A stretch of 64,000 bases of DNA. It comes from Pseudomonadales bacterium. GTDB taxonomy: Bacteria > Pseudomonadota > Gammaproteobacteria > Pseudomonadales > Azotimanducaceae. Made by a program: the position numbers and the translations under genes. A model generated the notes under the pieces. That model saw only the letters and a program-made list of their open reading frames with translations, did no database searches and was not told where the DNA came from. Shown piece after piece: positions 1-64,000 of this stretch. The stretch covers positions 1 to 64,000 of the forward strand of contig WTGV01000064.1 in the NCBI GenBank assembly GCA_011525295.1, written 5' to 3'. Numbering within the stretch: the first letter of the stretch is position 1; every line of letters starts with the position of its first letter.

Positions 1-111
1 ACCGAATTGCGTTTCCTCGTCTGTCGACAAGTTAACGCGAAATGGTACAGGGACTGGGGCGTCTGGACGTGGTAAAACGAATGACCTTTTAGTGATTTCG
101 TGGAGCGTCAA
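1..111 (-). CDS. possible 5' end of a gene running off the left edge
   Basis: On the minus strand a reading frame is open from a TTG at 111-109 to the window edge, 37 codons. It encodes a proline- and valine-rich segment (PRPDAPVPVPFRV at about residues 16-28) that looks like real protein rather than random translation. No Shine-Dalgarno sequence is visible before the TTG and no family is recognised. If real, the gene is divergent from the TonB receptor. It could equally be a chance open frame, so confidence is low. Confidence 0.25.
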   Translation of the reverse strand, partial: MTLHEITKRSFVLPRPDAPVPVPFRVNLSTDEETQFG

Positions 112-204
112 TACGTAGCAAAACTACGATTTGTGTAGTTATGTATATAAGTCCCATTCGTTAAAATCGTAATACAGAAATTTGTCGTATAAATCACTGG
201 GCAT

Positions 205-227
205 TGCCTAGATTTTGGTACTAGGCA
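205..227. promoter_or_regulatory. inverted repeat upstream of the TonB receptor
   Basis: TGCCTAG at 205-211 and CTAGGCA at 221-227 form a perfect 7-bp inverted repeat with a 9-nt loop. It lies about 95 nt before the receptor start and just after a TATAAA at 188-193. A smaller inverted repeat, AACTAC/GTAGTT, lies at 122-140. The element could be an operator or a leader hairpin. It does not resemble a Fur box and has no T-run, so a terminator is unlikely. The rest of 112-320 shows nothing else clear. Confidence 0.25.
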
Positions 228-320
228 GGCGATACCATTGTTAGACAAGGAACTCGTACTCTCGACCTTTCTGGGTTGATGAGTACTACTGGTAGTCGCT
301 ATCACTCTTTGGAGAGCAAA

Positions 321-2852
321 ATGAACAACAATCTTTCAAAAATAACCATCGGAGTCGCACTGACAGTAATGTGCGGATCGCTTGTATCGCAAAACGAACA
401 AGCCAAAGACGAAAACGAAGATATCGAAGTCACAGAATCCTCAAGAATAATCGAAATTGACGTCGAAGCCACGCCGATTGAATCCACTCCAGGGACGACT
501 ACCTACTCTGCCGAAACGATTGAAAAATCTCCCACTGGCGAGGGCAACCTCAGTGATTTGTTACGGCTCAATCCAAGTGTAGACTTTTCTCGCGAGAGTA
601 ATCTTTCTGCAGGAACAGCGAGTCTGCGTCCCGACGAAATTTCTATTCATGGTCAAGAGTTTTATCAAAATCTCTTTCTCATTGATGGTTCTGACGCGAC
701 AAATGATCTAAATCCAGCAAATAGCATGGATGTTTGGAGAACGCCAAGTTTGGTAGCTCCGCACGGTGGCAGTTCTCCTCAAGGATATTACATTGACGTT
801 GACCTGCTAGAGAAAGTCGAGGTGTACGACAGCAACATACCTGTCGAGTTTGGAGGATTCACCGGAGGAGTTGTGTCTGCAGACCTTAAATCCTACGACG
901 GAGAAGACAAAATTTCGTTTAAATGGGGACTACAGAAAGATGAGTGGGAGAGCTTTCATGTTAGCGAAGACGACATCACCACGGCTGATCGCTATAGTGC
1001 AGTCTACACTCCAGACTACGAAAAATCCAATTACAAACTCTCTTTGCAAAGGAGAATAGGAGACATTGGGATCACACTTGGTATTACCAGGAGACATTCC
1101 ACATTCGCACAACAATTTGAAGACGATACCGACACAATTCGGATGCTGGACTATGAAGACAGTATTCAAAATGTCGTCGGGAAGCTCAGTTTTGCATTGG
1201 GTGGCCAGCCACTTACGTTTTCATTCCGATCTACGTCGAGAACTCACGATGGACTAACCTCAACGAATTACACCGGCATGTTTGAAAAAGAACACAACGG
1301 AATTGGGTTCACGGTTGGTACTTCCTATGAATTCGGAGACGGAGACATGGATTTGACATTCTCGTTCGACCAATTGTCGGATATTCTGGATAGCAGCACG
1401 AGCTATTTCACCTATCACGAACATTTAGAGAATAGTGGTATGTCGAGATATGAAGGGGCATTCGGCGATTCAGAGCAACAACAAACTCGCTGGAGCTTTA
1501 AACCTAAATGGACCCGACCAGCCTCAGACGCAGCAAACTTTTGGGGTTCCCATCAACTGACAATGGGTGGCGAAATTAAGACTACCACAAGCTTTTACAA
1601 ACGCCCTGAAGACATTACGTTCGAGAACTTCTGGTGTGTTCGAGACATGGGGAGAGAGGGTTGTCAAGATCAAGACGGAGATGGCGTGAGTAGTGCTGGT
1701 GATGAATATCTGCAGTCTCGGTCATTTTGGTTTGCAGGCGAAGTCGAAGTTTCCTATGAAGAGATATCCGCGTACATAGAAGATAAGTTTTCTTTGAACG
1801 ACTTTCCTGCAGGTAATAACGAAACCAATGTCACTGTTGGTGTGCGCGCAGATTGGGAAAGTTATCTCGAAAATTTCAACATTTCTCCGAGAATCAGCGT
1901 CGACAGAGAACTATTTGACGGTACTATCGTTGCTGGACTTAGCCGCTACTACGGACGCAGTTTCTTTAGGTATGAGCTGAACGACGCCATTTATGGCTGG
2001 CGGGAAATTTTCTTAAATCTCACCCGTCCTAGAGGACGCCCAGGCGAAGAGGTCCCCTGTTCTGATCCCGATTTTGTAAACTGCACTCATCGAACATTTG
2101 ACGACCGATCTGGTCGATCGGAATTGGATACTCCATACTCCAACGAGTGGATGATTGGTTGGTCAACGACAGCATTCGCGATCGATACCAGTGTGCAGTT
2201 TGTGTCTCGCGAATCAAAGAAAGGCGTATCCCGTTCCCGCGACGATGATGGCAACTATTTTTACACTAACGACGGGAGAAGTTCCACACAAAGTGTTTCC
2301 GCGTCGTTCATTAATTCTCAGCCATACCTTTTCGGTATATCCGAAACAACGTTTTCACTCAGCGTGAGCTATAAGAACAGTGAATCGAATCGACAGGACG
2401 ACGGCGGTTACGAAGATGATTTAGACCAAGAATTGATCTATTACAAGGGTAGTCTCATTTCGGCGGAAGAACTACCTGCTTGGGACTACAACGTACCTTT
2501 CGGTATCGGATTTTTCACAACAACTAGATTCCCAGTTTGGGACATCACTTGGACGAATTTCTTCAACCATCGTCAAGGTGGAACTATAGCGCGCGACACC
2601 AGAGAAAATTACATGGATCCTGATACCGGCATGTCGCATGACATTTATGAAGACTTTGAATTTGATGGTCTCCTTACAGTTAATTCAAAGATTTCATGGA
2701 ATGGGCGTATTTCAGATAGATTCTCTGGATTCGTCAACTTTGAAGTGAACAATCTCTTCGACGAAGTTGTAGACAAGAGTAGATTCGACACTCGTCGCCG
2801 ATTTACTCAAGGCCGACGTTTCTGGATCGAAGTGGGTGTGGATTTCAGATAG
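321..2852 (+). CDS. TonB-dependent outer-membrane receptor
   Basis: This 843-residue protein has a Sec-type signal sequence, a TonB-dependent plug domain (about residues 50-180; the IDGSDAT segment is typical) and a long C-terminal barrel. Barrel loops include a Cys pair and a thrombospondin-3-like acidic stretch, DQDGDGVSSAGDE, near residue 450, which may bind calcium. The ATG at 321 was chosen because GGAGAG (311-316) precedes it at proper distance; an ATG at 276 in the same frame lacks this. The ExbB, ExbD, ExbD and TonB genes follow on the same strand, so the receptor is probably served by its own energising complex. The substrate cannot be told from sequence; no iron-related gene is adjacent. 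Confidence 0.93.
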   Translation: MNNNLSKITIGVALTVMCGSLVSQNEQAKDENEDIEVTESSRIIEIDVEATPIESTPGTTTYSAETIEKSPTGEGNLSDLLRLNPSVDFSRESNLSAGTASLRPDEISIHGQEFYQNLFLIDGSDATNDLNPANSMDVWRTPSLVAPHGGSSPQGYYIDVDLLEKVEVYDSNIPVEFGGFTGGVVSADLKSYDGEDKISFKWGLQKDEWESFHVSEDDITTADRYSAVYTPDYEKSNYKLSLQRRIGDIGITLGITRRHSTFAQQFEDDTDTIRMLDYEDSIQNVVGKLSFALGGQPLTFSFRSTSRTHDGLTSTNYTGMFEKEHNGIGFTVGTSYEFGDGDMDLTFSFDQLSDILDSSTSYFTYHEHLENSGMSRYEGAFGDSEQQQTRWSFKPKWTRPASDAANFWGSHQLTMGGEIKTTTSFYKRPEDITFENFWCVRDMGREGCQDQDGDGVSSAGDEYLQSRSFWFAGEVEVSYEEISAYIEDKFSLNDFPAGNNETNVTVGVRADWESYLENFNISPRISVDRELFDGTIVAGLSRYYGRSFFRYELNDAIYGWREIFLNLTRPRGRPGEEVPCSDPDFVNCTHRTFDDRSGRSELDTPYSNEWMIGWSTTAFAIDTSVQFVSRESKKGVSRSRDDDGNYFYTNDGRSSTQSVSASFINSQPYLFGISETTFSLSVSYKNSESNRQDDGGYEDDLDQELIYYKGSLISAEELPAWDYNVPFGIGFFTTTRFPVWDITWTNFFNHRQGGTIARDTRENYMDPDTGMSHDIYEDFEFDGLLTVNSKISWNGRISDRFSGFVNFEVNNLFDEVVDKSRFDTRRRFTQGRRFWIEVGVDFR

Positions 2853-2954
2853 AGCTAAGTTAGCACACTCAGTTCTAAATTTCTGCTTCATTGTCTTTTG
2901 TCATTAGTGAGCACTAAGTCAACGGTTGAACATCAACATTTTTAACAGTTGAAC

Positions 2955-3587
2955 ATGTTAGAATCGTTGCTTCGCTTTCTCCAAGTCGGGGGACCAGTAG
3001 TTTGGTTACTGCTGGCGATCTCAGTCGTTGCCATCGCCATCGTCATTTACAAAATGTGGCAACTCGTACAAGCACGACCAGACGATAGCGTCCATCTCCA
3101 ACCAGCAATACAAGCCTGGATGGAACATGATCATTCATTGGCTATATCAAAGCTCAGTACACAAGCGTTCGCTTACGATATTGTCAAATTCACTATGGAG
3201 AATTTGTCTGATAATCAACATGATGAAGCAGTTATTAAGGAAGAAATCGAACGGATGTCGATCACTAAACTGTCTGGACTTCGATCTCTCTTGCCGGCAC
3301 TTGAAGTGATTGGAACCCTAAGCCCGTTGCTTGGGTTGTTAGGAACGGTACTTGGCATGATCAACGCGTTTCAAGCTATGGAAGTAGCTGGCAATCAAGT
3401 GGACCCTTCTGTGCTTGCTGGAGGAATTTGGCAGGCTCTTCTTACCACGGCACTTGGACTTGCTATCGCGATTCCAGTACTCGCGGCGTTCAATTGGATG
3501 GATCGCAAAATACAGCGTAGCGCAATGTTAATCAACGATACCGTCACACAAATATTCACCGCTTACCATCTTCGTAAAACAGCATAA
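2955..3587 (+). CDS. exbB: ExbB/TolQ-family proton-channel protein
   Basis: ExbB forms the inner-membrane pentamer that converts proton-motive force into TonB movement. The 210-residue protein has three membrane segments, at about 11-33, 115-138 and 160-180. The second contains the family-typical core [16 protein letters not shown] with TolQ/ExbB-type small residues. An in-frame TTG six nt upstream (2949) is an alternative start; neither has a clear Shine-Dalgarno sequence, so ATG was preferred. It lies about 100 nt after the receptor gene and 9 nt before the first ExbD. The receptor and TonB context favours ExbB over TolQ, because no TolR, TolA or TolB is present. Confidence 0.93.
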
Positions 3588-3596
3588 ATTCGAGAT

Positions 3597-3995
3597 ATGC
3601 TTGATCTGTCGCATTATTTGAAATCGAAGAAGCGAACGGTGAGTATGGTTCCGCTCATCGACATTGTTTTCATCTTACTACTCTTTTTCATATTGACCAA
3701 AACGGTAGTAGCAGACAAACAACTCAGTCTTGACACCGCCAAAGCACAACCATCACAACAACAAGAAACAGTTAATGTTTGGTTAGAAAACGACGACGGA
3801 CTACTCGTGATTGATGGACTCTTCGTCGAGAGTGCAGATCAGGACGAACTAGATTGGTGGATCCAAAACAAGGGTCCAAACACCAACTATGTCATCGACA
3901 TTCAAGAGGATGTTTCAACACAAGGACTGATAACCTTGCTGGACCGGATGAAGCAAGCCAAGGCTTCGAACGTAACGATTGAACTAGACAAGTAA
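3597..3995 (+). CDS. exbD: ExbD/TolR-family protein, canonical
   Basis: This 132-residue ExbD has a short cytoplasmic N-terminus, one membrane helix (about 17-38) and a periplasmic domain. The helix carries PLID at 19-22, so Asp22 stands where E. coli ExbD has its essential proton-carrying Asp25. Its stop codon overlaps the start of the second ExbD (TAATG), which suggests translational coupling and a fixed ratio of the two. It works with ExbB and TonB at the inner membrane. Confidence 0.93.
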   Translation: MLDLSHYLKSKKRTVSMVPLIDIVFILLLFFILTKTVVADKQLSLDTAKAQPSQQQETVNVWLENDDGLLVIDGLFVESADQDELDWWIQNKGPNTNYVIDIQEDVSTQGLITLLDRMKQAKASNVTIELDK

Positions 3996-4426
3996 TGAAT
4001 CTCATTCAAGAGCACAACACCTCGAATGTGAGCGACTCACAAATGATTCCTTTGATAAACGTCGTGTTCTTGATGCTAGCCTTCATTCTGATCACTGGCA
4101 ACATTGAGAAGTCCAGCGAAAAGAGTCCAGACATTCAAGAATTGGCCGTCCCTTCCTCAACAAGTAATCTGGATCAAGAGCGACACGATGTAACCGTGAC
4201 CTTAGACAAGTCTGGGTCAGTGTATATTGACAAAACCGCGACCAACATAGATGATTTCGCAGAAACTTTTCCACTTTCGGCGAGCGACATCGTTGAAGCT
4301 CAAGTTCTAATTAGAGCTGACGCGAGTGTGCCTGCACACGCCACGAGAGAAGTGCTAAAGAAATTGAGAGACCTTGGATTGAGAAGAATCTCCTTAGCTA
4401 CGGTTCGCGCCTATTCATCGGATTGA
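3995..4426 (+). CDS. exbD: second ExbD-like protein with Asn at the channel Asp position
   Basis: This 143-residue protein has the ExbD layout: short N-terminus, one membrane helix (about 17-36) and a periplasmic domain ending RRISLATVRAYSSD. The helix reads PLINVVFLML, so residue 22 is Asn (codon AAC) where the partner ExbD has Asp22. That Asp is required for proton flow in characterised ExbD and TolR. The gene starts inside the stop codon of the canonical ExbD. It may form a mixed ExbD dimer with only one protonatable site, or have a structural role. It has no frameshift and looks maintained. Confidence 0.88.
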   Translation: MNLIQEHNTSNVSDSQMIPLINVVFLMLAFILITGNIEKSSEKSPDIQELAVPSSTSNLDQERHDVTVTLDKSGSVYIDKTATNIDDFAETFPLSASDIVEAQVLIRADASVPAHATREVLKKLRDLGLRRISLATVRAYSSD

Positions 4427-4540
4427 AGCACCGTCCATCACGGTTTCATACTAGGTGATTTCTGATTCACTTCCTGCGAATGCGACTCATTAATCCGCTT
4501 ACAATCTAGGTCGAAATAAGCAACAAATTTTTCGCCACTC

Positions 4541-5266
4541 ATGATAAACTCAAGGACTATTTGGACGTTTGCGATTGGATTATCGATCATAGCACACTTC
4601 TTAGTCTTTGCAATGTTTTACGAAGGTGGGCAAAACTACGGAGACGACGGATATCTCGAGGTTGAACTGTCGCTTGAAGAGCCCAAGCGCGACCAACAAA
4701 CACAAACCAAACGAGCATTACCCGAGCCACCGAGGCAGGAGTTTATGCCCCAAATGCCTGAGCCGACTGAGTTAATTCCAATTGACATGGATTTGAGTCC
4801 AACAATTGATATTTCACCACAGGACTTATCGGAGATGCCGGAAATCTCACTCGATGTTCAAAATTTGAACGACTCATTTGATCCTTTAGGCGATTCCAAC
4901 TCCATCTATTTTGGTACGGGTCCTACCGATGAATCGGTAAGAAAGAAGGGATCGGAAAGCCTCGAAGGTACCTATCTGAAGCGTGTGAGTGCTCGAATCC
5001 ATCGGTTCAAACAGTACCCAAGAGAAGCTAGAATAGCTAAACAGGAAGGCACCGTGGTTATTCAATTAACGCTGGATTCAGAGGGTCGCGTACAAGACAA
5101 AAATCTCACAACTTCAAGTGGCATCGATTTGTTAGACGAAGCGGCTCTACAAATTATCACAAAAGCCGATCCGTTCCCAAAATTTCCTTCGGCACTAGTG
5201 AAAAAAATTGGGAATCAGCTCAAATTCTCGACTGCGATCAACTACAAATTGAGCGAATCTCAGTAA
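4541..5266 (+). CDS. tonB: TonB energy-transducing protein
   Basis: The 241-residue protein has one N-terminal membrane helix (about 8-28), then a Pro/Glu/Asp-rich periplasmic linker (about 45-140), then a TonB C-terminal domain (about 150-240). The domain shows the usual pattern: YP after a short helix, a GTVVIQLTLDSEGRV strand pair, then SSGIDLLDEAAL and a closing strand. TonB contacts the TonB box of outer-membrane receptors and passes on energy from ExbB/ExbD. The gene starts 114 nt after the second ExbD and ends convergent with ihfB. The linker is acidic rather than the Pro-Lys type of E. coli TonB. Confidence 0.93.
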   Translation: MINSRTIWTFAIGLSIIAHFLVFAMFYEGGQNYGDDGYLEVELSLEEPKRDQQTQTKRALPEPPRQEFMPQMPEPTELIPIDMDLSPTIDISPQDLSEMPEISLDVQNLNDSFDPLGDSNSIYFGTGPTDESVRKKGSESLEGTYLKRVSARIHRFKQYPREARIAKQEGTVVIQLTLDSEGRVQDKNLTTSSGIDLLDEAALQIITKADPFPKFPSALVKKIGNQLKFSTAINYKLSESQ

Positions 5267-5318
5267 AGATAAGCAAGCTATCGGCTTGATCTTCTTCGTA
5301 TGAAGGAGAAGAGTCTGC

Positions 5319-5645
5319 TCAGTCGTCGGCTGTCTCTAATGCAGAGGGATCAAAAACAACCGCGGCATGTCGCTGTACTGTATCGCGTAACTTCGGACTA
5401 ACCTTAAAGTGCGGTACGTAAGTCTCAGGCAGGTTAACGGTCGCACCATTTCGTGGATCACGCGCGACTCGTGCTGCACGCCGACGCAACGAAAACGTTC
5501 CAAATCCACGAATTTGAACTTCGTTGCCCATGACTAAGGATTCATCCAAGTGCGCCACAATCAGACGTGTGCACTGTTTAATGGTCTCATCAGCGTAATC
5601 TGGATGTTGTCTGGCTATTCTTCGGACTACTTCTGACAATACCAT
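5319..5645 (-). CDS. ihfB: integration host factor beta subunit
   Basis: IHF is a DNA-bending heterodimer used in recombination, replication and promoter architecture. The 108-residue protein matches HU/IHF throughout, including the IRGFGTFSLRRRAARVARDP arm region that contacts the minor groove. Its position directly downstream of rpsA is the usual gammaproteobacterial arrangement and supports the beta rather than alpha assignment. About 12 acidic residues extend the C-terminus beyond the E. coli protein (94 residues). It lies 25 nt after rpsA, probably in the same transcript. Confidence 0.95.
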   Translation of the reverse strand: MVLSEVVRRIARQHPDYADETIKQCTRLIVAHLDESLVMGNEVQIRGFGTFSLRRRAARVARDPRNGATVNLPETYVPHFKVSPKLRDTVQRHAAVVFDPSALETADD

Positions 5646-5670
5646 TGATGGATCCTCGGTCGCTAAGAAA

Positions 5671-7347
5671 TTACTTCTTCTTTAGTTGTGAGCGTATGAG
5701 TTCTCCAAACGTAGTTGCTCGCGACTCTTCTTCAGTTTGTTGCTGATACTCACGATGCGCTTCAGCTTCGTGGTCTTCTTCACTCTGCTTGATTGACAGC
5801 CACAACACTCGATTGCGATTATCAACGGTCAATATCTTGCCGACAATTCCGTCTCCTTCTTTCAATGCGTGGCGTGCGTCCTCTACGTGGTCTTGAGAAA
5901 TCTCACTTACGCGGACTACACCCACAACACCCTCTGCTAACTCTACTGTGGCATCTTGTTGTGTTACTTCCGATACCACTCCAGCCACAACAGTACCACG
6001 GGGATTATCCTTTACATAGTCGCCGAAAGCGTCCACATCAAGTTGCTTAATCCCCAGACCGATACGCTCTCGCTCCACATCGATCGCGAGTACAACTGCG
6101 TCAACTTGCTCACCTCGACTGAATCGTCGAATGACGGTTTCACCAGGTTCAGTCCAAGACATGTCAGAGAGATGGACTAGCCCGTCGACATTCCCGGGTA
6201 GCCCGATAAAGATTCCAAAATCAGTAATGGATTTGACCTTTCCAGAGACTTTCTGACCGATCTCGTGGGTATCGCCAAATACCTCCCAAGGATTGTCTTT
6301 ACACTGTTTCATCCCAAGTGAGACGCGACGACGTTCCTCGTCGATGCCGAGCACCATAACTTCGATCGTATCCCCAACAGTTACGATCTTCGCAGGATTC
6401 ACGTTTCGACTCGTCCAATCCATTTCAGACACGTGTACCAATCCTTCGACACCGTCTTCAACTTCAGCAAAGCAACCGTAGTCCGTGATGTTGGTCACCG
6501 TTGCATACACCTTAGTTCGAGGAGGATAACGTTCCAATATATCGCTCCATGGATCCTCACCGAGTTGCTTCATGCCAAGGGACACGCGTGACTTGTCAGA
6601 ATCGAACGAGAGGACTCTTACAGTGACTTCCTCGCCCACAGTTACAACTTCGCTGGGATGGCGAACCCGTTTCCAGGCCATATCCGTAACGTGTAATAAC
6701 CCGTCCACGCCGCCTAAGTCGACAAACGCACCGTACTCTGTTAAATTTTTCACTATTCCTTTGATGACTTGTCCTTCGGTCAGTGAAGCTAATAATGCGT
6801 CTCGCTCTTCACTGTTCTCTGTTTCCAATACTGCGCGTCGAGAAACGACCACGTTGTTTCGGCGGGAATCCAGCTTTATGATTCGAAAGTCCATTTCTTC
6901 GCCTTCTATGTCCGTCGGCTCTTTCAGCGGTTTAAGATCAACCAGCGAACCGGGAAGAAACGCGCGGATATCCTCTATGAGGACAGTGAATCCACCTTTC
7001 ACCTTGCTACAAAGTTTACCCCGAACTGCTTCCTGTCCTTCAAAAGCTTCTTCAAGCCGTTCCCAAGTCTCCGCACGTTTTGCTTTTTCACGGGACAGCC
7101 TAGTCTCGCCGAAGCCATCATCCACGACTTCCATAGCTACTTTTACTTGATCACCGACGTTCAGATGGAAGTTTCCCTCTACGTCGAGAAACTGTTCGCG
7201 CGGAATGACACCTTCGGACTTTAAGCCAACGTGCATGGTTACGTATTCATTGTCGATATCGACTACCGTTCCCACGACGATGGAACCCGGTATCATCTCA
7301 ACGGTCTCAACACTTTCTTCAAGTAGCTCAGCGAATGTTTCGGTCAT
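5671..7347 (-). CDS. rpsA: 30S ribosomal protein S1
   Basis: S1 binds mRNA on the 30S subunit and helps initiation on structured or weakly Shine-Dalgarno leaders. The 558-residue protein contains six S1 OB-fold repeats, roughly at 20-90, 105-170, 190-258, 275-345, 362-432 and 450-515. Repeats 3 to 5 show the LGMKQ or LGIKQ ending typical of S1. GGGAGA just before the ATG is a good ribosome site. It sits between cmk and ihfB as in E. coli and Pseudomonas, but here cmk is almost 1 kb upstream, separated by a pseudogene, so rpsA is likely to have its own promoter. Confidence 0.97.
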
Positions 7348-7779
7348 GTTCTCCCAAGGTTTTAGTAAGATAAAACGTCCGGCATAGGAAACGGCATAAG
7401 CATAAACACCCGTATGCGTGACAATTCGGAAAATTCACACGGACGAAGACTTGTGGGCTTGAACTCCCACAGAAAATTAACTGTGTGCGACCGTACGAAT
7501 GGTACCCGTACGTTGTCCCTAGCCAGAACTAGCGATATTTTAACGAAGTGCGGGTAGGACTATTCGTGCGTTGTAGAGTCTTGAGTATTAATCGCTATTT
7601 CGAGAGTACTTCGGTTTGATACATCTTCCCAGATTGACATTTTGATCAATGTGTAAGTTCCACACCTTTCCCACGCTATAACTAAGCGGGGACTCTCGTG
7701 TACAATAGTAGATATGTGTTTCGGCTTGTGTTTAATGTTGGTGTGCTTGATCGTGTTGCTTGCGTGGAGATCTTCATAG
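7348..7779. other. rpsA upstream region, no gene seen
   Basis: This stretch precedes rpsA (minus strand) and holds no convincing open frame. TGTGGG at 7452-7457 pairs with CCCACA at 7466-7471 in a 6-bp hairpin with an 8-nt loop, about 105 nt before rpsA. It could be part of an S1 leader, because S1 autoregulates through leader structure in E. coli. No clear -35/-10 pair was identified by eye. Confidence 0.35.
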
Positions 7780-8275
7780 TTAGCAAAGTTCCACGACGAC
7801 GGCTATCGATTTTCTAAATTTCGAACTCGCACTGGCAACAAACGCACTCTGTGCGAGGTCAAACAGATTCTGGAGCAACGACCCGATTGTCTATACCGAA
7901 TCGAACCTCACGGACGTACGATGCATTTGGAAGCGGCGTATCGAGGTAGAACAGAAACAGTACAACATTTACTCGAGCTTAGTGCTGATCCTCACGTGTG
8001 GGGATGCCACTTCACGCCAATGTTCGTCGAAGTTAGTCCGTACTCTGCCGTGGTATGAAAAAAAAGCACGGATATGGCGAGATTCTTAAAGGACCTATAC
8101 CAGCCCTCAGATTGGTTATCCGCTGTATTCTTCGGTGAATATGAAAGGGTCAAGATCTCATTGAAGAACGACCCGAACTAGTCAAATGCACTTCGTTCGA
8201 CCATCAGGTCTCGTTCTAAACCTGCATCAGTTAGCTCAACTCTACTACAACATGGTGCTAGCATCGCAAGTGTAA
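7780..8275 (+). pseudogene. decayed ankyrin-repeat gene
   Basis: Three reading frames must be joined to recover protein similarity. From about 7783 to a TGA at 8056-8058 the frame encodes an ankyrin-like unit with GRTMHLEAAYRGRTETVQHL and then LLELSADPHV, close to the classic G-TPLH-AA-GH-E-V-LLL-GADP pattern. After an A8 run (8058-8065) a second frame gives AVFFGEYERVKISLKNDPN and stops at TAG 8179-8181. Near 8240-8270 another frame gives LLQHGASIASVS. No start codon with a ribosome site serves the whole. Ankyrin proteins mediate protein binding and are often exchanged between host-associated bacteria. The remnant lies antisense to the rpsA/cmk run and is probably not functional. Confidence 0.65.
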
Positions 8276-8329
8276 GCGCGCACGATCGACGACGACGCGA
8301 CACATGACTAAGAGCTGATTCCTTCTGTC

Positions 8330-9130
8330 TTAGCGACTTTCGGATTTATCGTCGACGAGATTGCGCTGTTGTGCAAGTCGAAAAACTTCAGCAACCGTTT
8401 GTTCGATAGACAAATTTGAACTATCCAAACAAACAGAATCTTCAGCGGGGATAGCTGGTGCTACTTCTCGAAGCGAATCTTTTCGATCGCGTTCTTCCAT
8501 CATTTCTCGAATCCTTTGAAATTCCGATTCTGGAAGTTTCAATTGCTGTAATCGTCGCCGAGCTCGTGTTTCAGCTGAAGCTTCCAAAAATATCTTGAGT
8601 TGAGCGTCTGGAAATATAACAGTACCCATGTCTCTACCGTCGGCCACTAACCCTGGAGCTTCACAGCGTTCGCGTTGTTTTGGAATGAGCATTTGACGAA
8701 CTCTCGGGGACGCTGCCACCCGAGCTGCAAGTCTTGAGATGGGATCTGAGCGTACGGTCTCTGTGATGTCGTTTCCATTCCATCGCACATAACTCTGTCG
8801 TAGTGAGTCACTCAACACGACCACACTATCGTTTGTAACCATCGCTTGAGACAACCAGTCTTGTTGCGAAGCATCTATGCCCGCGTTAAAGTGTGCAATC
8901 TTAACTCGACGAGAGAGTAGTTCCTCAATTGACTCGATATCATCGACATCAATACCAAGCTCCTTTACTAAGAATGCTGTAATGCGGTATAACAATCCGC
9001 TATCTAGTAGATTCCATCCGAGTTTATTTGCCACTTTGCTCGCTACAGTACCTTTGCCAGAAGCAGCTAAGCCATCTATCGCGATTACAGGAATTTTCGG
9101 ATCCCCAGAAGTGGAGGTGCGTTTGGTCAG
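8330..9130 (-). CDS. cmk: cytidylate kinase, probable CTG start
   Basis: Cmk phosphorylates CMP and dCMP. The first ATG/GTG/TTG in frame is a GTG at 9034, but starting there would delete the nucleotide-binding loop. The frame upstream is open and encodes IAIDGLAASGKGT, the expected P-loop. No standard start precedes it. A CTG at 9130-9128 lies six nt after GGAGAG (9137-9142), giving 266 residues with the P-loop at 20-28. An ATT at 9094-9092 is the other candidate. The LLDSG, DGRDMGTV and RDRKDS motifs of Cmk are present. The gene begins 20 nt after hisC. Family length is about 225, so the N-terminus is slightly long. Confidence 0.9.
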   Translation of the reverse strand: MTKRTSTSGDPKIPVIAIDGLAASGKGTVASKVANKLGWNLLDSGLLYRITAFLVKELGIDVDDIESIEELLSRRVKIAHFNAGIDASQQDWLSQAMVTNDSVVVLSDSLRQSYVRWNGNDITETVRSDPISRLAARVAASPRVRQMLIPKQRERCEAPGLVADGRDMGTVIFPDAQLKIFLEASAETRARRRLQQLKLPESEFQRIREMMEERDRKDSLREVAPAIPAEDSVCLDSSNLSIEQTVAEVFRLAQQRNLVDDKSESR

Positions 9131-9136
9131 AGAAGT

Positions 9137-9142
9137 CTCTCC
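9137..9142 (-). promoter_or_regulatory. Shine-Dalgarno that decides the cmk start
   Basis: GGAGAG on the minus strand lies six nt before a CTG codon in the cmk frame, in the 20-nt gap after the hisC stop. No ATG, GTG or TTG in frame lies upstream of the conserved P-loop. This site is therefore the best support for a non-AUG start. Confidence 0.6.
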
Positions 9143-9150
9143 AGTGTAGT

Positions 9151-10239
9151 CTAATTTAGCAGAATTTGCTCTATCGTGGCTACGAATCTCTTGTTTTCTT
9201 CGGGAAGACCGATCGTAACTCGTAAGTGGTTCAGTAAATTGTAATTCGCAAGAGTTCGAACGAATATTCCTCGTTTCTTCAATCCTGTGTTAATTGGTGC
9301 TGCCTCACGACCGCAATTGAAAGTGATGAAGTTCGTTTGTGAATCAAGGTACTCTAGACCCATTCTTTCGAACTCTCGATAGAAGTAGGCTCGACCTGTC
9401 TCGTTCAACTCCAAACACTCTCTGACATAAACTCGGTCGTCGAACGCTGCTCCAGCCGCGGCCAGAGCTAAGCTATTGACATTGAACGGTGGACGAATCC
9501 GATTGAGCATCTCGCACATATTTTCCGATGATAAACCATACCCTACTCTCAGTCCGGCTAATCCATAAACCTTTGAAAACGTCCTAGTGAGAATGACGTT
9601 CGGATACTCTTGACAGAGTTGCCTACTATTCGGAAAACTAGAGTTGCGCACATATTCGCAGTAAGCTTCGTCCAATACGACCCAAATCCTTGGAGGTAAC
9701 GCATCGAGAAACGCTAGTAATTCTGCGTGTTCCGTATAAGTACCTAAGGGATTACCAGGATTGGTAATAAAAATCAGTCGAGTACTAGGGGTAATCGCAC
9801 CAAGCATCGCTGAGAGGTCTATCTTCCAATTTTTCGCTGAAACCGTGACTATCTTACCGTGTGCAGCGTAGACAAGGATTGGATATAGTGTGAAACAATA
9901 TTCATCAACTATAACCTCGGAATTTGGGGAAAGCGTAACTTTGGTGATAAGATCTAGAACGCCGCTGGAACCAGCACCGAGTGTGATCTGAAACACTGAT
10001 ATACCCAATCGCTCGGCTAATTGGGACTTCAATCGTAAGCCATCCGAATCGGGATAACGGTTGGTCGAGCATTGCGCTTCGTTTAGAGCTGCCAGCACTC
10101 TCGTACTTGGACCGTAAGGATTCTCGTTACAGGCTAACTGAAGAACTTCCTCGAATCCAGAATCTGGCTGCATCCCGACATTTAGCTTGGACAGGACGAA
10201 AGGAGGTAGTTTGGAAATGCTCTCGTTGACGTTGTTCAT
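9151..10239 (-). CDS. hisC: histidinol-phosphate/aromatic aminotransferase
   Basis: This is a PLP-dependent class I/II aminotransferase of 362 residues. NPGNPLG is at 160-166 and the cofactor lysine is in TFSKVYGLAG (Lys223). The N-terminal LACNENPYGPS segment (36-46) is diagnostic of HisC. In the gyrA-serC-hisC-cmk order of Pseudomonas-type genomes the enzyme often serves aromatic amino acid as well as histidine synthesis, but that is inference. The ATG at 10239 was chosen; a GTG at 10305 would add 22 residues unlike the family. The usual pheA and aroA neighbours are absent here. Confidence 0.9.
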   Translation of the reverse strand: MNNVNESISKLPPFVLSKLNVGMQPDSGFEEVLQLACNENPYGPSTRVLAALNEAQCSTNRYPDSDGLRLKSQLAERLGISVFQITLGAGSSGVLDLITKVTLSPNSEVIVDEYCFTLYPILVYAAHGKIVTVSAKNWKIDLSAMLGAITPSTRLIFITNPGNPLGTYTEHAELLAFLDALPPRIWVVLDEAYCEYVRNSSFPNSRQLCQEYPNVILTRTFSKVYGLAGLRVGYGLSSENMCEMLNRIRPPFNVNSLALAAAGAAFDDRVYVRECLELNETGRAYFYREFERMGLEYLDSQTNFITFNCGREAAPINTGLKKRGIFVRTLANYNLLNHLRVTIGLPEENKRFVATIEQILLN

Positions 10240-10338
10240 GATTTGTGAGTTGTGGCTCAGAAATAATTGCTGGAATACATGAACAATGCAAGGTCGCAGA
10301 GACACAGAGTACAGAGTCTCTGCCTCGGCACGAATCGC

Positions 10339-11409
10339 TTAGCTTTTCCGCTGCTCAAAGTCTGCTAAGAACTCTACTAAAGCATCAACGGCCTGCATCG
10401 GAACACCATTGTATAGGCTCGCACGAAATCCCCCTACGGCTCGATGCCCCTTTAAGTGATGGATACCTGCTTTTTCCGCCTCATCAAGCAATCGTTGGTT
10501 TAGAGCATCGTCAGTAAGTGTAAAAGTTACACTGACGGATGACCTAAAACGTGGTTCAATGACTGAACGATAGAGCGCACTTTCATCAATTAGATCGTAT
10601 AGTTTTTGCGATTTCAATTCGCATTGTGTTTGCATCTCTTTCACGCCCCCTTGTGCTGAGATCCAATCGAACATTAATCCAGCAATGTACCAAGCAAACG
10701 TGTTTGGTGTGTTAAACATTGATGTACTCTTGGCATGAGTCGCGTAGTTCAAATACTCTGACTCGTGCTCCTGAGGCTCACGACACAAATCTCTTCGAAC
10801 AATGACGATCGCTAATCCTGCTGGACCAAAATTCTTCTGCGCACAGGCATAGATTAACCCAAATCTGTGGACTTCCATAGGTCGGGTAAGAAAGTCTGAA
10901 GACGCGTCCGCCACGAGCGGCACGCTATCTGTAGCCGGAAACTCGTGATATTGGACCCCAGAAATAGTTTCATTAGTGGTGATGTAAAGGTATTTCGAAC
11001 TCGAGTACCGTGTCCAACTCGACTCAGCAGGAATATGATCGTGCGCAGATGCAACCGACTTCGCATCACGCAAGCGTGCGGCTTCTTGCAGCGCTTTCTG
11101 AGACCAGATACCGGTATCTACATATTCAACAATTTCGCCGGGTGCTGCTAAGTTGAGCGGAATCATGGTGAACTGTAGCCTAGCACCTCCTTGCAGGAAT
11201 AACACATGATAGTCTTCGCTAATGTAAAGCAATCGCCGTAATGAGTGTTCGGCGCGCGAAGCAATGTCCATGAACGCGCTCGAACGATGGCTAATTTCCA
11301 TTACGGACATGCCAGTACCGCGATAATCGAGAAGATCACGCTGAATTTCAGTCATGACATCCGTCGGAAGTGCCGCCGGGCCAGCCGAGAAATTGTGCGC
11401 TCGAGGCAT
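10339..11409 (-). CDS. serC: phosphoserine aminotransferase
   Basis: SerC makes phosphoserine from 3-phosphohydroxypyruvate and also acts in pyridoxal phosphate synthesis. The 356-residue protein starts with the family signature NFSAGPAALP and carries the PLP lysine in AQKNFGPAG (Lys192). The glycine-rich LFLQGGA segment is near 70. Length fits the family (about 360). It lies 26 nt after gyrA and 99 nt before hisC on the same strand, matching the gyrA-serC order of gammaproteobacteria. Confidence 0.96.
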   Translation of the reverse strand: MPRAHNFSAGPAALPTDVMTEIQRDLLDYRGTGMSVMEISHRSSAFMDIASRAEHSLRRLLYISEDYHVLFLQGGARLQFTMIPLNLAAPGEIVEYVDTGIWSQKALQEAARLRDAKSVASAHDHIPAESSWTRYSSSKYLYITTNETISGVQYHEFPATDSVPLVADASSDFLTRPMEVHRFGLIYACAQKNFGPAGLAIVIVRRDLCREPQEHESEYLNYATHAKSTSMFNTPNTFAWYIAGLMFDWISAQGGVKEMQTQCELKSQKLYDLIDESALYRSVIEPRFRSSVSVTFTLTDDALNQRLLDEAEKAGIHHLKGHRAVGGFRASLYNGVPMQAVDALVEFLADFEQRKS

Positions 11410-11435
11410 TAAAAAGTCAGAGGAATAACAAGACT

Positions 11436-14201
11436 CTAGCTATCTTCACCGGAATCAGATTCGAGCTCTGAGGATTCATCTTCCTCGCTGGCGGGTGTAT
11501 CCGTGGAGTCCTCGTCGATAGTCGGAATGTCGTCTTCAAAATGCGCAAGCGCGTCTTCGTGAATAACTGCAACACCAACCAAGCGGACACCGTCTTTGAG
11601 ATCTATTAGTTTTACTCCTACAGTTAGACGCCCTGACTTAGCAATTTGACTGACTGCAGTGCGCAATAGCACCCCACGATCATTGATAAACATAACTTCA
11701 TCTGAATCAAATACTTGGACCGCGCAAGTCAATCTCCCATTCCGTTCGGAGGGCTTTAATGCGTACACTCCACGAGTTGCACGATTCGTGCGTCTAAATA
11801 ACGAAAAATCAGAACACTTACCGTAACCAAACTCCGACGCACACAGTAAATAGCAATCTGGTTGTGGAACCACGAACGAGAGTACGTTGTCCTCGGTGCT
11901 TTGAAGTCGAATTCCCCGAACTCCTTGAGAATTACGCCCACTCGCGCGAACATCGGATTCTTTGAATCGCACGGCATATCCCGCAGATTGAACTAACATC
12001 AACTCCTGGTACCCATCCGTAATGTGTACCCCGATCAGCTCATCCTCCTCCTGCAGCGAAATTGCGATTTTTCCGAGCCTTCTAGGAATAGCAAATTCAT
12101 CCAATTTCGTACGTTTGATCAACCCTTTTGCAGTCGCCATACATACAAATCTGTTTTCAATCTCCTCTGGTACTGGAACGATCGCAGTGATTCGCTCGTC
12201 GGAGTGAATTTCGATCATATTGACCAACGGTTTTCCACGTGAGTTTCGACTCTCTTCTGGAATGTTGTAGACAGGAAGCCAGTAGACCCGACCCTTATTG
12301 GAAAAACACAATAACGTTGAGTGATTGTGTACGACGTGGACATGTTCTACATAGTCTCCGTCTTTTGTCGTGAGCGCAATCTTGCCGTGGCCACCGCGCC
12401 TTTGAGTCCCGTAAACACTGAGGGGTTGTACTTTTGCATACCCACCATGCGAAACAGTTAAAAGAACATACGTTGGAGTTATCAGGTCTGTGATCGAAAG
12501 ATCTTCGATGGAGGAGCGAATTTCCGTCCTACGTTCATCACCGTACTGTACGCGAATCTCAGTCAGCTCTTCTTTTACGACTTCATTCATACGTTCATCA
12601 GAATCGAGAATCTTTTGTAGTTCTTTGATGTTGTCAATAATCGACTCAAAATCTGCAATGAGCTTTTCGCGTTCCAAGCTCACGAGTCGTTGCAATTGCA
12701 TACTCAAGATCGCGTTGGCTTGGTCCATTGACAGACGGTAAGTTTCTTGTTCAACTTTGAATCCTAGGTCGGGTTCGATATCAAGACGTCGAGCAAGTTT
12801 CACATCGGCTCTACGAAGCAAAGCTCGAACATCCTCCACTCGTGCTTCCCGATCTCGGCTTGGCGAACTTTCCACACCATCTCGAAGCCACTCTCGATTA
12901 ATCAGAGCTTCACGAGCCACGTCAGATGACTTAGAACTCCTTATTAGCTCCACAATTTCGTCGATGTCTGCAAGGGCTACCGCCTGACCCTCCAGAGTGT
13001 GTGCGCGCTTGCGATCCTCTCGCAACTGATAAACTGTACGCCGAACGATGACTTCCCTTCGATGTCGAATAAATTCGACCAACATTTCCTTGAGGGTGAC
13101 GACTCGTGGTTGACCATCGACGAGTGCGACCGAGTTCACACTAAACGAAGTTTGCAACTGAGTTTGAGAGTAAAGGTTGTTGAGAACGATCTCACCCTTA
13201 TCACCCTTCTTCACTTCAATCACGACGCGAAGTCCATCCTTGCTAGATTCGTCTCGTAATTCTGCGATCCCGGTGATGCGTTGTTCGCGTACGAGCTGCG
13301 CTATCGACTCTACTAACTTCGCTTTGTTTAGTTGGAATGGAATTTCGGTGATTATGATCGACTCTCGTCCCGTTTTGTCGACTTCAACCGAGGCTCGTGC
13401 GCGAACTAATATTTGACCCCTACCCGTCTCGTATGCTTCATAGATTCCGGCGATTCCGTTGATTATCGCGGCAGTGGGAAAGTCTGGACCGCGCACGAAC
13501 TCCATGAGTTGCTTAGTGTTCAAACTGTCGTCATCGACTAACGCAATGCAAGCATCGACAACTTCACCAATATTGTGTGGCGGGATGTTTGTTGCCATCC
13601 CCACAGCTATGCCCTGAGCACCGTTAACTAATAAGTTCGGAATACGCGTAGGTAACACGACGGGCATTCGAAGGGTTTCGTCGTAATTGGGCATCATGTC
13701 CACGGTTTCTTTCCGCAAATCTGCGAGCATTTCTCCCGCGATCTTGGACATCCTTACTTCCGTGTATCGGCTAGCTGCCGCAGGATCACCATCTATTGAA
13801 CCGAAGTTGCCCTGGCCATCGATTAACGGATAACGCATCTTAAACTCTTGCGCCATGATGACAATCGTGTTGTAGATCGCGAGCTCACCGTGGGGGTGAT
13901 ATTTACCCATAACCTCGCCCGACACTCGTGCAGACTTCATCGGGGGCCGATCATGACGATTGTTGAGTTCATGCATCCCAAACAGACACCGCCGGTGCAC
14001 TGGCTTAAGACCATCTCGGATGTCGGGTAGAGCGCGACCGATAATCACGCTCATCGCATAGCCGAGATACGATTGGCGCATCTCGTCTTCGAGTTTTACG
14101 CGAGTGTATTTTGTGTCGGGGCGAGTCGTTGGAGTATTGTTTTCGTTGTTCCCTTCGTCAGTTCCTTCATCGGGACCATCGGAAGTGGTTTCATCCGTCA
14201 T
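11436..14201 (-). CDS. gyrA: DNA gyrase subunit A with resistance-type QRDR residues
   Basis: GyrA is the cleavage and wrapping subunit of gyrase. The 921-residue protein has the catalytic tyrosine in AASRYTEVR (Tyr146) and a six-bladed C-terminal domain with a GyrA box QRRGGHG, where the usual sixth Lys/Arg is His. The quinolone-resistance region reads HGELAIYN (104-111). Aligned to E. coli HGDSAVYD, this puts Leu107 at Ser83 and Asn111 at Asp87, the two classic resistance positions. Both ends carry acidic extensions (about 30 residues N-terminal and 40 C-terminal). The serC neighbour and the GyrA box exclude ParC. It is divergent from ubiG across 186 nt. Confidence 0.97.
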   Translation of the reverse strand: MTDETTSDGPDEGTDEGNNENNTPTTRPDTKYTRVKLEDEMRQSYLGYAMSVIIGRALPDIRDGLKPVHRRCLFGMHELNNRHDRPPMKSARVSGEVMGKYHPHGELAIYNTIVIMAQEFKMRYPLIDGQGNFGSIDGDPAAASRYTEVRMSKIAGEMLADLRKETVDMMPNYDETLRMPVVLPTRIPNLLVNGAQGIAVGMATNIPPHNIGEVVDACIALVDDDSLNTKQLMEFVRGPDFPTAAIINGIAGIYEAYETGRGQILVRARASVEVDKTGRESIIITEIPFQLNKAKLVESIAQLVREQRITGIAELRDESSKDGLRVVIEVKKGDKGEIVLNNLYSQTQLQTSFSVNSVALVDGQPRVVTLKEMLVEFIRHRREVIVRRTVYQLREDRKRAHTLEGQAVALADIDEIVELIRSSKSSDVAREALINREWLRDGVESSPSRDREARVEDVRALLRRADVKLARRLDIEPDLGFKVEQETYRLSMDQANAILSMQLQRLVSLEREKLIADFESIIDNIKELQKILDSDERMNEVVKEELTEIRVQYGDERRTEIRSSIEDLSITDLITPTYVLLTVSHGGYAKVQPLSVYGTQRRGGHGKIALTTKDGDYVEHVHVVHNHSTLLCFSNKGRVYWLPVYNIPEESRNSRGKPLVNMIEIHSDERITAIVPVPEEIENRFVCMATAKGLIKRTKLDEFAIPRRLGKIAISLQEEDELIGVHITDGYQELMLVQSAGYAVRFKESDVRASGRNSQGVRGIRLQSTEDNVLSFVVPQPDCYLLCASEFGYGKCSDFSLFRRTNRATRGVYALKPSERNGRLTCAVQVFDSDEVMFINDRGVLLRTAVSQIAKSGRLTVGVKLIDLKDGVRLVGVAVIHEDALAHFEDDIPTIDEDSTDTPASEEDESSELESDSGEDS

Positions 14202-14387
14202 ATATAGTTTTTATATTCTTAAAATAGCGAAGTTTAAACTTAATATTGTAATGAAAAGTCAGTGTTCAATGCACTCAATTCTCGACAATACTAACAAATA
14301 ATTTGCATGCATTGATTTTCTAGTATGGTTCGTGCGGTTTGCTTTGATCGTCAAATTGACTGGAACACAAGAATGAAGGACAAATAA

Positions 14388-15095
14388 ATGGTTATTGATG
14401 CCGAAGAAGTCGCGAAATTTGACGAAATCGCGCCTAGTTGGTGGAATACTGATTCTGAAGTTAGTCCCTTACATGATATCAACCCGCTCAGAGTACGTTT
14501 TGTATCTGATCGAGTCCTAGTTCGCGGTAAGGAAATATTAGATGTAGGATGTGGCGGAGGGATCTTGTCCGAGCGCATCGGGTTGATGGGAGGATATGTC
14601 ACCGGAATTGACCCCGCGAAAAGGACTATTCAGGTCGCAAAGTTGCATGCTATTGAATCCGGCATTGACAATCGCGTCAAGTATCTTTGCACGACGGCAG
14701 AGGATCTTGTATCGGAGAAACGTGAATGTTTCGATATAGTGATTGCGATGGAAACATTGGAACACGTTCTCGATCCAGCAGAAACGATTCAAGCACTAGC
14801 CGATCTTTGCAAACCGCAGGGAGCCGTTTTTGTCGCTACTATAAACAAAACATTCCAGGCTTATCTTCTCGCGATCGTTGCCGCGGAATACGTCCTTAAT
14901 GCAATTCCTCGGGGTACCCATGACTACGAGAAATTTCAACGTCCGTCGGACATTGCGAGAGCGATGCGGAACGCGGGTCTAATTGTGAAAGAGTGCGCCG
15001 GGTTTAGCTACAACCCGTTCACCAGACATGCACAATTGAGTAACGATGTAAACGTAAATTATGTGATACATGCTGAAAAGCCTAAGGCCCAGTAA
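14388..15095 (+). CDS. ubiG: ubiquinone O-methyltransferase UbiG
   Basis: UbiG performs both O-methylations in ubiquinone synthesis using S-adenosylmethionine. The 235-residue protein opens with FDEIAPSWWN (11-20), a UbiG signature, and has SAM motif I LDVGCGGGIL at 51-60. Its length matches E. coli UbiG (240). AAGGA at 14376-14380 precedes the ATG by seven nt. The last 26 nt overlap the start of yciK, as in a tight operon; in Pseudomonas mupP lies between the two, and it is missing here. Confidence 0.96.
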   Translation: MVIDAEEVAKFDEIAPSWWNTDSEVSPLHDINPLRVRFVSDRVLVRGKEILDVGCGGGILSERIGLMGGYVTGIDPAKRTIQVAKLHAIESGIDNRVKYLCTTAEDLVSEKRECFDIVIAMETLEHVLDPAETIQALADLCKPQGAVFVATINKTFQAYLLAIVAAEYVLNAIPRGTHDYEKFQRPSDIARAMRNAGLIVKECAGFSYNPFTRHAQLSNDVNVNYVIHAEKPKAQ

Positions 15096-15840
15096 AACGT
15101 ATAAACCGGATTCCGAACTTCTCGCTAACCGAACGATTCTCGTTACAGGAGCCGGGGATGGAATCGGCCGCGTCGCCGCGATCGCTTATGCAAAGCACGG
15201 TGCGAGTCTCATCCTACTTGGACGAACACGACAAAAATTAGATTCAGTCCACGATGAAATCGCCGAACAAACAGGGCAAGAGTCTTTGATTATTCCCGTC
15301 GATTTAGCACACTTTGATGCTAATTCAGCGGTTGAACTAAAACGAGGTCTTCAGAGCGAATATTCACGCCTAGATGGCATCCTTCACAATGCATCGATCC
15401 TAGGTCCTAAAACAAAAATAGAAGACTACCCCTACGCTGAATGGATGCAAGTATTCCAAGTTAACCTTCATTCCGCTTACCTGATTACACAGGCTTTAGT
15501 TCCCTTGCTTCGAAACGCACCTGATGCATCCATCGTGTTTACATCTTCTGGGGTTGGGCACCGTGGTAGGGCTTACTGGGGAGCTTACTCGCTGACAAAA
15601 TTCGCTACCGAAGGACTAACTCAAGTGCTCGCAGATGAACTGAGCGAGGCTAGCAACATTCGCGTGAATTCATTGAATCCTGGCGCGACACGTACGTCAA
15701 TGCGCGCTCAGGCTTTTCCGTCAGAAGATCCTAATACTCTCCCTACCCCAGCGGATCACATGCCCTTGTACTTGTACTTGATGGGACCAGATTCAAAAGG
15801 AAAAACAGGAAATGCATTCAACGTGCATGATTGGGTTTGA
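15070..15840 (+). CDS. yciK: YciK-type short-chain dehydrogenase
   Basis: This NAD(P)-dependent SDR of 256 residues has cofactor motif TGAGDGIG at 26-33, catalytic Ser160, Tyr173 and Lys177 (YSLTK), and ILHNA at about 104-108. It resembles E. coli YciK throughout, including the GAYSLTKFATEG region. The true substrate is unknown even in E. coli. It overlaps ubiG by 26 nt and ends 25 nt from the convergent rluB. The role in ubiquinone metabolism suggested by position is inference. Confidence 0.92.
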   Translation: MLKSLRPSKTYKPDSELLANRTILVTGAGDGIGRVAAIAYAKHGASLILLGRTRQKLDSVHDEIAEQTGQESLIIPVDLAHFDANSAVELKRGLQSEYSRLDGILHNASILGPKTKIEDYPYAEWMQVFQVNLHSAYLITQALVPLLRNAPDASIVFTSSGVGHRGRAYWGAYSLTKFATEGLTQVLADELSEASNIRVNSLNPGATRTSMRAQAFPSEDPNTLPTPADHMPLYLYLMGPDSKGKTGNAFNVHDWV

Positions 15841-15865
15841 TCCTCAATTTACAGGTTTGAGTTAA

Positions 15866-16696
15866 CTAAGAAGGGTTTAAATCGAGACCCGGATAGTCGA
15901 TCAGACAGCTCTCTCTTTTCTCAGACTTTGGGTGGGACAAAGGCTTGAAGTCGACACCCAACCATCGCTTTAAAGCACAAACATCTGACCCAGAAACTTC
16001 TAAGTAATTCCCGACTCTGAGTCTCGTTGGTAGTATCACTGGACCAAACCGAACGCGCTTCAAACGTGACACCGATAAACCTAACCGCTCAAATACTCGT
16101 CGAATTTCTCGATTTCTACCTTCCATAAGTACGACGTGATACCAATGGTTCGAACCTGTTCCACCATAGTATTGAATGTCACTAAACCGATGAAGAACGC
16201 CCTCTAGTTCAACCCCCTCGAGACATGCTTTTAGTTGTTCTTCCGTTAGCGTGCCAAAAACACGGACCGCATATTCGCGATCGATCACAAAAGAAGGATG
16301 CATTAACCGGTGCGCTAATAGTCCATTATTTGTAAAGAGCAACAGTCCACTTGTTGCCACGTCTAGGCGACCTACAGATATCCAACGTTGATTATTTAGC
16401 TTCGGTAGCTGATCGAATACCGTTACTCGATGCTGAAAGTCCCGCTTTCTTGAAACAATCTGTCCAGGTGCTTTATTCATGATCAATACGCGGGCTTGCG
16501 TGCTGCTATCAATTTTGGCGATTCGTTTGCCATTGAATTCAACGCGATCGGATACTCCAATTCGCTGACCTTGGTGAGCGATTTTTCCATTGACGGTTAC
16601 TTGCCCATCGAGTATGCAACGTTCCATTTCTCGACGGGATCCTAGGCCGCGGTCGGCAAGGAACTTTTGTAACTTTTGAGTAGGTTGATCGCTCAA
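15866..16696 (-). CDS. rluB: 23S rRNA pseudouridine synthase RluB
   Basis: RluB modifies U2605 of 23S rRNA (E. coli numbering). The protein has an N-terminal S4 RNA-binding domain (about 5-65, with GLGSRREMERCI) and the RsuA-family catalytic motif GRLDVATSG at 109-117, plus MNKAPG and EGRNREIRR. I chose the TTG at 16696 because GAGG overlaps the scpB stop (16708-16705) eight nt upstream and the product then begins like known RluB proteins (276 residues). A TTG at 16771 would add 25 residues inside scpB. It ends a run with scpA and scpB, the usual gammaproteobacterial order. Confidence 0.92.
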   Translation of the reverse strand: MSDQPTQKLQKFLADRGLGSRREMERCILDGQVTVNGKIAHQGQRIGVSDRVEFNGKRIAKIDSSTQARVLIMNKAPGQIVSRKRDFQHRVTVFDQLPKLNNQRWISVGRLDVATSGLLLFTNNGLLAHRLMHPSFVIDREYAVRVFGTLTEEQLKACLEGVELEGVLHRFSDIQYYGGTGSNHWYHVVLMEGRNREIRRVFERLGLSVSRLKRVRFGPVILPTRLRVGNYLEVSGSDVCALKRWLGVDFKPLSHPKSEKRESCLIDYPGLDLNPS

Positions 16697-16706
16697 GTCA
16701 GCGGCC

Positions 16707-17351
16707 TCAGTCAGTGCTGGGATCGCGGGAGCTCTTGGTGTCAGAAGTTTCTTTAGTTGAGTCCGAGTCAAGATTAGGTAGCCCTTCGATGCCTAACTCG
16801 GTAACATGCATTGATAGCTCGTCAGCTTCTTGTAGCTCTGGAAGCTCGTCTAAGGATCGGAGTCCAAAATAGTCAAGAAACGTAGCAGTCGTTCCGTAAG
16901 TCATCGGTCGTCCAGGTGAATTTCTAGTACCTAGTTCTTTTACCCAACCACGATCCATGAGGTTTCGAATGGTGTTGGTGTTTACACTGACACCACGAAT
17001 CTGTTCAATTTCGCCACGGGTGATCGGTTGTCGATAGGCGATTAAAACCAATGTTTCCAGGGTCGCACGAGAGTACTTCCGAGGTCTTTGTCGTAACAAC
17101 TTAGCAACCCAAGAGCTCATGTCAGCTCCAATCTGGAGTCGAAAACCCGATTTCACTTCCGTCAATTCGTAGGGTCGTGTTTCGCAGTCTTGTTCGATCA
17201 AATAGAGAGCACGAGGCACGAGTTCTAATAACTCCTGCTGCTTTTCCGGATCGTCTTCAATCACATTAATAATCTGTTGCTGGGTGAGCGGACTTTCCGA
17301 CACCAGTAGCAAGGTTTCTACGATCCGTTTAACTTCGGTTATCGCTAGCAC
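16707..17351 (-). CDS. scpB: segregation and condensation protein B
   Basis: ScpB is the winged-helix kite subunit that joins ScpA and Smc in the condensin complex. The 214-residue protein shows two winged-helix domains and the family motif LVLIAYRQPITRGEIEQIRG. The start is GTG at 17351, preceded by a 92-nt gap after scpA. The C-terminal 35 residues are acidic and Ser/Asp-rich. The acid tail and length fit the family. Confidence 0.93.
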   Translation of the reverse strand: MLAITEVKRIVETLLLVSESPLTQQQIINVIEDDPEKQQELLELVPRALYLIEQDCETRPYELTEVKSGFRLQIGADMSSWVAKLLRQRPRKYSRATLETLVLIAYRQPITRGEIEQIRGVSVNTNTIRNLMDRGWVKELGTRNSPGRPMTYGTTATFLDYFGLRSLDELPELQEADELSMHVTELGIEGLPNLDSDSTKETSDTKSSRDPSTD

Positions 17352-17443
17352 AACATGGAGCTAATGAGCTCCATCCCTCCCCAAGTCTTCTGTTGTCGTT
17401 TCGAAAATTCGAGACTCCTCTGTTCGGTGCAAAGTAGCGGGTA

Positions 17444-18253
17444 TCAAGTCGCTGAAGCTGTCCCACCAAGGAAAATTGGTGCAAATTGTTCGTGTTGTAC
17501 TAACACAATATGGCCCGTCTTAACTAGCTCTAATACCGCTAGAAAGGTGACGACCACAAGTTCTTTGTTCTCGATTTCGCCAAGAAACTCCTGAAATGAA
17601 ACAAAATCGGCTGACCCAAGAACTGTCTGAAGAATGAATTCCATACGTTCCTCAACCGATAAAGGCTCAGGACTGACTTCATAGTCTTGAATTAATCGGA
17701 CACGGTCTAGAATATCGCTGAATGCGAGTAATAACTCGCGCATCTCTACAGGTACAGGAGCAACTTTAACCAGTTGTTCGTCATAAGATGCGTGAATTGG
17801 GAACACATCCCTGTCCATACGCGGTAATTGATCTAGCTCGCCTGCAGCGTTTTTGAACGTCTCGTAATCCAATAAGCGGCGGACGAGTTCGGCCCGCGGA
17901 TCAGTTTCCTCTTCCTCTTCTTCGTGTGCTCGAGGTAGTAGCATGCTCGACTTAATTTGAGCTAATGTTGCTGACATTACTAAATAGTCCCCAGCTAACT
18001 CCAACCGCATGGTTGTCATCATGTCGATGTATGCCATATATTGCTTTGTGACTTCTGCAATGGGAATATCCAAAATGTCTAAGTTTTGCCGTCGTATGAG
18101 GTAAAGCAACAAATCTAATGGTCCGGTGAAGGCTTGTAGTATGACTACGAGAGCATCCGGCGGAATGTACAAATCTTCCGGTATTAAATCTCGATCGTAG
18201 GTCGGCGTCTTTTCCGTCGAAAGATCTTGAGTGGACTTAATTTCTGTGTTCAT
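17444..18253 (-). CDS. scpA: segregation and condensation protein A
   Basis: ScpA is the kleisin that bridges Smc heads. The 269-residue protein contains the N-terminal family segment FTGPLDLLLYLIRRQNLDI (about 38-57) and a C-terminal winged helix. An acidic EEEEE stretch lies mid-protein at the usual linker. Its ATG overlaps the trpS stop codon (ATGA), implying coupled translation. scpB follows. Confidence 0.95.
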   Translation of the reverse strand: MNTEIKSTQDLSTEKTPTYDRDLIPEDLYIPPDALVVILQAFTGPLDLLLYLIRRQNLDILDIPIAEVTKQYMAYIDMMTTMRLELAGDYLVMSATLAQIKSSMLLPRAHEEEEEETDPRAELVRRLLDYETFKNAAGELDQLPRMDRDVFPIHASYDEQLVKVAPVPVEMRELLLAFSDILDRVRLIQDYEVSPEPLSVEERMEFILQTVLGSADFVSFQEFLGEIENKELVVVTFLAVLELVKTGHIVLVQHEQFAPIFLGGTASAT

Positions 18254-19452
18254 CGAAGACTGATTCCAATCGCTGATTTGACGTCTTCTAGAGTCTCTTT
18301 AGCAACAGTTCGCGCATTTTCTGATCCTTCCTGAATTACATGTCGAACTCGTTGTGCATCCTCCAAATAAGGCTCAGCACGGGACCGAAAGACTCGTTGT
18401 TCTTGTTGCAATGCATCAATTAGTGGACCTTTACAGTCCAAACAACCAATACTAGCGGATGTGCATCCATTAGTGACCCAGTCCAAAGTTTCCGGTGGTG
18501 AATAAATCTTGTGTAATGAGAAAGTGGGACACTTTTCTGGATCACCAGGATCGTTTCGACGTACTCGAGCTGGATCGGTTTGCATTGTCCGAATCTTTTG
18601 TTCTAGCTGTTTAGGTTCTTCACGTAAGTAGATCGTGTTGTTGTAGGACTTGGACATCTTTTCTCCATCCAGTCCAGGCAGCGTGGCAGTCTCAGTAAGC
18701 AAGACTTCTGGTTCCGGTAGTAATACTCTTCCGACACCCTCTAAATAACCCAACAAACGTTCTCTTTCGTCTTCGTTCAAATAATGTTGTTCAAACAGTT
18801 GCGCTCGTATCCGTTCGATCCCTTCAGAATTGCCAGCTTCGACAAATTTCCGTTGAACCGATCGATATTGTTGTCGCAGTTTCTTCGGCAAGCGTTCGAC
18901 CGCTTTTTGCGCGACTGACTCCCAGTGGTGCCCACGACCAAAAGTGAAATTGAATGTACGAGCAATTTCACGAGTGAGTTCGACGTGGGCAACTTGATCT
19001 GCGCCTACGGGTACACGCCCACCTCGATACATCAAAATGTCAGCTGCTTGAAGTACTGGGTAGCCCAAGAATCCGTAAGTATTTAGATCGCGGTCATTAA
19101 GCCGCTTAATCGTGTCTTTGTATGTAGGTACGCGTTCCAACCACGACAGAGGCGTAATCATGGAAAGCAATACATGAAGTTCTGCATGTTCCGGTACTTT
19201 ACTCTGTACGAACACAGTAGCTGACGAAGGTGAAACTCCACTAGCAAACCAATCCACCAACATATCGTGGGTGTCCTGTTCGATAAGTTCAGTCGAGTGG
19301 TAATTCGTGGTAAGAGCATGCCAATCCGCAACAAAAAAGAAACACTCGTACTTGTGTTGTAGATTCGCCCAATTCTTGATCGCACCGTGGTAATGACCAA
19401 GATGCAGACGACCCGTCGGGCGCATACCAGAAACAACGCGATCTTCGTTCAA
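18250..19452 (-). CDS. trpS: tryptophanyl-tRNA synthetase, long form
   Basis: This class I synthetase charges tRNA-Trp. HLGH is at 17-20 and KMSKS at 265-269. The 400-residue protein is longer than E. coli TrpS (334) because of an insert at about 175-245 rich in charged residues, a form known in other proteobacteria. A Cys-containing segment, GCLDCKG, follows the KMSKS loop. The TTG start is preferred because VVSGMRPTG fits the family N-terminus; an ATG nine codons later would remove part of it. It overlaps scpA by four nt. Confidence 0.95.
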   Translation of the reverse strand: MNEDRVVSGMRPTGRLHLGHYHGAIKNWANLQHKYECFFFVADWHALTTNYHSTELIEQDTHDMLVDWFASGVSPSSATVFVQSKVPEHAELHVLLSMITPLSWLERVPTYKDTIKRLNDRDLNTYGFLGYPVLQAADILMYRGGRVPVGADQVAHVELTREIARTFNFTFGRGHHWESVAQKAVERLPKKLRQQYRSVQRKFVEAGNSEGIERIRAQLFEQHYLNEDERERLLGYLEGVGRVLLPEPEVLLTETATLPGLDGEKMSKSYNNTIYLREEPKQLEQKIRTMQTDPARVRRNDPGDPEKCPTFSLHKIYSPPETLDWVTNGCTSASIGCLDCKGPLIDALQQEQRVFRSRAEPYLEDAQRVRHVIQEGSENARTVAKETLEDVKSAIGISLR

Positions 19453-19540
19453 AACTCAGAAACTCTCAATAATAAAAAGTATGTTAAACGCGAGACAAAG
19501 ATTTGTTAGTCAATTTGCTAAGCAAAAGACAAATTTACAA

Positions 19541-20161
19541 TCATTCCTGACCCGGTAGCTCACCGAGACCTTGACGAACAATCGTTGGAAAACCATTTTC
19601 GAGATTGACGAGTGTAGTGAATTCCTGTCCGAGTGCTCCGCCATCCAAGATAGCGTCAACGTCATGTTCTAGCCGACTTCTAAAGGTCTTCGGATCCGTC
19701 AAGGGAAAGTCTTCATCGGGCAAGATCATCGTAGTAGACAGAATAGGCTCATTCAGTGTTTCCAAGAGAGCTAGTGCAATTTCGGAATCGGGAATACGCA
19801 ATCCAATTGTCTTTCGCTTGGTCCCCACTACACGTCTTGGCACGTCTCTAGATGCCTTCAAGATGAAAGTGAAAGGACCGGGTGTTGCTCTTCGAATCAA
19901 TCGATATGAGGCATTGTCCACTAGCGCATAATTGGACAGATCAGATAAATCTTTACAAACCAGTGTCATTAAGTGGTTCGATTGTAGTTTTCTAATTGTG
20001 CGTATCCGATCGAGGGCATTGGCATCTGTTAACCGGCAACCGAGTGCATAGGTGGCATCGGTAGGGTAAACGATGACTCCAGTCGAACGCAAAATTTTAA
20101 CAGCCTCATTGATCAATCTAGGTTGTGGATGAGTCGGATGAATTTCAAAAAATTGACTCAA
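19541..20161 (-). CDS. yciO: YciO, Sua5/YrdC-family protein
   Basis: The 206-residue protein has the same length as E. coli YciO and resembles it from the first residues (MSQFFEIHP). It contains VIVYPTDATYALG (about 31-43) and KRKTIGLRIP, both family hallmarks. The family relates to threonylcarbamoyl-AMP synthases, but YciO is thought not to be the main tRNA t6A enzyme in E. coli. The TTG start is supported by AGGAGA six nt upstream. It lies 13 nt after ung and 88 nt before trpS. Confidence 0.93.
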   Translation of the reverse strand: MSQFFEIHPTHPQPRLINEAVKILRSTGVIVYPTDATYALGCRLTDANALDRIRTIRKLQSNHLMTLVCKDLSDLSNYALVDNASYRLIRRATPGPFTFILKASRDVPRRVVGTKRKTIGLRIPDSEIALALLETLNEPILSTTMILPDEDFPLTDPKTFRSRLEHDVDAILDGGALGQEFTTLVNLENGFPTIVRQGLGELPGQE

Positions 20162-20174
20162 AAAAATCTCCTGT

Positions 20175-20888
20175 TTACTCTACTCGAAACCAGTCAATAG
20201 GCTCGTACCCATGGCTTTGAAGATAGCTATTTGTTTTCGAAAAGTGGCGGCAGCCAAAGAAACCTCGATCTGCGGAGAGTGGTGAGGGGTGGGGCGCTGA
20301 TAACACATAATGTCTATTCCTATCAACAATCTCTCCTTTCCTTTGTGCGGGACTACCCCATAGCAAGAATACGACGTGTTCGCGTTGTTCATTTACTACT
20401 TTCACGATTTGGTCAGTGAACTGTTCCCACCCATATCCTTGGTGTGAACCAGATCGGCCCGCAACCACAGTTAGTACTGAGTTTAACAACAGCACCCCTT
20501 GCGCTGCCCAGCTCGTTAAACATCCCCGATTCATTGGAAACTCTTGGTTTGATGTCGATGACGCATGCATGTCGTCTTGAATCTCCTGAAATATGTTCCG
20601 CAATGATGGAGGTGGTCGTACACCAGGTTTCACGCTAAAACTGAGACCGTGGGCTTGACTTTCACCGTGATAGGGGTCTTGACCAATGATAACAACGCGG
20701 ACTTGATCAAGAGGACAATAATCCAGCGCACTGAAGATTTCCCCCATCGGTGGGTAGACTCGTTTCCCAGCCCGTAGTTCCGATTGTAAAAACGTCCGCA
20801 AACGCGCCATATATGGTGCTTGAAGATCTTCCGTCAGAACACTCTTCCAAGAGGGATGAAGCCTAATTCGGTCTTTTGTTTCCGTCAT
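20175..20888 (-). CDS. ung: uracil-DNA glycosylase, family 1
   Basis: Ung removes uracil from DNA. The 237-residue protein carries the water-activating motif GQDPYH (69-74) and the HPSPLS motif (200-205), followed by the aromatic GFFGCRHFSKTN segment. Length matches family 1 enzymes. Its ATG overlaps the lysS stop (ATGA), so it is probably translated from the same message. The start is clear. Confidence 0.97.
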   Translation of the reverse strand: MTETKDRIRLHPSWKSVLTEDLQAPYMARLRTFLQSELRAGKRVYPPMGEIFSALDYCPLDQVRVVIIGQDPYHGESQAHGLSFSVKPGVRPPPSLRNIFQEIQDDMHASSTSNQEFPMNRGCLTSWAAQGVLLLNSVLTVVAGRSGSHQGYGWEQFTDQIVKVVNEQREHVVFLLWGSPAQRKGEIVDRNRHYVLSAPHPSPLSADRGFFGCRHFSKTNSYLQSHGYEPIDWFRVE

Positions 20889-22369
20889 GGGTTGACGGAT
20901 TTCATCTGCGGAAAGAGTAATACATCTCGAATCGTAGATGTGTTAGTGAAGAGCATAACCAGTCGATCAATCCCTAGTCCCTCTCCAGCTGTTGGGGGTA
21001 ATCCATATTGCAACGCGGTGATGTAATCTTGATCGAAATGCATTGCCTCATCATCGCCACGTTCTAAGCGTTGTACTTGGTTTTGGAATCGTTCGACTTG
21101 ATCTTCCGGGTCGTTTAGCTCTGAAAAACCATTTGCGATCTCACGCCCACCGACGAAGTATTCAAACCGATCTGCAAACAGAGGATCAGCCTCATTTCGC
21201 CGTGCCAAAGGCGAAATTTCAACTGGATATTGCACGATGAAACAAGGTTGAATCAATGTATGTTCTACCAACGTCTCGAAAACTTCGTTTAGCACCCCAC
21301 CCCACCCTAAATCGCTAGGCAGCGAAACATCGTGCTGTGCGGCGTATTGTCTCAATACTCTCTCGTCCCGGAGATCAGAGGTCTGAGACACTCCTAAAGC
21401 TGAGGCTACACTCTCCTCCATGGTCAACACTTTTGGTACCTTCGTAAAGGTAATGTCGTGGTCGCCCCATCGAATAGTGTCTGTCTGACATAGTGCTTGC
21501 GCCACTTCGTAAATCAGTTCACTCGTTAACGCAATCAAATCTTCATAAGTCGCGTATGCTTGATAGAATTCCAGCATGGTGAATTCTGGATTGTGTCGAG
21601 TCGACAAGCCTTCATTTCGAAAGTTTCGATTAATCTCGTAAACCCTTTCGAAACCACCTACGACTAGACGTTTTAGATACAACTCCGGCGCGACACGAAG
21701 GAATAGATCCATTTCAAGCACGTTGTGATGCGTGACGAATGGTTTCGCAACTGCACCACCTGGAATCGGGTGCATCATGGGAGTTTCAACTTCTAAATAA
21801 CCTCGAGAGTCAAAGAACTGTCGAACGGATTTGATAACTTGTGACCGCGTCTCAAACACCATTCGGGAACTCTCGTTTGCGATTAAATCGAGATAACGTC
21901 GACGATACTTAAGCTCCTGATCCTCAATGCCTTGGTACTTGCTTGGATATGGTTGCAGTGATTTCGTCAACAGCTTGAACTCGGAAGCCTGTACTGTAAG
22001 TTCACCTTTGTTTGTTCGCATTAACGTCCCGCTAATACCGACAATGTCTCCCAAGTCGGTTAACTCCTTAAATAGAGTGTACTGTTCGTTTGAGAGCGAA
22101 TCTGATCTCAAATAACACTGTAGAGTCCCGGATACGTCCCGGAGGGACACGAAACTAGCTCGGCCCATGTCGCGCCGCAGAACAATTCGACCAGCTAAAG
22201 TAACCGAAAGTTGATCCTGTTCGAGTTGCTCTTTAGTCGCGTTTACGTACTCGTTCTGTAATTCAACAGCAAAGTGCGTTCTGCGCCAGTCATTGGGAAA
22301 GGCCTCGCCTAGTTCGCGCAACCGCGCTAATTTCTTTCGCCGAACGGCAACTTCGTCGCGATCGTTCAT
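20885..22369 (-). CDS. lysS: lysyl-tRNA synthetase, class II
   Basis: This class II synthetase of 494 residues has an N-terminal OB fold (about 55-150) and a catalytic core. Motif 2 contains FRNEGLSTRHNPEFTMLEFY and motif 3 contains GLGIDRLVML. Its ATG overlaps the prfB stop (TAATG), a conserved gammaproteobacterial pairing. Length is typical (E. coli 505). Confidence 0.97.
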   Translation of the reverse strand: MNDRDEVAVRRKKLARLRELGEAFPNDWRRTHFAVELQNEYVNATKEQLEQDQLSVTLAGRIVLRRDMGRASFVSLRDVSGTLQCYLRSDSLSNEQYTLFKELTDLGDIVGISGTLMRTNKGELTVQASEFKLLTKSLQPYPSKYQGIEDQELKYRRRYLDLIANESSRMVFETRSQVIKSVRQFFDSRGYLEVETPMMHPIPGGAVAKPFVTHHNVLEMDLFLRVAPELYLKRLVVGGFERVYEINRNFRNEGLSTRHNPEFTMLEFYQAYATYEDLIALTSELIYEVAQALCQTDTIRWGDHDITFTKVPKVLTMEESVASALGVSQTSDLRDERVLRQYAAQHDVSLPSDLGWGGVLNEVFETLVEHTLIQPCFIVQYPVEISPLARRNEADPLFADRFEYFVGGREIANGFSELNDPEDQVERFQNQVQRLERGDDEAMHFDQDYITALQYGLPPTAGEGLGIDRLVMLFTNTSTIRDVLLFPQMKSVNP

Positions 22370-23467
22370 TAGATACCTGCTAACAAATTTGCTTCCATGA
22401 ATGTTTTAAGATCTCCATCTAAGACTCGATCAGGGTCGGACCGCTCAACTCCAGTACGATGATCCTTCACTCGAGATTGATCAAGAACATAAGAGCGAAC
22501 TTGGCTGCCGAATCCGATCTTCGGTTTAGCATCTTCCATAGCTTGTCGCTCAGCTTGTCTCTCTTCTTGAATCATATAGAAGAGTTTCGCTCGTAATTGT
22601 TTCCACGCCTGTGCCCTGTTCTTGTGCTGAGAGCGTTCACTTTGGCACTGTACGACGGTCTTCGTGGGCAGATGTGTAAGACGCACAGCCGAGTCGGTCT
22701 GATTCACGTGTTGTCCCCCAGCACCACTCGCTCGATACGTGTCCGTACGTACGTCACTTGGATCAATTTCCACGTCCACATCATCGTCAATGTCGGCGTA
22801 AACAAACACCGAAGCGAAAGAGGTGTGCCGTCTGTGGTTGGAGTCGAATGGGGAATTTCTAACTAAGCGATGCACTCCGGTTTCTGTTCTCAGCCAGCCG
22901 TAGGCGTGATCACCCTGGACCAAGATTGTCGAACTGCGAATCCCAGCGATGTCCCCATCGGAAAGTTCGACAATACGGTACTTGTAGCCATTCTTTTCAC
23001 ACCATTGGACATACATTCGAAAGAGCATGCTTGCCCAGTCTTGTGACTCAGTACCACCCTCGCCAAATTGAATGTCGATGTACGCGTTCTGCGGGTCAAG
23101 TTCGTTTGAGAACATTTTTCGAAGTTCCAAGTCTTGCAAAGACGTTTCCACAACGTCTAGCTGCAAGTCGATTTCACCAAACATCTCTGTATCTTGCTCC
23201 TCAATCGCTAACGCGAAGAATTCTTCAGATTCCTGTAACTGATTCAGAATTTGTTCAATACCTTGTATGGACGTTCTCAGCGATGATTGCTCTTTGGCCA
23301 GAGCTTCAGACAAGGAGACATCACTCCAAACCTCAGGGTTCAAGAGTTCTAGCTCGATTTCCGCTAGTCGGTCTTTGTTCGCTTCGTAGTCAAAGAGAGT
23401 CTCGATATGCGATAGTACGAATACGCAAGTCTTTTAATCGTTCTCTTATCGAGGTTAATTCAGCCAA
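22369..23467 (-). CDS. prfB: peptide chain release factor 2, with +1 frameshift
   Basis: RF2 ends translation at UGA and UAA. The gene is split between two frames: a TTG start at 23467, preceded by GGAG seven nt upstream, leads through 25 codons to CTT TGA C, and the main frame continues after a +1 shift at DYEANKD. The second frame contains SPF (stop recognition) and GAGGQHVN (GGQ catalytic loop). The frameshift is the known autoregulatory device of prfB. The coordinates span both frames, so the raw translation of one frame will not reproduce the protein. recJ lies upstream and lysS downstream. Confidence 0.95.
23389..23395 (-). promoter_or_regulatory. programmed +1 frameshift site of prfB
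   Basis: The minus strand reads CTT TGA C, the conserved shift heptamer: the UGA at 23392-23390 is codon 26. When RF2 is scarce the ribosome pauses and slips into the +1 frame. The stimulatory internal Shine-Dalgarno, AGGGGG three nt upstream in E. coli, is replaced here by only GAGA four nt upstream. Confidence 0.93.
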
Positions 23468-23497
23468 AGAAATTCTCCAAAATTAGTTAGTTGTCGT

Positions 23498-25222
23498 TTA
23501 GTTGGTTAATGGTTCCACACATTCAACGATGAGTTGTAAAGTTTGGCGGTCGCGGTAGTCATTGATTGCGGGTCGAAAAGCAATTTTCACCTCATCGGGT
23601 ACATGAGAGTCACGTTGAAACATGATGCCATCAAATAGTTGTTTGCCTCGAATCAATTCTAACTTCAAGTGTTTCCCATTTGAAGTAAAGTGTTGACTCA
23701 ATACTCGGAAGTTTCCATGAAAGAGTGGTTTCGGAAACGCTTGCCCCCAAGGTCCCAAAGAATCGATCTGTTTTACGAAGTCTAGTGAAAAATGGTGATC
23801 TTCCAACTCGCCATCCGTATACAAAACGGCATCGAAGGCGTTCTCTGGTGCGCGTTGACGAACAAAGTTATCAAAAATGTTCGCAAAACGTTCAAAACTC
23901 TCGCGATGAATCGTAAGCCCGGCTGCCATCGCATGACCTCCATGAGAATGAATCAACTGTGGATACGCTGAAGCTATGTCGGCGATCACGTCCCGAATGT
24001 TGATACCAGGTATGCTCCGTCCGGAACCCTTGAGTAGGATTGATCTAACACCTCTTCCAGCAGCAAACGCAATAGTCGGTCTATGTATGGTTTGCGCAAG
24101 CTTTCCTGCGACAAGCCCGACTACACCTTCATGATAGTTCTTATCAAAAATACAAACTCCACACCGAGTCGGATCAATATTTTCTGTGACTGCGTCCAAA
24201 GCGATTTCGGTCATGTCATGTTGAATCTCTCGACGTTCCTTGTTTATCTTTTGCAGCTCGGTTGCGTACCGCATGGCCGTGTCGTTATCCTCTGCCAATA
24301 ACGTATGTATGCCAACGCTAATGTCTGTTAATCGCCCCGCGGCGTTCAATCGAGGACCGATCTGGAATCCGAGATTTTCTTCATCGATTTTCTTGATGTC
24401 GACACCACTCACGGTACAGAGTGTTTCTATACCCGGTCTCGTTCGTCCACCTTGCATTCTTTTTAAGCCCTGAGTAACCAGTAATCGGTTGTTTCGATCT
24501 AGAGGTACCAAATCGACAACCGTACCAAGAGCAACAAGATCTAAATATGAAGCTAAGTTCGGAGCAGTGATATTGTTCTTCTCAAAATATCCAGATCGAT
24601 CGAGTTGTCGCCGTACCTGTAGCATCAAATAAAACACCACCCCGACGCCAGCTGGCTGACTACCGAAATCACAACCAAGTAGCTGTGGATTCACGATTGC
24701 ATTAGCTGGAGGAAGCTCTTTCGGTGGTAGGTGATGATCTGTGATGACTACGTCGATGTCGTTTTCCCTTGCAAAGGTCACCCCGTCGTTCGAACTGATC
24801 CCATTGTCTACAGTGATGATTAAGTTCGGTTCGAAACGCAAAAGCGTTTCTACAAACTTCTTTGTCAATCCGTAGCCCAAATCGAAGCGGTTGGGCACCG
24901 CAAAATCGACTTGTTCTGCACCAAATGCTCTAAGTGCTGATACACAAAGTACGCTAGCAGTCGCACCGTCTGTATCGAAGTCCCCGGCAATAATGACTCG
25001 CTCCTGTCTTTCAATTGCGTCTACTACTCGGCGCGCCGCATCTTCGACTCCCGACAGTTTTTCTACAGGGATCAGATTTCGAAAGCCGTAGTCAAGATCT
25101 GCCGCGCTCTTAACTCCTCGGGTCGTGAGGATGCGCGCAAGCACTGGGTCTAGTTGAAGTTCCTCACTTAGCTGCTTCCAGTGGTCTGCGACGGGACGTT
25201 CCCGTATGGAGGACGTGACCAT
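23498..25222 (-). CDS. recJ: single-strand 5'-3' exonuclease RecJ
   Basis: RecJ degrades single-stranded DNA 5' to 3' in recombination and mismatch repair. The 574-residue protein has DHH-family metal motifs: GDFDTDGATA (about 79-88), DNG, and TDHH. The DHHA1 region has GGHAMAAGLT. The C-terminal OB domain completes the family plan (E. coli 577). It lies in the conserved xerD-dsbC-recJ-prfB-lysS order, with 121 nt to dsbC. Confidence 0.96.
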   Translation of the reverse strand: MVTSSIRERPVADHWKQLSEELQLDPVLARILTTRGVKSAADLDYGFRNLIPVEKLSGVEDAARRVVDAIERQERVIIAGDFDTDGATASVLCVSALRAFGAEQVDFAVPNRFDLGYGLTKKFVETLLRFEPNLIITVDNGISSNDGVTFARENDIDVVITDHHLPPKELPPANAIVNPQLLGCDFGSQPAGVGVVFYLMLQVRRQLDRSGYFEKNNITAPNLASYLDLVALGTVVDLVPLDRNNRLLVTQGLKRMQGGRTRPGIETLCTVSGVDIKKIDEENLGFQIGPRLNAAGRLTDISVGIHTLLAEDNDTAMRYATELQKINKERREIQHDMTEIALDAVTENIDPTRCGVCIFDKNYHEGVVGLVAGKLAQTIHRPTIAFAAGRGVRSILLKGSGRSIPGINIRDVIADIASAYPQLIHSHGGHAMAAGLTIHRESFERFANIFDNFVRQRAPENAFDAVLYTDGELEDHHFSLDFVKQIDSLGPWGQAFPKPLFHGNFRVLSQHFTSNGKHLKLELIRGKQLFDGIMFQRDSHVPDEVKIAFRPAINDYRDRQTLQLIVECVEPLTN

Positions 25223-25343
25223 TCAGTCAAATGCTTGGTTTACAGGATAATCCTGTGTCTCGGTCATCAATGGAGTGTTGGCTTGTGACTATCCCCGCGA
25301 ATGTACGATTGCAGATTGTAGAGACGACTGTGTAGTTGTGTAA

Positions 25344-26159
25344 TTAAGAGTCGGAACTCTCAAGTTGCTCCAAAATTCGAACCAATTGTGCAGGCTTTTG
25401 ATATCCCGGAATCAAGCTACCATCTGTAAGAATCATTGCAGGTGTGCCTTGAACTTGCATTTTTAGTCCGAGTTGGTGATGCTCAGCCACGGGATTTTCA
25501 CAGCTTTTTTGTTCAATTTCCTTGCCGTTTTTTAGTAAAGTCATGGCCGCGTTGGGATCATCAGCACACCAAGCCGAAACTAAATAGTTGGCACTTGAGG
25601 ATTCCAAACCAGCACGAGGGAAGGCTAGATATCGAATTTCGATGCCAGCCTTGTTGTAATCATCCATGTCTTGATGAAGCATACGACAATAACCACACGT
25701 AATATCGGTGAACACATAGACTACTGCAGACTCTGACTCATCGGTTGTATCGGGAGCGAAATTTATGGACTCATCCTCGTCCAAAGCTTGTAACAGCTTC
25801 CATCTTGATTCGTTTCTGCTCTCTAGTGTTAGGTTTATTGGGTATTGCGAGTCTTCGCGCATTTGATAAATCGAACCGAGAAAAAAGTGCTTTCCTGTCC
25901 CGGTGACGTATATGAATTCGCTTGCTGGGGTTTCGACTAAAAAGAGATTCTCTACGGGAGTCTCTTCAATCGACTGAACTTTTCCCCCGAGACGTCGAAC
26001 TGTTTCCTTCACGGCTTCTCGTTTTTGTTCTAATTCTGTATCCGTCGCGTTCGATTCCGTTGTTTCTTGAGTGTTGCTGGACACTCCGAAAAACAGCAGA
26101 CCGACTATCATGAGTGAAATTAATGCCGTCGGTATGTTTCTTCGATGTTCTTTATCCAT
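25344..26159 (-). CDS. dsbC: thiol:disulfide interchange protein DsbC
   Basis: DsbC is a periplasmic disulfide isomerase. The 271-residue protein has an N-terminal hydrophobic segment (about 11-27) that acts as signal sequence or anchor, a dimerisation domain and a thioredoxin fold with active site CGYC at 155-158. The cis-Pro region reads VQGTPAM. A second Cys pair is present further on, as in E. coli DsbC. Position between xerD and recJ is the usual one. A signal anchor rather than a cleaved peptide is possible, because no clear AXA site is seen. Confidence 0.94.
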   Translation of the reverse strand: MDKEHRRNIPTALISLMIVGLLFFGVSSNTQETTESNATDTELEQKREAVKETVRRLGGKVQSIEETPVENLFLVETPASEFIYVTGTGKHFFLGSIYQMREDSQYPINLTLESRNESRWKLLQALDEDESINFAPDTTDESESAVVYVFTDITCGYCRMLHQDMDDYNKAGIEIRYLAFPRAGLESSSANYLVSAWCADDPNAAMTLLKNGKEIEQKSCENPVAEHHQLGLKMQVQGTPAMILTDGSLIPGYQKPAQLVRILEQLESSDS

Positions 26160-26168
26160 TTTGAATTT

Positions 26169-27089
26169 TTATCCCCTAGGATGATGTTGCGTGTGTATGT
26201 TTTTTAGCCGTTGAGTGGCGACATGTGTATAGATTTGGGTCGTAGACAGGGTTTCATGACCAAGCATTAGTTGCACTGAACGTAAGTCCGCACCATGATT
26301 GAGTAAGTGCGTTGCAAACGCATGCCGCAATGAGTGTGGAGAAACTGGTTTCTCGATTCCAGCGCGTTGAGCGTATCGTTTGATTCCATGCCAAAATGTT
26401 TGTCTGCTCATTCTTTGAGCGCGAATACTTGGGAAAAGTTCGTTACAAGCACCACCCTTCAATAACTCCGGACGAATATTGTGCAAATATCGCTGCAACC
26501 AGTCTTGTGCGTCTTCACCTAATGGAACGATGCGTTCCTTTGAGCCTTTTCCAAATACTCTCACGACGCCCTGTCGGACATTCACCGCGCTTGTAGGAAG
26601 ATTCACGATCTCGCTTACGCGTAGACCGGTTGCGTACATTAACTCCAACATTACTCGATCTCGAAATTCCCACGTGCGTTTCTCCACTAGAGGCGCGTTA
26701 AGCAAATCATCGACATCTTCTTCTGTGAGTACGACCGCTAACGCGCGACCAAGTTTCGGTAGCTGAATATGAGCGCAAGGATTGTGATTAACGAGTCCTC
26801 GCTCAATCGCATAGGTATAGAAACCTCGAAGGGTAGACAGCGTGCGCGCAGACGATCTTGACGACACGCCCGAGCGCTGTCGAAATGCTAAATAGTTCAG
26901 GATCGTTGCTTCATCACAATCAAGTAATGAGTTGCCCATCCACCTAAAAAACTGTAATAAGTCTCGTTGATAAGCGTCGCAGGTTGCTACCGACAAGCCT
27001 TTTTCGAGCCATACATGTTGCATGTATCGCCGAATTTCCGTCGGTATATCCTTGTTGTCTTTGTCTGCCAAATCAGACATCCATGTCAT
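26169..27089 (-). CDS. xerD: tyrosine recombinase XerD
   Basis: XerD resolves chromosome dimers at dif together with XerC. The protein has an N-terminal SAM-like domain and a catalytic domain with the R-H-R-H-Y set: R in ATGLRVSEI, HSLRHAFATHLL, the LGHETLSTTQIYTH block with the nucleophile Tyr. The dsbC-recJ context favours XerD over XerC. The start is uncertain among GTG 27095, ATG 27089 and ATG 27084; this affects only the first five residues. It sits 72 nt downstream of rplS. Confidence 0.95.
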   Translation of the reverse strand: MTWMSDLADKDNKDIPTEIRRYMQHVWLEKGLSVATCDAYQRDLLQFFRWMGNSLLDCDEATILNYLAFRQRSGVSSRSSARTLSTLRGFYTYAIERGLVNHNPCAHIQLPKLGRALAVVLTEEDVDDLLNAPLVEKRTWEFRDRVMLELMYATGLRVSEIVNLPTSAVNVRQGVVRVFGKGSKERIVPLGEDAQDWLQRYLHNIRPELLKGGACNELFPSIRAQRMSRQTFWHGIKRYAQRAGIEKPVSPHSLRHAFATHLLNHGADLRSVQLMLGHETLSTTQIYTHVATQRLKNIHTQHHPRG

Positions 27090-27161
27090 TCTCACAGTTC
27101 AACATTTGAGCATCGAACTGTTTAAAGAGTTTAACTCAAGCTTACTCTATTATGCTTAAAG

Positions 27162-27512
27162 TTAAACTTTTTCTTTGATCCGAGCAGAACGACCAGAGCG
27201 ATCTCGTAAATAATAGAGTTTTGCCTTCCGCACATCTCCTCGCCGCAACACTTTAATAGACTCAATCGCCGGACTGTGCGTCTGAAATGTTCGTTCCACT
27301 CCAACTCCATGGGAAATCTTCCGTACGGTGAATGAGGAGTTCAGGCCACGATTCTGTTTCGCGATCACAGCACCTTCAAAGGCTTGCAGTCGATCTCTCG
27401 AACCTTCCCGTACAACGACGCGAACAGAAACCGTGTCTCCAGCCCGAAACTCGGGTACTGAATCCTTCATTTGTTCATTTTCGATCTGTTCAATTATTTT
27501 GTTATTTCGCAC
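27162..27512 (-). CDS. rplS: 50S ribosomal protein L19
   Basis: L19 lies at the 30S-50S interface. The 116-residue protein has the family core [20 protein letters not shown] and length 115 in E. coli. The GTG start at 27512 is supported by GAGGAGG seven nt upstream; the first 19 nt overlap the end of trmD, which implies coupled translation. It closes the rpsP-rimM-trmD-rplS ribosome/tRNA operon. Confidence 0.97.
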
Positions 27513-28297
27513 AGAGATTCCTCCTCGACAGTTTCTAAATTCGCGGGCTGGTCATTTAATACACATGCACGCAATTCCGCAGATTCCTTTTCTTCATTGA
27601 CTCGTTGGAGCAACAAATCGGGTCGTCGTTTCCAAGTTTTTTCTATTCGTTGCTGGTGTCGCCAACGTTCTACCTCACGGTGGTCCCCTGAAAGCAACAC
27701 TTCGGGTACTTCCACACCCTCAAAAACCCGGGGACGAGTGTATTGAGGACAGTCTAATAGATAATCTGTGAACGACTCGCACTCTATTGATTCAGGATTG
27801 TTCACCGTACCCTCAATATATCGACCAATTACGTCAACTATAACGGATGCAGCCAGTTCCCCGCCACTAAGCACATAGTCTCCGATGGATATTTCCAAAT
27901 CTACGTAGTTTGTGATAAACCTCTCATCAACGCCCTCATATCGACCCGCGACCAACAACAGCGCGTCGAGTTGCGACAGTTCTTTTGCTAGAGATTGTGA
28001 AAAACGCTTACCTTGTGGGGACAGTAACACAGTTTTGAGTGTTCTTGGTCTGACTCTTTCTCGTGCGGACCGTACGCATGCTGCTAATGGTTCGGCCGCC
28101 ATAACCATGCCAGGACCGCCACCAAACGGTCTGTCGTCGACACTTCCATAAGAGTTCAATGGATAGTCTCTCGGGTTAAGTGTCTCAAGCGAAATATCGC
28201 CTCGTTCGATCGCACGACCTACTACCCCTTCCTTTAATGAAGCCTGCACTAAGTCCGGAAATATCGTTACGACACCAAGCCACATTTTTGAGTCCAT
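27494..28297 (-). CDS. trmD: tRNA (guanine-N1)-methyltransferase TrmD
   Basis: TrmD makes m1G37 in tRNAs to prevent frameshifting. The protein (267 residues from this start) has the SPOUT trefoil-knot region: [11 protein letters not shown] near 45-57, and [11 protein letters not shown]. The ATG at 28297 overlaps the rimM stop (TAATG); a further ATG four codons on (MWLGVV) is an alternative. A longer in-frame extension into rimM was rejected. The 3' end overlaps rplS by 19 nt. Confidence 0.96.
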
Positions 28298-28827
28298 TAC
28301 GCCCAATCTCGATCCCAAGACACCGTTATCTTTGATCCTGAATCTACGTTGTGAACGTACTCCGGTATGAACGGAATCATCAAATCTTGTTCAGACCCGA
28401 CTCGTACCACCAAAACCGGATGTGCACCATTCCAAGCTACATCGTGCACCACACCCAAATGCTCCGATTTCAAATTGATCACTTCCACGCCCAATAGATC
28501 AACCCAATAGTGTTCTTTTTCATCAAGCATGGGTAAAACATCTCGCGGGACTCCTATTAGTTTGTTGACGTATTTGTCAGCTTCGTCGCGAGAATTGGAT
28601 TTTTCGAAACACACCAACATACTATTTCCCTTGGGTTGGATCGAGAAATCGCTGACAACACTCCAATCTTCGGCATCACTGCGTTCGTCTCGCAATGCCC
28701 ATGGTCGATACTGAAAAAGGTTTTCGGGTGGGTCGGTGAAACTAGTGAGGTGGTTCCACCCCTTAACACCAAATGGTCGAGACACACGCCCAACGACCAC
28801 GAATGACTGTGTGATTGCCGATTGCAT
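28297..28827 (-). CDS. rimM: 16S rRNA processing protein RimM
   Basis: RimM is a 30S maturation factor that binds S19. The 176-residue protein starts with VVVGRVSRPFGVKG, the family signature, and has a C-terminal PRC-barrel domain with HYWVDLLGVEVIN. Length matches E. coli (182). It lies 37 nt after rpsP, and its TAA overlaps the trmD ATG. Confidence 0.96.
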   Translation of the reverse strand: MQSAITQSFVVVGRVSRPFGVKGWNHLTSFTDPPENLFQYRPWALRDERSDAEDWSVVSDFSIQPKGNSMLVCFEKSNSRDEADKYVNKLIGVPRDVLPMLDEKEHYWVDLLGVEVINLKSEHLGVVHDVAWNGAHPVLVVRVGSEQDLMIPFIPEYVHNVDSGSKITVSWDRDWA

Positions 28828-28864
28828 GTTTTCTAAACACTGAGATTTTTGTCAAATGATCAAT

Positions 28865-29557
28865 TTATGAGGACTTGTCATCATCAGACTTCGCATCCTC
28901 GTCGTCTGAAGCCTTTTCGACATCGGGCTCACCGGTCGTGTCTTCTGTAGCATCCTCTGATGAGTCAACTTCGGCTGATTGAGCTGCTGTCTCAGACTCA
29001 ACTGCATCGTCTTGTTCTACAGGTTCCTCTTCTTCAACATCAGTGCTCGAATCAGTTGATTCCTCAGAGGTTTCTTCTTCCTCTGCCGAGTCTTCAGAGA
29101 CCGTGTCGTCTTCAGCTTCTTCCGCGGGTTCCTCTACTTCTTCGGTGGCCTCGGCACCGGCTTCTATGTCCACAGACTCTTCTTGGGAAACTGTGTCTTC
29201 GGCAACGTCTTCTAACCCGGCGCTCTCTTCCGATGCTGTCTGTTCTTCTTCTTGATCATCGGCGCTCGAGCGTTCAACTTGCTCGGGCACGACAGGTTCC
29301 GGTGGTAGCGCATCCAATATACGGGCTCTAGCAACAATGCTCTTTACTTTCGGCGACAATTGTGCGCCGACACTCAACCAGTAGTCGACACGTTCGAGGT
29401 CGACCCGCATCGGTTCGGATTTGCCGCGCGCAACGGGATCGTAAAAACCAACTCTTTCGATAAATCTTCCGTCTCGAGGACTACGCTTATCAGCCACCGC
29501 CAGATGGTAAAACGGCTTTTTCTTTGTACCTGCTCGAGACAGGCGAATTACTACCAT
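28865..29557 (-). CDS. rpsP: 30S ribosomal protein S16 with long acidic tail
   Basis: The first ~85 residues are a normal S16 (MVVIRLSRAGTKKKPFYHLA, then VGFYDP). Residues from about 88 to 230 form a low-complexity tail almost entirely of Glu, Asp, Ser, Ala, Thr and Val. E. coli S16 is 82 residues. No stop codon or frameshift separates core from tail, so it is one gene. A tail of this size is unusual for a ribosomal protein; it would be flexible, strongly negative, and could be trimmed, interact with basic proteins, or reflect adaptation to an ionic environment. The operon continues with rimM. Confidence 0.94.
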   Translation of the reverse strand: MVVIRLSRAGTKKKPFYHLAVADKRSPRDGRFIERVGFYDPVARGKSEPMRVDLERVDYWLSVGAQLSPKVKSIVARARILDALPPEPVVPEQVERSSADDQEEEQTASEESAGLEDVAEDTVSQEESVDIEAGAEATEEVEEPAEEAEDDTVSEDSAEEEETSEESTDSSTDVEEEEPVEQDDAVESETAAQSAEVDSSEDATEDTTGEPDVEKASDDEDAKSDDDKSS

Positions 29558-29892
29558 GTTGAGTTTAGAACCAATGCTAAATTAAAGCGTGGAATTTTAC
29601 AAGAATTGTACCAATTATGGAAATTACAAGAGTATATTCGATGGCGATGTGCTCGAGTTACCTTCACTAGGCAAGTAAAAACGGGGGAAAGAGGCAAGAT
29701 TGAGTGCTAAACTAATACAACATCGATACGCAGGTGCAAGCCATATAGACTAGTACTAGCCTATTTCAAACATGCTCAAACGTGGAATATTGTCGGTATT
29801 TGAGTGCCAAGAATGAAACTACGAAATTATGTGCGTTTTCAAGATTCCCACTTTGTCGATCGTACAATGAAGATTTGCAATTGTTGTGAGTT
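29558..29892. other. gap between rpsP and an outer-membrane gene, no gene seen
   Basis: This stretch should hold the promoter of the rpsP operon (minus strand), but no clear -35/-10 pair was recognised. It is A/T-rich, with no open frame that resembles a protein. At its edge (29888-29920) an imperfect hairpin, GAGTTT with AAACTC plus ATCTC with GAGAT, covers the stop codon of the outer-membrane gene. No T-run follows it, so a Rho-independent terminator is not well supported. Confidence 0.4.
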
Positions 29893-30726
29893 TCATCTCT
29901 TGAAAGTGAGATTTAAACTCATGGACCAACTACTCAATTCACTGAATGTTGTCGTATTCATCGCATCGGGGAATGGGTGTCGCTGGTAACTTGCACTTTG
30001 AACCAAATCATCCCGAACACGATGAGCAATCTTCAGTCCAACACTCATGCGAGAATTAATCTGGTAATCGATACCAACCATGACGTTGATAGCCCAAACC
30101 CAATCGACCAAGTCTGTTTTCTGAAGCACGTTGAAGTTCGAAGCAGGCGGCCCATCACACTGATCGCTGATACAAGCATAATCCGAGCGAAAAAGTAGTT
30201 CCTCGATTTCAGCTCGAGCAACTCCCACGCCGATTCCAATGTAGCTCGTTAGAGGAAGATTGTTCGCGAATTGGAAATCACGGTATGAATTCACCATTAA
30301 CCCGGTGAACGAAATACCTCCTATCGTAGATTCAACAACACTGCTGTATTCAGAATTCTCGTTCAGTAGTAAGGGAGATCCATCCAGAAACGTGATTCTG
30401 TCATAAATCTGGAGTGTGTCGTTGCTTGCAAGTGTGAAAGCTGTTTCCAGTCTATATTTGCGAATAGACTTGCCAATTGATAGTTCTATTCCGTACCTAG
30501 TACTAGTGTCCAAATCGTAGTACCATCTGTATCCCCTAGGTTCCTGAGGACACACGAACGTCGGATAGCAGACCCGATCATTGTTGAAACCAGCTTGTTT
30601 CACCGTGTCCATCCAGTCAGTGCCGACAGAAATTCCGAAATACCACTCGGTGCTTTGAGCGATCAAGTTGCTCGTACAAATGATTGAAAGCACGATCGTG
30701 CACACTAGTTTCAATGTCTTCTCCAT
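29893..30726 (-). CDS. predicted outer-membrane beta-barrel protein
   Basis: The 277-residue product has a clear signal peptide (about 1-23, ending LIAQ) followed by alternating polar and aromatic strands typical of an eight-stranded barrel: WYFGISVGTDW, YRLETAFTLA, SYIGIGVGVARA and a closing SWSMSLNLTF strand. Two Cys pairs lie in predicted loops. It vaguely resembles OmpA-like and surface-antigen-type barrels, but no family can be named. It interrupts the usual ffh-rpsP adjacency, lying 61 nt after ffh on the same strand, which suggests insertion into an old operon. Confidence 0.75.
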   Translation of the reverse strand: MEKTLKLVCTIVLSIICTSNLIAQSTEWYFGISVGTDWMDTVKQAGFNNDRVCYPTFVCPQEPRGYRWYYDLDTSTRYGIELSIGKSIRKYRLETAFTLASNDTLQIYDRITFLDGSPLLLNENSEYSSVVESTIGGISFTGLMVNSYRDFQFANNLPLTSYIGIGVGVARAEIEELLFRSDYACISDQCDGPPASNFNVLQKTDLVDWVWAINVMVGIDYQINSRMSVGLKIAHRVRDDLVQSASYQRHPFPDAMNTTTFSELSSWSMSLNLTFKR

Positions 30727-30787
30727 TCTATTTTCTCAACGAGGTAGTCAAACATTCACCGCCTGAAACAGCACACAGCTTGAACTT

Positions 30788-32146
30788 TCATTTCATCTTC
30801 AGCTGTTCTGGATTCATCGCTGCCATCGCTCTTGAGAGATGTTTCTTACGACCCATGCGCTTCATTTGCTTCTCTAGCTGCTGAAATTTGCGCATCGTGA
30901 GATTTACATCTTGGACCCGCGTACCACTGCCATTTGCAATTCTCTTTTTGCGCGACGGCGAGTTATTGACGAGGTTAGGAAACAACTTTTCTCTCGAAGT
31001 CATAGAGTCGATTATCACGCATTGTTTCTGAATCTCCGCTTCGTCGACGTCTTTGATTTTTGCATTCATTGAACCTAAATTCGGCAACATATCAAGCATG
31101 CTTGAGCGTCCTCCCATCTCAACGAACTGCGATAACTGGTCGCGCATGTCTTCTAGATTGAATTTTCTGCCACTCACGATTTTCTTGCCGAGCCGTTGAG
31201 CTTTCTTGTGGTCAAGTTTTCGTTCTGCTTCTTCGAGGTACGAGAGCACGTCTCCCATTCCCAGAATCCGCGAAGCGATTCGATCGGGGTGGAAAGGCTC
31301 TAACGAATCTATGCCTTCACCTGTTCCAATGAACTTTATGGGTTTGCCCAGAACTGATCGAACTGACAAAGCAGCACCACCTCGTGTATCCGCGTCTGCT
31401 TTAGCTAGAATTACGCCAGTTAACGGTAGCGCTTCCTGGAATGCTTTCGCGGTAGTGGCGGCATCTTGACCCGTCATCGCGTCGACGACGAAAAGTGTTT
31501 CCCTAGGTTGTAATACTTTGTGTAGCTTTGTAATCTCAGCCATCATCGTTTCATCTACTGTTAAGCGACCCGCGGTGTCCACAACCAACACTTCATCAAA
31601 CTGCTTCTGTGAGTCGTTTAAGGCACTCATTACAATTTTTTCAGGACTATTGTCGATATTGGAGGGTATGCATCGAACACCTGCTTCTCCCGCTAAGATC
31701 TCAAGTTGTTCGAGTGCGGCGGGACGATACACGTCTGCAGAAACAACAGCTACTTGCTTCTCTTCGCGCTCTTTCAACAGTTTCGCGAGTTTAATAGCTG
31801 TAGTGGTTTTACCGACACCCTGAAGCCCAGCCATCAATACTACATTGGGATGACTCCCACCATCAAGATCAAGCCGAGTATTTGTTCCTCCCATGACCTC
31901 GACTAAGGACTCATGAACGATCTTTATGAATGCATCACCCGGCTGGGTTTGTCGAGCTACTGTTTGGCCGATTGCTTTTTGCTGTACGGTTTGTACAAAA
32001 TCAAGTACGACACTAAACGCGACATCAGCATCCAACAGCGCAGTGCGGACTTCCCGCATGGCGTCTTTTATGTTGCTTTCCGTTAGCTTCCTGTGCTTTA
32101 GAGGGAGCAGGACGTTCGATAACTTGTCAGATAGATTGTTAAACAC
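30788..32146 (-). CDS. ffh: signal recognition particle GTPase Ffh
   Basis: Ffh binds signal sequences and 4.5S RNA and docks with FtsY. The 452-residue protein has the N domain (1-90), the G domain with GLQGVGKTTT (about 107-116), DTAGR and TKAD-like AKAD, and a Met-rich M domain with the RNA-binding RIANGSGTRVQDVN segment. Length is typical. It is divergent from the ypjD gene across 131 nt, as in E. coli. Confidence 0.97.
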   Translation of the reverse strand: MFNNLSDKLSNVLLPLKHRKLTESNIKDAMREVRTALLDADVAFSVVLDFVQTVQQKAIGQTVARQTQPGDAFIKIVHESLVEVMGGTNTRLDLDGGSHPNVVLMAGLQGVGKTTTAIKLAKLLKEREEKQVAVVSADVYRPAALEQLEILAGEAGVRCIPSNIDNSPEKIVMSALNDSQKQFDEVLVVDTAGRLTVDETMMAEITKLHKVLQPRETLFVVDAMTGQDAATTAKAFQEALPLTGVILAKADADTRGGAALSVRSVLGKPIKFIGTGEGIDSLEPFHPDRIASRILGMGDVLSYLEEAERKLDHKKAQRLGKKIVSGRKFNLEDMRDQLSQFVEMGGRSSMLDMLPNLGSMNAKIKDVDEAEIQKQCVIIDSMTSREKLFPNLVNNSPSRKKRIANGSGTRVQDVNLTMRKFQQLEKQMKRMGRKKHLSRAMAAMNPEQLKMK

Positions 32147-32277
32147 TTGGAAAAAATTTGTGGATCATTGAGCCCAGAACATGGGGCTATCGTTACAAAG
32201 TATAGGTAAGAACCTATGCCGCAGACTCTACTCTACAGCCAACTCCATCTTTTACTCATCATCTCAACTCTGTCAAA

Positions 32278-33084
32278 ATGACATTCGCGGACCTTGCCGT
32301 TCCCTTAATGATCGGAATAAGCTACCTGACGGCTGCGGTTCTGGTTTTTGGTCTCCGCGGTTCTAAACGTGGTCTGTACAGCGTTGTTTATGTTCTCGGA
32401 ATCTTGGCGACTGTTCTTCATGCCGGGTACGCCTATTCTCGATTTTGGGTTCCAGGAGGAATCGACTTCGCAATCTATCCAATCCTGCTCGTGGTTACGT
32501 TGTGTATCGCGTTAATCGTGCAAGTTGAACACATTTACCAACCCACCCGGGCGAAACCCATCTTATTCGTATCCTACGTCGTGGTTGGACCAGTAATCGC
32601 AATCGGTGCATTGTTTCATCAAGAAGGTGCTCATGTAACAAACGCGTTGCCCAACTTGACCGTACATGCGCTTTCGAGTCTCGCCGCATACTCCATATTA
32701 GCTTATGCCGCTTGCCATGCGATCTTACTGATTTATCTCGACTATGCACTTAGAGCAAACGCCACTAACGCGTTCCTAAGTATGTTTCCCCCACTTGAGT
32801 CGGCGGAGAAGATTCTGTTTAATGCAATCTGGGTTGGGTTGCTGTTATTGACCGGCGCGAATGTATCAGGCTTAGTGTTTTTCTGGGGAGAGCTATTTTC
32901 AGAGATAAGTCATCTGCATATGATTTTTACGATGATCGCGTGGGTGTTGTATGCATTCGTAATGTTCGGTCACTTTAAGTTTGGCTGGCGAGGAAACTTT
33001 ACAACGAGACTGTCGCTCATTGCATTCGCCTTTCTATTGGCTGGCTACTTTGGCTTACGGTTCATACTCAGGCTGACCGCTTAA
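32278..33084 (+). CDS. ypjD: YpjD, CcsA-like membrane protein
   Basis: The 268-residue protein has about eight hydrophobic helices and belongs to the cytochrome c assembly (CcsA/CcmF-like) superfamily. The family region FFWGELFSEISHLHMIF (about 200-216) with its His residues lies before the last helices. In E. coli the equivalent gene sits beside yfjD (corB), divergent from ffh, and has been linked to magnesium/cobalt resistance functions rather than cytochrome c. The same order here supports the ypjD identity. Haem binding is unproven. Confidence 0.85.
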   Translation: MTFADLAVPLMIGISYLTAAVLVFGLRGSKRGLYSVVYVLGILATVLHAGYAYSRFWVPGGIDFAIYPILLVVTLCIALIVQVEHIYQPTRAKPILFVSYVVVGPVIAIGALFHQEGAHVTNALPNLTVHALSSLAAYSILAYAACHAILLIYLDYALRANATNAFLSMFPPLESAEKILFNAIWVGLLLLTGANVSGLVFFWGELFSEISHLHMIFTMIAWVLYAFVMFGHFKFGWRGNFTTRLSLIAFAFLLAGYFGLRFILRLTA

Positions 33085-33104
33085 ACAGACACACTATTCG
33101 AAAT

Positions 33105-34439
33105 ATGGATCTCTCTCTCATATTCCAAGGAATCGCAGTTTTCTTGTTATTGCTGTGTAGTGCATATTTCTCTAGTTCAGAAACAGCAATGATGAAGCTG
33201 AATCCTTACCGGCTCAAACACATGGTGTTAGAGGGGCACCGCGGGGCGCGAAAAGCGAATCGAATGTTGCGCAAGACAGACCGGTTATTAAGCGTAATTC
33301 TCATCGGGAATAACTTAGTAAATATTTGCGCAGCGGTAATAACCGCTAACATTTGCAAAGAGCTGTTCGGTTTTCTCGGCGAGGCCACAGCCGACGCCAT
33401 ATCTGTCATATCGTTGACGATAGTCGTGCTGATTTTTGCGGAAATTGCACCAAAAACCATTGCCGCGAGACGACCAGAGACGATCGCATTTCCGTCAACT
33501 TATCTGCTCGACCCTTTACAACGATTACTAGCACCCGTCGTAACGTTTGTGAACTATTTCGCTCGAATGCTCGTTGACCTCTTCGTGAAAAAAGTCAAGG
33601 CGGAACCCTCCTCCTTGTCTCTCGATGAATTGCGTACCGTCGTACAGCGCGACAGTGACATTGATCTAAAGCGTCAGGCTATGTTATTAGGGATTTTGGA
33701 TCTAGGGAAAGCGACGGTCAACAACATCATGATCCCCTACCAGAAAGTTAAAGGCGTCGACGTGGCGAAACCTAAAGAAGCAATCGTCCGAGATATAGTC
33801 ACCGCTCAGCATACTCGACTCCCAGTATATCATGAAGAACTGAATGGCGTTATTGGCGTATTCCACATGAAACGTTCGGGCGAACTCTTTGAATCTGGCG
33901 AATTTGACCAAAAACATTTTGAAAGTGAATTAGAACCCCCAACTTTCGTACCGAGTGGTACTCCCTTGTCGACTCAGTTGATTAACTTTCAACAAAACAA
34001 ACAAAGGATTGCCCATGTAGTCGATGAATATGGTACGATCTTAGGAATTGTGACTTTGGAAGACATCCTTGAAGAAGTCGTGGGAGAATTCACGACCGAC
34101 ATCAACGCTACCGTCACCGATGTCTACCCTCAGAACGACGGGACCTTCGTAATCAATGGGCGGGCACTTCTACGAGAAATCAACGTTAGCTTGAACTGGG
34201 ATCTCCCGATCACTGGACCTAGAACGATGAATGGTCTAATATTGGAGAGTCTTGAAGTTATCCCGGACGGACCTACGTGTGTTAAAATCGAAACCGAAGA
34301 TGCTCAGTTCATTATGGAGACGATCCTAGTGCGGGAGAACGTTATTAGGAGTTTGCGTGTCACATATGAAAAGATTGACAGAGAATCGAGCGAAGACGAT
34401 GAAGAATCTAAAGAGAAAGAACAGGAGACCAAAACGTGA
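33105..34439 (+). CDS. corB: CorB/CNNM-family transporter with CBS pair
   Basis: The 444-residue protein has a DUF21 membrane domain (about 1-180, opening with SSSETAMMKLNPYRLKHM), a CBS-domain pair (about 205-330, with VVDEYGTILGIVTLEDILEE) and a CorC/HlyC domain (about 345-425). The family exports or senses magnesium. The C-terminal 30 residues are charged. It follows ypjD by 20 nt, the classical order. The stop overlaps the start of a small Cys-tailed gene (GTGA). Confidence 0.92.
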   Translation: MDLSLIFQGIAVFLLLLCSAYFSSSETAMMKLNPYRLKHMVLEGHRGARKANRMLRKTDRLLSVILIGNNLVNICAAVITANICKELFGFLGEATADAISVISLTIVVLIFAEIAPKTIAARRPETIAFPSTYLLDPLQRLLAPVVTFVNYFARMLVDLFVKKVKAEPSSLSLDELRTVVQRDSDIDLKRQAMLLGILDLGKATVNNIMIPYQKVKGVDVAKPKEAIVRDIVTAQHTRLPVYHEELNGVIGVFHMKRSGELFESGEFDQKHFESELEPPTFVPSGTPLSTQLINFQQNKQRIAHVVDEYGTILGIVTLEDILEEVVGEFTTDINATVTDVYPQNDGTFVINGRALLREINVSLNWDLPITGPRTMNGLILESLEVIPDGPTCVKIETEDAQFIMETILVRENVIRSLRVTYEKIDRESSEDDEESKEKEQETKT

Positions 34440-34687
34440 TTTTTTCAGCATTTAGACGATGGTTCAGCCGCTCTAAATCGACTTCAAATAGGCCCGCAGA
34501 AAGCGCGGAGAGTATGTTTATCGCACCCGCGGTAGCCCCTGTCGGCGCTATTCACCCATCAGATTCAGATACGGAAGCCGACGATACTGAAGCTGTGGAG
34601 GGAAAGGCCATCGATACCGATACCGGCGTCGACTCCTCTGGCGGAGAATCTAGTTGTGGGGCTTCGTGCGGCGCTATGTTTCCGTAG
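34436..34687 (+). CDS. small Cys-tailed acidic protein of unknown function
   Basis: The 83-residue product starts at a GTG that overlaps the corB stop, so translation is probably coupled. Its N-terminus is basic (FRRWFSRSKS), the middle is Ala/Val/Pro then Asp/Glu/Thr-rich (about 45-68), and it ends SSCGASCGAMFP. No signal peptide or membrane helix is seen. The CGAxCG-like tail is the kind of motif found in metal-binding peptides, and resembles in spirit the EGxCG motif of the bufferin precursor elsewhere in this window, but Gly-Cys spacing differs and no homology is claimed. Its function may be linked to the CorB ion role. Confidence 0.6.
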   Translation: MIFSAFRRWFSRSKSTSNRPAESAESMFIAPAVAPVGAIHPSDSDTEADDTEAVEGKAIDTDTGVDSSGGESSCGASCGAMFP

Positions 34688-34688
34688 C

Positions 34689-36407
34689 TTAGTTCGTTTG
34701 TCCGGAAGTCTCGCGCCATTGACGATTTAACGCGGACAAAACTGCCAAGAAAGATCTCTCGATCCCGTCTCGATCTCGGCTGATTCCAAAGTACTTTTGA
34801 CCTTCGAAGCTAACGGTAGCGATGCCAAACTGCGGTACTTTCTGGAACACACCATCAAAATTGGAGATCCCGTATAGCTGGTAAGCCTCTAATTGGAGAG
34901 GTTCGTTGATGGTTTCGACCAGCGAGTTTACAAAAGCGTCTATCGGTGTGGTACCGGTTCCCTTGAGTTCTAAGAAACTATCTGCCAAGGCTATTGATGC
35001 TTTGACACTTATGTCCGGTTCTTCACCATCCACTTCCCAACGTAACAACCTGTATGGACCAGATTCAACACAATACTCGAGAAACAATTGTTCGAGAATT
35101 TCGTCTGGAGAGACTTCACGTTGTTTGGTTTCAGTGAGCGACTGCACATCCCGGGCAAATTCCACCAGCATATCACGGGGAAGATGTATGTCGAAATACT
35201 CCTCGAGAATAAAACCTACACCTCCTTTCCCAGACTGGCTGTTTACACGGACAGACTCGCGATACGATGCGCCGATGTCAGCTGGATCAATCGGTAAATA
35301 TGGAACCTCCCACCGTTCTCTATCTACTTGTGCCATACCCTTGCGGATGGCATCTTGATGCGAACCGGAGAATGCTGTAAATACTAGATCGCCTGCGTAT
35401 GGATGACGGGGGTGTACAGGTAATTTGTTGATTCCGATAACTGTTTCCCTGATACCTGTCATATCGCGTAAGTCCAACTGAGGGTCTACTCCTTGAGAGA
35501 ATAGGTTCATTGCAACCGTAACCAGATCGCAATTTCCAGTGCGTTCACCATTACCGAACAGTGTCCCTTCCACACGCTCTGCCCCGGCCATAAGTGCTAG
35601 CTCGGTAGCTGCGACTCCCGTACCCCGATCATTGTGAGTATGGAGACTAATAACTGAAGAGTCTCGATACTTGTAATTGCGACAGAAATACTCAATTTGA
35701 TCTGCGTAAATATTTGGGGTTGCGAGCTCAACGGTGGACGGAAGATTTATGATGACTTTGTCGTCTGGTGTAGCTCCCCAAGTTTTAGCAACGGCTTCAC
35801 TTACTTCAATTGCAAAATCGAGCTCCGTTCCGGTAAAACTTTCAGGGGAGTATTCGAATCGAATGTTCGTACCACTCAATCCCCGACACATTTTTCGTAC
35901 TAAATCCGTACCCGAGACGGCAAGATCGATAATCTCAGATTGGTCCATATCGAAAACAACTCGCCGCTGAAGTGTCGAGGTCGAGTTGTATAGATGAAAG
36001 ATCGCTTTCTTCGCGCCGTCAAGAGCGTCGATCGTTCGAGTAATTAATTCTTCACGTGCTTGGCACAGGACTTGTAAGGTTACATTGTCTGGAACCAAGT
36101 CCTGATCGATTAACTTCCGGATGAAATCAAAATCAGGTTGCGAAGCAGCAGGAAAACCAACTTCAATCTCGATAAATCCAATGTTCACGAGCAGCTCAAA
36201 CATCCGAGTCTTTTCATCAACAGTCATCGGATCAATCAATGCCTGATTGCCATCGCGTAAGTCCACGCTACACCACATGGGTGCTTCATCTAGCTGTTTG
36301 TGCGGCCAACTGCGGTCCGGGAGCTCGATGGGAGAGAAAGCTCGGTACTTCCCATATGGCATGACACCGGACTTACTTCCTGACAGTTGGCTCTCGTGCA
36401 TTGACAT
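34689..36407 (-). CDS. leuA: 2-isopropylmalate synthase, long type
   Basis: LeuA condenses acetyl-CoA with 2-ketoisovalerate in leucine synthesis. The 572-residue protein is of the long form (as in Corynebacterium and fungi) with WCSVDLRDGNQAL (about 45-57), metal-binding HTHND, and the C-terminal LeuA regulatory domain (about 430-565) expected for leucine feedback. It is monocistronic here and ends one nt from the convergent 83-residue gene. No leader peptide with a leucine run was found upstream. Confidence 0.95.
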   Translation of the reverse strand: MSMHESQLSGSKSGVMPYGKYRAFSPIELPDRSWPHKQLDEAPMWCSVDLRDGNQALIDPMTVDEKTRMFELLVNIGFIEIEVGFPAASQPDFDFIRKLIDQDLVPDNVTLQVLCQAREELITRTIDALDGAKKAIFHLYNSTSTLQRRVVFDMDQSEIIDLAVSGTDLVRKMCRGLSGTNIRFEYSPESFTGTELDFAIEVSEAVAKTWGATPDDKVIINLPSTVELATPNIYADQIEYFCRNYKYRDSSVISLHTHNDRGTGVAATELALMAGAERVEGTLFGNGERTGNCDLVTVAMNLFSQGVDPQLDLRDMTGIRETVIGINKLPVHPRHPYAGDLVFTAFSGSHQDAIRKGMAQVDRERWEVPYLPIDPADIGASYRESVRVNSQSGKGGVGFILEEYFDIHLPRDMLVEFARDVQSLTETKQREVSPDEILEQLFLEYCVESGPYRLLRWEVDGEEPDISVKASIALADSFLELKGTGTTPIDAFVNSLVETINEPLQLEAYQLYGISNFDGVFQKVPQFGIATVSFEGQKYFGISRDRDGIERSFLAVLSALNRQWRETSGQTN

Positions 36408-36604
36408 CAGTAAATTGGCATACTTTGTTTAAGAAGTTTATTCGGAAAAATCATTCCTGTATTTCGTAAGTATTCACGGTCTTATGACTACTACCTATTC
36501 TATTATAAAACTAACAATAATGAGAATACGTAGAACGAGCTCAGACGCACATCTACATGGATGTCGGCGTACCCCCGTTTACCAAGTAACACTTATTTTC
36601 CGAG

Positions 36605-39466
36605 TCAGTCGCTTCGGTATCGCATCGAGAGCGAGTAATAGGGTCCTTGCCAAGGTACAAGTGAATCAGAACGCACGATGCGTCCACAACATGCTTCAAA
36701 CTGCGCATTGTCCGGAACAGCATCAAAAGCGTTTGTTACCGCTGCCGTAATCGTGAAATTTTGTTTTAGATTGAACTCGATATGTGCATCCAACTGCCAC
36801 TTTGCACTAAAGGTTTGAATGAGTTCTAGCGAGGAGTTGCTCGCATTTTTATGAGAGCCAAATCGATTCGCACGAACCATTAGATTCGTGCCCCCGCGAA
36901 AACGATGATACGCTGTCAACACTCCTCGATATCGCGGCCACGTATTTTCAAAATCATAAAGACCTTCGGCGTTGATTAGCAGAAATGTCGTCCCATCACT
37001 GCGCGTTTGGGGTACTTGACCAACGATCTCAATCTTGTTCCAATTGACCGTACTCACGAGTTCGGTTGTACCGAATCGGTTGTTAAATCTATAGGTGCCA
37101 ACAAGGTCAAATCCCTCCGATCTAGTCTTCAGCGAGTTCGTGAAGTAGACTACTTGAGCAATGGAATTCGCATTGGGTACTCCTCGCGCGATCAGATCTG
37201 CTACGGCACGTTCGTCAACTACAAACGGAGAAGATAGAGTCAACCGATCTTCAAGTTCAACCACGTAACCATCAAGTGTTACACTCCAGTGGTCTCTAGA
37301 ACCTAAAGTCGATCTACTCTGTGCCTGAGTTTGATTAGATTGAGGCACAGTATTTCTTCGTCGTGATTGTGCTGTCGGACTCGAAAGCACTATACCTGCG
37401 GTAATGTGTGTCGACGTTTCCGGATTAAGTGGTGCAGCGCCAAAATAAGCAGCGACGGGATGATCAGTGGGAAAAATGCCTTCTGCCACGGGAATACCTT
37501 GGCTATTGATACGGGTAACCACACTGACCGTAGAAATCTGACCGATGGTCGGTGCTTTAAAACCGGTACCGATGGAAGTACGTATCGCTGAGTAATTCGT
37601 AAATTTGTATTTCGTCGCAAATTTCCAAGTAGCTATATTTCCGTACGCACCGGCATCTTCGATCCTGCTTGCAAGATCCACGACCCAATCGGTCCCTATG
37701 TCATAAGACAGATCAACATACGCAGCACTCCCATCTCGAGTGCGATCTACCGAATACTGTGGAGGGTAGCCTGGGAAACCATTTGAACCAACCGCCATGA
37801 CGTTATAAATCGGGTCACCTGCGATACAGTTGCCACCGGGTTGAGCTTTGATATCAGGATCGCTGGCTATCAGTGCTTCGTGTCCAGGAATTCGACACAT
37901 CGGCGTGATCAGCGCATCGTTTGGATCTGCGTCAACTTCAGCAAGAGTGATATCCCAGTTGAACGGGTCAATGCGAGCAAATGGTCCTGCCATGTGTGAA
38001 GCGGGATCACCCGTTCTGATCTCGTAGGAGTCTCGACGAATGTCAATACCAAAAGCGACAATGACAGGCTCGAGCCAAGCTGTAAACAAAGTCCACTCAA
38101 AATCGAAATTCAATGCCAACTCGGTAGAGTTCAGTTCACCCGGACGAAAAGTGGTAGGGGAACTCGGTCCCATGGAGGGATTCCAAGTGTCCTTTAACTG
38201 ATATTTCATTGTGCTGCTGCCGAATCGCATGCTTAGATCCCAATCAACATATTGGAAAACGTACCCTTGAAATCCCACCACTGCTGCAAGGTCATTAATG
38301 TTGCCGGTGAATTTCGGTGTGAATCCGCCAGGGAAGCGATCTCTAGGATTGAATATGGATCCATCCCTCAGGCGAATCGGATTGAGTTGCCCAACACCCG
38401 GTCGACGATAGAAGAACGACCCAGTACTCTCGCTATCTCGCCAGTTTCCGAAGCCGTAGAATTCGACAGTTCCAAGTATTTGGCTATACAGTGGAATTGC
38501 AAAGTTCGCGCTCAACTTAGCATCCTCTCGCATGGGTTCTCCCCACACCTGTTCAGGATTAGCTAAATTTTCTCGATACTTTGGAGTTGTGTCATCAGGA
38601 ACGCCGTCCGCACCCCAAACTAGACTCAAAAGAGTCCCGCTTTGATCTCGAATTTCTGTGAGTGAGTCCGGTCCAAATCGATCGGGAACACCGTCACCGT
38701 TTGTATCGACAGCAACTTCAGCACTTTGAGCTGGGGTTAACCCACTACCTCCACCTACTGCTAGGTCATAACGCTGTCCTCTTGAGGTACCTCGAGAATC
38801 GATGTACTCGGCACTCAAATTTATGAAACCTTGAAGTAGCGGTAATCCAACATTCGAAGTGAACCTAACGTCGCCGCCACCTTGAGTGTATTCGCCCACT
38901 GATGCGGTGAAAGAGAATGAATCACGAGTGTCCTTCAGGTTGAAGTTTATGACACCGGCAATAGCGTCTGAGCCATAAAGGGCACTTGCTCCGTCATACA
39001 AGACTTCGACAGACTTCAATGCCGAGACTGGTATCGATGCAATATCAGCTCCGTGGGTACCACTACCACCTAAACGGACGAGAGCACCCTTGTGTCGACG
39101 CTTGTTATTTAAAAGAACGAGTACTTTGTCTGAGTCTAAACCACGCACAAATGGAGGACGCATAAAGGACGCACCATCAGAGATAGGTTCACGTGAAACA
39201 TTAAACGAAGGAACCAACCGCTGCACCACGTCAATTAAGTCTGTTGCGGTCGCTACACTCTTAATTTCTTCTTCGTCGAATAGTTGTACGGGAACGGTAC
39301 TCTCAATCGTCGAACGATCACTAGTGCGAGTTCCCACCGAGATGACCTCTTCGGTTATCTCGAATTGCTCAGTAGACTCGCCAAATATCAACAACGCATT
39401 GAAGGAAAACAACAACAAAATGGAATATCGATGTGCGGATCGGCGAGTTTTGCGGTCGAATTGCAT
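36605..39466 (-). CDS. large TonB-dependent outer-membrane receptor
   Basis: The 953-residue receptor has an N-terminal hydrophobic signal (about 14-30), a TonB box-like EVISVGTRTSDRS, a plug (about 45-180) with GLDSDKVLVLLNNKRRH and DGASALYGSDAIAGVINFNL, and a barrel to the end (YYSLSMRYRSD). DTNGDGVPDRF near 250 is a calcium-loop-like segment. AAGGA precedes the ATG. It shares the plug pattern of large receptors in Xanthomonas/Alteromonas-type genomes. Its substrate is unknown; leuA downstream is not obviously related. No SusD-like partner is present. Confidence 0.93.
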   Translation of the reverse strand: MQFDRKTRRSAHRYSILLLFSFNALLIFGESTEQFEITEEVISVGTRTSDRSTIESTVPVQLFDEEEIKSVATATDLIDVVQRLVPSFNVSREPISDGASFMRPPFVRGLDSDKVLVLLNNKRRHKGALVRLGGSGTHGADIASIPVSALKSVEVLYDGASALYGSDAIAGVINFNLKDTRDSFSFTASVGEYTQGGGDVRFTSNVGLPLLQGFINLSAEYIDSRGTSRGQRYDLAVGGGSGLTPAQSAEVAVDTNGDGVPDRFGPDSLTEIRDQSGTLLSLVWGADGVPDDTTPKYRENLANPEQVWGEPMREDAKLSANFAIPLYSQILGTVEFYGFGNWRDSESTGSFFYRRPGVGQLNPIRLRDGSIFNPRDRFPGGFTPKFTGNINDLAAVVGFQGYVFQYVDWDLSMRFGSSTMKYQLKDTWNPSMGPSSPTTFRPGELNSTELALNFDFEWTLFTAWLEPVIVAFGIDIRRDSYEIRTGDPASHMAGPFARIDPFNWDITLAEVDADPNDALITPMCRIPGHEALIASDPDIKAQPGGNCIAGDPIYNVMAVGSNGFPGYPPQYSVDRTRDGSAAYVDLSYDIGTDWVVDLASRIEDAGAYGNIATWKFATKYKFTNYSAIRTSIGTGFKAPTIGQISTVSVVTRINSQGIPVAEGIFPTDHPVAAYFGAAPLNPETSTHITAGIVLSSPTAQSRRRNTVPQSNQTQAQSRSTLGSRDHWSVTLDGYVVELEDRLTLSSPFVVDERAVADLIARGVPNANSIAQVVYFTNSLKTRSEGFDLVGTYRFNNRFGTTELVSTVNWNKIEIVGQVPQTRSDGTTFLLINAEGLYDFENTWPRYRGVLTAYHRFRGGTNLMVRANRFGSHKNASNSSLELIQTFSAKWQLDAHIEFNLKQNFTITAAVTNAFDAVPDNAQFEACCGRIVRSDSLVPWQGPYYSLSMRYRSD

Positions 39467-39533
39467 GCAAAAAAGTCCTTTGATGATTCAGTAGTGATGC
39501 TGTTTGACTTTAGTATCTCAATCTTGCCAATAA

Positions 39534-40030
39534 TTAAGGTTCATTACGTGCTAGCACGATTTCCGGTTCGTGATGTACCGGGAAATTTACAGAACGAGCG
39601 ATGTAACACATCTTATTGGCCTTTGTATGCAAACGCATCGCTTTAGTCGCATCGCTTTAGTCGCATCGCTCTTGTCTGAAATAATGGCACGTGGCCTTAG
39701 CGTCACTTTATTGAACTCCCCGGATCCATCAGAACTCGTCAACATCAACCCATCAGCAACGTCTTCATACGCCTCAACTACGATGTTATTGGCTGAGCAA
39801 AGATGCAAGTACCACAGCATGTGACAGGATGACAAGGCGGCGACTATCAATTCTTCCGGATTGTGACGCCTAGCGTCCCCTAGGTACTTTGGATCTGCTG
39901 ACCCGCTTATCGTTGCTTTGCCGTCACAAGCAATTTCGTAGTCCCGAGCGTAGGTATCGTATGCAACGGTTCCCGCGCCTTTGTTTCCTGTCCAAGTAAT
40001 CGTTGTTGTATAAGTGTGCTCTTGTGTCAT
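39534..40030 (-). pseudogene. OsmC-family peroxide/redox protein, frameshifted
   Basis: The first ~115 residues read as a normal OsmC (HTYTTTITWTGNKGAGT, then LIVAALSSCHMLWYLHLC with the peroxidatic Cys). Near 39650 a 14-bp unit, GACTAAAGCGATGC on the minus strand, is present twice in tandem and shifts the frame. The shifted frame ends at 39587. Removing one copy restores the expected C-terminus (HTKANKMCYIARSVNFP) with the second catalytic Cys, ending at TAA 39534-39536. The mutation looks recent because the remainder is intact. The product as read would lack the resolving Cys and be inactive. A sequencing or assembly error is the alternative. Confidence 0.85.
39635..39662. repeat. 14-bp tandem duplication inside osmC
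   Basis: GCATCGCTTTAGTC occupies 39635-39648 and again 39649-39662 on the plus strand, followed by a partial third start (39663-39670). Fourteen is not a multiple of three, so the duplication breaks the osmC frame. Replication slippage is the simplest cause, and loss of one copy would restore the gene. Confidence 0.95.
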
Positions 40031-40275
40031 GTCTCTAGTCGCAACCCCATTCTCCATTAAACTCTTCAAAGTCAAATTGCATCCCTACTGAAGATTCACT
40101 GTGGGAGATCACGTTATAGTACACTGACTCGTTCATGAAGAGCCAAAAATCTCGTAGCGAAATTGGGATAGTGATCAATAAATTGAACCAAAATTGTAAA
40201 TATAAAAACCGAAAATTCTTAAGCACGTGAGATTGGTATGTTGACCTTCTTGGATAACTGGCTTAAATATTCATT

Positions 40276-40369
40276 GGAAGAGAATCGTCTCCGGTGAGAT
40301 GCGCGGCCTTCAAAGCCGTTGAGATGCCTAATCGGTGTCTGGTGGGTTCGACTCCTACCTCTTCCGCCA
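40276..40369 (+). tRNA. selC: tRNA-Sec (anticodon TCA)
   Basis: The gene closely matches E. coli selC in its D arm (CGTCTCCGGTGAG), anticodon loop CTTCAAA with TCA at 40310-40312, and T arm GGTTCGACTCC, and has an encoded CCA. The acceptor stem has seven clean pairs (GGAAGAG/CTCTTCC) with an A·C mismatch at the eighth. The long variable arm is a 7-bp stem with G-U pairs (AGATGCC/GGTGTCT). It reads in-frame UGA as selenocysteine together with SelA, SelB and SelD. Only the SelD fusion is in this window. Confidence 0.96.
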
Positions 40370-40420
40370 TCAATCGAGCGAAAGAAAAGTGTTTCTTCGA
40401 GATTACCCTTAACCGAATCC

Positions 40421-41329
40421 TTACCAAGGGTTTGTCTTCAGTACCGCCCAACAAATCACACCGATTGCTAACGCGCCGGTAATCCATTGACCAGACCGTC
40501 CCAACCACCGTAGATTGAAGCTTGCAACCACAGCACCCACAACTACACCACAAAACATACCTGTGAAATGAGCAATTACATCGGTATTTTCTCCGCCAAT
40601 TCCTAGCAATATGAAAAGACCAATAGCACCAGCGATCGGTAGCGCGTTGTATCTCCATCCCCGGCCGATGATCAACCTTCGGCGAAAAAATAACCCTGCA
40701 AGCAAACCGACCGCTGCAAACGTAGCTGTGGATGCACCGATGGACGCGAACATTGATCCTTGAATGAGTGAGTTTAAATAGTTACCCATGGCTCCACACA
40801 GAAGCACCAACAACCAACACAGACCACTTCCAAAATGACGAGCGACAAGGCACCCAAACACTACGCCCATAACGGTGTTTCCAACGATATGAGCTATATT
40901 TGCGTGTAGTAAAAGAGCAGTTATGCATCGCCACCATTCGCCGTTTTCGACCGCATGGACCCACATTGCACCTTGATTGCGAAAGTTTGGGATGACACCC
41001 AAACCCTCCAAGATCCAAATACTCCAAATTAACGCGACAAACACTACGCACCCAACGATACCACTGTCGATGATGGGAGACGGGGCACGTGAGCGATTGA
41101 AAATTCGATTCTCAGACAGATAGAGTGAGATTTGATCTCTAGCGCTTCGCTCGAGATTATTCGGTACCAACAAAACCCAATCCCGTCCGATGCGCTCAAC
41201 TTTCGATTCGATACCCACGGAGGTCAACACCAAATCAAATTCGAGGATTTTTCGATAGCGTTTCGCTTGGACAATCCCAACCCATTCGCGACTTTCTACG
41301 GACACTTCTTCGCTCTGTTCAACGGACAA
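40421..41329 (-). CDS. rhomboid-family intramembrane serine protease
   Basis: The 302-residue protein has a cytoplasmic N-terminal part (about 1-85) and six membrane helices. The catalytic Ser lies in SIGASTATFAAVG (usual motif GASGA; here Thr replaces the Gly after Ser), and the catalytic His in AHFTGMFCG. The helix 2 region reads WWRCITALLLHANIAH, a rhomboid hallmark. TTG at 41329 is the assigned start, but a GTG eight codons later is possible. It is divergent from the GCS2 gene and ends about 50 nt from selC. Confidence 0.85.
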   Translation of the reverse strand: MSVEQSEEVSVESREWVGIVQAKRYRKILEFDLVLTSVGIESKVERIGRDWVLLVPNNLERSARDQISLYLSENRIFNRSRAPSPIIDSGIVGCVVFVALIWSIWILEGLGVIPNFRNQGAMWVHAVENGEWWRCITALLLHANIAHIVGNTVMGVVFGCLVARHFGSGLCWLLVLLCGAMGNYLNSLIQGSMFASIGASTATFAAVGLLAGLFFRRRLIIGRGWRYNALPIAGAIGLFILLGIGGENTDVIAHFTGMFCGVVVGAVVASFNLRWLGRSGQWITGALAIGVICWAVLKTNPW

Positions 41330-41478
41330 TTGAAGGGGTTATAGCGATTAGCATATGAAGCTGTTGACGACCACTGAAAACTCTATCCATCTGACAATGG
41401 TCGGTGGAACATTTCTGTTCGTAAAATTTTCCTGCCTATACTTGATAAATACGGTTGATAACTAGCGAGAAACCTTAG

Positions 41479-42900
41479 ATGGGAGACGAAATTGATCGCC
41501 GACACTTCGGTGCAGTTGACTTTAGTCGTTTTCGGCGATTGTTAAAACAAGAAACAGACCATCTGCAGAATTTGCTGGACTCTGACCGTATGAGCGAGCG
41601 AGGAGACATTGTTGGCTTTGAACTAGAAGCTTGTATTGTAGGAGAGGATGGACATCCCCGCGCCGCAAACAAAAAGTTGCTCAAAGCTCTGAAAAATCCA
41701 CTCGTCGTACCAGAATTATCACAATTTAACGTCGAACTCAACGGTAGTCCGACAGCCCTCACGGGTAATGTTTTCTCTCGACTACACGATGAGTTGATGT
41801 CGACTTGGGAAGACTGCCAATCAACAGCTAATGCCCTCAACTGCCACTTAGTACAAATAGGAATATTACCTACCATTGAACAACGGCTCTTGACTTCCGA
41901 GCATATGTCTGACATGGTGCGATTCGAAGCGCTCAATGATCGCCTTATGGCGATCCGTGACGGTACTGAAATTGAAATACGCATAGAAGGCGCGGACGAA
42001 GAGTTAGATATTAGACACGACGATGTGATGCTGGAAGCGGCGGCAACAAGTTTTCAAATTCACTTACAGTGTAAACCGGAACGTGCGATCCGCGACTTCA
42101 ACGCCGCGATCGTAGCGTCCGCTCCGATGGTCGCGCTGAGTGCAAATTCCCACTATTTATTTGGCAAAGAGCTATGGTCAGAAACACGAATACCGTTGTT
42201 CGAGCAAGCGATTGACATTGGTGCCAGACACTTAAACCGAGTTTATTTTGGATCGGATTACGTGAACGAATCGCTCATGGAAGTGTTCGCAGCCAATCTC
42301 CACGACCACGCGATTTTGCTACCGTTCGTACAAGCAGAACCGCTCCATAAATTCGCTCATCTAAGGTTCCAAAACGGTACTATTTGGAGGTGGAACCGCC
42401 CTCTCATTGGATTTGACTACGACGGACAACCGCACCTTCGCATCGAGCATCGAACGGTTCCTTCGGGACCCACGATCAAAGATTGCGTAGCAAATTGCGC
42501 AGCCTTCGTTGGGTTTGTACGCGCACTAGTCAACCGCGCCACACCCGTTGAAGAAGAAATACCCTTCGAAATTGCAAAACAAAACTTTTACGCGGCGGCG
42601 ACACATGGATTGGCAGCTGAAATCACATGGACCAACGGCAAAACCGTAAAGATAACAGATTTAGTTATTGAAGAATTACTGCCGGCCGCGCACGACGCGT
42701 TGGTTGCCGCACATGTTCCAAAAGAAGAATGTGATCTGTTCCTCGGAATAATAAATGAACGTGTTCGAAGTGGTTTGAATGGCGCTAATTGGCAAAAACA
42801 ATGGGTCGCAAGAAACGGTCGCGACTTTCCCCGACTCACAATCGATTACACTCGCCTTCAGGAAACCAACGAACCCGTGCATACTTGGCCGACGCCATGA
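41479..42900 (+). CDS. GCS2-family carboxylate-amine ligase
   Basis: The 473-residue protein belongs to the glutamate-cysteine ligase type 2 (YbdK-like) superfamily: VGFELEACIVGEDGHP (about 45-60), FNVELNGSP and later HLQCKPE and FQNGTIWRWNRP regions. Members make gamma-glutamyl or similar amide bonds using ATP. The stop overlaps the start of the zinc amidohydrolase gene (ATGA), so the two act together. A real glutathione role is not shown; a dedicated ligase/hydrolase pair is more likely. Confidence 0.75.
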   Translation: MGDEIDRRHFGAVDFSRFRRLLKQETDHLQNLLDSDRMSERGDIVGFELEACIVGEDGHPRAANKKLLKALKNPLVVPELSQFNVELNGSPTALTGNVFSRLHDELMSTWEDCQSTANALNCHLVQIGILPTIEQRLLTSEHMSDMVRFEALNDRLMAIRDGTEIEIRIEGADEELDIRHDDVMLEAAATSFQIHLQCKPERAIRDFNAAIVASAPMVALSANSHYLFGKELWSETRIPLFEQAIDIGARHLNRVYFGSDYVNESLMEVFAANLHDHAILLPFVQAEPLHKFAHLRFQNGTIWRWNRPLIGFDYDGQPHLRIEHRTVPSGPTIKDCVANCAAFVGFVRALVNRATPVEEEIPFEIAKQNFYAAATHGLAAEITWTNGKTVKITDLVIEELLPAAHDALVAAHVPKEECDLFLGIINERVRSGLNGANWQKQWVARNGRDFPRLTIDYTRLQETNEPVHTWPTP

Positions 42901-43877
42901 AACTGTCATCGGATCTGACATTCTTCAGAAAATTAACCTCACGGCGAGCACACGAACTCGCTTCGATTCTCCACACTCCTACGTTATTCGACTTTAGTAG
43001 TTCAGAGCAAGCTCCATTTTTTCTATCTATTCTTCTACACGGGAACGAGACCTCCGGATGGGATGCACTGCGTACTCTCGTCCAAGAAGAGTATCAGAAT
43101 AAGAATCTTCCCTCCTGCTTGATTTTGATCGGTAATGTCCAAGCCGCGCAACACAACAAGAGAATGCTGGACGGACAACCCGACTTCAATAGGATCTGGG
43201 AAGGTGGGAGCTCTCCTTATGCGAAATGGGCCGACGACGTTATTTCATTTTTGGAGACAAAACACCCGTGGTTTGCACTTGACGTTCATAACAATACTGG
43301 TCCCAATCCGCACCACTCGATTGTGACCAGCATTGACGCGACTACGATGTCTGCTGCACGTCTTTTCAGCCAAACAGCCATTTTTGCACAGCAACCTCCT
43401 GGCGTACTAACTCGTCGTACTTCGGCTTTTTGTACATCTATTACTATAGAAGCAGGCTTACCAGAAGACCCAGGAAGCGCTGCTCGTGCTCGAGAATATA
43501 TTAGTGTTTTGTGGAAAGCTGGTGCAGTACCAGAAACCGATACCTCGGATCAAGAGTTATTCCAAAATAACGTCCGTGTCCTAATCGACAACGCTGACAC
43601 GATCACTGATGACCAAGTGCCAAAATTTGCCCCAAAACTATATCGCTATAACTTTAAGATTATTCCCGAAGGCACAGAACTCGCGCGATTGGTAGTGGAC
43701 CATGCTCGACTAAGGGCTGTCGACGAGGATCAGCGAGATCAAACTCGAACTTTCTTAACCTACAAAGGGAAAAATGTTTCCCTTCGAAGAGACACGATCT
43801 TGTCTATGTACACTGAAGATCCTCGGATTGCTCGACAGGATTGCGTCTGTTATTTCTTAGAGCCTATGCAAGTTTAG
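42897..43877 (+). CDS. succinylglutamate desuccinylase/aspartoacylase-family protein
   Basis: The 326-residue protein is an M14-like zinc amidohydrolase: SILLHGNETSGWDA (about 48-61) holds the HxxE zinc pair, DVHNNTGPNPHH the third ligand, and a TIEAGLPED segment carries the catalytic Glu. Family enzymes cleave N-acyl amino acids. Its ATG is embedded in the ligase stop (ATGA). The longer upstream frame inside the ligase was rejected. It ends ten nt from the convergent SelD fusion. The substrate is not evident. Confidence 0.85.
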   Translation: MKLSSDLTFFRKLTSRRAHELASILHTPTLFDFSSSEQAPFFLSILLHGNETSGWDALRTLVQEEYQNKNLPSCLILIGNVQAAQHNKRMLDGQPDFNRIWEGGSSPYAKWADDVISFLETKHPWFALDVHNNTGPNPHHSIVTSIDATTMSAARLFSQTAIFAQQPPGVLTRRTSAFCTSITIEAGLPEDPGSAARAREYISVLWKAGAVPETDTSDQELFQNNVRVLIDNADTITDDQVPKFAPKLYRYNFKIIPEGTELARLVVDHARLRAVDEDQRDQTRTFLTYKGKNVSLRRDTILSMYTEDPRIARQDCVCYFLEPMQV

Positions 43878-43887
43878 CCCAGTCCCT

Positions 43888-46065
43888 TCAGTTAAGAATC
43901 CGTGAGGATTTCTCGACCACTGTTCGACCAACAATCGCAGCGTGTTGATATCCTGCATCGAGGAGAGCCGATAAGCACTCGCTAGACACATCGGAGGGTA
44001 CCGCGGCTAAAAGCCCACCACTGGTCTGAGGATCTACTAGTGGTGCAAGATTTTGGTCTCCCAAGTCAGAAGCAACCTCAAAATCGTCTAATGCTTGAAC
44101 ATTTGCATCGTGTAGTGTACTTTTTACTCCCTGACTTAATATGTTTCGAGTACCTGATAGTAAGTTAGCAGAGTTTGCGAACAGTTCGATATTCACGTCC
44201 GAACGCTGTACGAGTTCCGCACAATGACCGACGAGTCCAAATCCACTGATGTCTGTGACTGCTGACGCATCAAACTGGCGGAACAAGGAGGCAGCACGTT
44301 TATTGGAAAGTTCCATACTTTCGATGCATTTCACCAAGTCGGCTGCACGAGTCTTCATATACATTAACCCCGCCAACAGTATCCCAGTGCCCAGTGGTTT
44401 CGTGAGAATCAAATCCTGACCCTGCAACATGCCGGATCGAAACCATGGTGAGTCATTGTGTGTGCCAGTCACTGCAAATCCCAAAGACGCTTCAACACCT
44501 TCGGCAGAATGACCACCGACTAAGGCCACGTTATCTGTGTTAAAAACCGAAACCGCGCCCGATAATACTTGGTAGAAGTCATCCTCCATCAGTGATTCCG
44601 CCATCAATGGGATGGTTACCAGCGCTAAAGCAATTTTGGGAACAGACCCCATAGCATATAGATCATTCAATGCGTGCGCGGCAGCAACCCGTCCAAACCG
44701 AAAAGGATCTGTAATCATCGGTTTAAAGTGATCGCAACTCGTTGCTATCGTGTTGGAACCAAGGTCCACTACGGCGGCATCATCATCTAATCCATTGATT
44801 GTTCCGAGCACATCATTTGCTTTTAACCGAGAGAGGACGCGGTCCAGCAGCTGCGCGCCTAGCTTCGAAGCACAGCCACCACAACGCATTTCATCCACTT
44901 TGGATTGTCTGGGCACAAACGATGTCAAAGCCGGGAACGACATTGCCCTTAACTTTTTAAATCTACGCATAAACTTCACATCGATTCTGTGTTTCCAACG
45001 ACTGATAATTTTCGAGCGCATACACAACGGTCCCTTGGACGCGAGGGCATTGTTGCCCGGTAGGCGCAAGATCGCTAGAGCTTGTCTTTGAGCGTTGTAC
45101 GAACGGAGTGATTTTCCTTTGAGAAATGCTCGCGCGTTGCGTGCAAGAATCGGTCCTTCACGTACTGCGAACACGCCAGACTTTGGTCGTTCCTGACCTA
45201 CGAGACAAACCATGTCGCCGCCAGCAAAGACATTGCGATGCGAAGTACTACGTAGTTTCTTATCAACCTTGAGAAAACCACCAGAGTCAACATCGAATCC
45301 GGACTCCCGAATCCACGCCGGCGCTTCCACGCCGGTAACCCACAAAACATGATCACATGGAATCTTAGCGCCACTTTCCGCTCCTACTTCCTTATCAGTC
45401 ACTGAGGAAACTCGAAAATCGACGAGAAACTTGATGTCATTTCGAGTTAATGTCGCGACAGCTATTTTTCTCACTCGTCGATTGTGTTGAATCATCAGTT
45501 CAGGGTCGGCAGATACGATCGTGATATCGAACACCGACCCAAAACGTTCTCTAACAGCGAGGGCAACTTCAACACTTCCTGGACCTCCTCCAACAACAAC
45601 AAGCTTACTATGCACTCCGGATTCGCCTTGTGCCACGATGTGGTCCCATTCCGTCGTAAAGCGTCCAATTGGTTTTACCGCGGTGACATTCGAGAGACCG
45701 CGAAACTTTATTCCCGGTTCACCACCGGTGTTGACAACTAAACAGTCGTAGCGAAGATCAGGTCTTTCTCGGAGTTTGACACTGTTGTCTGAGGGACTAA
45801 TTTGAACCACTTCATCGACGATTAACCGAGCGTTTGCAAAAGTACACAACTTCGCTAGATCGATGTGAATGTCTTCCCACGAATACATTCCATAGACGAA
45901 TCCCGGGAGCATACCTGAATACGGCGAATGAGCTTCGCGAGCGACCACGGTTATGCGAACATGGCGTTGCGGTCTCATACCGAACATCCGCAAAACTTGC
46001 ACATTTGAGTGCCCTGCACCAACTAAGAGTAGATCGTGCTTATAGTACGATGCAGAATGAATCAA
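43888..46065 (-). CDS. selD: FAD/NAD oxidoreductase-SelD fusion, selenide-water dikinase
   Basis: SelD makes selenophosphate for tRNA-Sec and selenouridine. Here residues 1-~380 form an FAD/NAD(P)-binding domain (LLLVGAGHSNVQVL, and a second LVVVGGGPGSVEV), and ~390-725 form SelD with MRCGGCASKLG (catalytic Cys and Lys) and GLDDDAAVV. Such fusions are known in cyanobacteria and other groups; a flavin reductase supplying selenide is inferred. I chose TTG 46065, with GAG six nt upstream, because the 32 residues added by TTG 46161 look unlike the family. selC lies about 3.5 kb away. Confidence 0.93.
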   Translation of the reverse strand: MIHSASYYKHDLLLVGAGHSNVQVLRMFGMRPQRHVRITVVAREAHSPYSGMLPGFVYGMYSWEDIHIDLAKLCTFANARLIVDEVVQISPSDNSVKLRERPDLRYDCLVVNTGGEPGIKFRGLSNVTAVKPIGRFTTEWDHIVAQGESGVHSKLVVVGGGPGSVEVALAVRERFGSVFDITIVSADPELMIQHNRRVRKIAVATLTRNDIKFLVDFRVSSVTDKEVGAESGAKIPCDHVLWVTGVEAPAWIRESGFDVDSGGFLKVDKKLRSTSHRNVFAGGDMVCLVGQERPKSGVFAVREGPILARNARAFLKGKSLRSYNAQRQALAILRLPGNNALASKGPLCMRSKIISRWKHRIDVKFMRRFKKLRAMSFPALTSFVPRQSKVDEMRCGGCASKLGAQLLDRVLSRLKANDVLGTINGLDDDAAVVDLGSNTIATSCDHFKPMITDPFRFGRVAAAHALNDLYAMGSVPKIALALVTIPLMAESLMEDDFYQVLSGAVSVFNTDNVALVGGHSAEGVEASLGFAVTGTHNDSPWFRSGMLQGQDLILTKPLGTGILLAGLMYMKTRAADLVKCIESMELSNKRAASLFRQFDASAVTDISGFGLVGHCAELVQRSDVNIELFANSANLLSGTRNILSQGVKSTLHDANVQALDDFEVASDLGDQNLAPLVDPQTSGGLLAAVPSDVSSECLSALLDAGYQHAAIVGRTVVEKSSRILN

Positions 46066-46338
46066 GCGACACTCATCCTTAAATGTTGAGAAATCTGGAC
46101 CTCTGTAATGATGTTTTAGTGCTGTATATGAAGGGAAAATCCATTGGCATTGTGTGTCCAATTGAAATCCAAAGTCGCGTCGCTACCTTCAGATCACTAC
46201 GTGATGTAAATTAGTGGATTTGATCCTCTGAATTCGCACAATCCAATGCAAACATAATGATAATGTTTAAGCAGATAAAGCCTAGACTTACAATCTCAGT
46301 TTCTTCAAATTCGCTACTCTCTAGAAAGACGCATCAAT

Positions 46339-46482
46339 ATGACTCACCGTCGTCTAAGAAATACGATTAAATGGTTTTCCTTACTTACATTAACTCTCCT
46401 ACTTGTGAGTGGTTGTGCGTTGTTTCAACCTAGAGATTGCGAAACCGACGAACTGCCTGACGAAATCTTGAAATCGGAATAA
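46339..46482 (+). CDS. small predicted lipoprotein
   Basis: This 47-residue frame has a basic N-terminus (MTHRRLRN), a hydrophobic core and a lipobox VSGC at about 26-29, then a short acidic tail. It looks like a typical small outer-membrane lipoprotein, tethered by lipid at the Cys. It precedes coaE by 79 nt on the same strand. No family match is recognised. Entries this short are easily missed. Confidence 0.65.
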   Translation: MTHRRLRNTIKWFSLLTLTLLLVSGCALFQPRDCETDELPDEILKSE

Positions 46483-46561
46483 ACAAGTTCTCTTTTTACA
46501 GCGTTCGTTCCAGGTCTCGTTCAGAAAAATGCGTTAACTCGACGGTCGGACACTATCCATA

Positions 46562-47176
46562 ATGTACTCTATCGGCTTGACGGGAAGCATCGGTGCCGGG
46601 AAGTCCACAGCTGCACAGTACTTAGAACATCGTGGGTATCCCGTGATTGATGCCGATCGACTTGGACATGAAGCATACCTGCCCAACACTCCATGCTATC
46701 AACAGGTTGTTAACGTATTCGGTGACAAAGTGGTGACAGAGGATGGCGCGATCGATCGTACAGCACTCGGAAACATCGTCTTTGCAGATCTCACCCAACT
46801 ACAACGCCTCAACGAAATTGTTTGGCCGGTTATCAAACAGTTAGCAATCGTACGGCTACAACAAGTTTCTGATGTCCAAGGTTGTCGAGTGGTTTTTTTT
46901 GAAGCGGCAGTACTAGTCGAAGCGGAATGGAATAATATCGTGGACGAAGTCTGGACGATACTTGCCGATACTGCTAATGTAGTACAACGTGTAATGGTAC
47001 GCGACAACACCACTAAACTACGGCTCCAAAAACGCTTAGAGGCACAAATTTCAATTGACGAAAGAGTACGCCGATCGAATGTAGTGATCAATAACGATGC
47101 TAGTATTGAGGAACTCTATAGAGCTATCGATCAACAACTCATTAGTCTACGACATCGAATTGAAGGAGGTGATTGA
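46562..47176 (+). CDS. coaE: dephospho-CoA kinase
   Basis: CoaE phosphorylates dephospho-CoA in the last step of CoA synthesis. The 204-residue protein begins MYSIGLTGSIGAGKST, with the P-loop GSIGAGKS at about 8-15, and has the VIDADRLGHEAY segment and RNVVI-type NVVINND. Length matches E. coli (206). It ends one nt before the next gene's start, so translation is likely coupled. Confidence 0.96.
   Translation: MYSIGLTGSIGAGKSTAAQYLEHRGYPVIDADRLGHEAYLPNTPCYQQVVNVFGDKVVTEDGAIDRTALGNIVFADLTQLQRLNEIVWPVIKQLAIVRLQQVSDVQGCRVVFFEAAVLVEAEWNNIVDEVWTILADTANVVQRVMVRDNTTKLRLQKRLEAQISIDERVRRSNVVINNDASIEELYRAIDQQLISLRHRIEGGD
47163..47170 (+). promoter_or_regulatory. strong ribosome site inside the coaE 3' end
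   Basis: AAGGAGGT lies seven nt before the ATG at 47178, within the last codons of coaE. It fixes the start of the unknown protein; a longer in-frame reading beginning at 47097 inside coaE was rejected on this basis. Confidence 0.85.
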
Positions 47177-47177
47177 G

Positions 47178-47705
47178 ATGGTCTTCGAACAGTTCAAATC
47201 AACCGCAGATCAAATTAAGGATAAAGTGAAAGCGAGTGGGGACGAAGTATTTGTTAAAGTTGCGGGAGCCGGAAGACAAGGGCTCGCCAAAGCGGTTAAG
47301 AAACTGTTTGAAGAATACGCGACCTTTGCCCCAATCCTAGAGAGCGCTGGATTCATCGTGGGTGATGTCGAACTCCGACTAACGCTACCGCCCGCGATCG
47401 TAGTATGTATTGAACCTACGGAACCAGACGCATTGGACCGGTTGAAAACTGTGGAAAGCGAATTGGAGTTGGATGACAATCAAAAAAGAGTTTTGCAATT
47501 GATCAAAGAAGCGTACGCGCTAGAAGAAACTGTGAAAGCATACGGACACGAGATCGGTCAAATTGAGCTTGTGTTTAGTGTACCACCAGGAGTGAATGTA
47601 CACCTTAGTTCAAGTCGCTCGCGTGTATTTGGCTCTGTTGATCGTTCCCCCGGTACGTCTGAAGAAACTGATTCAGATTGGTCCACAAACTCTCAAGACA
47701 CCTGA
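47178..47705 (+). CDS. unknown protein with two helix-strand modules
   Basis: The 175-residue product starts at an ATG seven nt after AAGGAGGT (47163-47170), an excellent ribosome site, suggesting high translation. Two similar units are visible: a helix (about 32-57) followed by GDVELRLTLPP (62-72), and a helix (about 102-125) followed by GQIELVFSVPP (127-137). The C-terminus (145-175) is Ser/Asp/Thr-rich and disordered. No signal peptide or membrane helix is present. It is coupled to coaE and overlaps the tail of the convergent copA by 13 nt. I do not recognise the family. Confidence 0.8.
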   Translation: MVFEQFKSTADQIKDKVKASGDEVFVKVAGAGRQGLAKAVKKLFEEYATFAPILESAGFIVGDVELRLTLPPAIVVCIEPTEPDALDRLKTVESELELDDNQKRVLQLIKEAYALEETVKAYGHEIGQIELVFSVPPGVNVHLSSSRSRVFGSVDRSPGTSEETDSDWSTNSQDT

Positions 47706-50083
47706 GAGTTCCACCGTTTCAATAACAACGAATTCGTCACCACGCTGACGCTCGATAGTGCCATTGCTGCGCCAGCAATAGCAGGATCAAGGTATCCTAA
47801 CACCGCTAAAGGTATCATCACAACGTTGTAAATAAAAGCCCAGAAAAGGTTTTGTCGTATCTTCCTGAAGGTCCGAGTGCTGATATCCAAGGTCGCCGCC
47901 ACCAGTCGAGGATCGGGTCGCATTAACGTTACCGGCGCGACTTCCATTGCAATATCGGTTCCGGAGCTCATCGCAATTCCAAGTCGTGCTTGTGCGAGTG
48001 CAGGAGCGTCATTGATTCCATCTCCGACCATTGCTACCGATGTGCCTTCTGTCTGAATTGCTTCAACCTTCTCTACCTTGGTTTCGGGCGTTTGCCGATA
48101 GCCATAAGAAGTGATGCCGAGCACGCGAGCTAGACGTTCGGTGACCTCTTTGCTGTCGCCGCTGAGAATGTGTATCTCGACGTTCCTTTGCTGAAGTTTC
48201 GCGACCGCCTCTCTAGAAGTCGGTCGTTCGATATCCACGAAAACAAACTCCGCCACAACTTCACCAGCAAACAGCAACCACACAGTGCTCTCAAACTCGT
48301 CCGTCACTACTGGTTCATGTCCAAATCGTCGTAATAAACGATCGTTACCCAAGGCACAATCGATATTGTCTACGTTTCCACTAACACCCTCACCGACATA
48401 TGCACGAAAGCCTGATGGAGTAAGAACGTCAATACCCTGCTCTTTTGCATAGTTGAGAAACGCTTTTGCGATGGGGTGTTCACTGAGAGACTGTAGCGCG
48501 ATGGCAGCTTGTAGATAGGTGCCGTACAACTCTGCTTTCCCACTACGTACAACCTGACCTCGAACAAATGAAGGCTTGCCGTGTGTCAGCGTACCGGTTT
48601 TGTCAAACACTACTTCCTGTACACGGTGAGCATGTTCTAAGGCTTCGATGTCGCGAAACAAAATCCCGGCGCGCGCCGCAGTTCCCGTGCCGGTAATCAC
48701 TGCTGTCGGTGTCGCCAATCCTAAGGCACAAGGGCACGCAATGACCAAAACTGACACAGAATTGATGAGTGCAATTTCGAAGTCTCCTACGATGCTCCAA
48801 GCAACTAAGGTGACGAGTGCGATGAGAATCACAACCGGTACAAAGAACCCACTCACTTTGTCGACCAGACGCTGAATATCGGTCTTTCCCACTTGTGCTT
48901 GTTCTACGAGCCGAGCTATGCGATTCAAGGTCGTGTCGTTCCCAACTTTTGTTACTCGTACTACGAGATGGCCGTCTAGATTTACCGCACCTTCATACAC
49001 TTCGTCGCCAATTTGCCGATGCACCGGATTACTTTCACCGGTTATGAGAGATTCGTCAGTATGTGCTTCGCCTTCAATCACCTCTCCATCTGCCGAGATT
49101 CTTTCGCCGGGGATGCACGTGATTACTTCTCTTAGTTCAAGTAGTTCAGTTGGTTTTTCGATCGTCTCGCCTGTTTCGGTTCGAACGCGCACCACTCGTG
49201 GTCGTAAGCTCAGTAGTTCGCGTATTGCCGAAAAAGTTCTTCTTTTTGCGCGCGTTTCTAAGTATTTGCCCCAGAGCACAAGCGTAATAATCACGGCCGC
49301 GGATTCGAAGTACATTTCCCCCTGTGCTGCTTCGCCGTGCTGAATCATGAGAAACCAACTATAGAGGTACGCTGAGGTAGTCCCCAGAACAACTAAGACA
49401 TCCATGTTCGCGCTTCGATTCCTGAGTGCATTGAAAGCACCAATATAGAACTTTCGACCAAACCAGAACTGAACCGGTGTCGCAAAAAGCACTTCAGCTG
49501 CCGGCATCCAATGAAATTGTCGCCAACCGACAAATTGTGCCAACATTTGTAGTACCAACAAAGACGAGAAGAGTGAGGCTAAGAGCGCAGACCGTCGTTC
49601 TTTGGTAACTTCATTTTGAAACTGTTCTGCTTCGTCGTCGGGTTCAGCTCGAGCAATTAAACTAAAACCAGCCGATTGAACTCGACTCATTAGGTCTCTT
49701 TCAGTGACCAACCCTGTGATAGTTCGTATCGTCGCATTCTCGGTCGCAAAGTTCACCTCTGCAGTCTCGACTCCGGGAACTTTGAGCAGCGCATCTTGTA
49801 TCCGACCAGCGCACGCTGTACAAGACATTCCTCCGACTTGGTAGGTCTGTGTATCAACGCCCACGTCAAAGCCGGCACGACGAACCACTCCTGCTAAGTC
49901 TGTCGCGGCTAGACTTTTTGGATCGATACGTAAGTAAGCTTTCTCGGCTGCAAGATTTACTGCGACATCTATCACCCCATGTTCTTTCTTGAATGCAACT
50001 TCTAATCGTTCAACACAGGACCCGCAGGTCATGCCGGTGATGTTGAAGCTTAGCTGTTGGGAGGCACTAACTGACGTGCTCAT
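47693..50083 (-). CDS. copA: copper-exporting P1B-type ATPase
   Basis: This P1B-1 ATPase exports Cu(I). The 796-residue protein has two N-terminal HMA domains with GMTCGSC (Cys20 and Cys23) and GMSCTAC (Cys88 and Cys91), membrane helices, the transmembrane CPC (ACPCALGLATPT), the phosphorylation site DKTGTLTHG, HP motif SEHPIAKA and GDGINDAPAL. Length and domain order are typical. The cytochrome oxidase subunit III gene lies seven nt upstream, pointing to a link with copper use in respiration. It overlaps the unknown gene's end by 13 nt. Confidence 0.96.
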   Translation of the reverse strand: MSTSVSASQQLSFNITGMTCGSCVERLEVAFKKEHGVIDVAVNLAAEKAYLRIDPKSLAATDLAGVVRRAGFDVGVDTQTYQVGGMSCTACAGRIQDALLKVPGVETAEVNFATENATIRTITGLVTERDLMSRVQSAGFSLIARAEPDDEAEQFQNEVTKERRSALLASLFSSLLVLQMLAQFVGWRQFHWMPAAEVLFATPVQFWFGRKFYIGAFNALRNRSANMDVLVVLGTTSAYLYSWFLMIQHGEAAQGEMYFESAAVIITLVLWGKYLETRAKRRTFSAIRELLSLRPRVVRVRTETGETIEKPTELLELREVITCIPGERISADGEVIEGEAHTDESLITGESNPVHRQIGDEVYEGAVNLDGHLVVRVTKVGNDTTLNRIARLVEQAQVGKTDIQRLVDKVSGFFVPVVILIALVTLVAWSIVGDFEIALINSVSVLVIACPCALGLATPTAVITGTGTAARAGILFRDIEALEHAHRVQEVVFDKTGTLTHGKPSFVRGQVVRSGKAELYGTYLQAAIALQSLSEHPIAKAFLNYAKEQGIDVLTPSGFRAYVGEGVSGNVDNIDCALGNDRLLRRFGHEPVVTDEFESTVWLLFAGEVVAEFVFVDIERPTSREAVAKLQQRNVEIHILSGDSKEVTERLARVLGITSYGYRQTPETKVEKVEAIQTEGTSVAMVGDGINDAPALAQARLGIAMSSGTDIAMEVAPVTLMRPDPRLVAATLDISTRTFRKIRQNLFWAFIYNVVMIPLAVLGYLDPAIAGAAMALSSVSVVTNSLLLKRWNSQVS

Positions 50084-50089
50084 ACAAAA

Positions 50090-50704
50090 CTACGTCGAAA
50101 CAAAAAGAGCTAGGATGACAACCCAAACCAAAAGCAAAAAGTGCCAGTAAATCGCGCATAGTTCGACACTCAGCCGGATGTGTGCATAGTCCCCTTTTTT
50201 GGCGCGCATACGCCATAACGCGCGACACCAAGCAATCAATCCTCCGATGAGGTGAACTGCATGGAGTGCGGTGAGGACATAGAAAAAGGCGTTGGAGAGA
50301 TTGCGCTGTGCGGCATATCCAAGCTCGATTAGTTGCCACCATACAACTATCTGTAACACCAAGAACACGACTGTTAGGAACCCGCCAATCAAAAAAACAA
50401 ACATTCCATCTCTATTATTGTTGACGAGTCGTCGAGAATACTCCAATGCCATGCTCACTGCTACTAAGACAACGCTATTGACCCAGAGTAAGAACGGCTC
50501 AGGCATTGGTACCCAATCGGTCGCTAGCGCGATGCGCATGTGAGTAGCCGCAAACAACAGAAAGAAAACACTTCCCACGACGCACAGGAAAATATATAGG
50601 GCTACCTTGCGGTCGTGTGCTCGGAACGATTTCGTGTGTAATGACTCCACGTTGTCACCGGTTTCCACCCAGGGTTTTTCTGTTAAACGACGAAAAATGC
50701 TCAT
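50090..50704 (-). CDS. haem-copper oxidase subunit III
   Basis: The 204-residue protein has five predicted membrane helices and COX3 features: HMRIALATDW, then LQIVVWWQLIELG, and FYVLTALHAVHLIGGLIAW (about 138-156) with its conserved His pair, then SVELCAIYWHFLLLVW. Subunit I and II genes are absent next to it, so it is an orphan here; it could serve an oxidase encoded elsewhere or a NorE-type role. The ATG at 50704 was preferred over a frame opening at 50767. Seven nt separate it from copA. Function beyond the family is inference. Confidence 0.82.
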   Translation of the reverse strand: MSIFRRLTEKPWVETGDNVESLHTKSFRAHDRKVALYIFLCVVGSVFFLLFAATHMRIALATDWVPMPEPFLLWVNSVVLVAVSMALEYSRRLVNNNRDGMFVFLIGGFLTVVFLVLQIVVWWQLIELGYAAQRNLSNAFFYVLTALHAVHLIGGLIAWCRALWRMRAKKGDYAHIRLSVELCAIYWHFLLLVWVVILALFVST

Positions 50705-50945
50705 ATATATAACTTTGTTTCCTCTCTTTATTGTATTGGACGGGAGGTGAAAAAATCCGTTGCTCACGCCACTCGAACTAGAGCCTTCCTTTAACTACGA
50801 GGTACGATGTAGTACTGAATGGCGCGTCTTCTAGTCCGATTTAGCAGACGGACAGAACCGAACATAATTCTATAATCTGAAAATTGTTTCGCTTGTATTG
50901 AAGATACCAATCGAAGTAAATACGTAACTAGGATAGCAGTTTTAT

Positions 50946-51185
50946 ATGGACTCTAAATACATGTGGGGCGGTATCGTTTTGATCGTGTTTCTTTCGATCG
51001 CTTCAAGCCTTATATCCCAATGGATTCGTGCGCGATACCGTACACGAAAGAGTGAATACGACGCTCGACTCTCTGCGCTCGAATCACAAACTGATCTAAC
51101 TCAATTGGAGGAACGCGTTCAAGTTCTTGAGTCCATAGTTACCGACCCAAAGCGCAATCTTCGAAAAAATATCGACTCGCTCTAG
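50946..51185 (+). CDS. PspB-like small membrane protein
   Basis: The 79-residue protein has an N-terminal membrane helix (about 8-26) and a charged coiled-coil tail with LEERVQVLESIVTDP, resembling the end of phage shock protein B. PspB binds PspC and helps sense membrane stress in E. coli. No PspA or PspC gene is next to it, so the Psp name is only a resemblance. It lies 18 nt before a MscS channel gene and appears to start its operon, with copA/COX3 divergent. Confidence 0.6.
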   Translation: MDSKYMWGGIVLIVFLSIASSLISQWIRARYRTRKSEYDARLSALESQTDLTQLEERVQVLESIVTDPKRNLRKNIDSL

Positions 51186-51203
51186 TGTAGTCTAAACGGC
51201 AGA

Positions 51204-51980
51204 ATGTCATCCCCAGCGGAACAAACTTCAAACGGTTTCGGTGCCTATATCGGCGCTATCCCAAACGAAGTCTGGGCTCTCGTACTCATAGTCGCGGGAC
51301 TGATTGGCGGTCTCATAGCGCGATTAATCTTTGTCCGGTTAGCTGAGCGAATCAGTAAAGCCAAAGACAGTCCCGCGAAGAGTTTAGAGATAGCTCTACG
51401 TCGCGCAGGACCGATCGCGCTATGGACGTGTGTCTTCGTTATGGCGTTGTTGGCTTTTCAGTTCCTCGACTTGCGAAGTGAAAACCCGCTATTGGATGAA
51501 TTCTCACAACGACTTCCCAATGTACTGTTAGGAGCAATCGTCATATTGGTTGGTCATCTTGTCGGAGTCGCGGTGCGAGATTTTGTAATACGCGCGATGT
51601 CCGATACTCGGATAGCGGTCACAATCGGTCGCGTGAGCTACGTCAGCATATTTGTGATCGGCATTATTATCGGTCTGCAACAAGTAGACGTCGACATTTC
51701 GTTCTTAGGCAATTCCATAATCGTGTTGCTAGGTGTGGTCTTGGCTTCCATCGGTATTACGATTGGAATTGGATCACATCACCACGTCGCGAATTTGGTT
51801 GCGAGACAGGAACTCGCGAACTTATCTGTGGGAGATCGCATAAAAATTCGAAACTATGTCGGTACGATTGTCGAAATTCGCCGAACTAAAGTACATTTAA
51901 TGACGGAAGAAGGTACCACCTACGTTCCCGCTTCTTTATTTTCCTATGAACCGTTCGTACTGATTTCCTCAGACGACTAG
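51204..51980 (+). CDS. MscS-family mechanosensitive channel
   Basis: The 258-residue protein has four or five membrane helices and a MscS pore helix and beta domain: the region GIGSHHHVANLVARQELANL precedes LSVGDRIKIRNYVGTIVEI (about 214-232) and the beta strand EGTTYVPASLF. The C-terminal domain is short, as in small YbdG-like MscS paralogues. It relieves osmotic pressure or senses membrane tension by family knowledge. It is flanked by the PspB-like gene and two MgtE-type genes. Confidence 0.82.
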   Translation: MSSPAEQTSNGFGAYIGAIPNEVWALVLIVAGLIGGLIARLIFVRLAERISKAKDSPAKSLEIALRRAGPIALWTCVFVMALLAFQFLDLRSENPLLDEFSQRLPNVLLGAIVILVGHLVGVAVRDFVIRAMSDTRIAVTIGRVSYVSIFVIGIIIGLQQVDVDISFLGNSIIVLLGVVLASIGITIGIGSHHHVANLVARQELANLSVGDRIKIRNYVGTIVEIRRTKVHLMTEEGTTYVPASLFSYEPFVLISSDD

Positions 51981-51993
51981 CGGCGAGTTTAGT

Positions 51994-52830
51994 ATGTCGG
52001 ATTCGGTAGTTCAACAACGTGGTCTGATTCTCAACTTCGCCGAAGAACATCCTGAGCAATTCGGCCAAGTATTAGCGAGTTGTGCAACAAACGAAGCACA
52101 CCTAATATTAAGAGACTTGCCTACTACTTCATTAATCGAGGTGTTAGCGTATGCGCCGCGCCGATTTACCGTCGAGTTCATTGGCACTCAAGACTCCAAT
52201 GCGATTTTGAAGTGGATTCATCTTGGCAGCGACGATGCAGTTGCGAGGATCGCGAGAAGACTACCAGAAGAAGTGCGCGCAGCCGTCCTTGCACAAGTTA
52301 AGGATGTCAATAAATTACGTGTGCTACGAGAATACGTGAATTTTGAAAAAGATTCTGTTGCCGCACTCGCAGACAAAGACTTTCTTACGTTTCCTGACAA
52401 GATGACCTGTGCGGAAGTAAGGGAAAGTATTCGTAAGCTCGATGAAGACGACACCGAAAATCTCTTAGTCGTGAACGACGAAGACCGCGTACTGGGTCTC
52501 TTAGATGACAGACGTCTACTTCGTAGCGGTCGAAGCGAACCAATTGCTGGATGCATCAAACGAACGACGTTGTTACCAGCAAGTGCGACAGCTAAGTCCA
52601 TAGTAGAAATAGAGGCGTGGCATAGGGTCGACCGACTCCCAGTCGTTGACAAAAACCGTAGAGCTATTGGAGTGTTACATTGGGACCACTTGATTGAACG
52701 TCATAAAACGCGAGAGGACACTTCTCAGAGTGAAGAATACGCTCTCGTGATGGACATCATGAGCACCATGCTTGATGTCGTCAAAGAACTACCAAGTGCG
52801 CACAAATCGAGAACGAGAACCCGAGGCTAA
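51994..52830 (+). CDS. soluble MgtE-like protein (N domain and CBS pair only)
   Basis: The 278-residue protein resembles the cytosolic half of MgtE: an N superhelix (about 10-120, with VLASCATNEAHLILRDLP and WIHLGSDDAVARIARRLP) followed by a CBS-like pair (about 130-235). No membrane helix follows. The full MgtE next door has its own complete N and CBS domains, so this is not the broken start of that gene. It may act as a regulatory subunit. It starts 13 nt after the MscS gene and ends three nt before mgtE. Confidence 0.75.
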   Translation: MSDSVVQQRGLILNFAEEHPEQFGQVLASCATNEAHLILRDLPTTSLIEVLAYAPRRFTVEFIGTQDSNAILKWIHLGSDDAVARIARRLPEEVRAAVLAQVKDVNKLRVLREYVNFEKDSVAALADKDFLTFPDKMTCAEVRESIRKLDEDDTENLLVVNDEDRVLGLLDDRRLLRSGRSEPIAGCIKRTTLLPASATAKSIVEIEAWHRVDRLPVVDKNRRAIGVLHWDHLIERHKTREDTSQSEEYALVMDIMSTMLDVVKELPSAHKSRTRTRG

Positions 52831-52832
52831 CA

Positions 52833-54125
52833 GTGCAGGCGAGCGTAGTATTGCGACAACAATTCGTGGAGCAGTTTCCAGCCGAAGCCGCCGATGTGCT
52901 CCAAGCGTTACCTGATGACCGACTGTTGGAAGAAATACAAGATCTGCCAGTCGATTCCCTCATTGAAATCATCGATTTCTTTTCTCCAAGTCGAGCAACA
53001 CACATTTACCCTAGACTGTCTTCAGAACAACAACGAGAGATTCTGTTACAGGCACCAACTCGAGTACTTCTCAAGGTACTTCTCACGATGGCGGCAGAGA
53101 AGAAGGCTACTGTACTCGACAGTCTTCCAGACAATACTCGAAAGGAAATAGAAACCGTGCTGTCTTTTCCGGCAGATTCTGTCGCCAACATCATGAGTTC
53201 AGCGGTTGGTACCATATTTGTTGACATGACCGTGGACGAAGCGATCGAGCAAATTCGTGTCGAAGCACAAACGGTCGACTTGACTCAACTTGTCGTCGAC
53301 CGGGAGAATCGAATGCTCGGTAGAGTAACAACGCATTCCCTTGCATTAGCTCACGGAAGCACGTCTATCAGAGACCTTATTGAAAACGTTCCTTGTGAGA
53401 TTAATGTCGTCGAGTCGCGGGACGCAGTCGTGGAAATGATGGAGACAATGGACTTCGATATTCTCCCCGTACTCGATGACGAAAACAAACTTCTTGGAGT
53501 CGTGCGGCAAGACGTGTTGCAGGATGTGGTTCAAGAGGATGCTCAAGCCGACCTTCAACGCATGATGGGGGTTAGTGTAGAGGAACGGGCACTGTCTCGT
53601 GGAGTCTTTTCTATAAAACACCGATTACCTTGGCTCTATATCAATTTGGCTACTGCCTTCTTAGCTGCTGCGGTTGTCGGGCTCTTTGAAAATATGTTGG
53701 CACAGTTCACAGCATTGGCTGTGTTGCTTCCAGTTGTGGCGGGACAAAGTGGGAATGCGGGATCACAATCGATGGCGGTGACCATACGGGGCTTAGCTCT
53801 ACGAGAGATTAGCTTTCGGCAGTGGTTCAGGTTGTCCCGTAAAGAGTTGTTTGTCGGAACCACTAATGGCGTACTAATCGCCGTCGTCTGCGGATTGGCA
53901 GTTTTCCTTTGGCAACAGTCTTGGGGGCTGTCACTGATCATTTCCCTTTCGATGGTGATTGCCTTAGCTATCGCAGGCATAGCGGGCGCATTAGTTCCGA
54001 TCCTGCTCGCGCGATTTGGACAAGACCCTGCGACTGCTTCCTCGATCATATTGACCACAATCACGGACGTGGTGGGGTTTTTCGTGTTTTTGGGAATCGC
54101 TACACTGTTAGCGAGTATGATCTGA
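52833..54125 (+). CDS. mgtE: MgtE magnesium transporter
   Basis: The 430-residue protein has an N domain (about 1-115), CBS domains (about 120-235) and five membrane helices. The pore segment AGQSGNAGSQSMAVTIRGLA and the later QDPATASSIILTTITDVVGF are conserved in MgtE. GTG at 52833 is chosen; GAGG lies six nt upstream. MgtE is a Mg2+-gated channel closed by internal magnesium binding. It sits in a cluster with a MscS channel and a truncated paralogue, consistent with ion and osmotic balance. Confidence 0.94.
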   Translation: MQASVVLRQQFVEQFPAEAADVLQALPDDRLLEEIQDLPVDSLIEIIDFFSPSRATHIYPRLSSEQQREILLQAPTRVLLKVLLTMAAEKKATVLDSLPDNTRKEIETVLSFPADSVANIMSSAVGTIFVDMTVDEAIEQIRVEAQTVDLTQLVVDRENRMLGRVTTHSLALAHGSTSIRDLIENVPCEINVVESRDAVVEMMETMDFDILPVLDDENKLLGVVRQDVLQDVVQEDAQADLQRMMGVSVEERALSRGVFSIKHRLPWLYINLATAFLAAAVVGLFENMLAQFTALAVLLPVVAGQSGNAGSQSMAVTIRGLALREISFRQWFRLSRKELFVGTTNGVLIAVVCGLAVFLWQQSWGLSLIISLSMVIALAIAGIAGALVPILLARFGQDPATASSIILTTITDVVGFFVFLGIATLLASMI

Positions 54126-54153
54126 GAAGATGGTCGTGACCATCGATCTCTAT

Positions 54154-54229
54154 TGGTGGAGCCAGGGGGGATCGAACCCCCGACCTCGACAATGCCATCG
54201 TCGCGCTCTCCCAGCTGAGCTATGGCCCC
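54154..54229 (-). tRNA. tRNA-Ala (anticodon GGC)
   Basis: The minus strand gives a 76-nt cloverleaf with encoded CCA. The acceptor GGGGCC pairs with GGCTCC, the D arm reads AGCTCAGCTGGGAGAGC, the anticodon stem is CGACG/TGTCG around ATGGCAT, and the T arm GGGGGTTCGATCCCCC. It lies 12 nt downstream of gltX, an adjacency also seen in Pseudomonas. Confidence 0.97.
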
Positions 54230-54241
54230 AACAAAATTATT

Positions 54242-55750
54242 TTAGTTTGTTTTCGTTGTGAAATTCGATTGAGACGCAAGCTGGTGCCATTCTGAATCCA
54301 ATCGTTTTGCCGTTTTTTTGGACACGCCTCCGAGCACATTTATTGCGGAACGTAGCCGCGCGTTCACAACATCCCGACCTAAGATCTGAATGGAGTCAAA
54401 GAGTGGCAGAGAAACTGAACGACCCGAAATTGCCACAAACAAGGGAAACAAGAAATCACGAAATTTAAGCTCTAACCATTCCGCCAGTTGTTTAAACGAT
54501 TCGGATATTACTTCACTGTCCCAATGTTTTAATTGTTCCAGTAGTCGTTGTGAGAAATACAACACCCTAACACAATCTTCCAAAGAAACTTTCTTGTGGT
54601 TAAACAATTCTGCTGTAAGTGTCGAACGTTCGCCTAGTAGATAGTCCGCTTGCGAGAACACATCGTCAAGTCTCTCCGTTCGATCTTGCACCAATTCAAG
54701 GATCGCGTCTGCACGTCCATCACCAAATGCCCAGTCGCCCAATTTTTTCTTGAACTCAGAGTGTGAGAGGTTTCGAATGTACTGGCCATTCAACCAAGAG
54801 AGCTTGGCTAGATCGAATACAGGACCAGATGTGGAAACACGCGATGGTGTGAATGCTTCTTGAAATTCTTGAAACGAAAACATTTCCCGTTCATCGGGCA
54901 TCGAAAATCCCATCGTCGCGAGATAGTTCAACAACGCTTCCGGGAGGTATCCACAACGGCGAAAATAGTTGATCGAAGTACTCTGCTTTCGCTTCGAAAT
55001 TTTCGAATGATCTGGATTTCGCAACAACGGCAAGTGAATCAATTCCGGTTGCTCCCAACCAAAGTAAGTGTAAATCAATTGGTGTTTAGGACAGGAACTC
55101 AACCACTCTTCCCCGCGAAAAATGTGCGAGATTTCCATTAGATGATCGTCTACGGAGGCAGCGAAGTGATAAGTCGGAAATCGATCAGACTTTAAGAGTA
55201 CTTGCATATCCACTTGTCCCCAAGGGATTTCAATCGGACCGCGTAACGTGTCGTGAAATACGCAATTTCCCTCGGTAGGAACCTTTAGCCGGATGACATG
55301 GGGCATGCCTTCTTCGATATGAGATTGAATTTCTTGCGTGCTCAGACCAATGCAATGCCCATCGTATTTAGGTACGCGTCCTTGTTGACGCTGATCCGCT
55401 CTAACTGTGTCCAATCGTTCTTTCGTGCAAAAACAGTAGAACGCGCCGCCGATGGCTACTAATTCCGCGATCAGGTCATGATAGATCGATAAACGTTCGC
55501 TACACCGATACGGACCGAGAGGACCACCGACATCGGGACCCTCATCCCAATCAAGCCCCATCCAACGCAGGGCGTCTTGTATCGCTTGATCCGATTTGGG
55601 GTCACTACGTTCGACATCAGTGTCTTCCATTCGCAGTACAAATTTGCCTTGATGCTGATATGCAAAAGCACGATTAAAAAGCGCAACGTAGGCCGTACCG
55701 AGGTGCGGCAAGCCAGTTGGCGATGGTGCAACGCGTGTTCTAATCGTCAT
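54242..55750 (-). CDS. gltX: glutamyl-tRNA synthetase
   Basis: This class I synthetase charges tRNA-Glu. The 502-residue protein starts TIRTRVAPSPTGLPHLGT with the HIGH-type HLGT at 16-19, and has the KISKR version of KMSKS in LRNPDHSKISKRKQ. Length fits the bacterial discriminating type (E. coli 471), here slightly longer at the C-terminus. The CysRS-like zinc Cys cluster is partly visible (CFCTKERL). It is followed by tRNA-Ala. Confidence 0.96.
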   Translation of the reverse strand: MTIRTRVAPSPTGLPHLGTAYVALFNRAFAYQHQGKFVLRMEDTDVERSDPKSDQAIQDALRWMGLDWDEGPDVGGPLGPYRCSERLSIYHDLIAELVAIGGAFYCFCTKERLDTVRADQRQQGRVPKYDGHCIGLSTQEIQSHIEEGMPHVIRLKVPTEGNCVFHDTLRGPIEIPWGQVDMQVLLKSDRFPTYHFAASVDDHLMEISHIFRGEEWLSSCPKHQLIYTYFGWEQPELIHLPLLRNPDHSKISKRKQSTSINYFRRCGYLPEALLNYLATMGFSMPDEREMFSFQEFQEAFTPSRVSTSGPVFDLAKLSWLNGQYIRNLSHSEFKKKLGDWAFGDGRADAILELVQDRTERLDDVFSQADYLLGERSTLTAELFNHKKVSLEDCVRVLYFSQRLLEQLKHWDSEVISESFKQLAEWLELKFRDFLFPLFVAISGRSVSLPLFDSIQILGRDVVNARLRSAINVLGGVSKKTAKRLDSEWHQLASQSNFTTKTN

Positions 55751-55878
55751 AGTGGTTTAGCAAGTATACAGCGAACTACATTCGTTCGATGCCCATAGGA
55801 CGCAATGACGCTGTTGCTCACCGTGGTCAAAGAGTCATCGTCCCGCGATGACCGATAGAGTGGTGAAATTGAGAGAGC

Positions 55879-56799
55879 TTAGTCGGCGCGGAAGTGATGA
55901 GGACGAAAAATAGCGTTTTCCTCATCAACTACTTCATTTCCTTCTGAATCGACGATAGTCCATGCTTCTGGCGTTCGGAGCACCGCTCGCACTAATTTGT
56001 TATTCAGAGCATGACCCGACATATACCCCTCAAACTCTGCTAGCAGAGGCATGCCGAGCAAATATAAATCGCCGATCACGTCTAACACTTTGTGCTTGAC
56101 GAATTCATCTTTGTACCGTAAGCCTTCAGGATTCATGACTCCTTTGTCGTCAATGCCGATAGCATTTTCCATGCTGGAACCAAGGCATCGATTAACTGAT
56201 CTAGCTTCGTCTAATTCTGAAGCAAGTCCAAAAGATCGAGCCTTGCACACATCGTCAATATAGGAGTCTTCCGAAAAATCCAACTCGACGTGTTTTGGGT
56301 ATCGATTGAACACATGGTGATACTTCACAAACGTATATCCAACCTTAAAACCATTGAATGGACGGAGTGCCGCGACCGCATCACCTTGGGAAACTGTTAT
56401 GTCGCGATTGATCTTCAAAAACTTGCGAATTCCATCACACTCTTTAACGCCATGCATCATGATTAAGTTGACGAATCCTTCCGCACTGCCATCCATGATG
56501 GGCACCTCTTCTCCGGTCACATGCACAATCGCATTGTCGACCTCCAGTCCCCACAGTGCGGACATCAAGTGTTCTATGGTCGAAATCTCAATGTCGTTGT
56601 ATCTTATCGTTGTTGATAAAGTTGTATCCGAGACATGCGCAGCCGAAGCTCGAATAAATGTGTTGGGAAAATCGTCCCGTACGAATTGAATGCCGAAATT
56701 TGTGGGCGCGGGCCGAATCGAAACTCGAGACCGTTCCCCAGTGTGGACGCCTATTCCAATGGCATCTACTGTCTCAGCAAGTGTATGCTGTTTTTTCAT
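55879..56799 (-). CDS. lpxC: UDP-3-O-acyl-GlcNAc deacetylase
   Basis: LpxC performs the committed step of lipid A synthesis. The 306-residue zinc enzyme contains TIEHLMSALWGL (the zinc His region), FVKHKVLDVIGDLYLLG (zinc His and Asp) and GHALNNK (catalytic His). Length is typical (E. coli 305). The usual division genes (ftsZ, ftsA) are not upstream, so it stands alone here. The start MKKQHTLAETV is unambiguous. Confidence 0.97.
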   Translation of the reverse strand: MKKQHTLAETVDAIGIGVHTGERSRVSIRPAPTNFGIQFVRDDFPNTFIRASAAHVSDTTLSTTIRYNDIEISTIEHLMSALWGLEVDNAIVHVTGEEVPIMDGSAEGFVNLIMMHGVKECDGIRKFLKINRDITVSQGDAVAALRPFNGFKVGYTFVKYHHVFNRYPKHVELDFSEDSYIDDVCKARSFGLASELDEARSVNRCLGSSMENAIGIDDKGVMNPEGLRYKDEFVKHKVLDVIGDLYLLGMPLLAEFEGYMSGHALNNKLVRAVLRTPEAWTIVDSEGNEVVDEENAIFRPHHFRAD

Positions 56800-57123
56800 C
56801 CTATGAAACTTCGTGGTAAAACTAAGTGTTTAACTTAGATGGTTGGCAAAAAATGGAGAGAAAATGGAGGGTTTCTGAAGTAAATCCCAAGATTGCGTAT
56901 ATTTTAACGATTTTCTGATAAATTCGCAAACCCCTACATCGACTGGAGATAAGAGAATAGATGTGCGCTTTTTGTGTTGTTTTTTTGTATGGCTGTTCCG
57001 TCAAGTGTAATGCCATTGTAGGGTGTTTTAGCAATATTGAGTCGAATGGAACACACACCATTCAGGACAATACAATTTTGACTTGAACAACGTTTCATCG
57101 ATTGATCATCAAAAGCATTCAGC
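56800..57123. other. divergent gap between lpxC and a TerB-like gene, no gene seen
   Basis: This A/T-rich stretch should contain promoters in both directions. On the plus strand TTGACT at 57078-57083 with ATTGAT 17 nt later is a poor -35/-10 pair for the TerB-like gene. On the minus strand nothing convincing was found for lpxC. No reading frame here resembles a protein; the longer frames are chance. Confidence 0.4.
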
Positions 57124-57573
57124 ATGTTTAGTAGTTTAAAGACTTTATTTTCAAAGGCTGACTCGCAACACACATTAGAGTTTGAAGAACAAGATTTAGT
57201 TCCAATCGCAGCCGCTATGGTTCTACTAGAAGTTGCTTGGGCTGACCACGTATTACAACCTGAAGAAAAAGATCTCATTGAAACTGCACTAACACAGCTC
57301 TATGGCTTTGATCAGACACAAGCTGGTAAAGTCTTGAAGGAAGCCGAGAGTGAACACAAGCGGTCGACTGGGCTTCACAAGTTTACAAGGACCCTTAATG
57401 AGCAACTGGACCTAGAGGAGAAGATAGCTCTACTAACGCACCTATGGCGAATGAACAGCTTAGAAAGCACTTCGTTCCACTACGAAGAACATGTAATTCG
57501 CAAAATCGCCGACCTGTTGCATTTGCGTCATTCAGAATTCATCAAAGCGAAGTTAGACGCGAAACAAAATTAG
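57124..57573 (+). CDS. TerB-like protein
   Basis: The 149-residue protein is helical and matches the tellurite-resistance TerB family: LVPIAAAMVLLEVAWADHVL (about 25-44) then EEKDLIETAL and a second acidic helix with LTHLWRMN. The AD...E pattern could bind a metal through Asp/Glu residues. TerB proteins often associate with membrane stress systems. It overlaps the end of bufC (convergent) by four nt, so it is on the other strand and probably unlinked to the bufferin operon. Confidence 0.82.
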   Translation: MFSSLKTLFSKADSQHTLEFEEQDLVPIAAAMVLLEVAWADHVLQPEEKDLIETALTQLYGFDQTQAGKVLKEAESEHKRSTGLHKFTRTLNEQLDLEEKIALLTHLWRMNSLESTSFHYEEHVIRKIADLLHLRHSEFIKAKLDAKQN

Positions 57574-58355
57574 GCGGCTGAAGTGTCGATTTGTTTGTTT
57601 TGGGATGTTAAGATCACCCCTCTTTTATTAAATGCCTGAATCGTGGGTACTAACTGGTTCGTCAGCAATTCGCGAGCAATGTCAAACTCGCCACTTAATC
57701 TAGCTGTCAGAGCACTTAGAGTGAGAGGGTGTTCCACCGATTCCAACATTCGAAACGTGTACGCGTTGGTTCCTAAAACTTCAACCTGATCGTTTCGATC
57801 GCGAAATGCAATTAACCATGTAGGTTGATTTGGTTGTTCGCTATTCCACGTAGATGGAGTCAGTTTATGAACCGGCCATTGATAAGACAGCAATCGTACT
57901 GTGGATGATAGCTGGACACAGGTAGCGTCCCCACTGATATCAAGATTAGCGCACTTCGGCGCATCCGGAGCTAGACGTAGTTGCATTCTCATCGCATCTA
58001 AATGGCACATTTCACTCATGAACGGATACTCGGTACTCTCCTGATTGGAATTCTCTAAATACTCTAAGAAAGCAATCGGAATGTCTTTGAAATAGGGCGA
58101 AGAGCAAGACTGTTCTCGCATGAATCCTCGAATGAGAGTGTCCCATGTATCGTCATCGACGAAAGGCCGGAACGACTTAAACGATTTCGCACAGAACGAA
58201 GCCAAGTTGTTGAAAAAGAGACGTTTGTAAATGTCCATACGTCGTTGTTCAATACCTGGAGGCACGGTATTGTGCGCAGGGTCTCGAATGTAATCGGCGA
58301 ACTGCTTTTGAATTCGTTGATACGCGGGTAAATCGTCGCCTAAACTACGGTCCAC
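57570..58355 (-). CDS. bufC: BufC, DUF2063 partner of the bufferin enzyme
   Basis: The 261-residue protein matches DUF2063: LPAYQRIQKQFADYIRDP at the start (about 9-26), IYKRLFFNNLASFC, and the later CHLDAMRM helix. It is the recruiting partner of the MNIO enzyme in bufferin systems. The start is GTG at 58355, overlapping the end of bufB by 11 nt, so the two are translationally coupled. It ends in convergence with the TerB-like gene. Confidence 0.88.
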   Translation of the reverse strand: MDRSLGDDLPAYQRIQKQFADYIRDPAHNTVPPGIEQRRMDIYKRLFFNNLASFCAKSFKSFRPFVDDDTWDTLIRGFMREQSCSSPYFKDIPIAFLEYLENSNQESTEYPFMSEMCHLDAMRMQLRLAPDAPKCANLDISGDATCVQLSSTVRLLSYQWPVHKLTPSTWNSEQPNQPTWLIAFRDRNDQVEVLGTNAYTFRMLESVEHPLTLSALTARLSGEFDIARELLTNQLVPTIQAFNKRGVILTSQNKQIDTSAA

Positions 58356-59211
58356 GCTTGGTTTGCTCCGATTTGGCGTTATCGCATTGTTGTTGGTACT
58401 CTTTGATCCGAGAAACTTCCGATATTAATTCGGGGATCGCCGGAAAGTTAAAGTCTCGTTCTAATAGTGTTGGGATCGTTCCATATCGCTGGTAGACATG
58501 TTCAAGTAATTGCCAAACCGGATCAGCTACTGCAGCTGCGTGTGTATCAATCCTCAAATCTTCTGCTTCTTTAAAGTGTCCTGCGATGTGAATATAGGTT
58601 ACTCTTGAGATCGGTAGAGTGTCAATGAATTCGTAAGGATCGTATCCGAAGTTCACGCTGTTCACATATGCATTGTTGACATCGAGTAAGAGATTGCAGT
58701 CCGCTTCCGTGAGCACGGCATTAATGAATTCACTTTCGCTAAGTTCTTGACCTGGAGCGGCGTAGTATGAAACGTGTTCAACAGCAATTTTTCGCTCTAG
58801 CACCTCTTGTACGGTACGAATTCTGGATGCTACATGTCGCACCGCATCTTCGGTGAAAGGAATTGGCATCAGATCATAGAGATGACCATGATCGCTACAT
58901 GCGCTCAAGTGATCCGAATAGAGTGAGATGTTGTGTGTGTCGAGAAATTCTCGAACACTCGCTACAAAGTCCAAATCTAAGGGGCTAGGACCACCGATCG
59001 AGAGCGATAGTCCGTGGCAAACTACCGGGAATCGTTCCGCGTACGTCCGAAATTCCCGCCCAGAACGACCACCGACATCAATCCAATTTTCTGGCGCAAC
59101 TTCCCAGAAGTCGACATTCTCATTAATGAGTTCCGGATGCTCGCGGAGCGCGCGAAACATACCACGACGCAGGCCTAGACCGGCGCCTCGAATAGATAGT
59201 TGTTGGAGCAC
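58345..59211 (-). CDS. bufB: BufB, MNIO (DUF692) iron-dependent modification enzyme
   Basis: DUF692 enzymes are multinuclear iron oxidases with a TIM-barrel fold that modify Cys in peptide precursors. The 288-residue protein shows the expected ligands: VVCHGLSLSIGG (about 62-73), LYSDHLSAC, EHVSYYA, LLLDVNNAYVNSVNFGYDP, YIHIAGHFKE, DTHAAAV and LLERDFNFP. IRGAGLGLRR at the N-terminus is a family trait. The GTG start at 59211 has no clear Shine-Dalgarno; it lies directly after the terminator-like hairpin. It acts with bufC on the precursor bufA, copper chelation being the family role. Confidence 0.92.
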   Translation of the reverse strand: MLQQLSIRGAGLGLRRGMFRALREHPELINENVDFWEVAPENWIDVGGRSGREFRTYAERFPVVCHGLSLSIGGPSPLDLDFVASVREFLDTHNISLYSDHLSACSDHGHLYDLMPIPFTEDAVRHVASRIRTVQEVLERKIAVEHVSYYAAPGQELSESEFINAVLTEADCNLLLDVNNAYVNSVNFGYDPYEFIDTLPISRVTYIHIAGHFKEAEDLRIDTHAAAVADPVWQLLEHVYQRYGTIPTLLERDFNFPAIPELISEVSRIKEYQQQCDNAKSEQTKRGP

Positions 59212-59223
59212 AAGTGAAAAACA

Positions 59224-59266
59224 GACGAATTGTGGTTCGGACTTAAATTCGGAACCACAATTCGTC
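59224..59266 (-). terminator. strong hairpin with T-run between bufA and bufB
   Basis: A perfect 15-bp stem, GACGAATTGTGGTTC with GAACCACAATTCGTC and a 13-nt loop, is followed on the minus strand by TGTTTTTCAC. This is a good Rho-independent terminator. It lies between the precursor gene and the maturation genes of the same operon, so partial read-through would give more precursor than enzyme. The bufB start lies about 12 nt beyond the hairpin. Confidence 0.88.
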
Positions 59267-59299
59267 AGTTAAAACGAAAGTTTGTATGGAAAAAGGAGA

Positions 59300-59644
59300 T
59301 TACTCCTCGGTGGTTTCCTCTTCTTCTTCCTCGTCGGCGTCTTCGTCGTCTTCGTCGGCGTCTTCTTCTTCACCGCACTGACCTTCGCCACACCCGCCTT
59401 CGTCTTCTCCACATTCACCTTCATCATCGCCTTCTTCGTCGTCTTCGTCGTCGCCGCATTGACCTTCGCCACACGAAGCTTCTTCTTCGTCTTCAGCGGC
59501 TAATACATCGATATCGTCGAGAGACTCTGCTACGAATAGATTGGTAGCATCTTCGTCAAGAGAAGCACTGAGGCTTACACCGAGAGAAGCAGCCATAAAC
59601 GCACCAACACCAATGATGGCAGGTTTGGATTCATTAATTTTCAT
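59300..59644 (-). CDS. bufA: BufA-like bufferin precursor, highly acidic
   Basis: The 114-residue precursor has a secretion signal-like hydrophobic segment (about 9-28) and a leader rich in Asp/Glu. The core (about 55-92) has EASCG, then EGQCG (60-64), EGECG (75-79), EGGCG (82-86) and EGQCG (87-91): four copies of the EGxCG pattern that the MNIO enzyme modifies in bufferins, with Lys replaced by Gln, Glu or Gly. Five Cys total. The remainder of the core and the tail (92-114) are almost pure Glu/Asp. GAGGA before the ATG fits. The bufB and bufC genes follow after a terminator hairpin. Copper binding is inferred from the family. Confidence 0.85.
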   Translation of the reverse strand: MKINESKPAIIGVGAFMAASLGVSLSASLDEDATNLFVAESLDDIDVLAAEDEEEASCGEGQCGDDEDDEEGDDEGECGEDEGGCGEGQCGEEEDADEDDEDADEEEEEETTEE

Positions 59645-59750
59645 GGAAAAATCCTCACAAGGGTTAGGGGTTTTGTAACTAAAAACTGCCTTGTTACAGT
59701 TTCAACCTACATTGCAATTAGTAGAAGTGACAATATTACTCACAAATAAT

Positions 59751-59771
59751 TCCATTATTCCTCCATTATTC
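59751..59771. repeat. direct repeat upstream of bufA
   Basis: TCCATTATTC occurs at 59751-59760 and 59762-59771 on the plus strand, an 11-nt period, about 107-127 nt before the bufA start. Such in-phase repeats can be a regulator's operator, but no known copper-responsive (CueR, CopY) motif is recognised here, and A/T-rich context makes chance possible. Confidence 0.35.
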
Positions 59772-59842
59772 AGACAGAATCATAGAATTGGCAAAAAGTT
59801 TGAGATTTACATGCCAAATACCCAAATTACTCGGTAGGACAA

Positions 59843-62800
59843 CTATTTTGGGTGTTCCCACTGTGCGAATGCTTGTTCCAAACGCTGAGGAGATAGTTTA
59901 GTCCTAGTCTTTAATTCCTGGCAGAATAGAGACAGTCGATACTCTTGCAGTAAGTGAAATAATCCGTCTGCATAGGGGTGTTGACGCGGGACGCCAAGCG
60001 AAGCTAGTCGTTCCTGCCAACGTGCTACTTCTCTAGTTGCAAGCAAATCCTTTTTAAGTTTCCCCGAGAGCCGATCCAACCGAGTCTTGATCCCTTGAAG
60101 GTACCGAGGTAAATCAGGCATGCGTTCATTGGAAAATGAAAATGGAAAATCCGAATCAAAGAGGCTATAGAGTTGTTGTCTGATGTCTTCTCGAGATTCC
60201 TGAAATATTGGTTTCTCCAAAGACTCTACTCTAAGCATCAAGTGATGTCTCATCGACAATGCGTTCGACACTAGATCCATCAGGTGAAGAGCATTGGGAA
60301 TGAAATGTTGACGGTTAATTTCGATTACTTGCTGAAACTCTTCCTCACTTTCAGGTAACGGTGGACGAGGAAAAAACGTGTCGCGAGCTGCTGTCAAAAA
60401 AAGCAACTGTCGAAAGTCATGAAGATTCCCAAGATTCGACGAGTACAACTGTAGTGCACGGTCATTATTGAACTGAGACGATAAGTAATTTATCGTCTCA
60501 CGTTCCCTTATTAGCGCTAGCCGACACGTCCCCCTTAGTGATCCTTGGTATTGGTCTCGTTCATCGAAACCTACCTGGATGTCGACACAGTCGCCGCGAT
60601 CCACGAGCACAGGGAATAGCACAATCGTTCCCGATGGACTCTTTGCTGTAATTGTGCGAGATAGCCCAGATTGTGGAAATGTTTTCAATCCTTGTTGCTC
60701 AAACTGTGCCTTAAATGAATCATCAAAATGACTTTCAAGAAGGTGTTGAACGCGTTGCCGCACTTCCGCTAAGTTTCGGCCTTGTGCGATCACGTTTTGC
60801 TTTTGATCAACAATTTGAATGTTCATGATCAGATGTTTTGAAACTTCGTCCAAACTCCACGCAGACGTCGCAACTTCCACATGAAATAAAGCTCGTATTC
60901 TTTGCGACAACACTTCTGCGAGAGGGCCGACGCGATAATGACTTGATTGCAATAGAAGAGGCACTAATTCATTGACCTTATCGGGTATTGGAGCTAGTTG
61001 CTTTCGAAACTGTTTTGGAAGTCGGCGTAACAATTCATTGCACTTCTCTTCAAAGAATCCAGGAACAATCCATTCCAAACTCGATTGATGGAGCTTTGGT
61101 AAATCCGCTAGTGGAACGAGAATCGATACTCCATCGTCATCGCGACCGGGACCAAATTTGTATCGTAGCGTAAAGCGAACAGAGTTTATTTCTAGTTCTG
61201 CAGGATATGCTTGTTCACGAATGGAATAGTCGGGAAGATGTAGAAATTCTTCGCGTTGAATGAGCAAATCACTACGTTGCTTTGCATCAGCTGTGCGATA
61301 CCATCGCATGAACGATGTTCGATCACAAACTTCATCGGGAACCTTTTTACGATATAGCTCGACAACACCATCTTCGCCTAAGACAACGTCTGTTCGTCGC
61401 TCCTTCGATTGTGTTTCAAGTAGAGATTCTCGAAGTTCGAAATTTGTACGAACTTCCTGAATTTCAAGGTTAGCTTCATTGCGAGCCAACGCGTGGGTCA
61501 AGAACATTTCTCGAGCGGTACTACGATCGTAATCTGCGAGTCTGACGATGCGATTATGAACAATGGGTAAACCATACACGGAAAGATCTAAGTGGGTGCG
61601 GCAATCGTCTTTCGTTGAATCCCAATAATGGTCGTGTACCCTGGTATTCACAAACGAGCGAGCGAAAGGTTCAATCCAATTTGGTTTGATTTCGGCGAGA
61701 CCACGTGCATAGACCCTCGACGTTTCAACAATTGTTGCTGCAACCACCCACTTCGGCTTGCGCTTTGCAATTACTGAGCCCGGAAACAAAGAGAACTTGA
61801 GATTGCGGGCACCCTGATAAGAAGAATCTTCCAAGCGAAGTCCTAGAAAACTCAACGACCCACTCAATATGGATTTGTGGATTCTTTCAAAGCTTGCTAC
61901 CCTCTCATTGAGATTCATTCGCAAACGTCTACAGGTTAGCACAAGTTGGCGATGTAACGCACGCCATTCCAAGTATCGTTGAGTGGACACAAAGTGTCGC
62001 TCAAGGACACGTCTCAACTGATTCCATGAATGGTCTTCCCTCAGTTTTTCGATCCATTCCCACAAACTAAGATACGACAAAAAGTCCGATTTGGGATGAC
62101 GGAATTGTTGGTGCATTTTGTCCGCAGCCTGTTGTTGTTCCAATGGTCGGAGAAATGGTTCCTGTGCTGCTAAAGCAGAAACAATAACTAGCAGTTCCTT
62201 CAGTGCTTTCTGTTGATTCGCCTCAATTAACATTCGTGCAAGTCTCGGATCCACGGGAATCTGCACCATTTGTCTACCCAGATCGGTAATCTGATCATGT
62301 TGCAAAGCTCCTAATTCATGCAACAGTCTCTTTGCCGCGGCGACGGCTCGGTCGTCAGGACGATTGATAAAAGGAAAAGTAGCGATCTCACCAAAGCCGA
62401 AGACCATCATTTGTAACACGACTGCGGCAAGATTAGTCCGCATAATTTCTGGATCCGTGAATGCTTCCCTAGACAAGTAGTCCTCTTCTGAGAATAACCG
62501 AAAACACACACCTGGAGCTAAACGACCACATCTGCCTGCTCGCTGATTTGCACTGGCTTGTGATATTGCCTCGATGGGCAATCTCTGAATTCGAGAACGC
62601 ACACTAAAACGACTAATCCTCGCTTGTCCAAAGTCGATTACATATCGAATGTTTGGTACAGTAAGACTGGTTTCAGCCACGTTGGTCGCAAGCAATATGC
62701 GACGTTTTGAAGATGTTAGAAAAATCTTTCGTTGCTCAGAAGCAGGCAATCGAGCGTACAAAGGTAGCACCTCAAACTTTTCACCAAATTGCCGTCTGAA

Positions 62801-63670
62801 CCAGTGTGCCCAATTGAAAATCTCTCGTTCACCAGGCAGAAATACCAATACATCCTGTACTTCGCTAGTGGGTTCCGCTTGAATTTCTTCAAGGCAGTTA
62901 AACATTACTTCCTCGGCGTCCTCTTCAACCGGTTTGTACCTCGTCTCTATCGGATAGGATCTACCTTCTGCGACAAAAACAGGTGCATTGTCGAAGAACG
63001 AAGAGAATTCTTGGACATCAATTGTGGCACTGGTCACAATTACGCGTAAATCGGTACGTTTTGCTAAAAGATGCTTTAGATATCCAAGTAAGAAATCAAT
63101 GTTTAAGCTACGTTCATGTGCTTCATCGATAATTATCGTATCGTAGTCGTACAACAACCGATCGCGTCGGATTTCGGTTAACAGCAACCCGTCAGTCATC
63201 ACTTTAACGAGCGTGTTCTGGCTCACTTTATCTTCAAACCGAACAGCAAATCCAACCCTTTCACCCACCTTAGTGTTGAGTTGCTGAGCAAGCCGGTCTG
63301 CTACGCTACGCGCAGCTAAACGACGTGGTTGCGTGTGGCAAATCATTCCACGGATACCTAAATCGGCTTTCAAACATGCTAAAGGCAGTTGAGTAGTCTT
63401 ACCCGATCCAGTTTGGCCGGCAACTAGGATCACTTGATGCTGCCTCAATGCTCTAACGACTTCTGGTAAGACAGCACAAATTGGAAGGTCTGATTGATAG
63501 TCGACTCGTGGTACCAACGTCTTTCGACGAGCTACCTCTCCGGCACTCTTTGACAATAGAGTTAGAGTTTTCTGATTGGGTTCAACACGTCGACGTGCTT
63601 TTCGAAGGATAGGAGTATCCTGCGCGAGAATTAGATCAGGTGAAAAATCTTGGATTCTAGGACGTCGCAT
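59843..63670 (-). CDS. hrpA: ATP-dependent RNA helicase HrpA
   Basis: HrpA is a DEAH-box RNA helicase acting in mRNA processing and ribosome rescue. The 1275-residue protein has GQTGSGKTTQLP (motif I, about 86-97), DEAH, SAT and QRAGRCGR (motif VI), an HA2/OB region and the long C-terminal extension characteristic of HrpA (E. coli 1300). It stands alone upstream of bufA on the same strand, about 200 nt away. An ATG at 63670 is used. Confidence 0.96.
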   Translation of the reverse strand: MRRPRIQDFSPDLILAQDTPILRKARRRVEPNQKTLTLLSKSAGEVARRKTLVPRVDYQSDLPICAVLPEVVRALRQHQVILVAGQTGSGKTTQLPLACLKADLGIRGMICHTQPRRLAARSVADRLAQQLNTKVGERVGFAVRFEDKVSQNTLVKVMTDGLLLTEIRRDRLLYDYDTIIIDEAHERSLNIDFLLGYLKHLLAKRTDLRVIVTSATIDVQEFSSFFDNAPVFVAEGRSYPIETRYKPVEEDAEEVMFNCLEEIQAEPTSEVQDVLVFLPGEREIFNWAHWFRRQFGEKFEVLPLYARLPASEQRKIFLTSSKRRILLATNVAETSLTVPNIRYVIDFGQARISRFSVRSRIQRLPIEAISQASANQRAGRCGRLAPGVCFRLFSEEDYLSREAFTDPEIMRTNLAAVVLQMMVFGFGEIATFPFINRPDDRAVAAAKRLLHELGALQHDQITDLGRQMVQIPVDPRLARMLIEANQQKALKELLVIVSALAAQEPFLRPLEQQQAADKMHQQFRHPKSDFLSYLSLWEWIEKLREDHSWNQLRRVLERHFVSTQRYLEWRALHRQLVLTCRRLRMNLNERVASFERIHKSILSGSLSFLGLRLEDSSYQGARNLKFSLFPGSVIAKRKPKWVVAATIVETSRVYARGLAEIKPNWIEPFARSFVNTRVHDHYWDSTKDDCRTHLDLSVYGLPIVHNRIVRLADYDRSTAREMFLTHALARNEANLEIQEVRTNFELRESLLETQSKERRTDVVLGEDGVVELYRKKVPDEVCDRTSFMRWYRTADAKQRSDLLIQREEFLHLPDYSIREQAYPAELEINSVRFTLRYKFGPGRDDDGVSILVPLADLPKLHQSSLEWIVPGFFEEKCNELLRRLPKQFRKQLAPIPDKVNELVPLLLQSSHYRVGPLAEVLSQRIRALFHVEVATSAWSLDEVSKHLIMNIQIVDQKQNVIAQGRNLAEVRQRVQHLLESHFDDSFKAQFEQQGLKTFPQSGLSRTITAKSPSGTIVLFPVLVDRGDCVDIQVGFDERDQYQGSLRGTCRLALIRERETINYLSSQFNNDRALQLYSSNLGNLHDFRQLLFLTAARDTFFPRPPLPESEEEFQQVIEINRQHFIPNALHLMDLVSNALSMRHHLMLRVESLEKPIFQESREDIRQQLYSLFDSDFPFSFSNERMPDLPRYLQGIKTRLDRLSGKLKKDLLATREVARWQERLASLGVPRQHPYADGLFHLLQEYRLSLFCQELKTRTKLSPQRLEQAFAQWEHPK

Positions 63671-63738
63671 TAGAGTTCAAGAATGTGATCCAGCCGAAGC
63701 AAATTATGTACGATCCGTGTTCGGTCTAAAGTTTTAAA

Positions 63739-63993
63739 CTAAGTCGACTTATTTTTTGAACTTGCAACCCTACGTAGTAACAAAATAGCCAAGAACACCA
63801 ATCCGATACAAAGAGTTCCTAACAAGCCAAATGCAGTTGCGCCCGCAGGATCTTGATCGACTTCAAGAAACGACTGAAAAAAGAATACTACAAATAACGG
63901 GGCAAAAAATCCATCTTCAAATTCCCACGGCCACAATGCCCAAAAGCTTCCCACCGAGATCACGAAATACGCAAGTAATTTAACTCTCTTCAA
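63739..63993 (-). CDS. small membrane protein, possibly cut by the window edge
   Basis: The frame encodes 84 residues with three hydrophobic segments (about 5-20, 29-41 and 52-73), starting at a TTG at 63993. The frame stays open to the window edge at 64000, so the true start may lie outside. It ends in a basic Lys/Ser-rich tail. It lies 68 nt upstream of hrpA on the same strand. No family is recognised. Confidence 0.5.
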   Translation of the reverse strand: MKRVKLLAYFVISVGSFWALWPWEFEDGFFAPLFVVFFFQSFLEVDQDPAGATAFGLLGTLCIGLVFLAILLLRRVASSKNKST

Positions 63994-64000
63994 CGCAAGA

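Follow-up and report, generated by a model that had tools for sequence, protein, structure and literature searches.

The question raised by this locus is to which class of metal-peptide operon it belongs, and whether a precursor with no lysine before its cysteines and with a tail made almost wholly of acidic residues could be a working substrate. The window, that is the whole stretch of 64,000 nucleotides that was analysed, carries three genes on its minus strand. An hvfA-like precursor gene (59300..59644, 114 aa, ATG start) was found as an ORF with orthologues upstream of hvfB in the related loci L032, L033, L035 and L076, and is followed by hvfB (58345..59211, 288 aa, putative GTG start as listed), which encodes an MNIO (DUF692) maturase, and hvfC (57570..58355, 261 aa), which encodes a partner protein with DUF2063 and NGO1945_C domains. 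HvfB is matched by PF05114 (338.9 bits) and HvfC by PF09836 and PF22106 (76.8 and 56.5 bits), and hvfB and hvfC share 11 bases. Thus the MNIO/DUF2063 RiPP operon proposed by an earlier sequence-only reading, with these positions, this order and overlapping maturation genes, is borne out by the ORFs and by the Pfam and NCBIfam profiles.

That reading had called the operon bufferin-type, a label that the profile search replaces. The maturase passes the HvfB model NF003818 (424.9 bits against a cut-off of 360) and its partner passes NF050145 (213.7 against 142), making it an HvfC (PME1)-type DUF2063/RRE protein, whilst the precursor passes the HvfA-type domain model NF050137 narrowly, at 20.1 bits against 19.5, a cut-off that two relatives from the genus that were tested do not reach. 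The HvfA equivalog NF050188 is far from being reached (18.4 against 95), although it is also missed, narrowly, by the EGKCG-rich precursor of locus L041 (85.9). By NCBIfam the operon belongs to the HvfABC, oxazolin or captophorin class (Buf_EGKCG) and not to the bufferins in the strict sense, and as lysine is found in none of its four EGxCG motifs it is filed as a variant of that class rather than as a typical member. A strict-sense bufferin (Buf1 with DUF2282, or Buf2 with 6 or 12 Cys) would have the same A-B-C order and the same type of partner (PMC12452194), but it is very improbable here, as the precursor has five Cys and no Pfam match at E up to 1, DUF2282 included, and the maturase scores 256 bits against the 310 required by the BufB equivalog NF050167 while passing the cut-off of the HvfB model. 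The same Pfam search gave no EF-hand_5 match, so that a Buf_EGKC|EF-hand_5 chimaera was also rejected. The system is an unusual form of an established copper-peptide class, with a putative copper function.

The precursor begins with a signal-peptide-like N-terminus (MKINESKPAIIGVGAFMAASLGVSLSA) whose hydrophobic stretch, judged by eye, covers residues 9-27 and is followed by the leader. The presumed modification sites lie in the core (59372..59476, minus strand) and are SCG (Cys58), EGQCG (Cys63), EGECG (Cys78), EGGCG (Cys85) and EGQCG (Cys90), giving five CG sites, four of them EGxCG with x being Gln, Glu, Gly and Gln, as had been read from the sequence. None of 200,000 residue shuffles gave four such motifs in the 70-residue C-terminal part, two being the most that any produced. 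The first of the five cysteines, Cys58, sits in EASCG directly before EGQCG and was absent from the earlier description. Within the 67 residues of the core 40 are Asp or Glu (60%) and none is Lys or Arg, with a net charge of about -40, and the tail (59303..59371, minus strand) has 19 Asp or Glu among the 23 residues that follow the last motif, in agreement with its description as nearly pure Glu/Asp. A generally acidic proteome was considered as the cause and, as far as the window goes, rejected, the median Asp+Glu content of 44 long ORFs in the window being only 13%. A structural model of the precursor was uninformative (pLDDT 50.9).

The proposal that lysine has been replaced in the motifs holds only in part, as Lys is indeed absent here but is not universal in the known class, where the precursor comparison finds Ser, Ala, Thr and Arg naturally before Cys. 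What sets the genus apart is Glu or Gln before Cys-Gly, found at 41 of 66 sites in 16 genus precursors and at just 3 of the 544 sites in 72 other precursors; in this count of 88 precursors the masked L010 was counted by its readable sites, the over-long ORFs L047 and L050 add a few stray sites, and G012, a fragment only (EGSCGEGSCG), lies outside the genus count. All 18 genus genomes have CGEGxCG and 13 of the 18 have the CGEG[Q/E]CG form, and no precursor with the latter was found in the other genomes of a 369-genome sample of the taxonomic class. Gln before Cys-Gly also occurs in other members of the family (G509 and G570-572) and in the basic precursor of G092. Core charge across the precursors of the class runs from -41 to +19 in 91 distinct ORFs, a set that excludes the X-containing (masked) precursors L010/L038 and L045 and includes some over-long start choices and the contig fragment L116. 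Acidic tails are shared by relatives in the genus, and the acidic, Lys-poor precursor is not a local oddity, it seems to be typical of the genus. The gene is not always next to its maturases, since in six genus genomes (G001, G005, G009, G015, G016, G017) a DUF3418 helicase-type ORF is followed so closely by hvfB, and then by hvfC, that a precursor gene would not fit, and the same six have their acidic precursor, which contains EGECG, EGKCG and EGQCG, elsewhere in the genome.

The enzyme appears to be intact. Substituted active-site ligands, which the sequence-only reading had named as evidence that would count against it, were looked for and none was found: H66, H101, E145, N179, N180, H208, D222 and H224 are identical in 111 of 111 aligned rows, which are not all distinct. 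Loss of N175, D242 or H244 abolishes the activity of HvfB (PMC13419390), and their counterparts, placed like the other metal-site residues through the 3bww alignment, are N179 or N180, D222 and H224. The specificity and base residues of FonB, Arg15, Arg16, Asp249 and Phe250 (PMC13097082), correspond by matching motif to R15, R16, D253 and F254 of the window enzyme, of which R15 is kept in 109 of the 111 rows and replaced by K in two, R16 is kept in all 111, and D253 and F254 in 110, the one remaining row ending earlier. The AlphaFold2 model (pLDDT 86.5) has 3bww as its best PDB match (TM 0.78/0.88), followed by TglHI and MbnBC entries. Two changes beside metal-site residues, E100D next to H101 and G225A next to H224, occur, within the set examined, mostly in the genus. 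When HvfB columns were scanned against precursor acidity, F19 and D100 were among the associations listed, acidity being defined as Asp+Glu minus Lys+Arg of at least 0.25 of the core (22 of 88 precursors). L032-L039 and L076, as duplicate loci, and a second copy of the window protein were excluded from the scan, and for 13 of its 101 HvfB rows no precursor was available. On the quick tree used, supported by SH-aLRT only with 34 of 97 inner branches starred, acidity changes only three times, therefore no test could reach significance and enzyme changes that track acidity were dropped as a candidate.

It might be assumed that so repetitive a precursor has simply drifted, with slippage of GAN-rich repeats making it acidic while it decays as a substrate. 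The low-complexity GAA/GAC/GAT runs of hvfA, its borderline NF050137 score and the G007 precursor, which appears in two pieces on different contigs with altered motifs in one, would fit such drift. However, it is made improbable by the substitution rates, with dN/dS of 0.06-0.18 for hvfA, which is under purifying selection, and by constraint on hvfB (0.07-0.23) and hvfC (0.16-0.24, hvfC being located by pattern in two relatives only); furthermore, all five Cys are kept in L032, L033, L035 and L076 and acidity is found across the 16 genus precursors measured. That the acidic form is a working variant, as the sequence-only reading had supposed, is likely given this conservation and selection. 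A harder puzzle is set by glutamate. In vitro FonBC accepts Ala, Arg and Thr before Cys and is severely impaired by Glu at this position 3 (PMC13097082), so that among the residues found here Glu alone is contradicted by published substrate data, as far as the available part of that paper goes, yet the window HvfB has the same specificity residues. One possible answer, on balance a doubtful one, is a mixed product in which HvfB modifies only the Gln, Gly and Ser sites and the Glu sites remain free Cys, acting as plain thiolate ligands or forming disulfides. The unchanged specificity residues agree with this, as do the EGECGEGKCG pairs in G003, G006, G010 and G014, which look as if one site were exempt. 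EGECG makes up one of five sites in the window precursor and four of four in G004 (EEEE). There the hvfB ORF is free of stops, which speaks against the scheme, as the enzyme would be without a substrate. A suggestion just as tentative is that a separate, polyanionic type of captophorin has arisen in the genus. The HvfBC of the genus would then take Gly, Ser, Gln and Glu owing to changes at positions other than the published specificity residues, with E100D and G225A as candidates, and the product would be a bifunctional metal buffer in which the thiooxazoles bind Cu(I) and the carboxylate tail either binds a second cation or keeps the peptide soluble.

The best reading of the locus, and a probable one, is a functional HvfABC-type captophorin operon whose polyanionic product is exported and binds Cu(I). 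HvfC would grip the leader of HvfA, and HvfB, an iron enzyme, would oxidise the Cys of the EGxCG motifs, 5-thiooxazoles being the most likely product, with four hydrogens lost from each site. The product may then be exported by its Sec-type signal peptide, predicted by eye, and bind Cu(I) outside the cytoplasm, presumably buffering copper as had been proposed. Within the genus most of the lysines before Cys appear to have been replaced by Glu, Gln, Gly or Ser while the acidic spacers and tail expanded, and with all of them gone the window precursor would be a flexible polyanion, its acidity perhaps keeping the copper-loaded peptide soluble and adding carboxylate ligands. Whether copper is the true ligand can be argued, as the polyacidic tail would suit hard cations, EF-hand fusions are known in the class (PMC12452194), and in the available part of the work on Microbulbifer the gene products went undetected in the native host whether copper was added or not, and its authors hesitated to call them protective against copper (PMC12538549). 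A role for the modified peptide with another metal, calcium, redox stress or a host is nevertheless rather unlikely, given that the 5-thiooxazole peptides made by MNIO-PME1 clusters are copper binders as a rule (PMC13097082), that modified MmrA gave E. coli a slight growth gain under copper, as reported in that same part (PMC12538549), and that the precursor has no EF-hand or other Pfam match.

Compared with known systems, the operon resembles the Haemophilus influenzae HvfABC system, which makes oxazolin (PMC13419390, PMC13097082), in its HvfB and HvfC profiles, its counterparts of essential residues and its several EGxCG sites, and differs from it by Gln, Glu, Gly or Ser in place of Lys before Cys, by its acidic core and by having DoxX on another contig. 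It shares a minimal three-gene cluster with the fontiphorin FonABC of Fontimonas thermophila (PMC13097082), whereas FonA has Lys-Cys repeats and FonBC is poor on the Glu that is natural here. The bulbicupramide cluster mmrABC of Microbulbifer likewise comes from a marine gammaproteobacterium and has the A-B-C layout with EGxCG repeats, but its repeats are EGKCG, with no acidic character described in the available part of its report (PMC12538549). Bufferins Buf1 and Buf2 have in common with it an MNIO and DUF2063 pair and a precursor with a signal peptide, here a predicted one (PMC12452194). A literature search for EGQCG, EGECG, EGGCG and EGSCG gave no MNIO work among the matches listed. The genus offers natural substrates and enzymes for a question left partly open in PMC13097082, how an MNIO comes to modify one Cys and not another, and the window precursor together with the all-Glu precursor of G004 would allow a direct test of whether the block by position-3 Glu is general. 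As EGKCG peptides are reported to aggregate on copper (PMC13097082), a Lys-free and presumably very soluble captophorin might escape such aggregation.

A further feature of the operon is a terminator-like stem-loop between hvfA and hvfB (59224..59266, minus strand), with a stem of 15 bp and two inner pairs followed by TGTTTTTC. It folds at -26.4 kcal/mol (z -6.7), and none of 200 shuffles was as good. In six sequences including the window 96.1% of cells are paired and two pairs have changed on both sides, the covariation score being clear against slid structures and reached by 53 of 500 shuffles, hence conserved pairing and position are claimed here and not proven covariation. Stems of other sequence occupy the same gap, which a script located in 13 of 21 loci, in L036, L037, L039, L040 and L068, and an Rfam search gave no match. 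The stem-loop may be a partial terminator or processing site, probably giving more precursor than enzyme. As a point against the best reading, no metal-regulated gene was found in the operon itself, and a copper P-type ATPase gene lies about 7.5 kb away (47693-50083) beside a COX3-like gene, with a Glu/Gln-type tRNA synthetase gene, lpxC, two MgtE-type genes, a TerB-like gene and others in between.

Three minus-strand genes make up the operon: hvfA (59300-59644), the open reading frame of the Cys-motif precursor, hvfB (58345-59211), encoding the MNIO maturase, and hvfC (57570-58355), encoding a DUF2063 partner with an NGO1945-type C-terminal domain and overlapping hvfB by 11 bases. The maturase matches PF05114 at 338.9 bits in a profile search and passes the NCBIfam HvfB model (424.9 bits, cut-off 360), the partner passes the HvfC model (213.7 bits, cut-off 142), and the precursor narrowly reaches the HvfA-type domain NF050137 (20.1 against 19.5). 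The AlphaFold2 model of HvfB (pLDDT 86.5, from a 26-row alignment) is best matched by 3bww (TM 0.78/0.88), with TglHI and MbnBC entries next. Because of these profile and fold matches the nearest described class, as set out in the available portions of PMC12452194 and PMC13097082, is oxazolin/captophorin (Buf_EGKCG). The sequence-only reading had called the operon bufferin-type; assignment to Buf1/Buf2 was rejected, the window enzyme reaching 256 bits on the NCBIfam bufferin maturase model, under its cut-off of 310, while the HvfB and HvfC profiles were passed.

The operon is a real hyperacidic, Lys-free variant of the HvfABC captophorins, and is probably functional. Its precursor has five CG sites (EASCG, EGQCG, EGECG, EGGCG and EGQCG), and the 67-residue core holds 40 Asp/Glu and no Lys/Arg, giving a net charge of -40. 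Core charge ranges from -41 to +19 over 91 distinct precursor ORFs, and the window precursor and its sister sequences top the ranking of these by acid content. None of 200,000 shuffles reached four EGxCG motifs; the AlphaFold2 model of the precursor shows no structure (pLDDT 50.9, 10-row alignment). Among the matches listed for EGQCG/EGECG/EGGCG/EGSCG, captophorin and MNIO/DUF692/thiooxazole/sponge, the literature found does not describe the variant; a supplementary motif table of PMC13097082 may hold it.

Between the window and its relatives dN/dS (Nei-Gojobori) is 0.06-0.18 for hvfA, 0.07-0.23 for hvfB, where one pair is saturated, and 0.16-0.24 for hvfC, from two relatives only, the hvfA and hvfB values including one further pair of relatives. 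All five precursor Cys are kept in four related loci (L032, L033, L035, L076). In FonB of Fontimonas thermophila specificity is attributed to Arg15, Arg16 and Phe250, with Asp249 as the base (PMC13097082, in the portion available); the window equivalents are R15, kept in 109 of 111 rows (two have Lys), R16 (111/111), F254 and D253 (110/111 each, the exception being one truncated row). HvfB residues N175, D242 and H244, essential for activity according to the accessible part of PMC13419390, map via the 3bww alignment to N179 or N180, D222 and H224, all identical in 111/111 rows. Substituted active-site ligands in BufB, which the sequence-only reading had named as evidence against its claim, are thus not found.

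A relative of HvfB is present in 47 of 58 related genomes, the window's own counted, and is encoded by 192 stretches of GTDB contigs, with the best 80 of these retained. All 18 genomes of the genus contain the pattern CGEGxCG, a few of its places lying outside precursors and G012 having a fragment only. The narrower CGEG[Q/E]CG form is found in 13/18 genus genomes against 7/188 other genomes of the family; judged by eye, five of the seven carry precursors (G509, G570, G571, G572, G592) and two do not (an iron-sulfur protein in G438, a spurious frame in G028). Across the class, 369 sampled genomes include 193 with CGEGxCG for any x, non-precursors counted in, and 7 with CGEG[Q/E]CG, the window's own genome among them; the other six matches contain no precursor, five being by eye iron-sulfur subunits of molybdenum-hydroxylase type and one a 28-residue frame. 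The residue before Cys-Gly at 66 sites of 16 genus precursors is E 26, K 18, Q 15, G 4 and S 3 times, whereas at 544 sites of 72 other precursors it is K 442, S 72, A 10, T 7 and others 13 times (E and Q together 3); for E/Q Fisher's exact p is 1e-42, a descriptive value and no independent test since the sequences are related.

A quick-method tree of 101 HvfB rows shows at least three changes in acidity, taken as Asp+Glu minus Lys+Arg of at least 0.25 of the core, and at least four in the Lys-free state of the precursors. The states within the genus run from alternating EGECG/EGKCG (G003, G006, G010, G014) through one remaining Lys, as in AKCG-EGQCG-... (G011, G002), to none in the window, G013 and G008; the four Glu sites of G004 are a separate outcome. 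A second, separate acidic line (L095, L104, L109) has Ser, with Thr, in place of Lys before Cys-Gly (SSSSST, SSSSSS). The basic precursor of L155 (G092), with EGQCG-EGRCG pairs, has Gln or Arg before Cys without acidity, so Lys replacement and acidity are separable.

Glu before Cys is a puzzle. FonBC, with both repeats changed, tolerated A, R and T before Cys and was severely impaired by E and F, and Q, G and S do not figure in that series (PMC13097082, available portion), while natural precursors have Glu at 1/5 sites in the window and 4/4 in G004 with the published specificity residues unchanged. Either residues beyond the published ones matter or the Glu sites stay unmodified. Two substitutions adjoining metal-site residues, D100 (17/18 genus rows, E in G012; D in 3 other rows) and A225 (16/18, S in G004 and G in G012; A in 3 other rows), mark the genus, are common by descent and prove nothing.

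Six genus genomes (G001, G005, G009, G015, G016, G017) have hvfBC with no precursor in front; in each of them a DUF3418 helicase-type ORF ends at most a few dozen bases before hvfB or slightly overlaps its start, and an ORF of that kind also lies upstream of window hvfA (assigned by profile in the window and G016, by eye in the other five). Their acidic precursor lies on a different contig or, in G017, about 215 kb off. Its surroundings were read in G005, G009, G015 and G017, where the neighbouring genes look alike; one of these, searched with profiles in G017, carries FAN1 and VRR-NUC domains. For Buf1/Buf2, precursor genes standing alone have been described (PMC12452194). A large protein of 702-763 residues (6204-8495 of L160 in G017, with counterparts in L159, L161 and L162) adjoins the unlinked precursor in these four regions, the one copy profiled having no Pfam match. 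The G007 precursor is in two differing pieces on two contigs (L116, L134), one with altered motifs, which may be an assembly break or decay.

Copper buffering is most likely the function, graded so by family and not as a result because the operon contains no metal gene, DoxX is on a different contig, and in Microbulbifer, where the product binds Cu(I) and gave E. coli slight help under copper, the native gene products went undetected whether copper was added or not and the authors hesitate over a protective role (PMC12538549). About 7 kb from the operon, across several unrelated genes, a minus-strand gene (47693-50083) encodes a Cu P-type ATPase with two HMA domains, adjoined by a COX3-like gene for heme-copper oxidase subunit III (50090-50767, minus); such an ATPase is also within 20 kb of hvfB on the same contig in G008, G010, G011, G013 and G014. 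At 43888-46161 (minus) a pyridine-nucleotide disulfide oxidoreductase is fused to AIRS domains, presumably a SelD-like protein.

Between hvfA and hvfB a stem-loop at 59224-59266, with a 15-bp stem and T-rich end (-26.4 kcal/mol, z -6.7), may act as a partial terminator or processing site. The same stem is found in the window and four close relatives; over six sequences including the window 96.1% of cells pair and two pairs are changed on both sides, the covariation score being matched by shuffled controls in 53/500. Of 21 loci tried, 13 allowed the hvfA-hvfB gap to be placed. A stem of different sequence occurs in L036, L037, L039, L040 and L068, in the case of L040 and L068 within GC-rich DNA where stems arise readily; L043, L047 and L111 have short gaps with no notable stem. 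A consensus terminator scan did not list the hairpin, the loop left by the unbroken stem apparently being longer than the scan permits. Upstream of hvfA (59702-59755, minus) a conserved GGAGG-AATA-ATG precedes a short open frame (MELFVSNIVTSTNCNVG, 17 codons and stop), either a leader peptide or chance, which continues into hvfA in L076 and has a GTG start in L035. At the other end a TerB-like gene (57124-57573, plus) converges on hvfC and overlaps its end by 4 bases (57570-57573).
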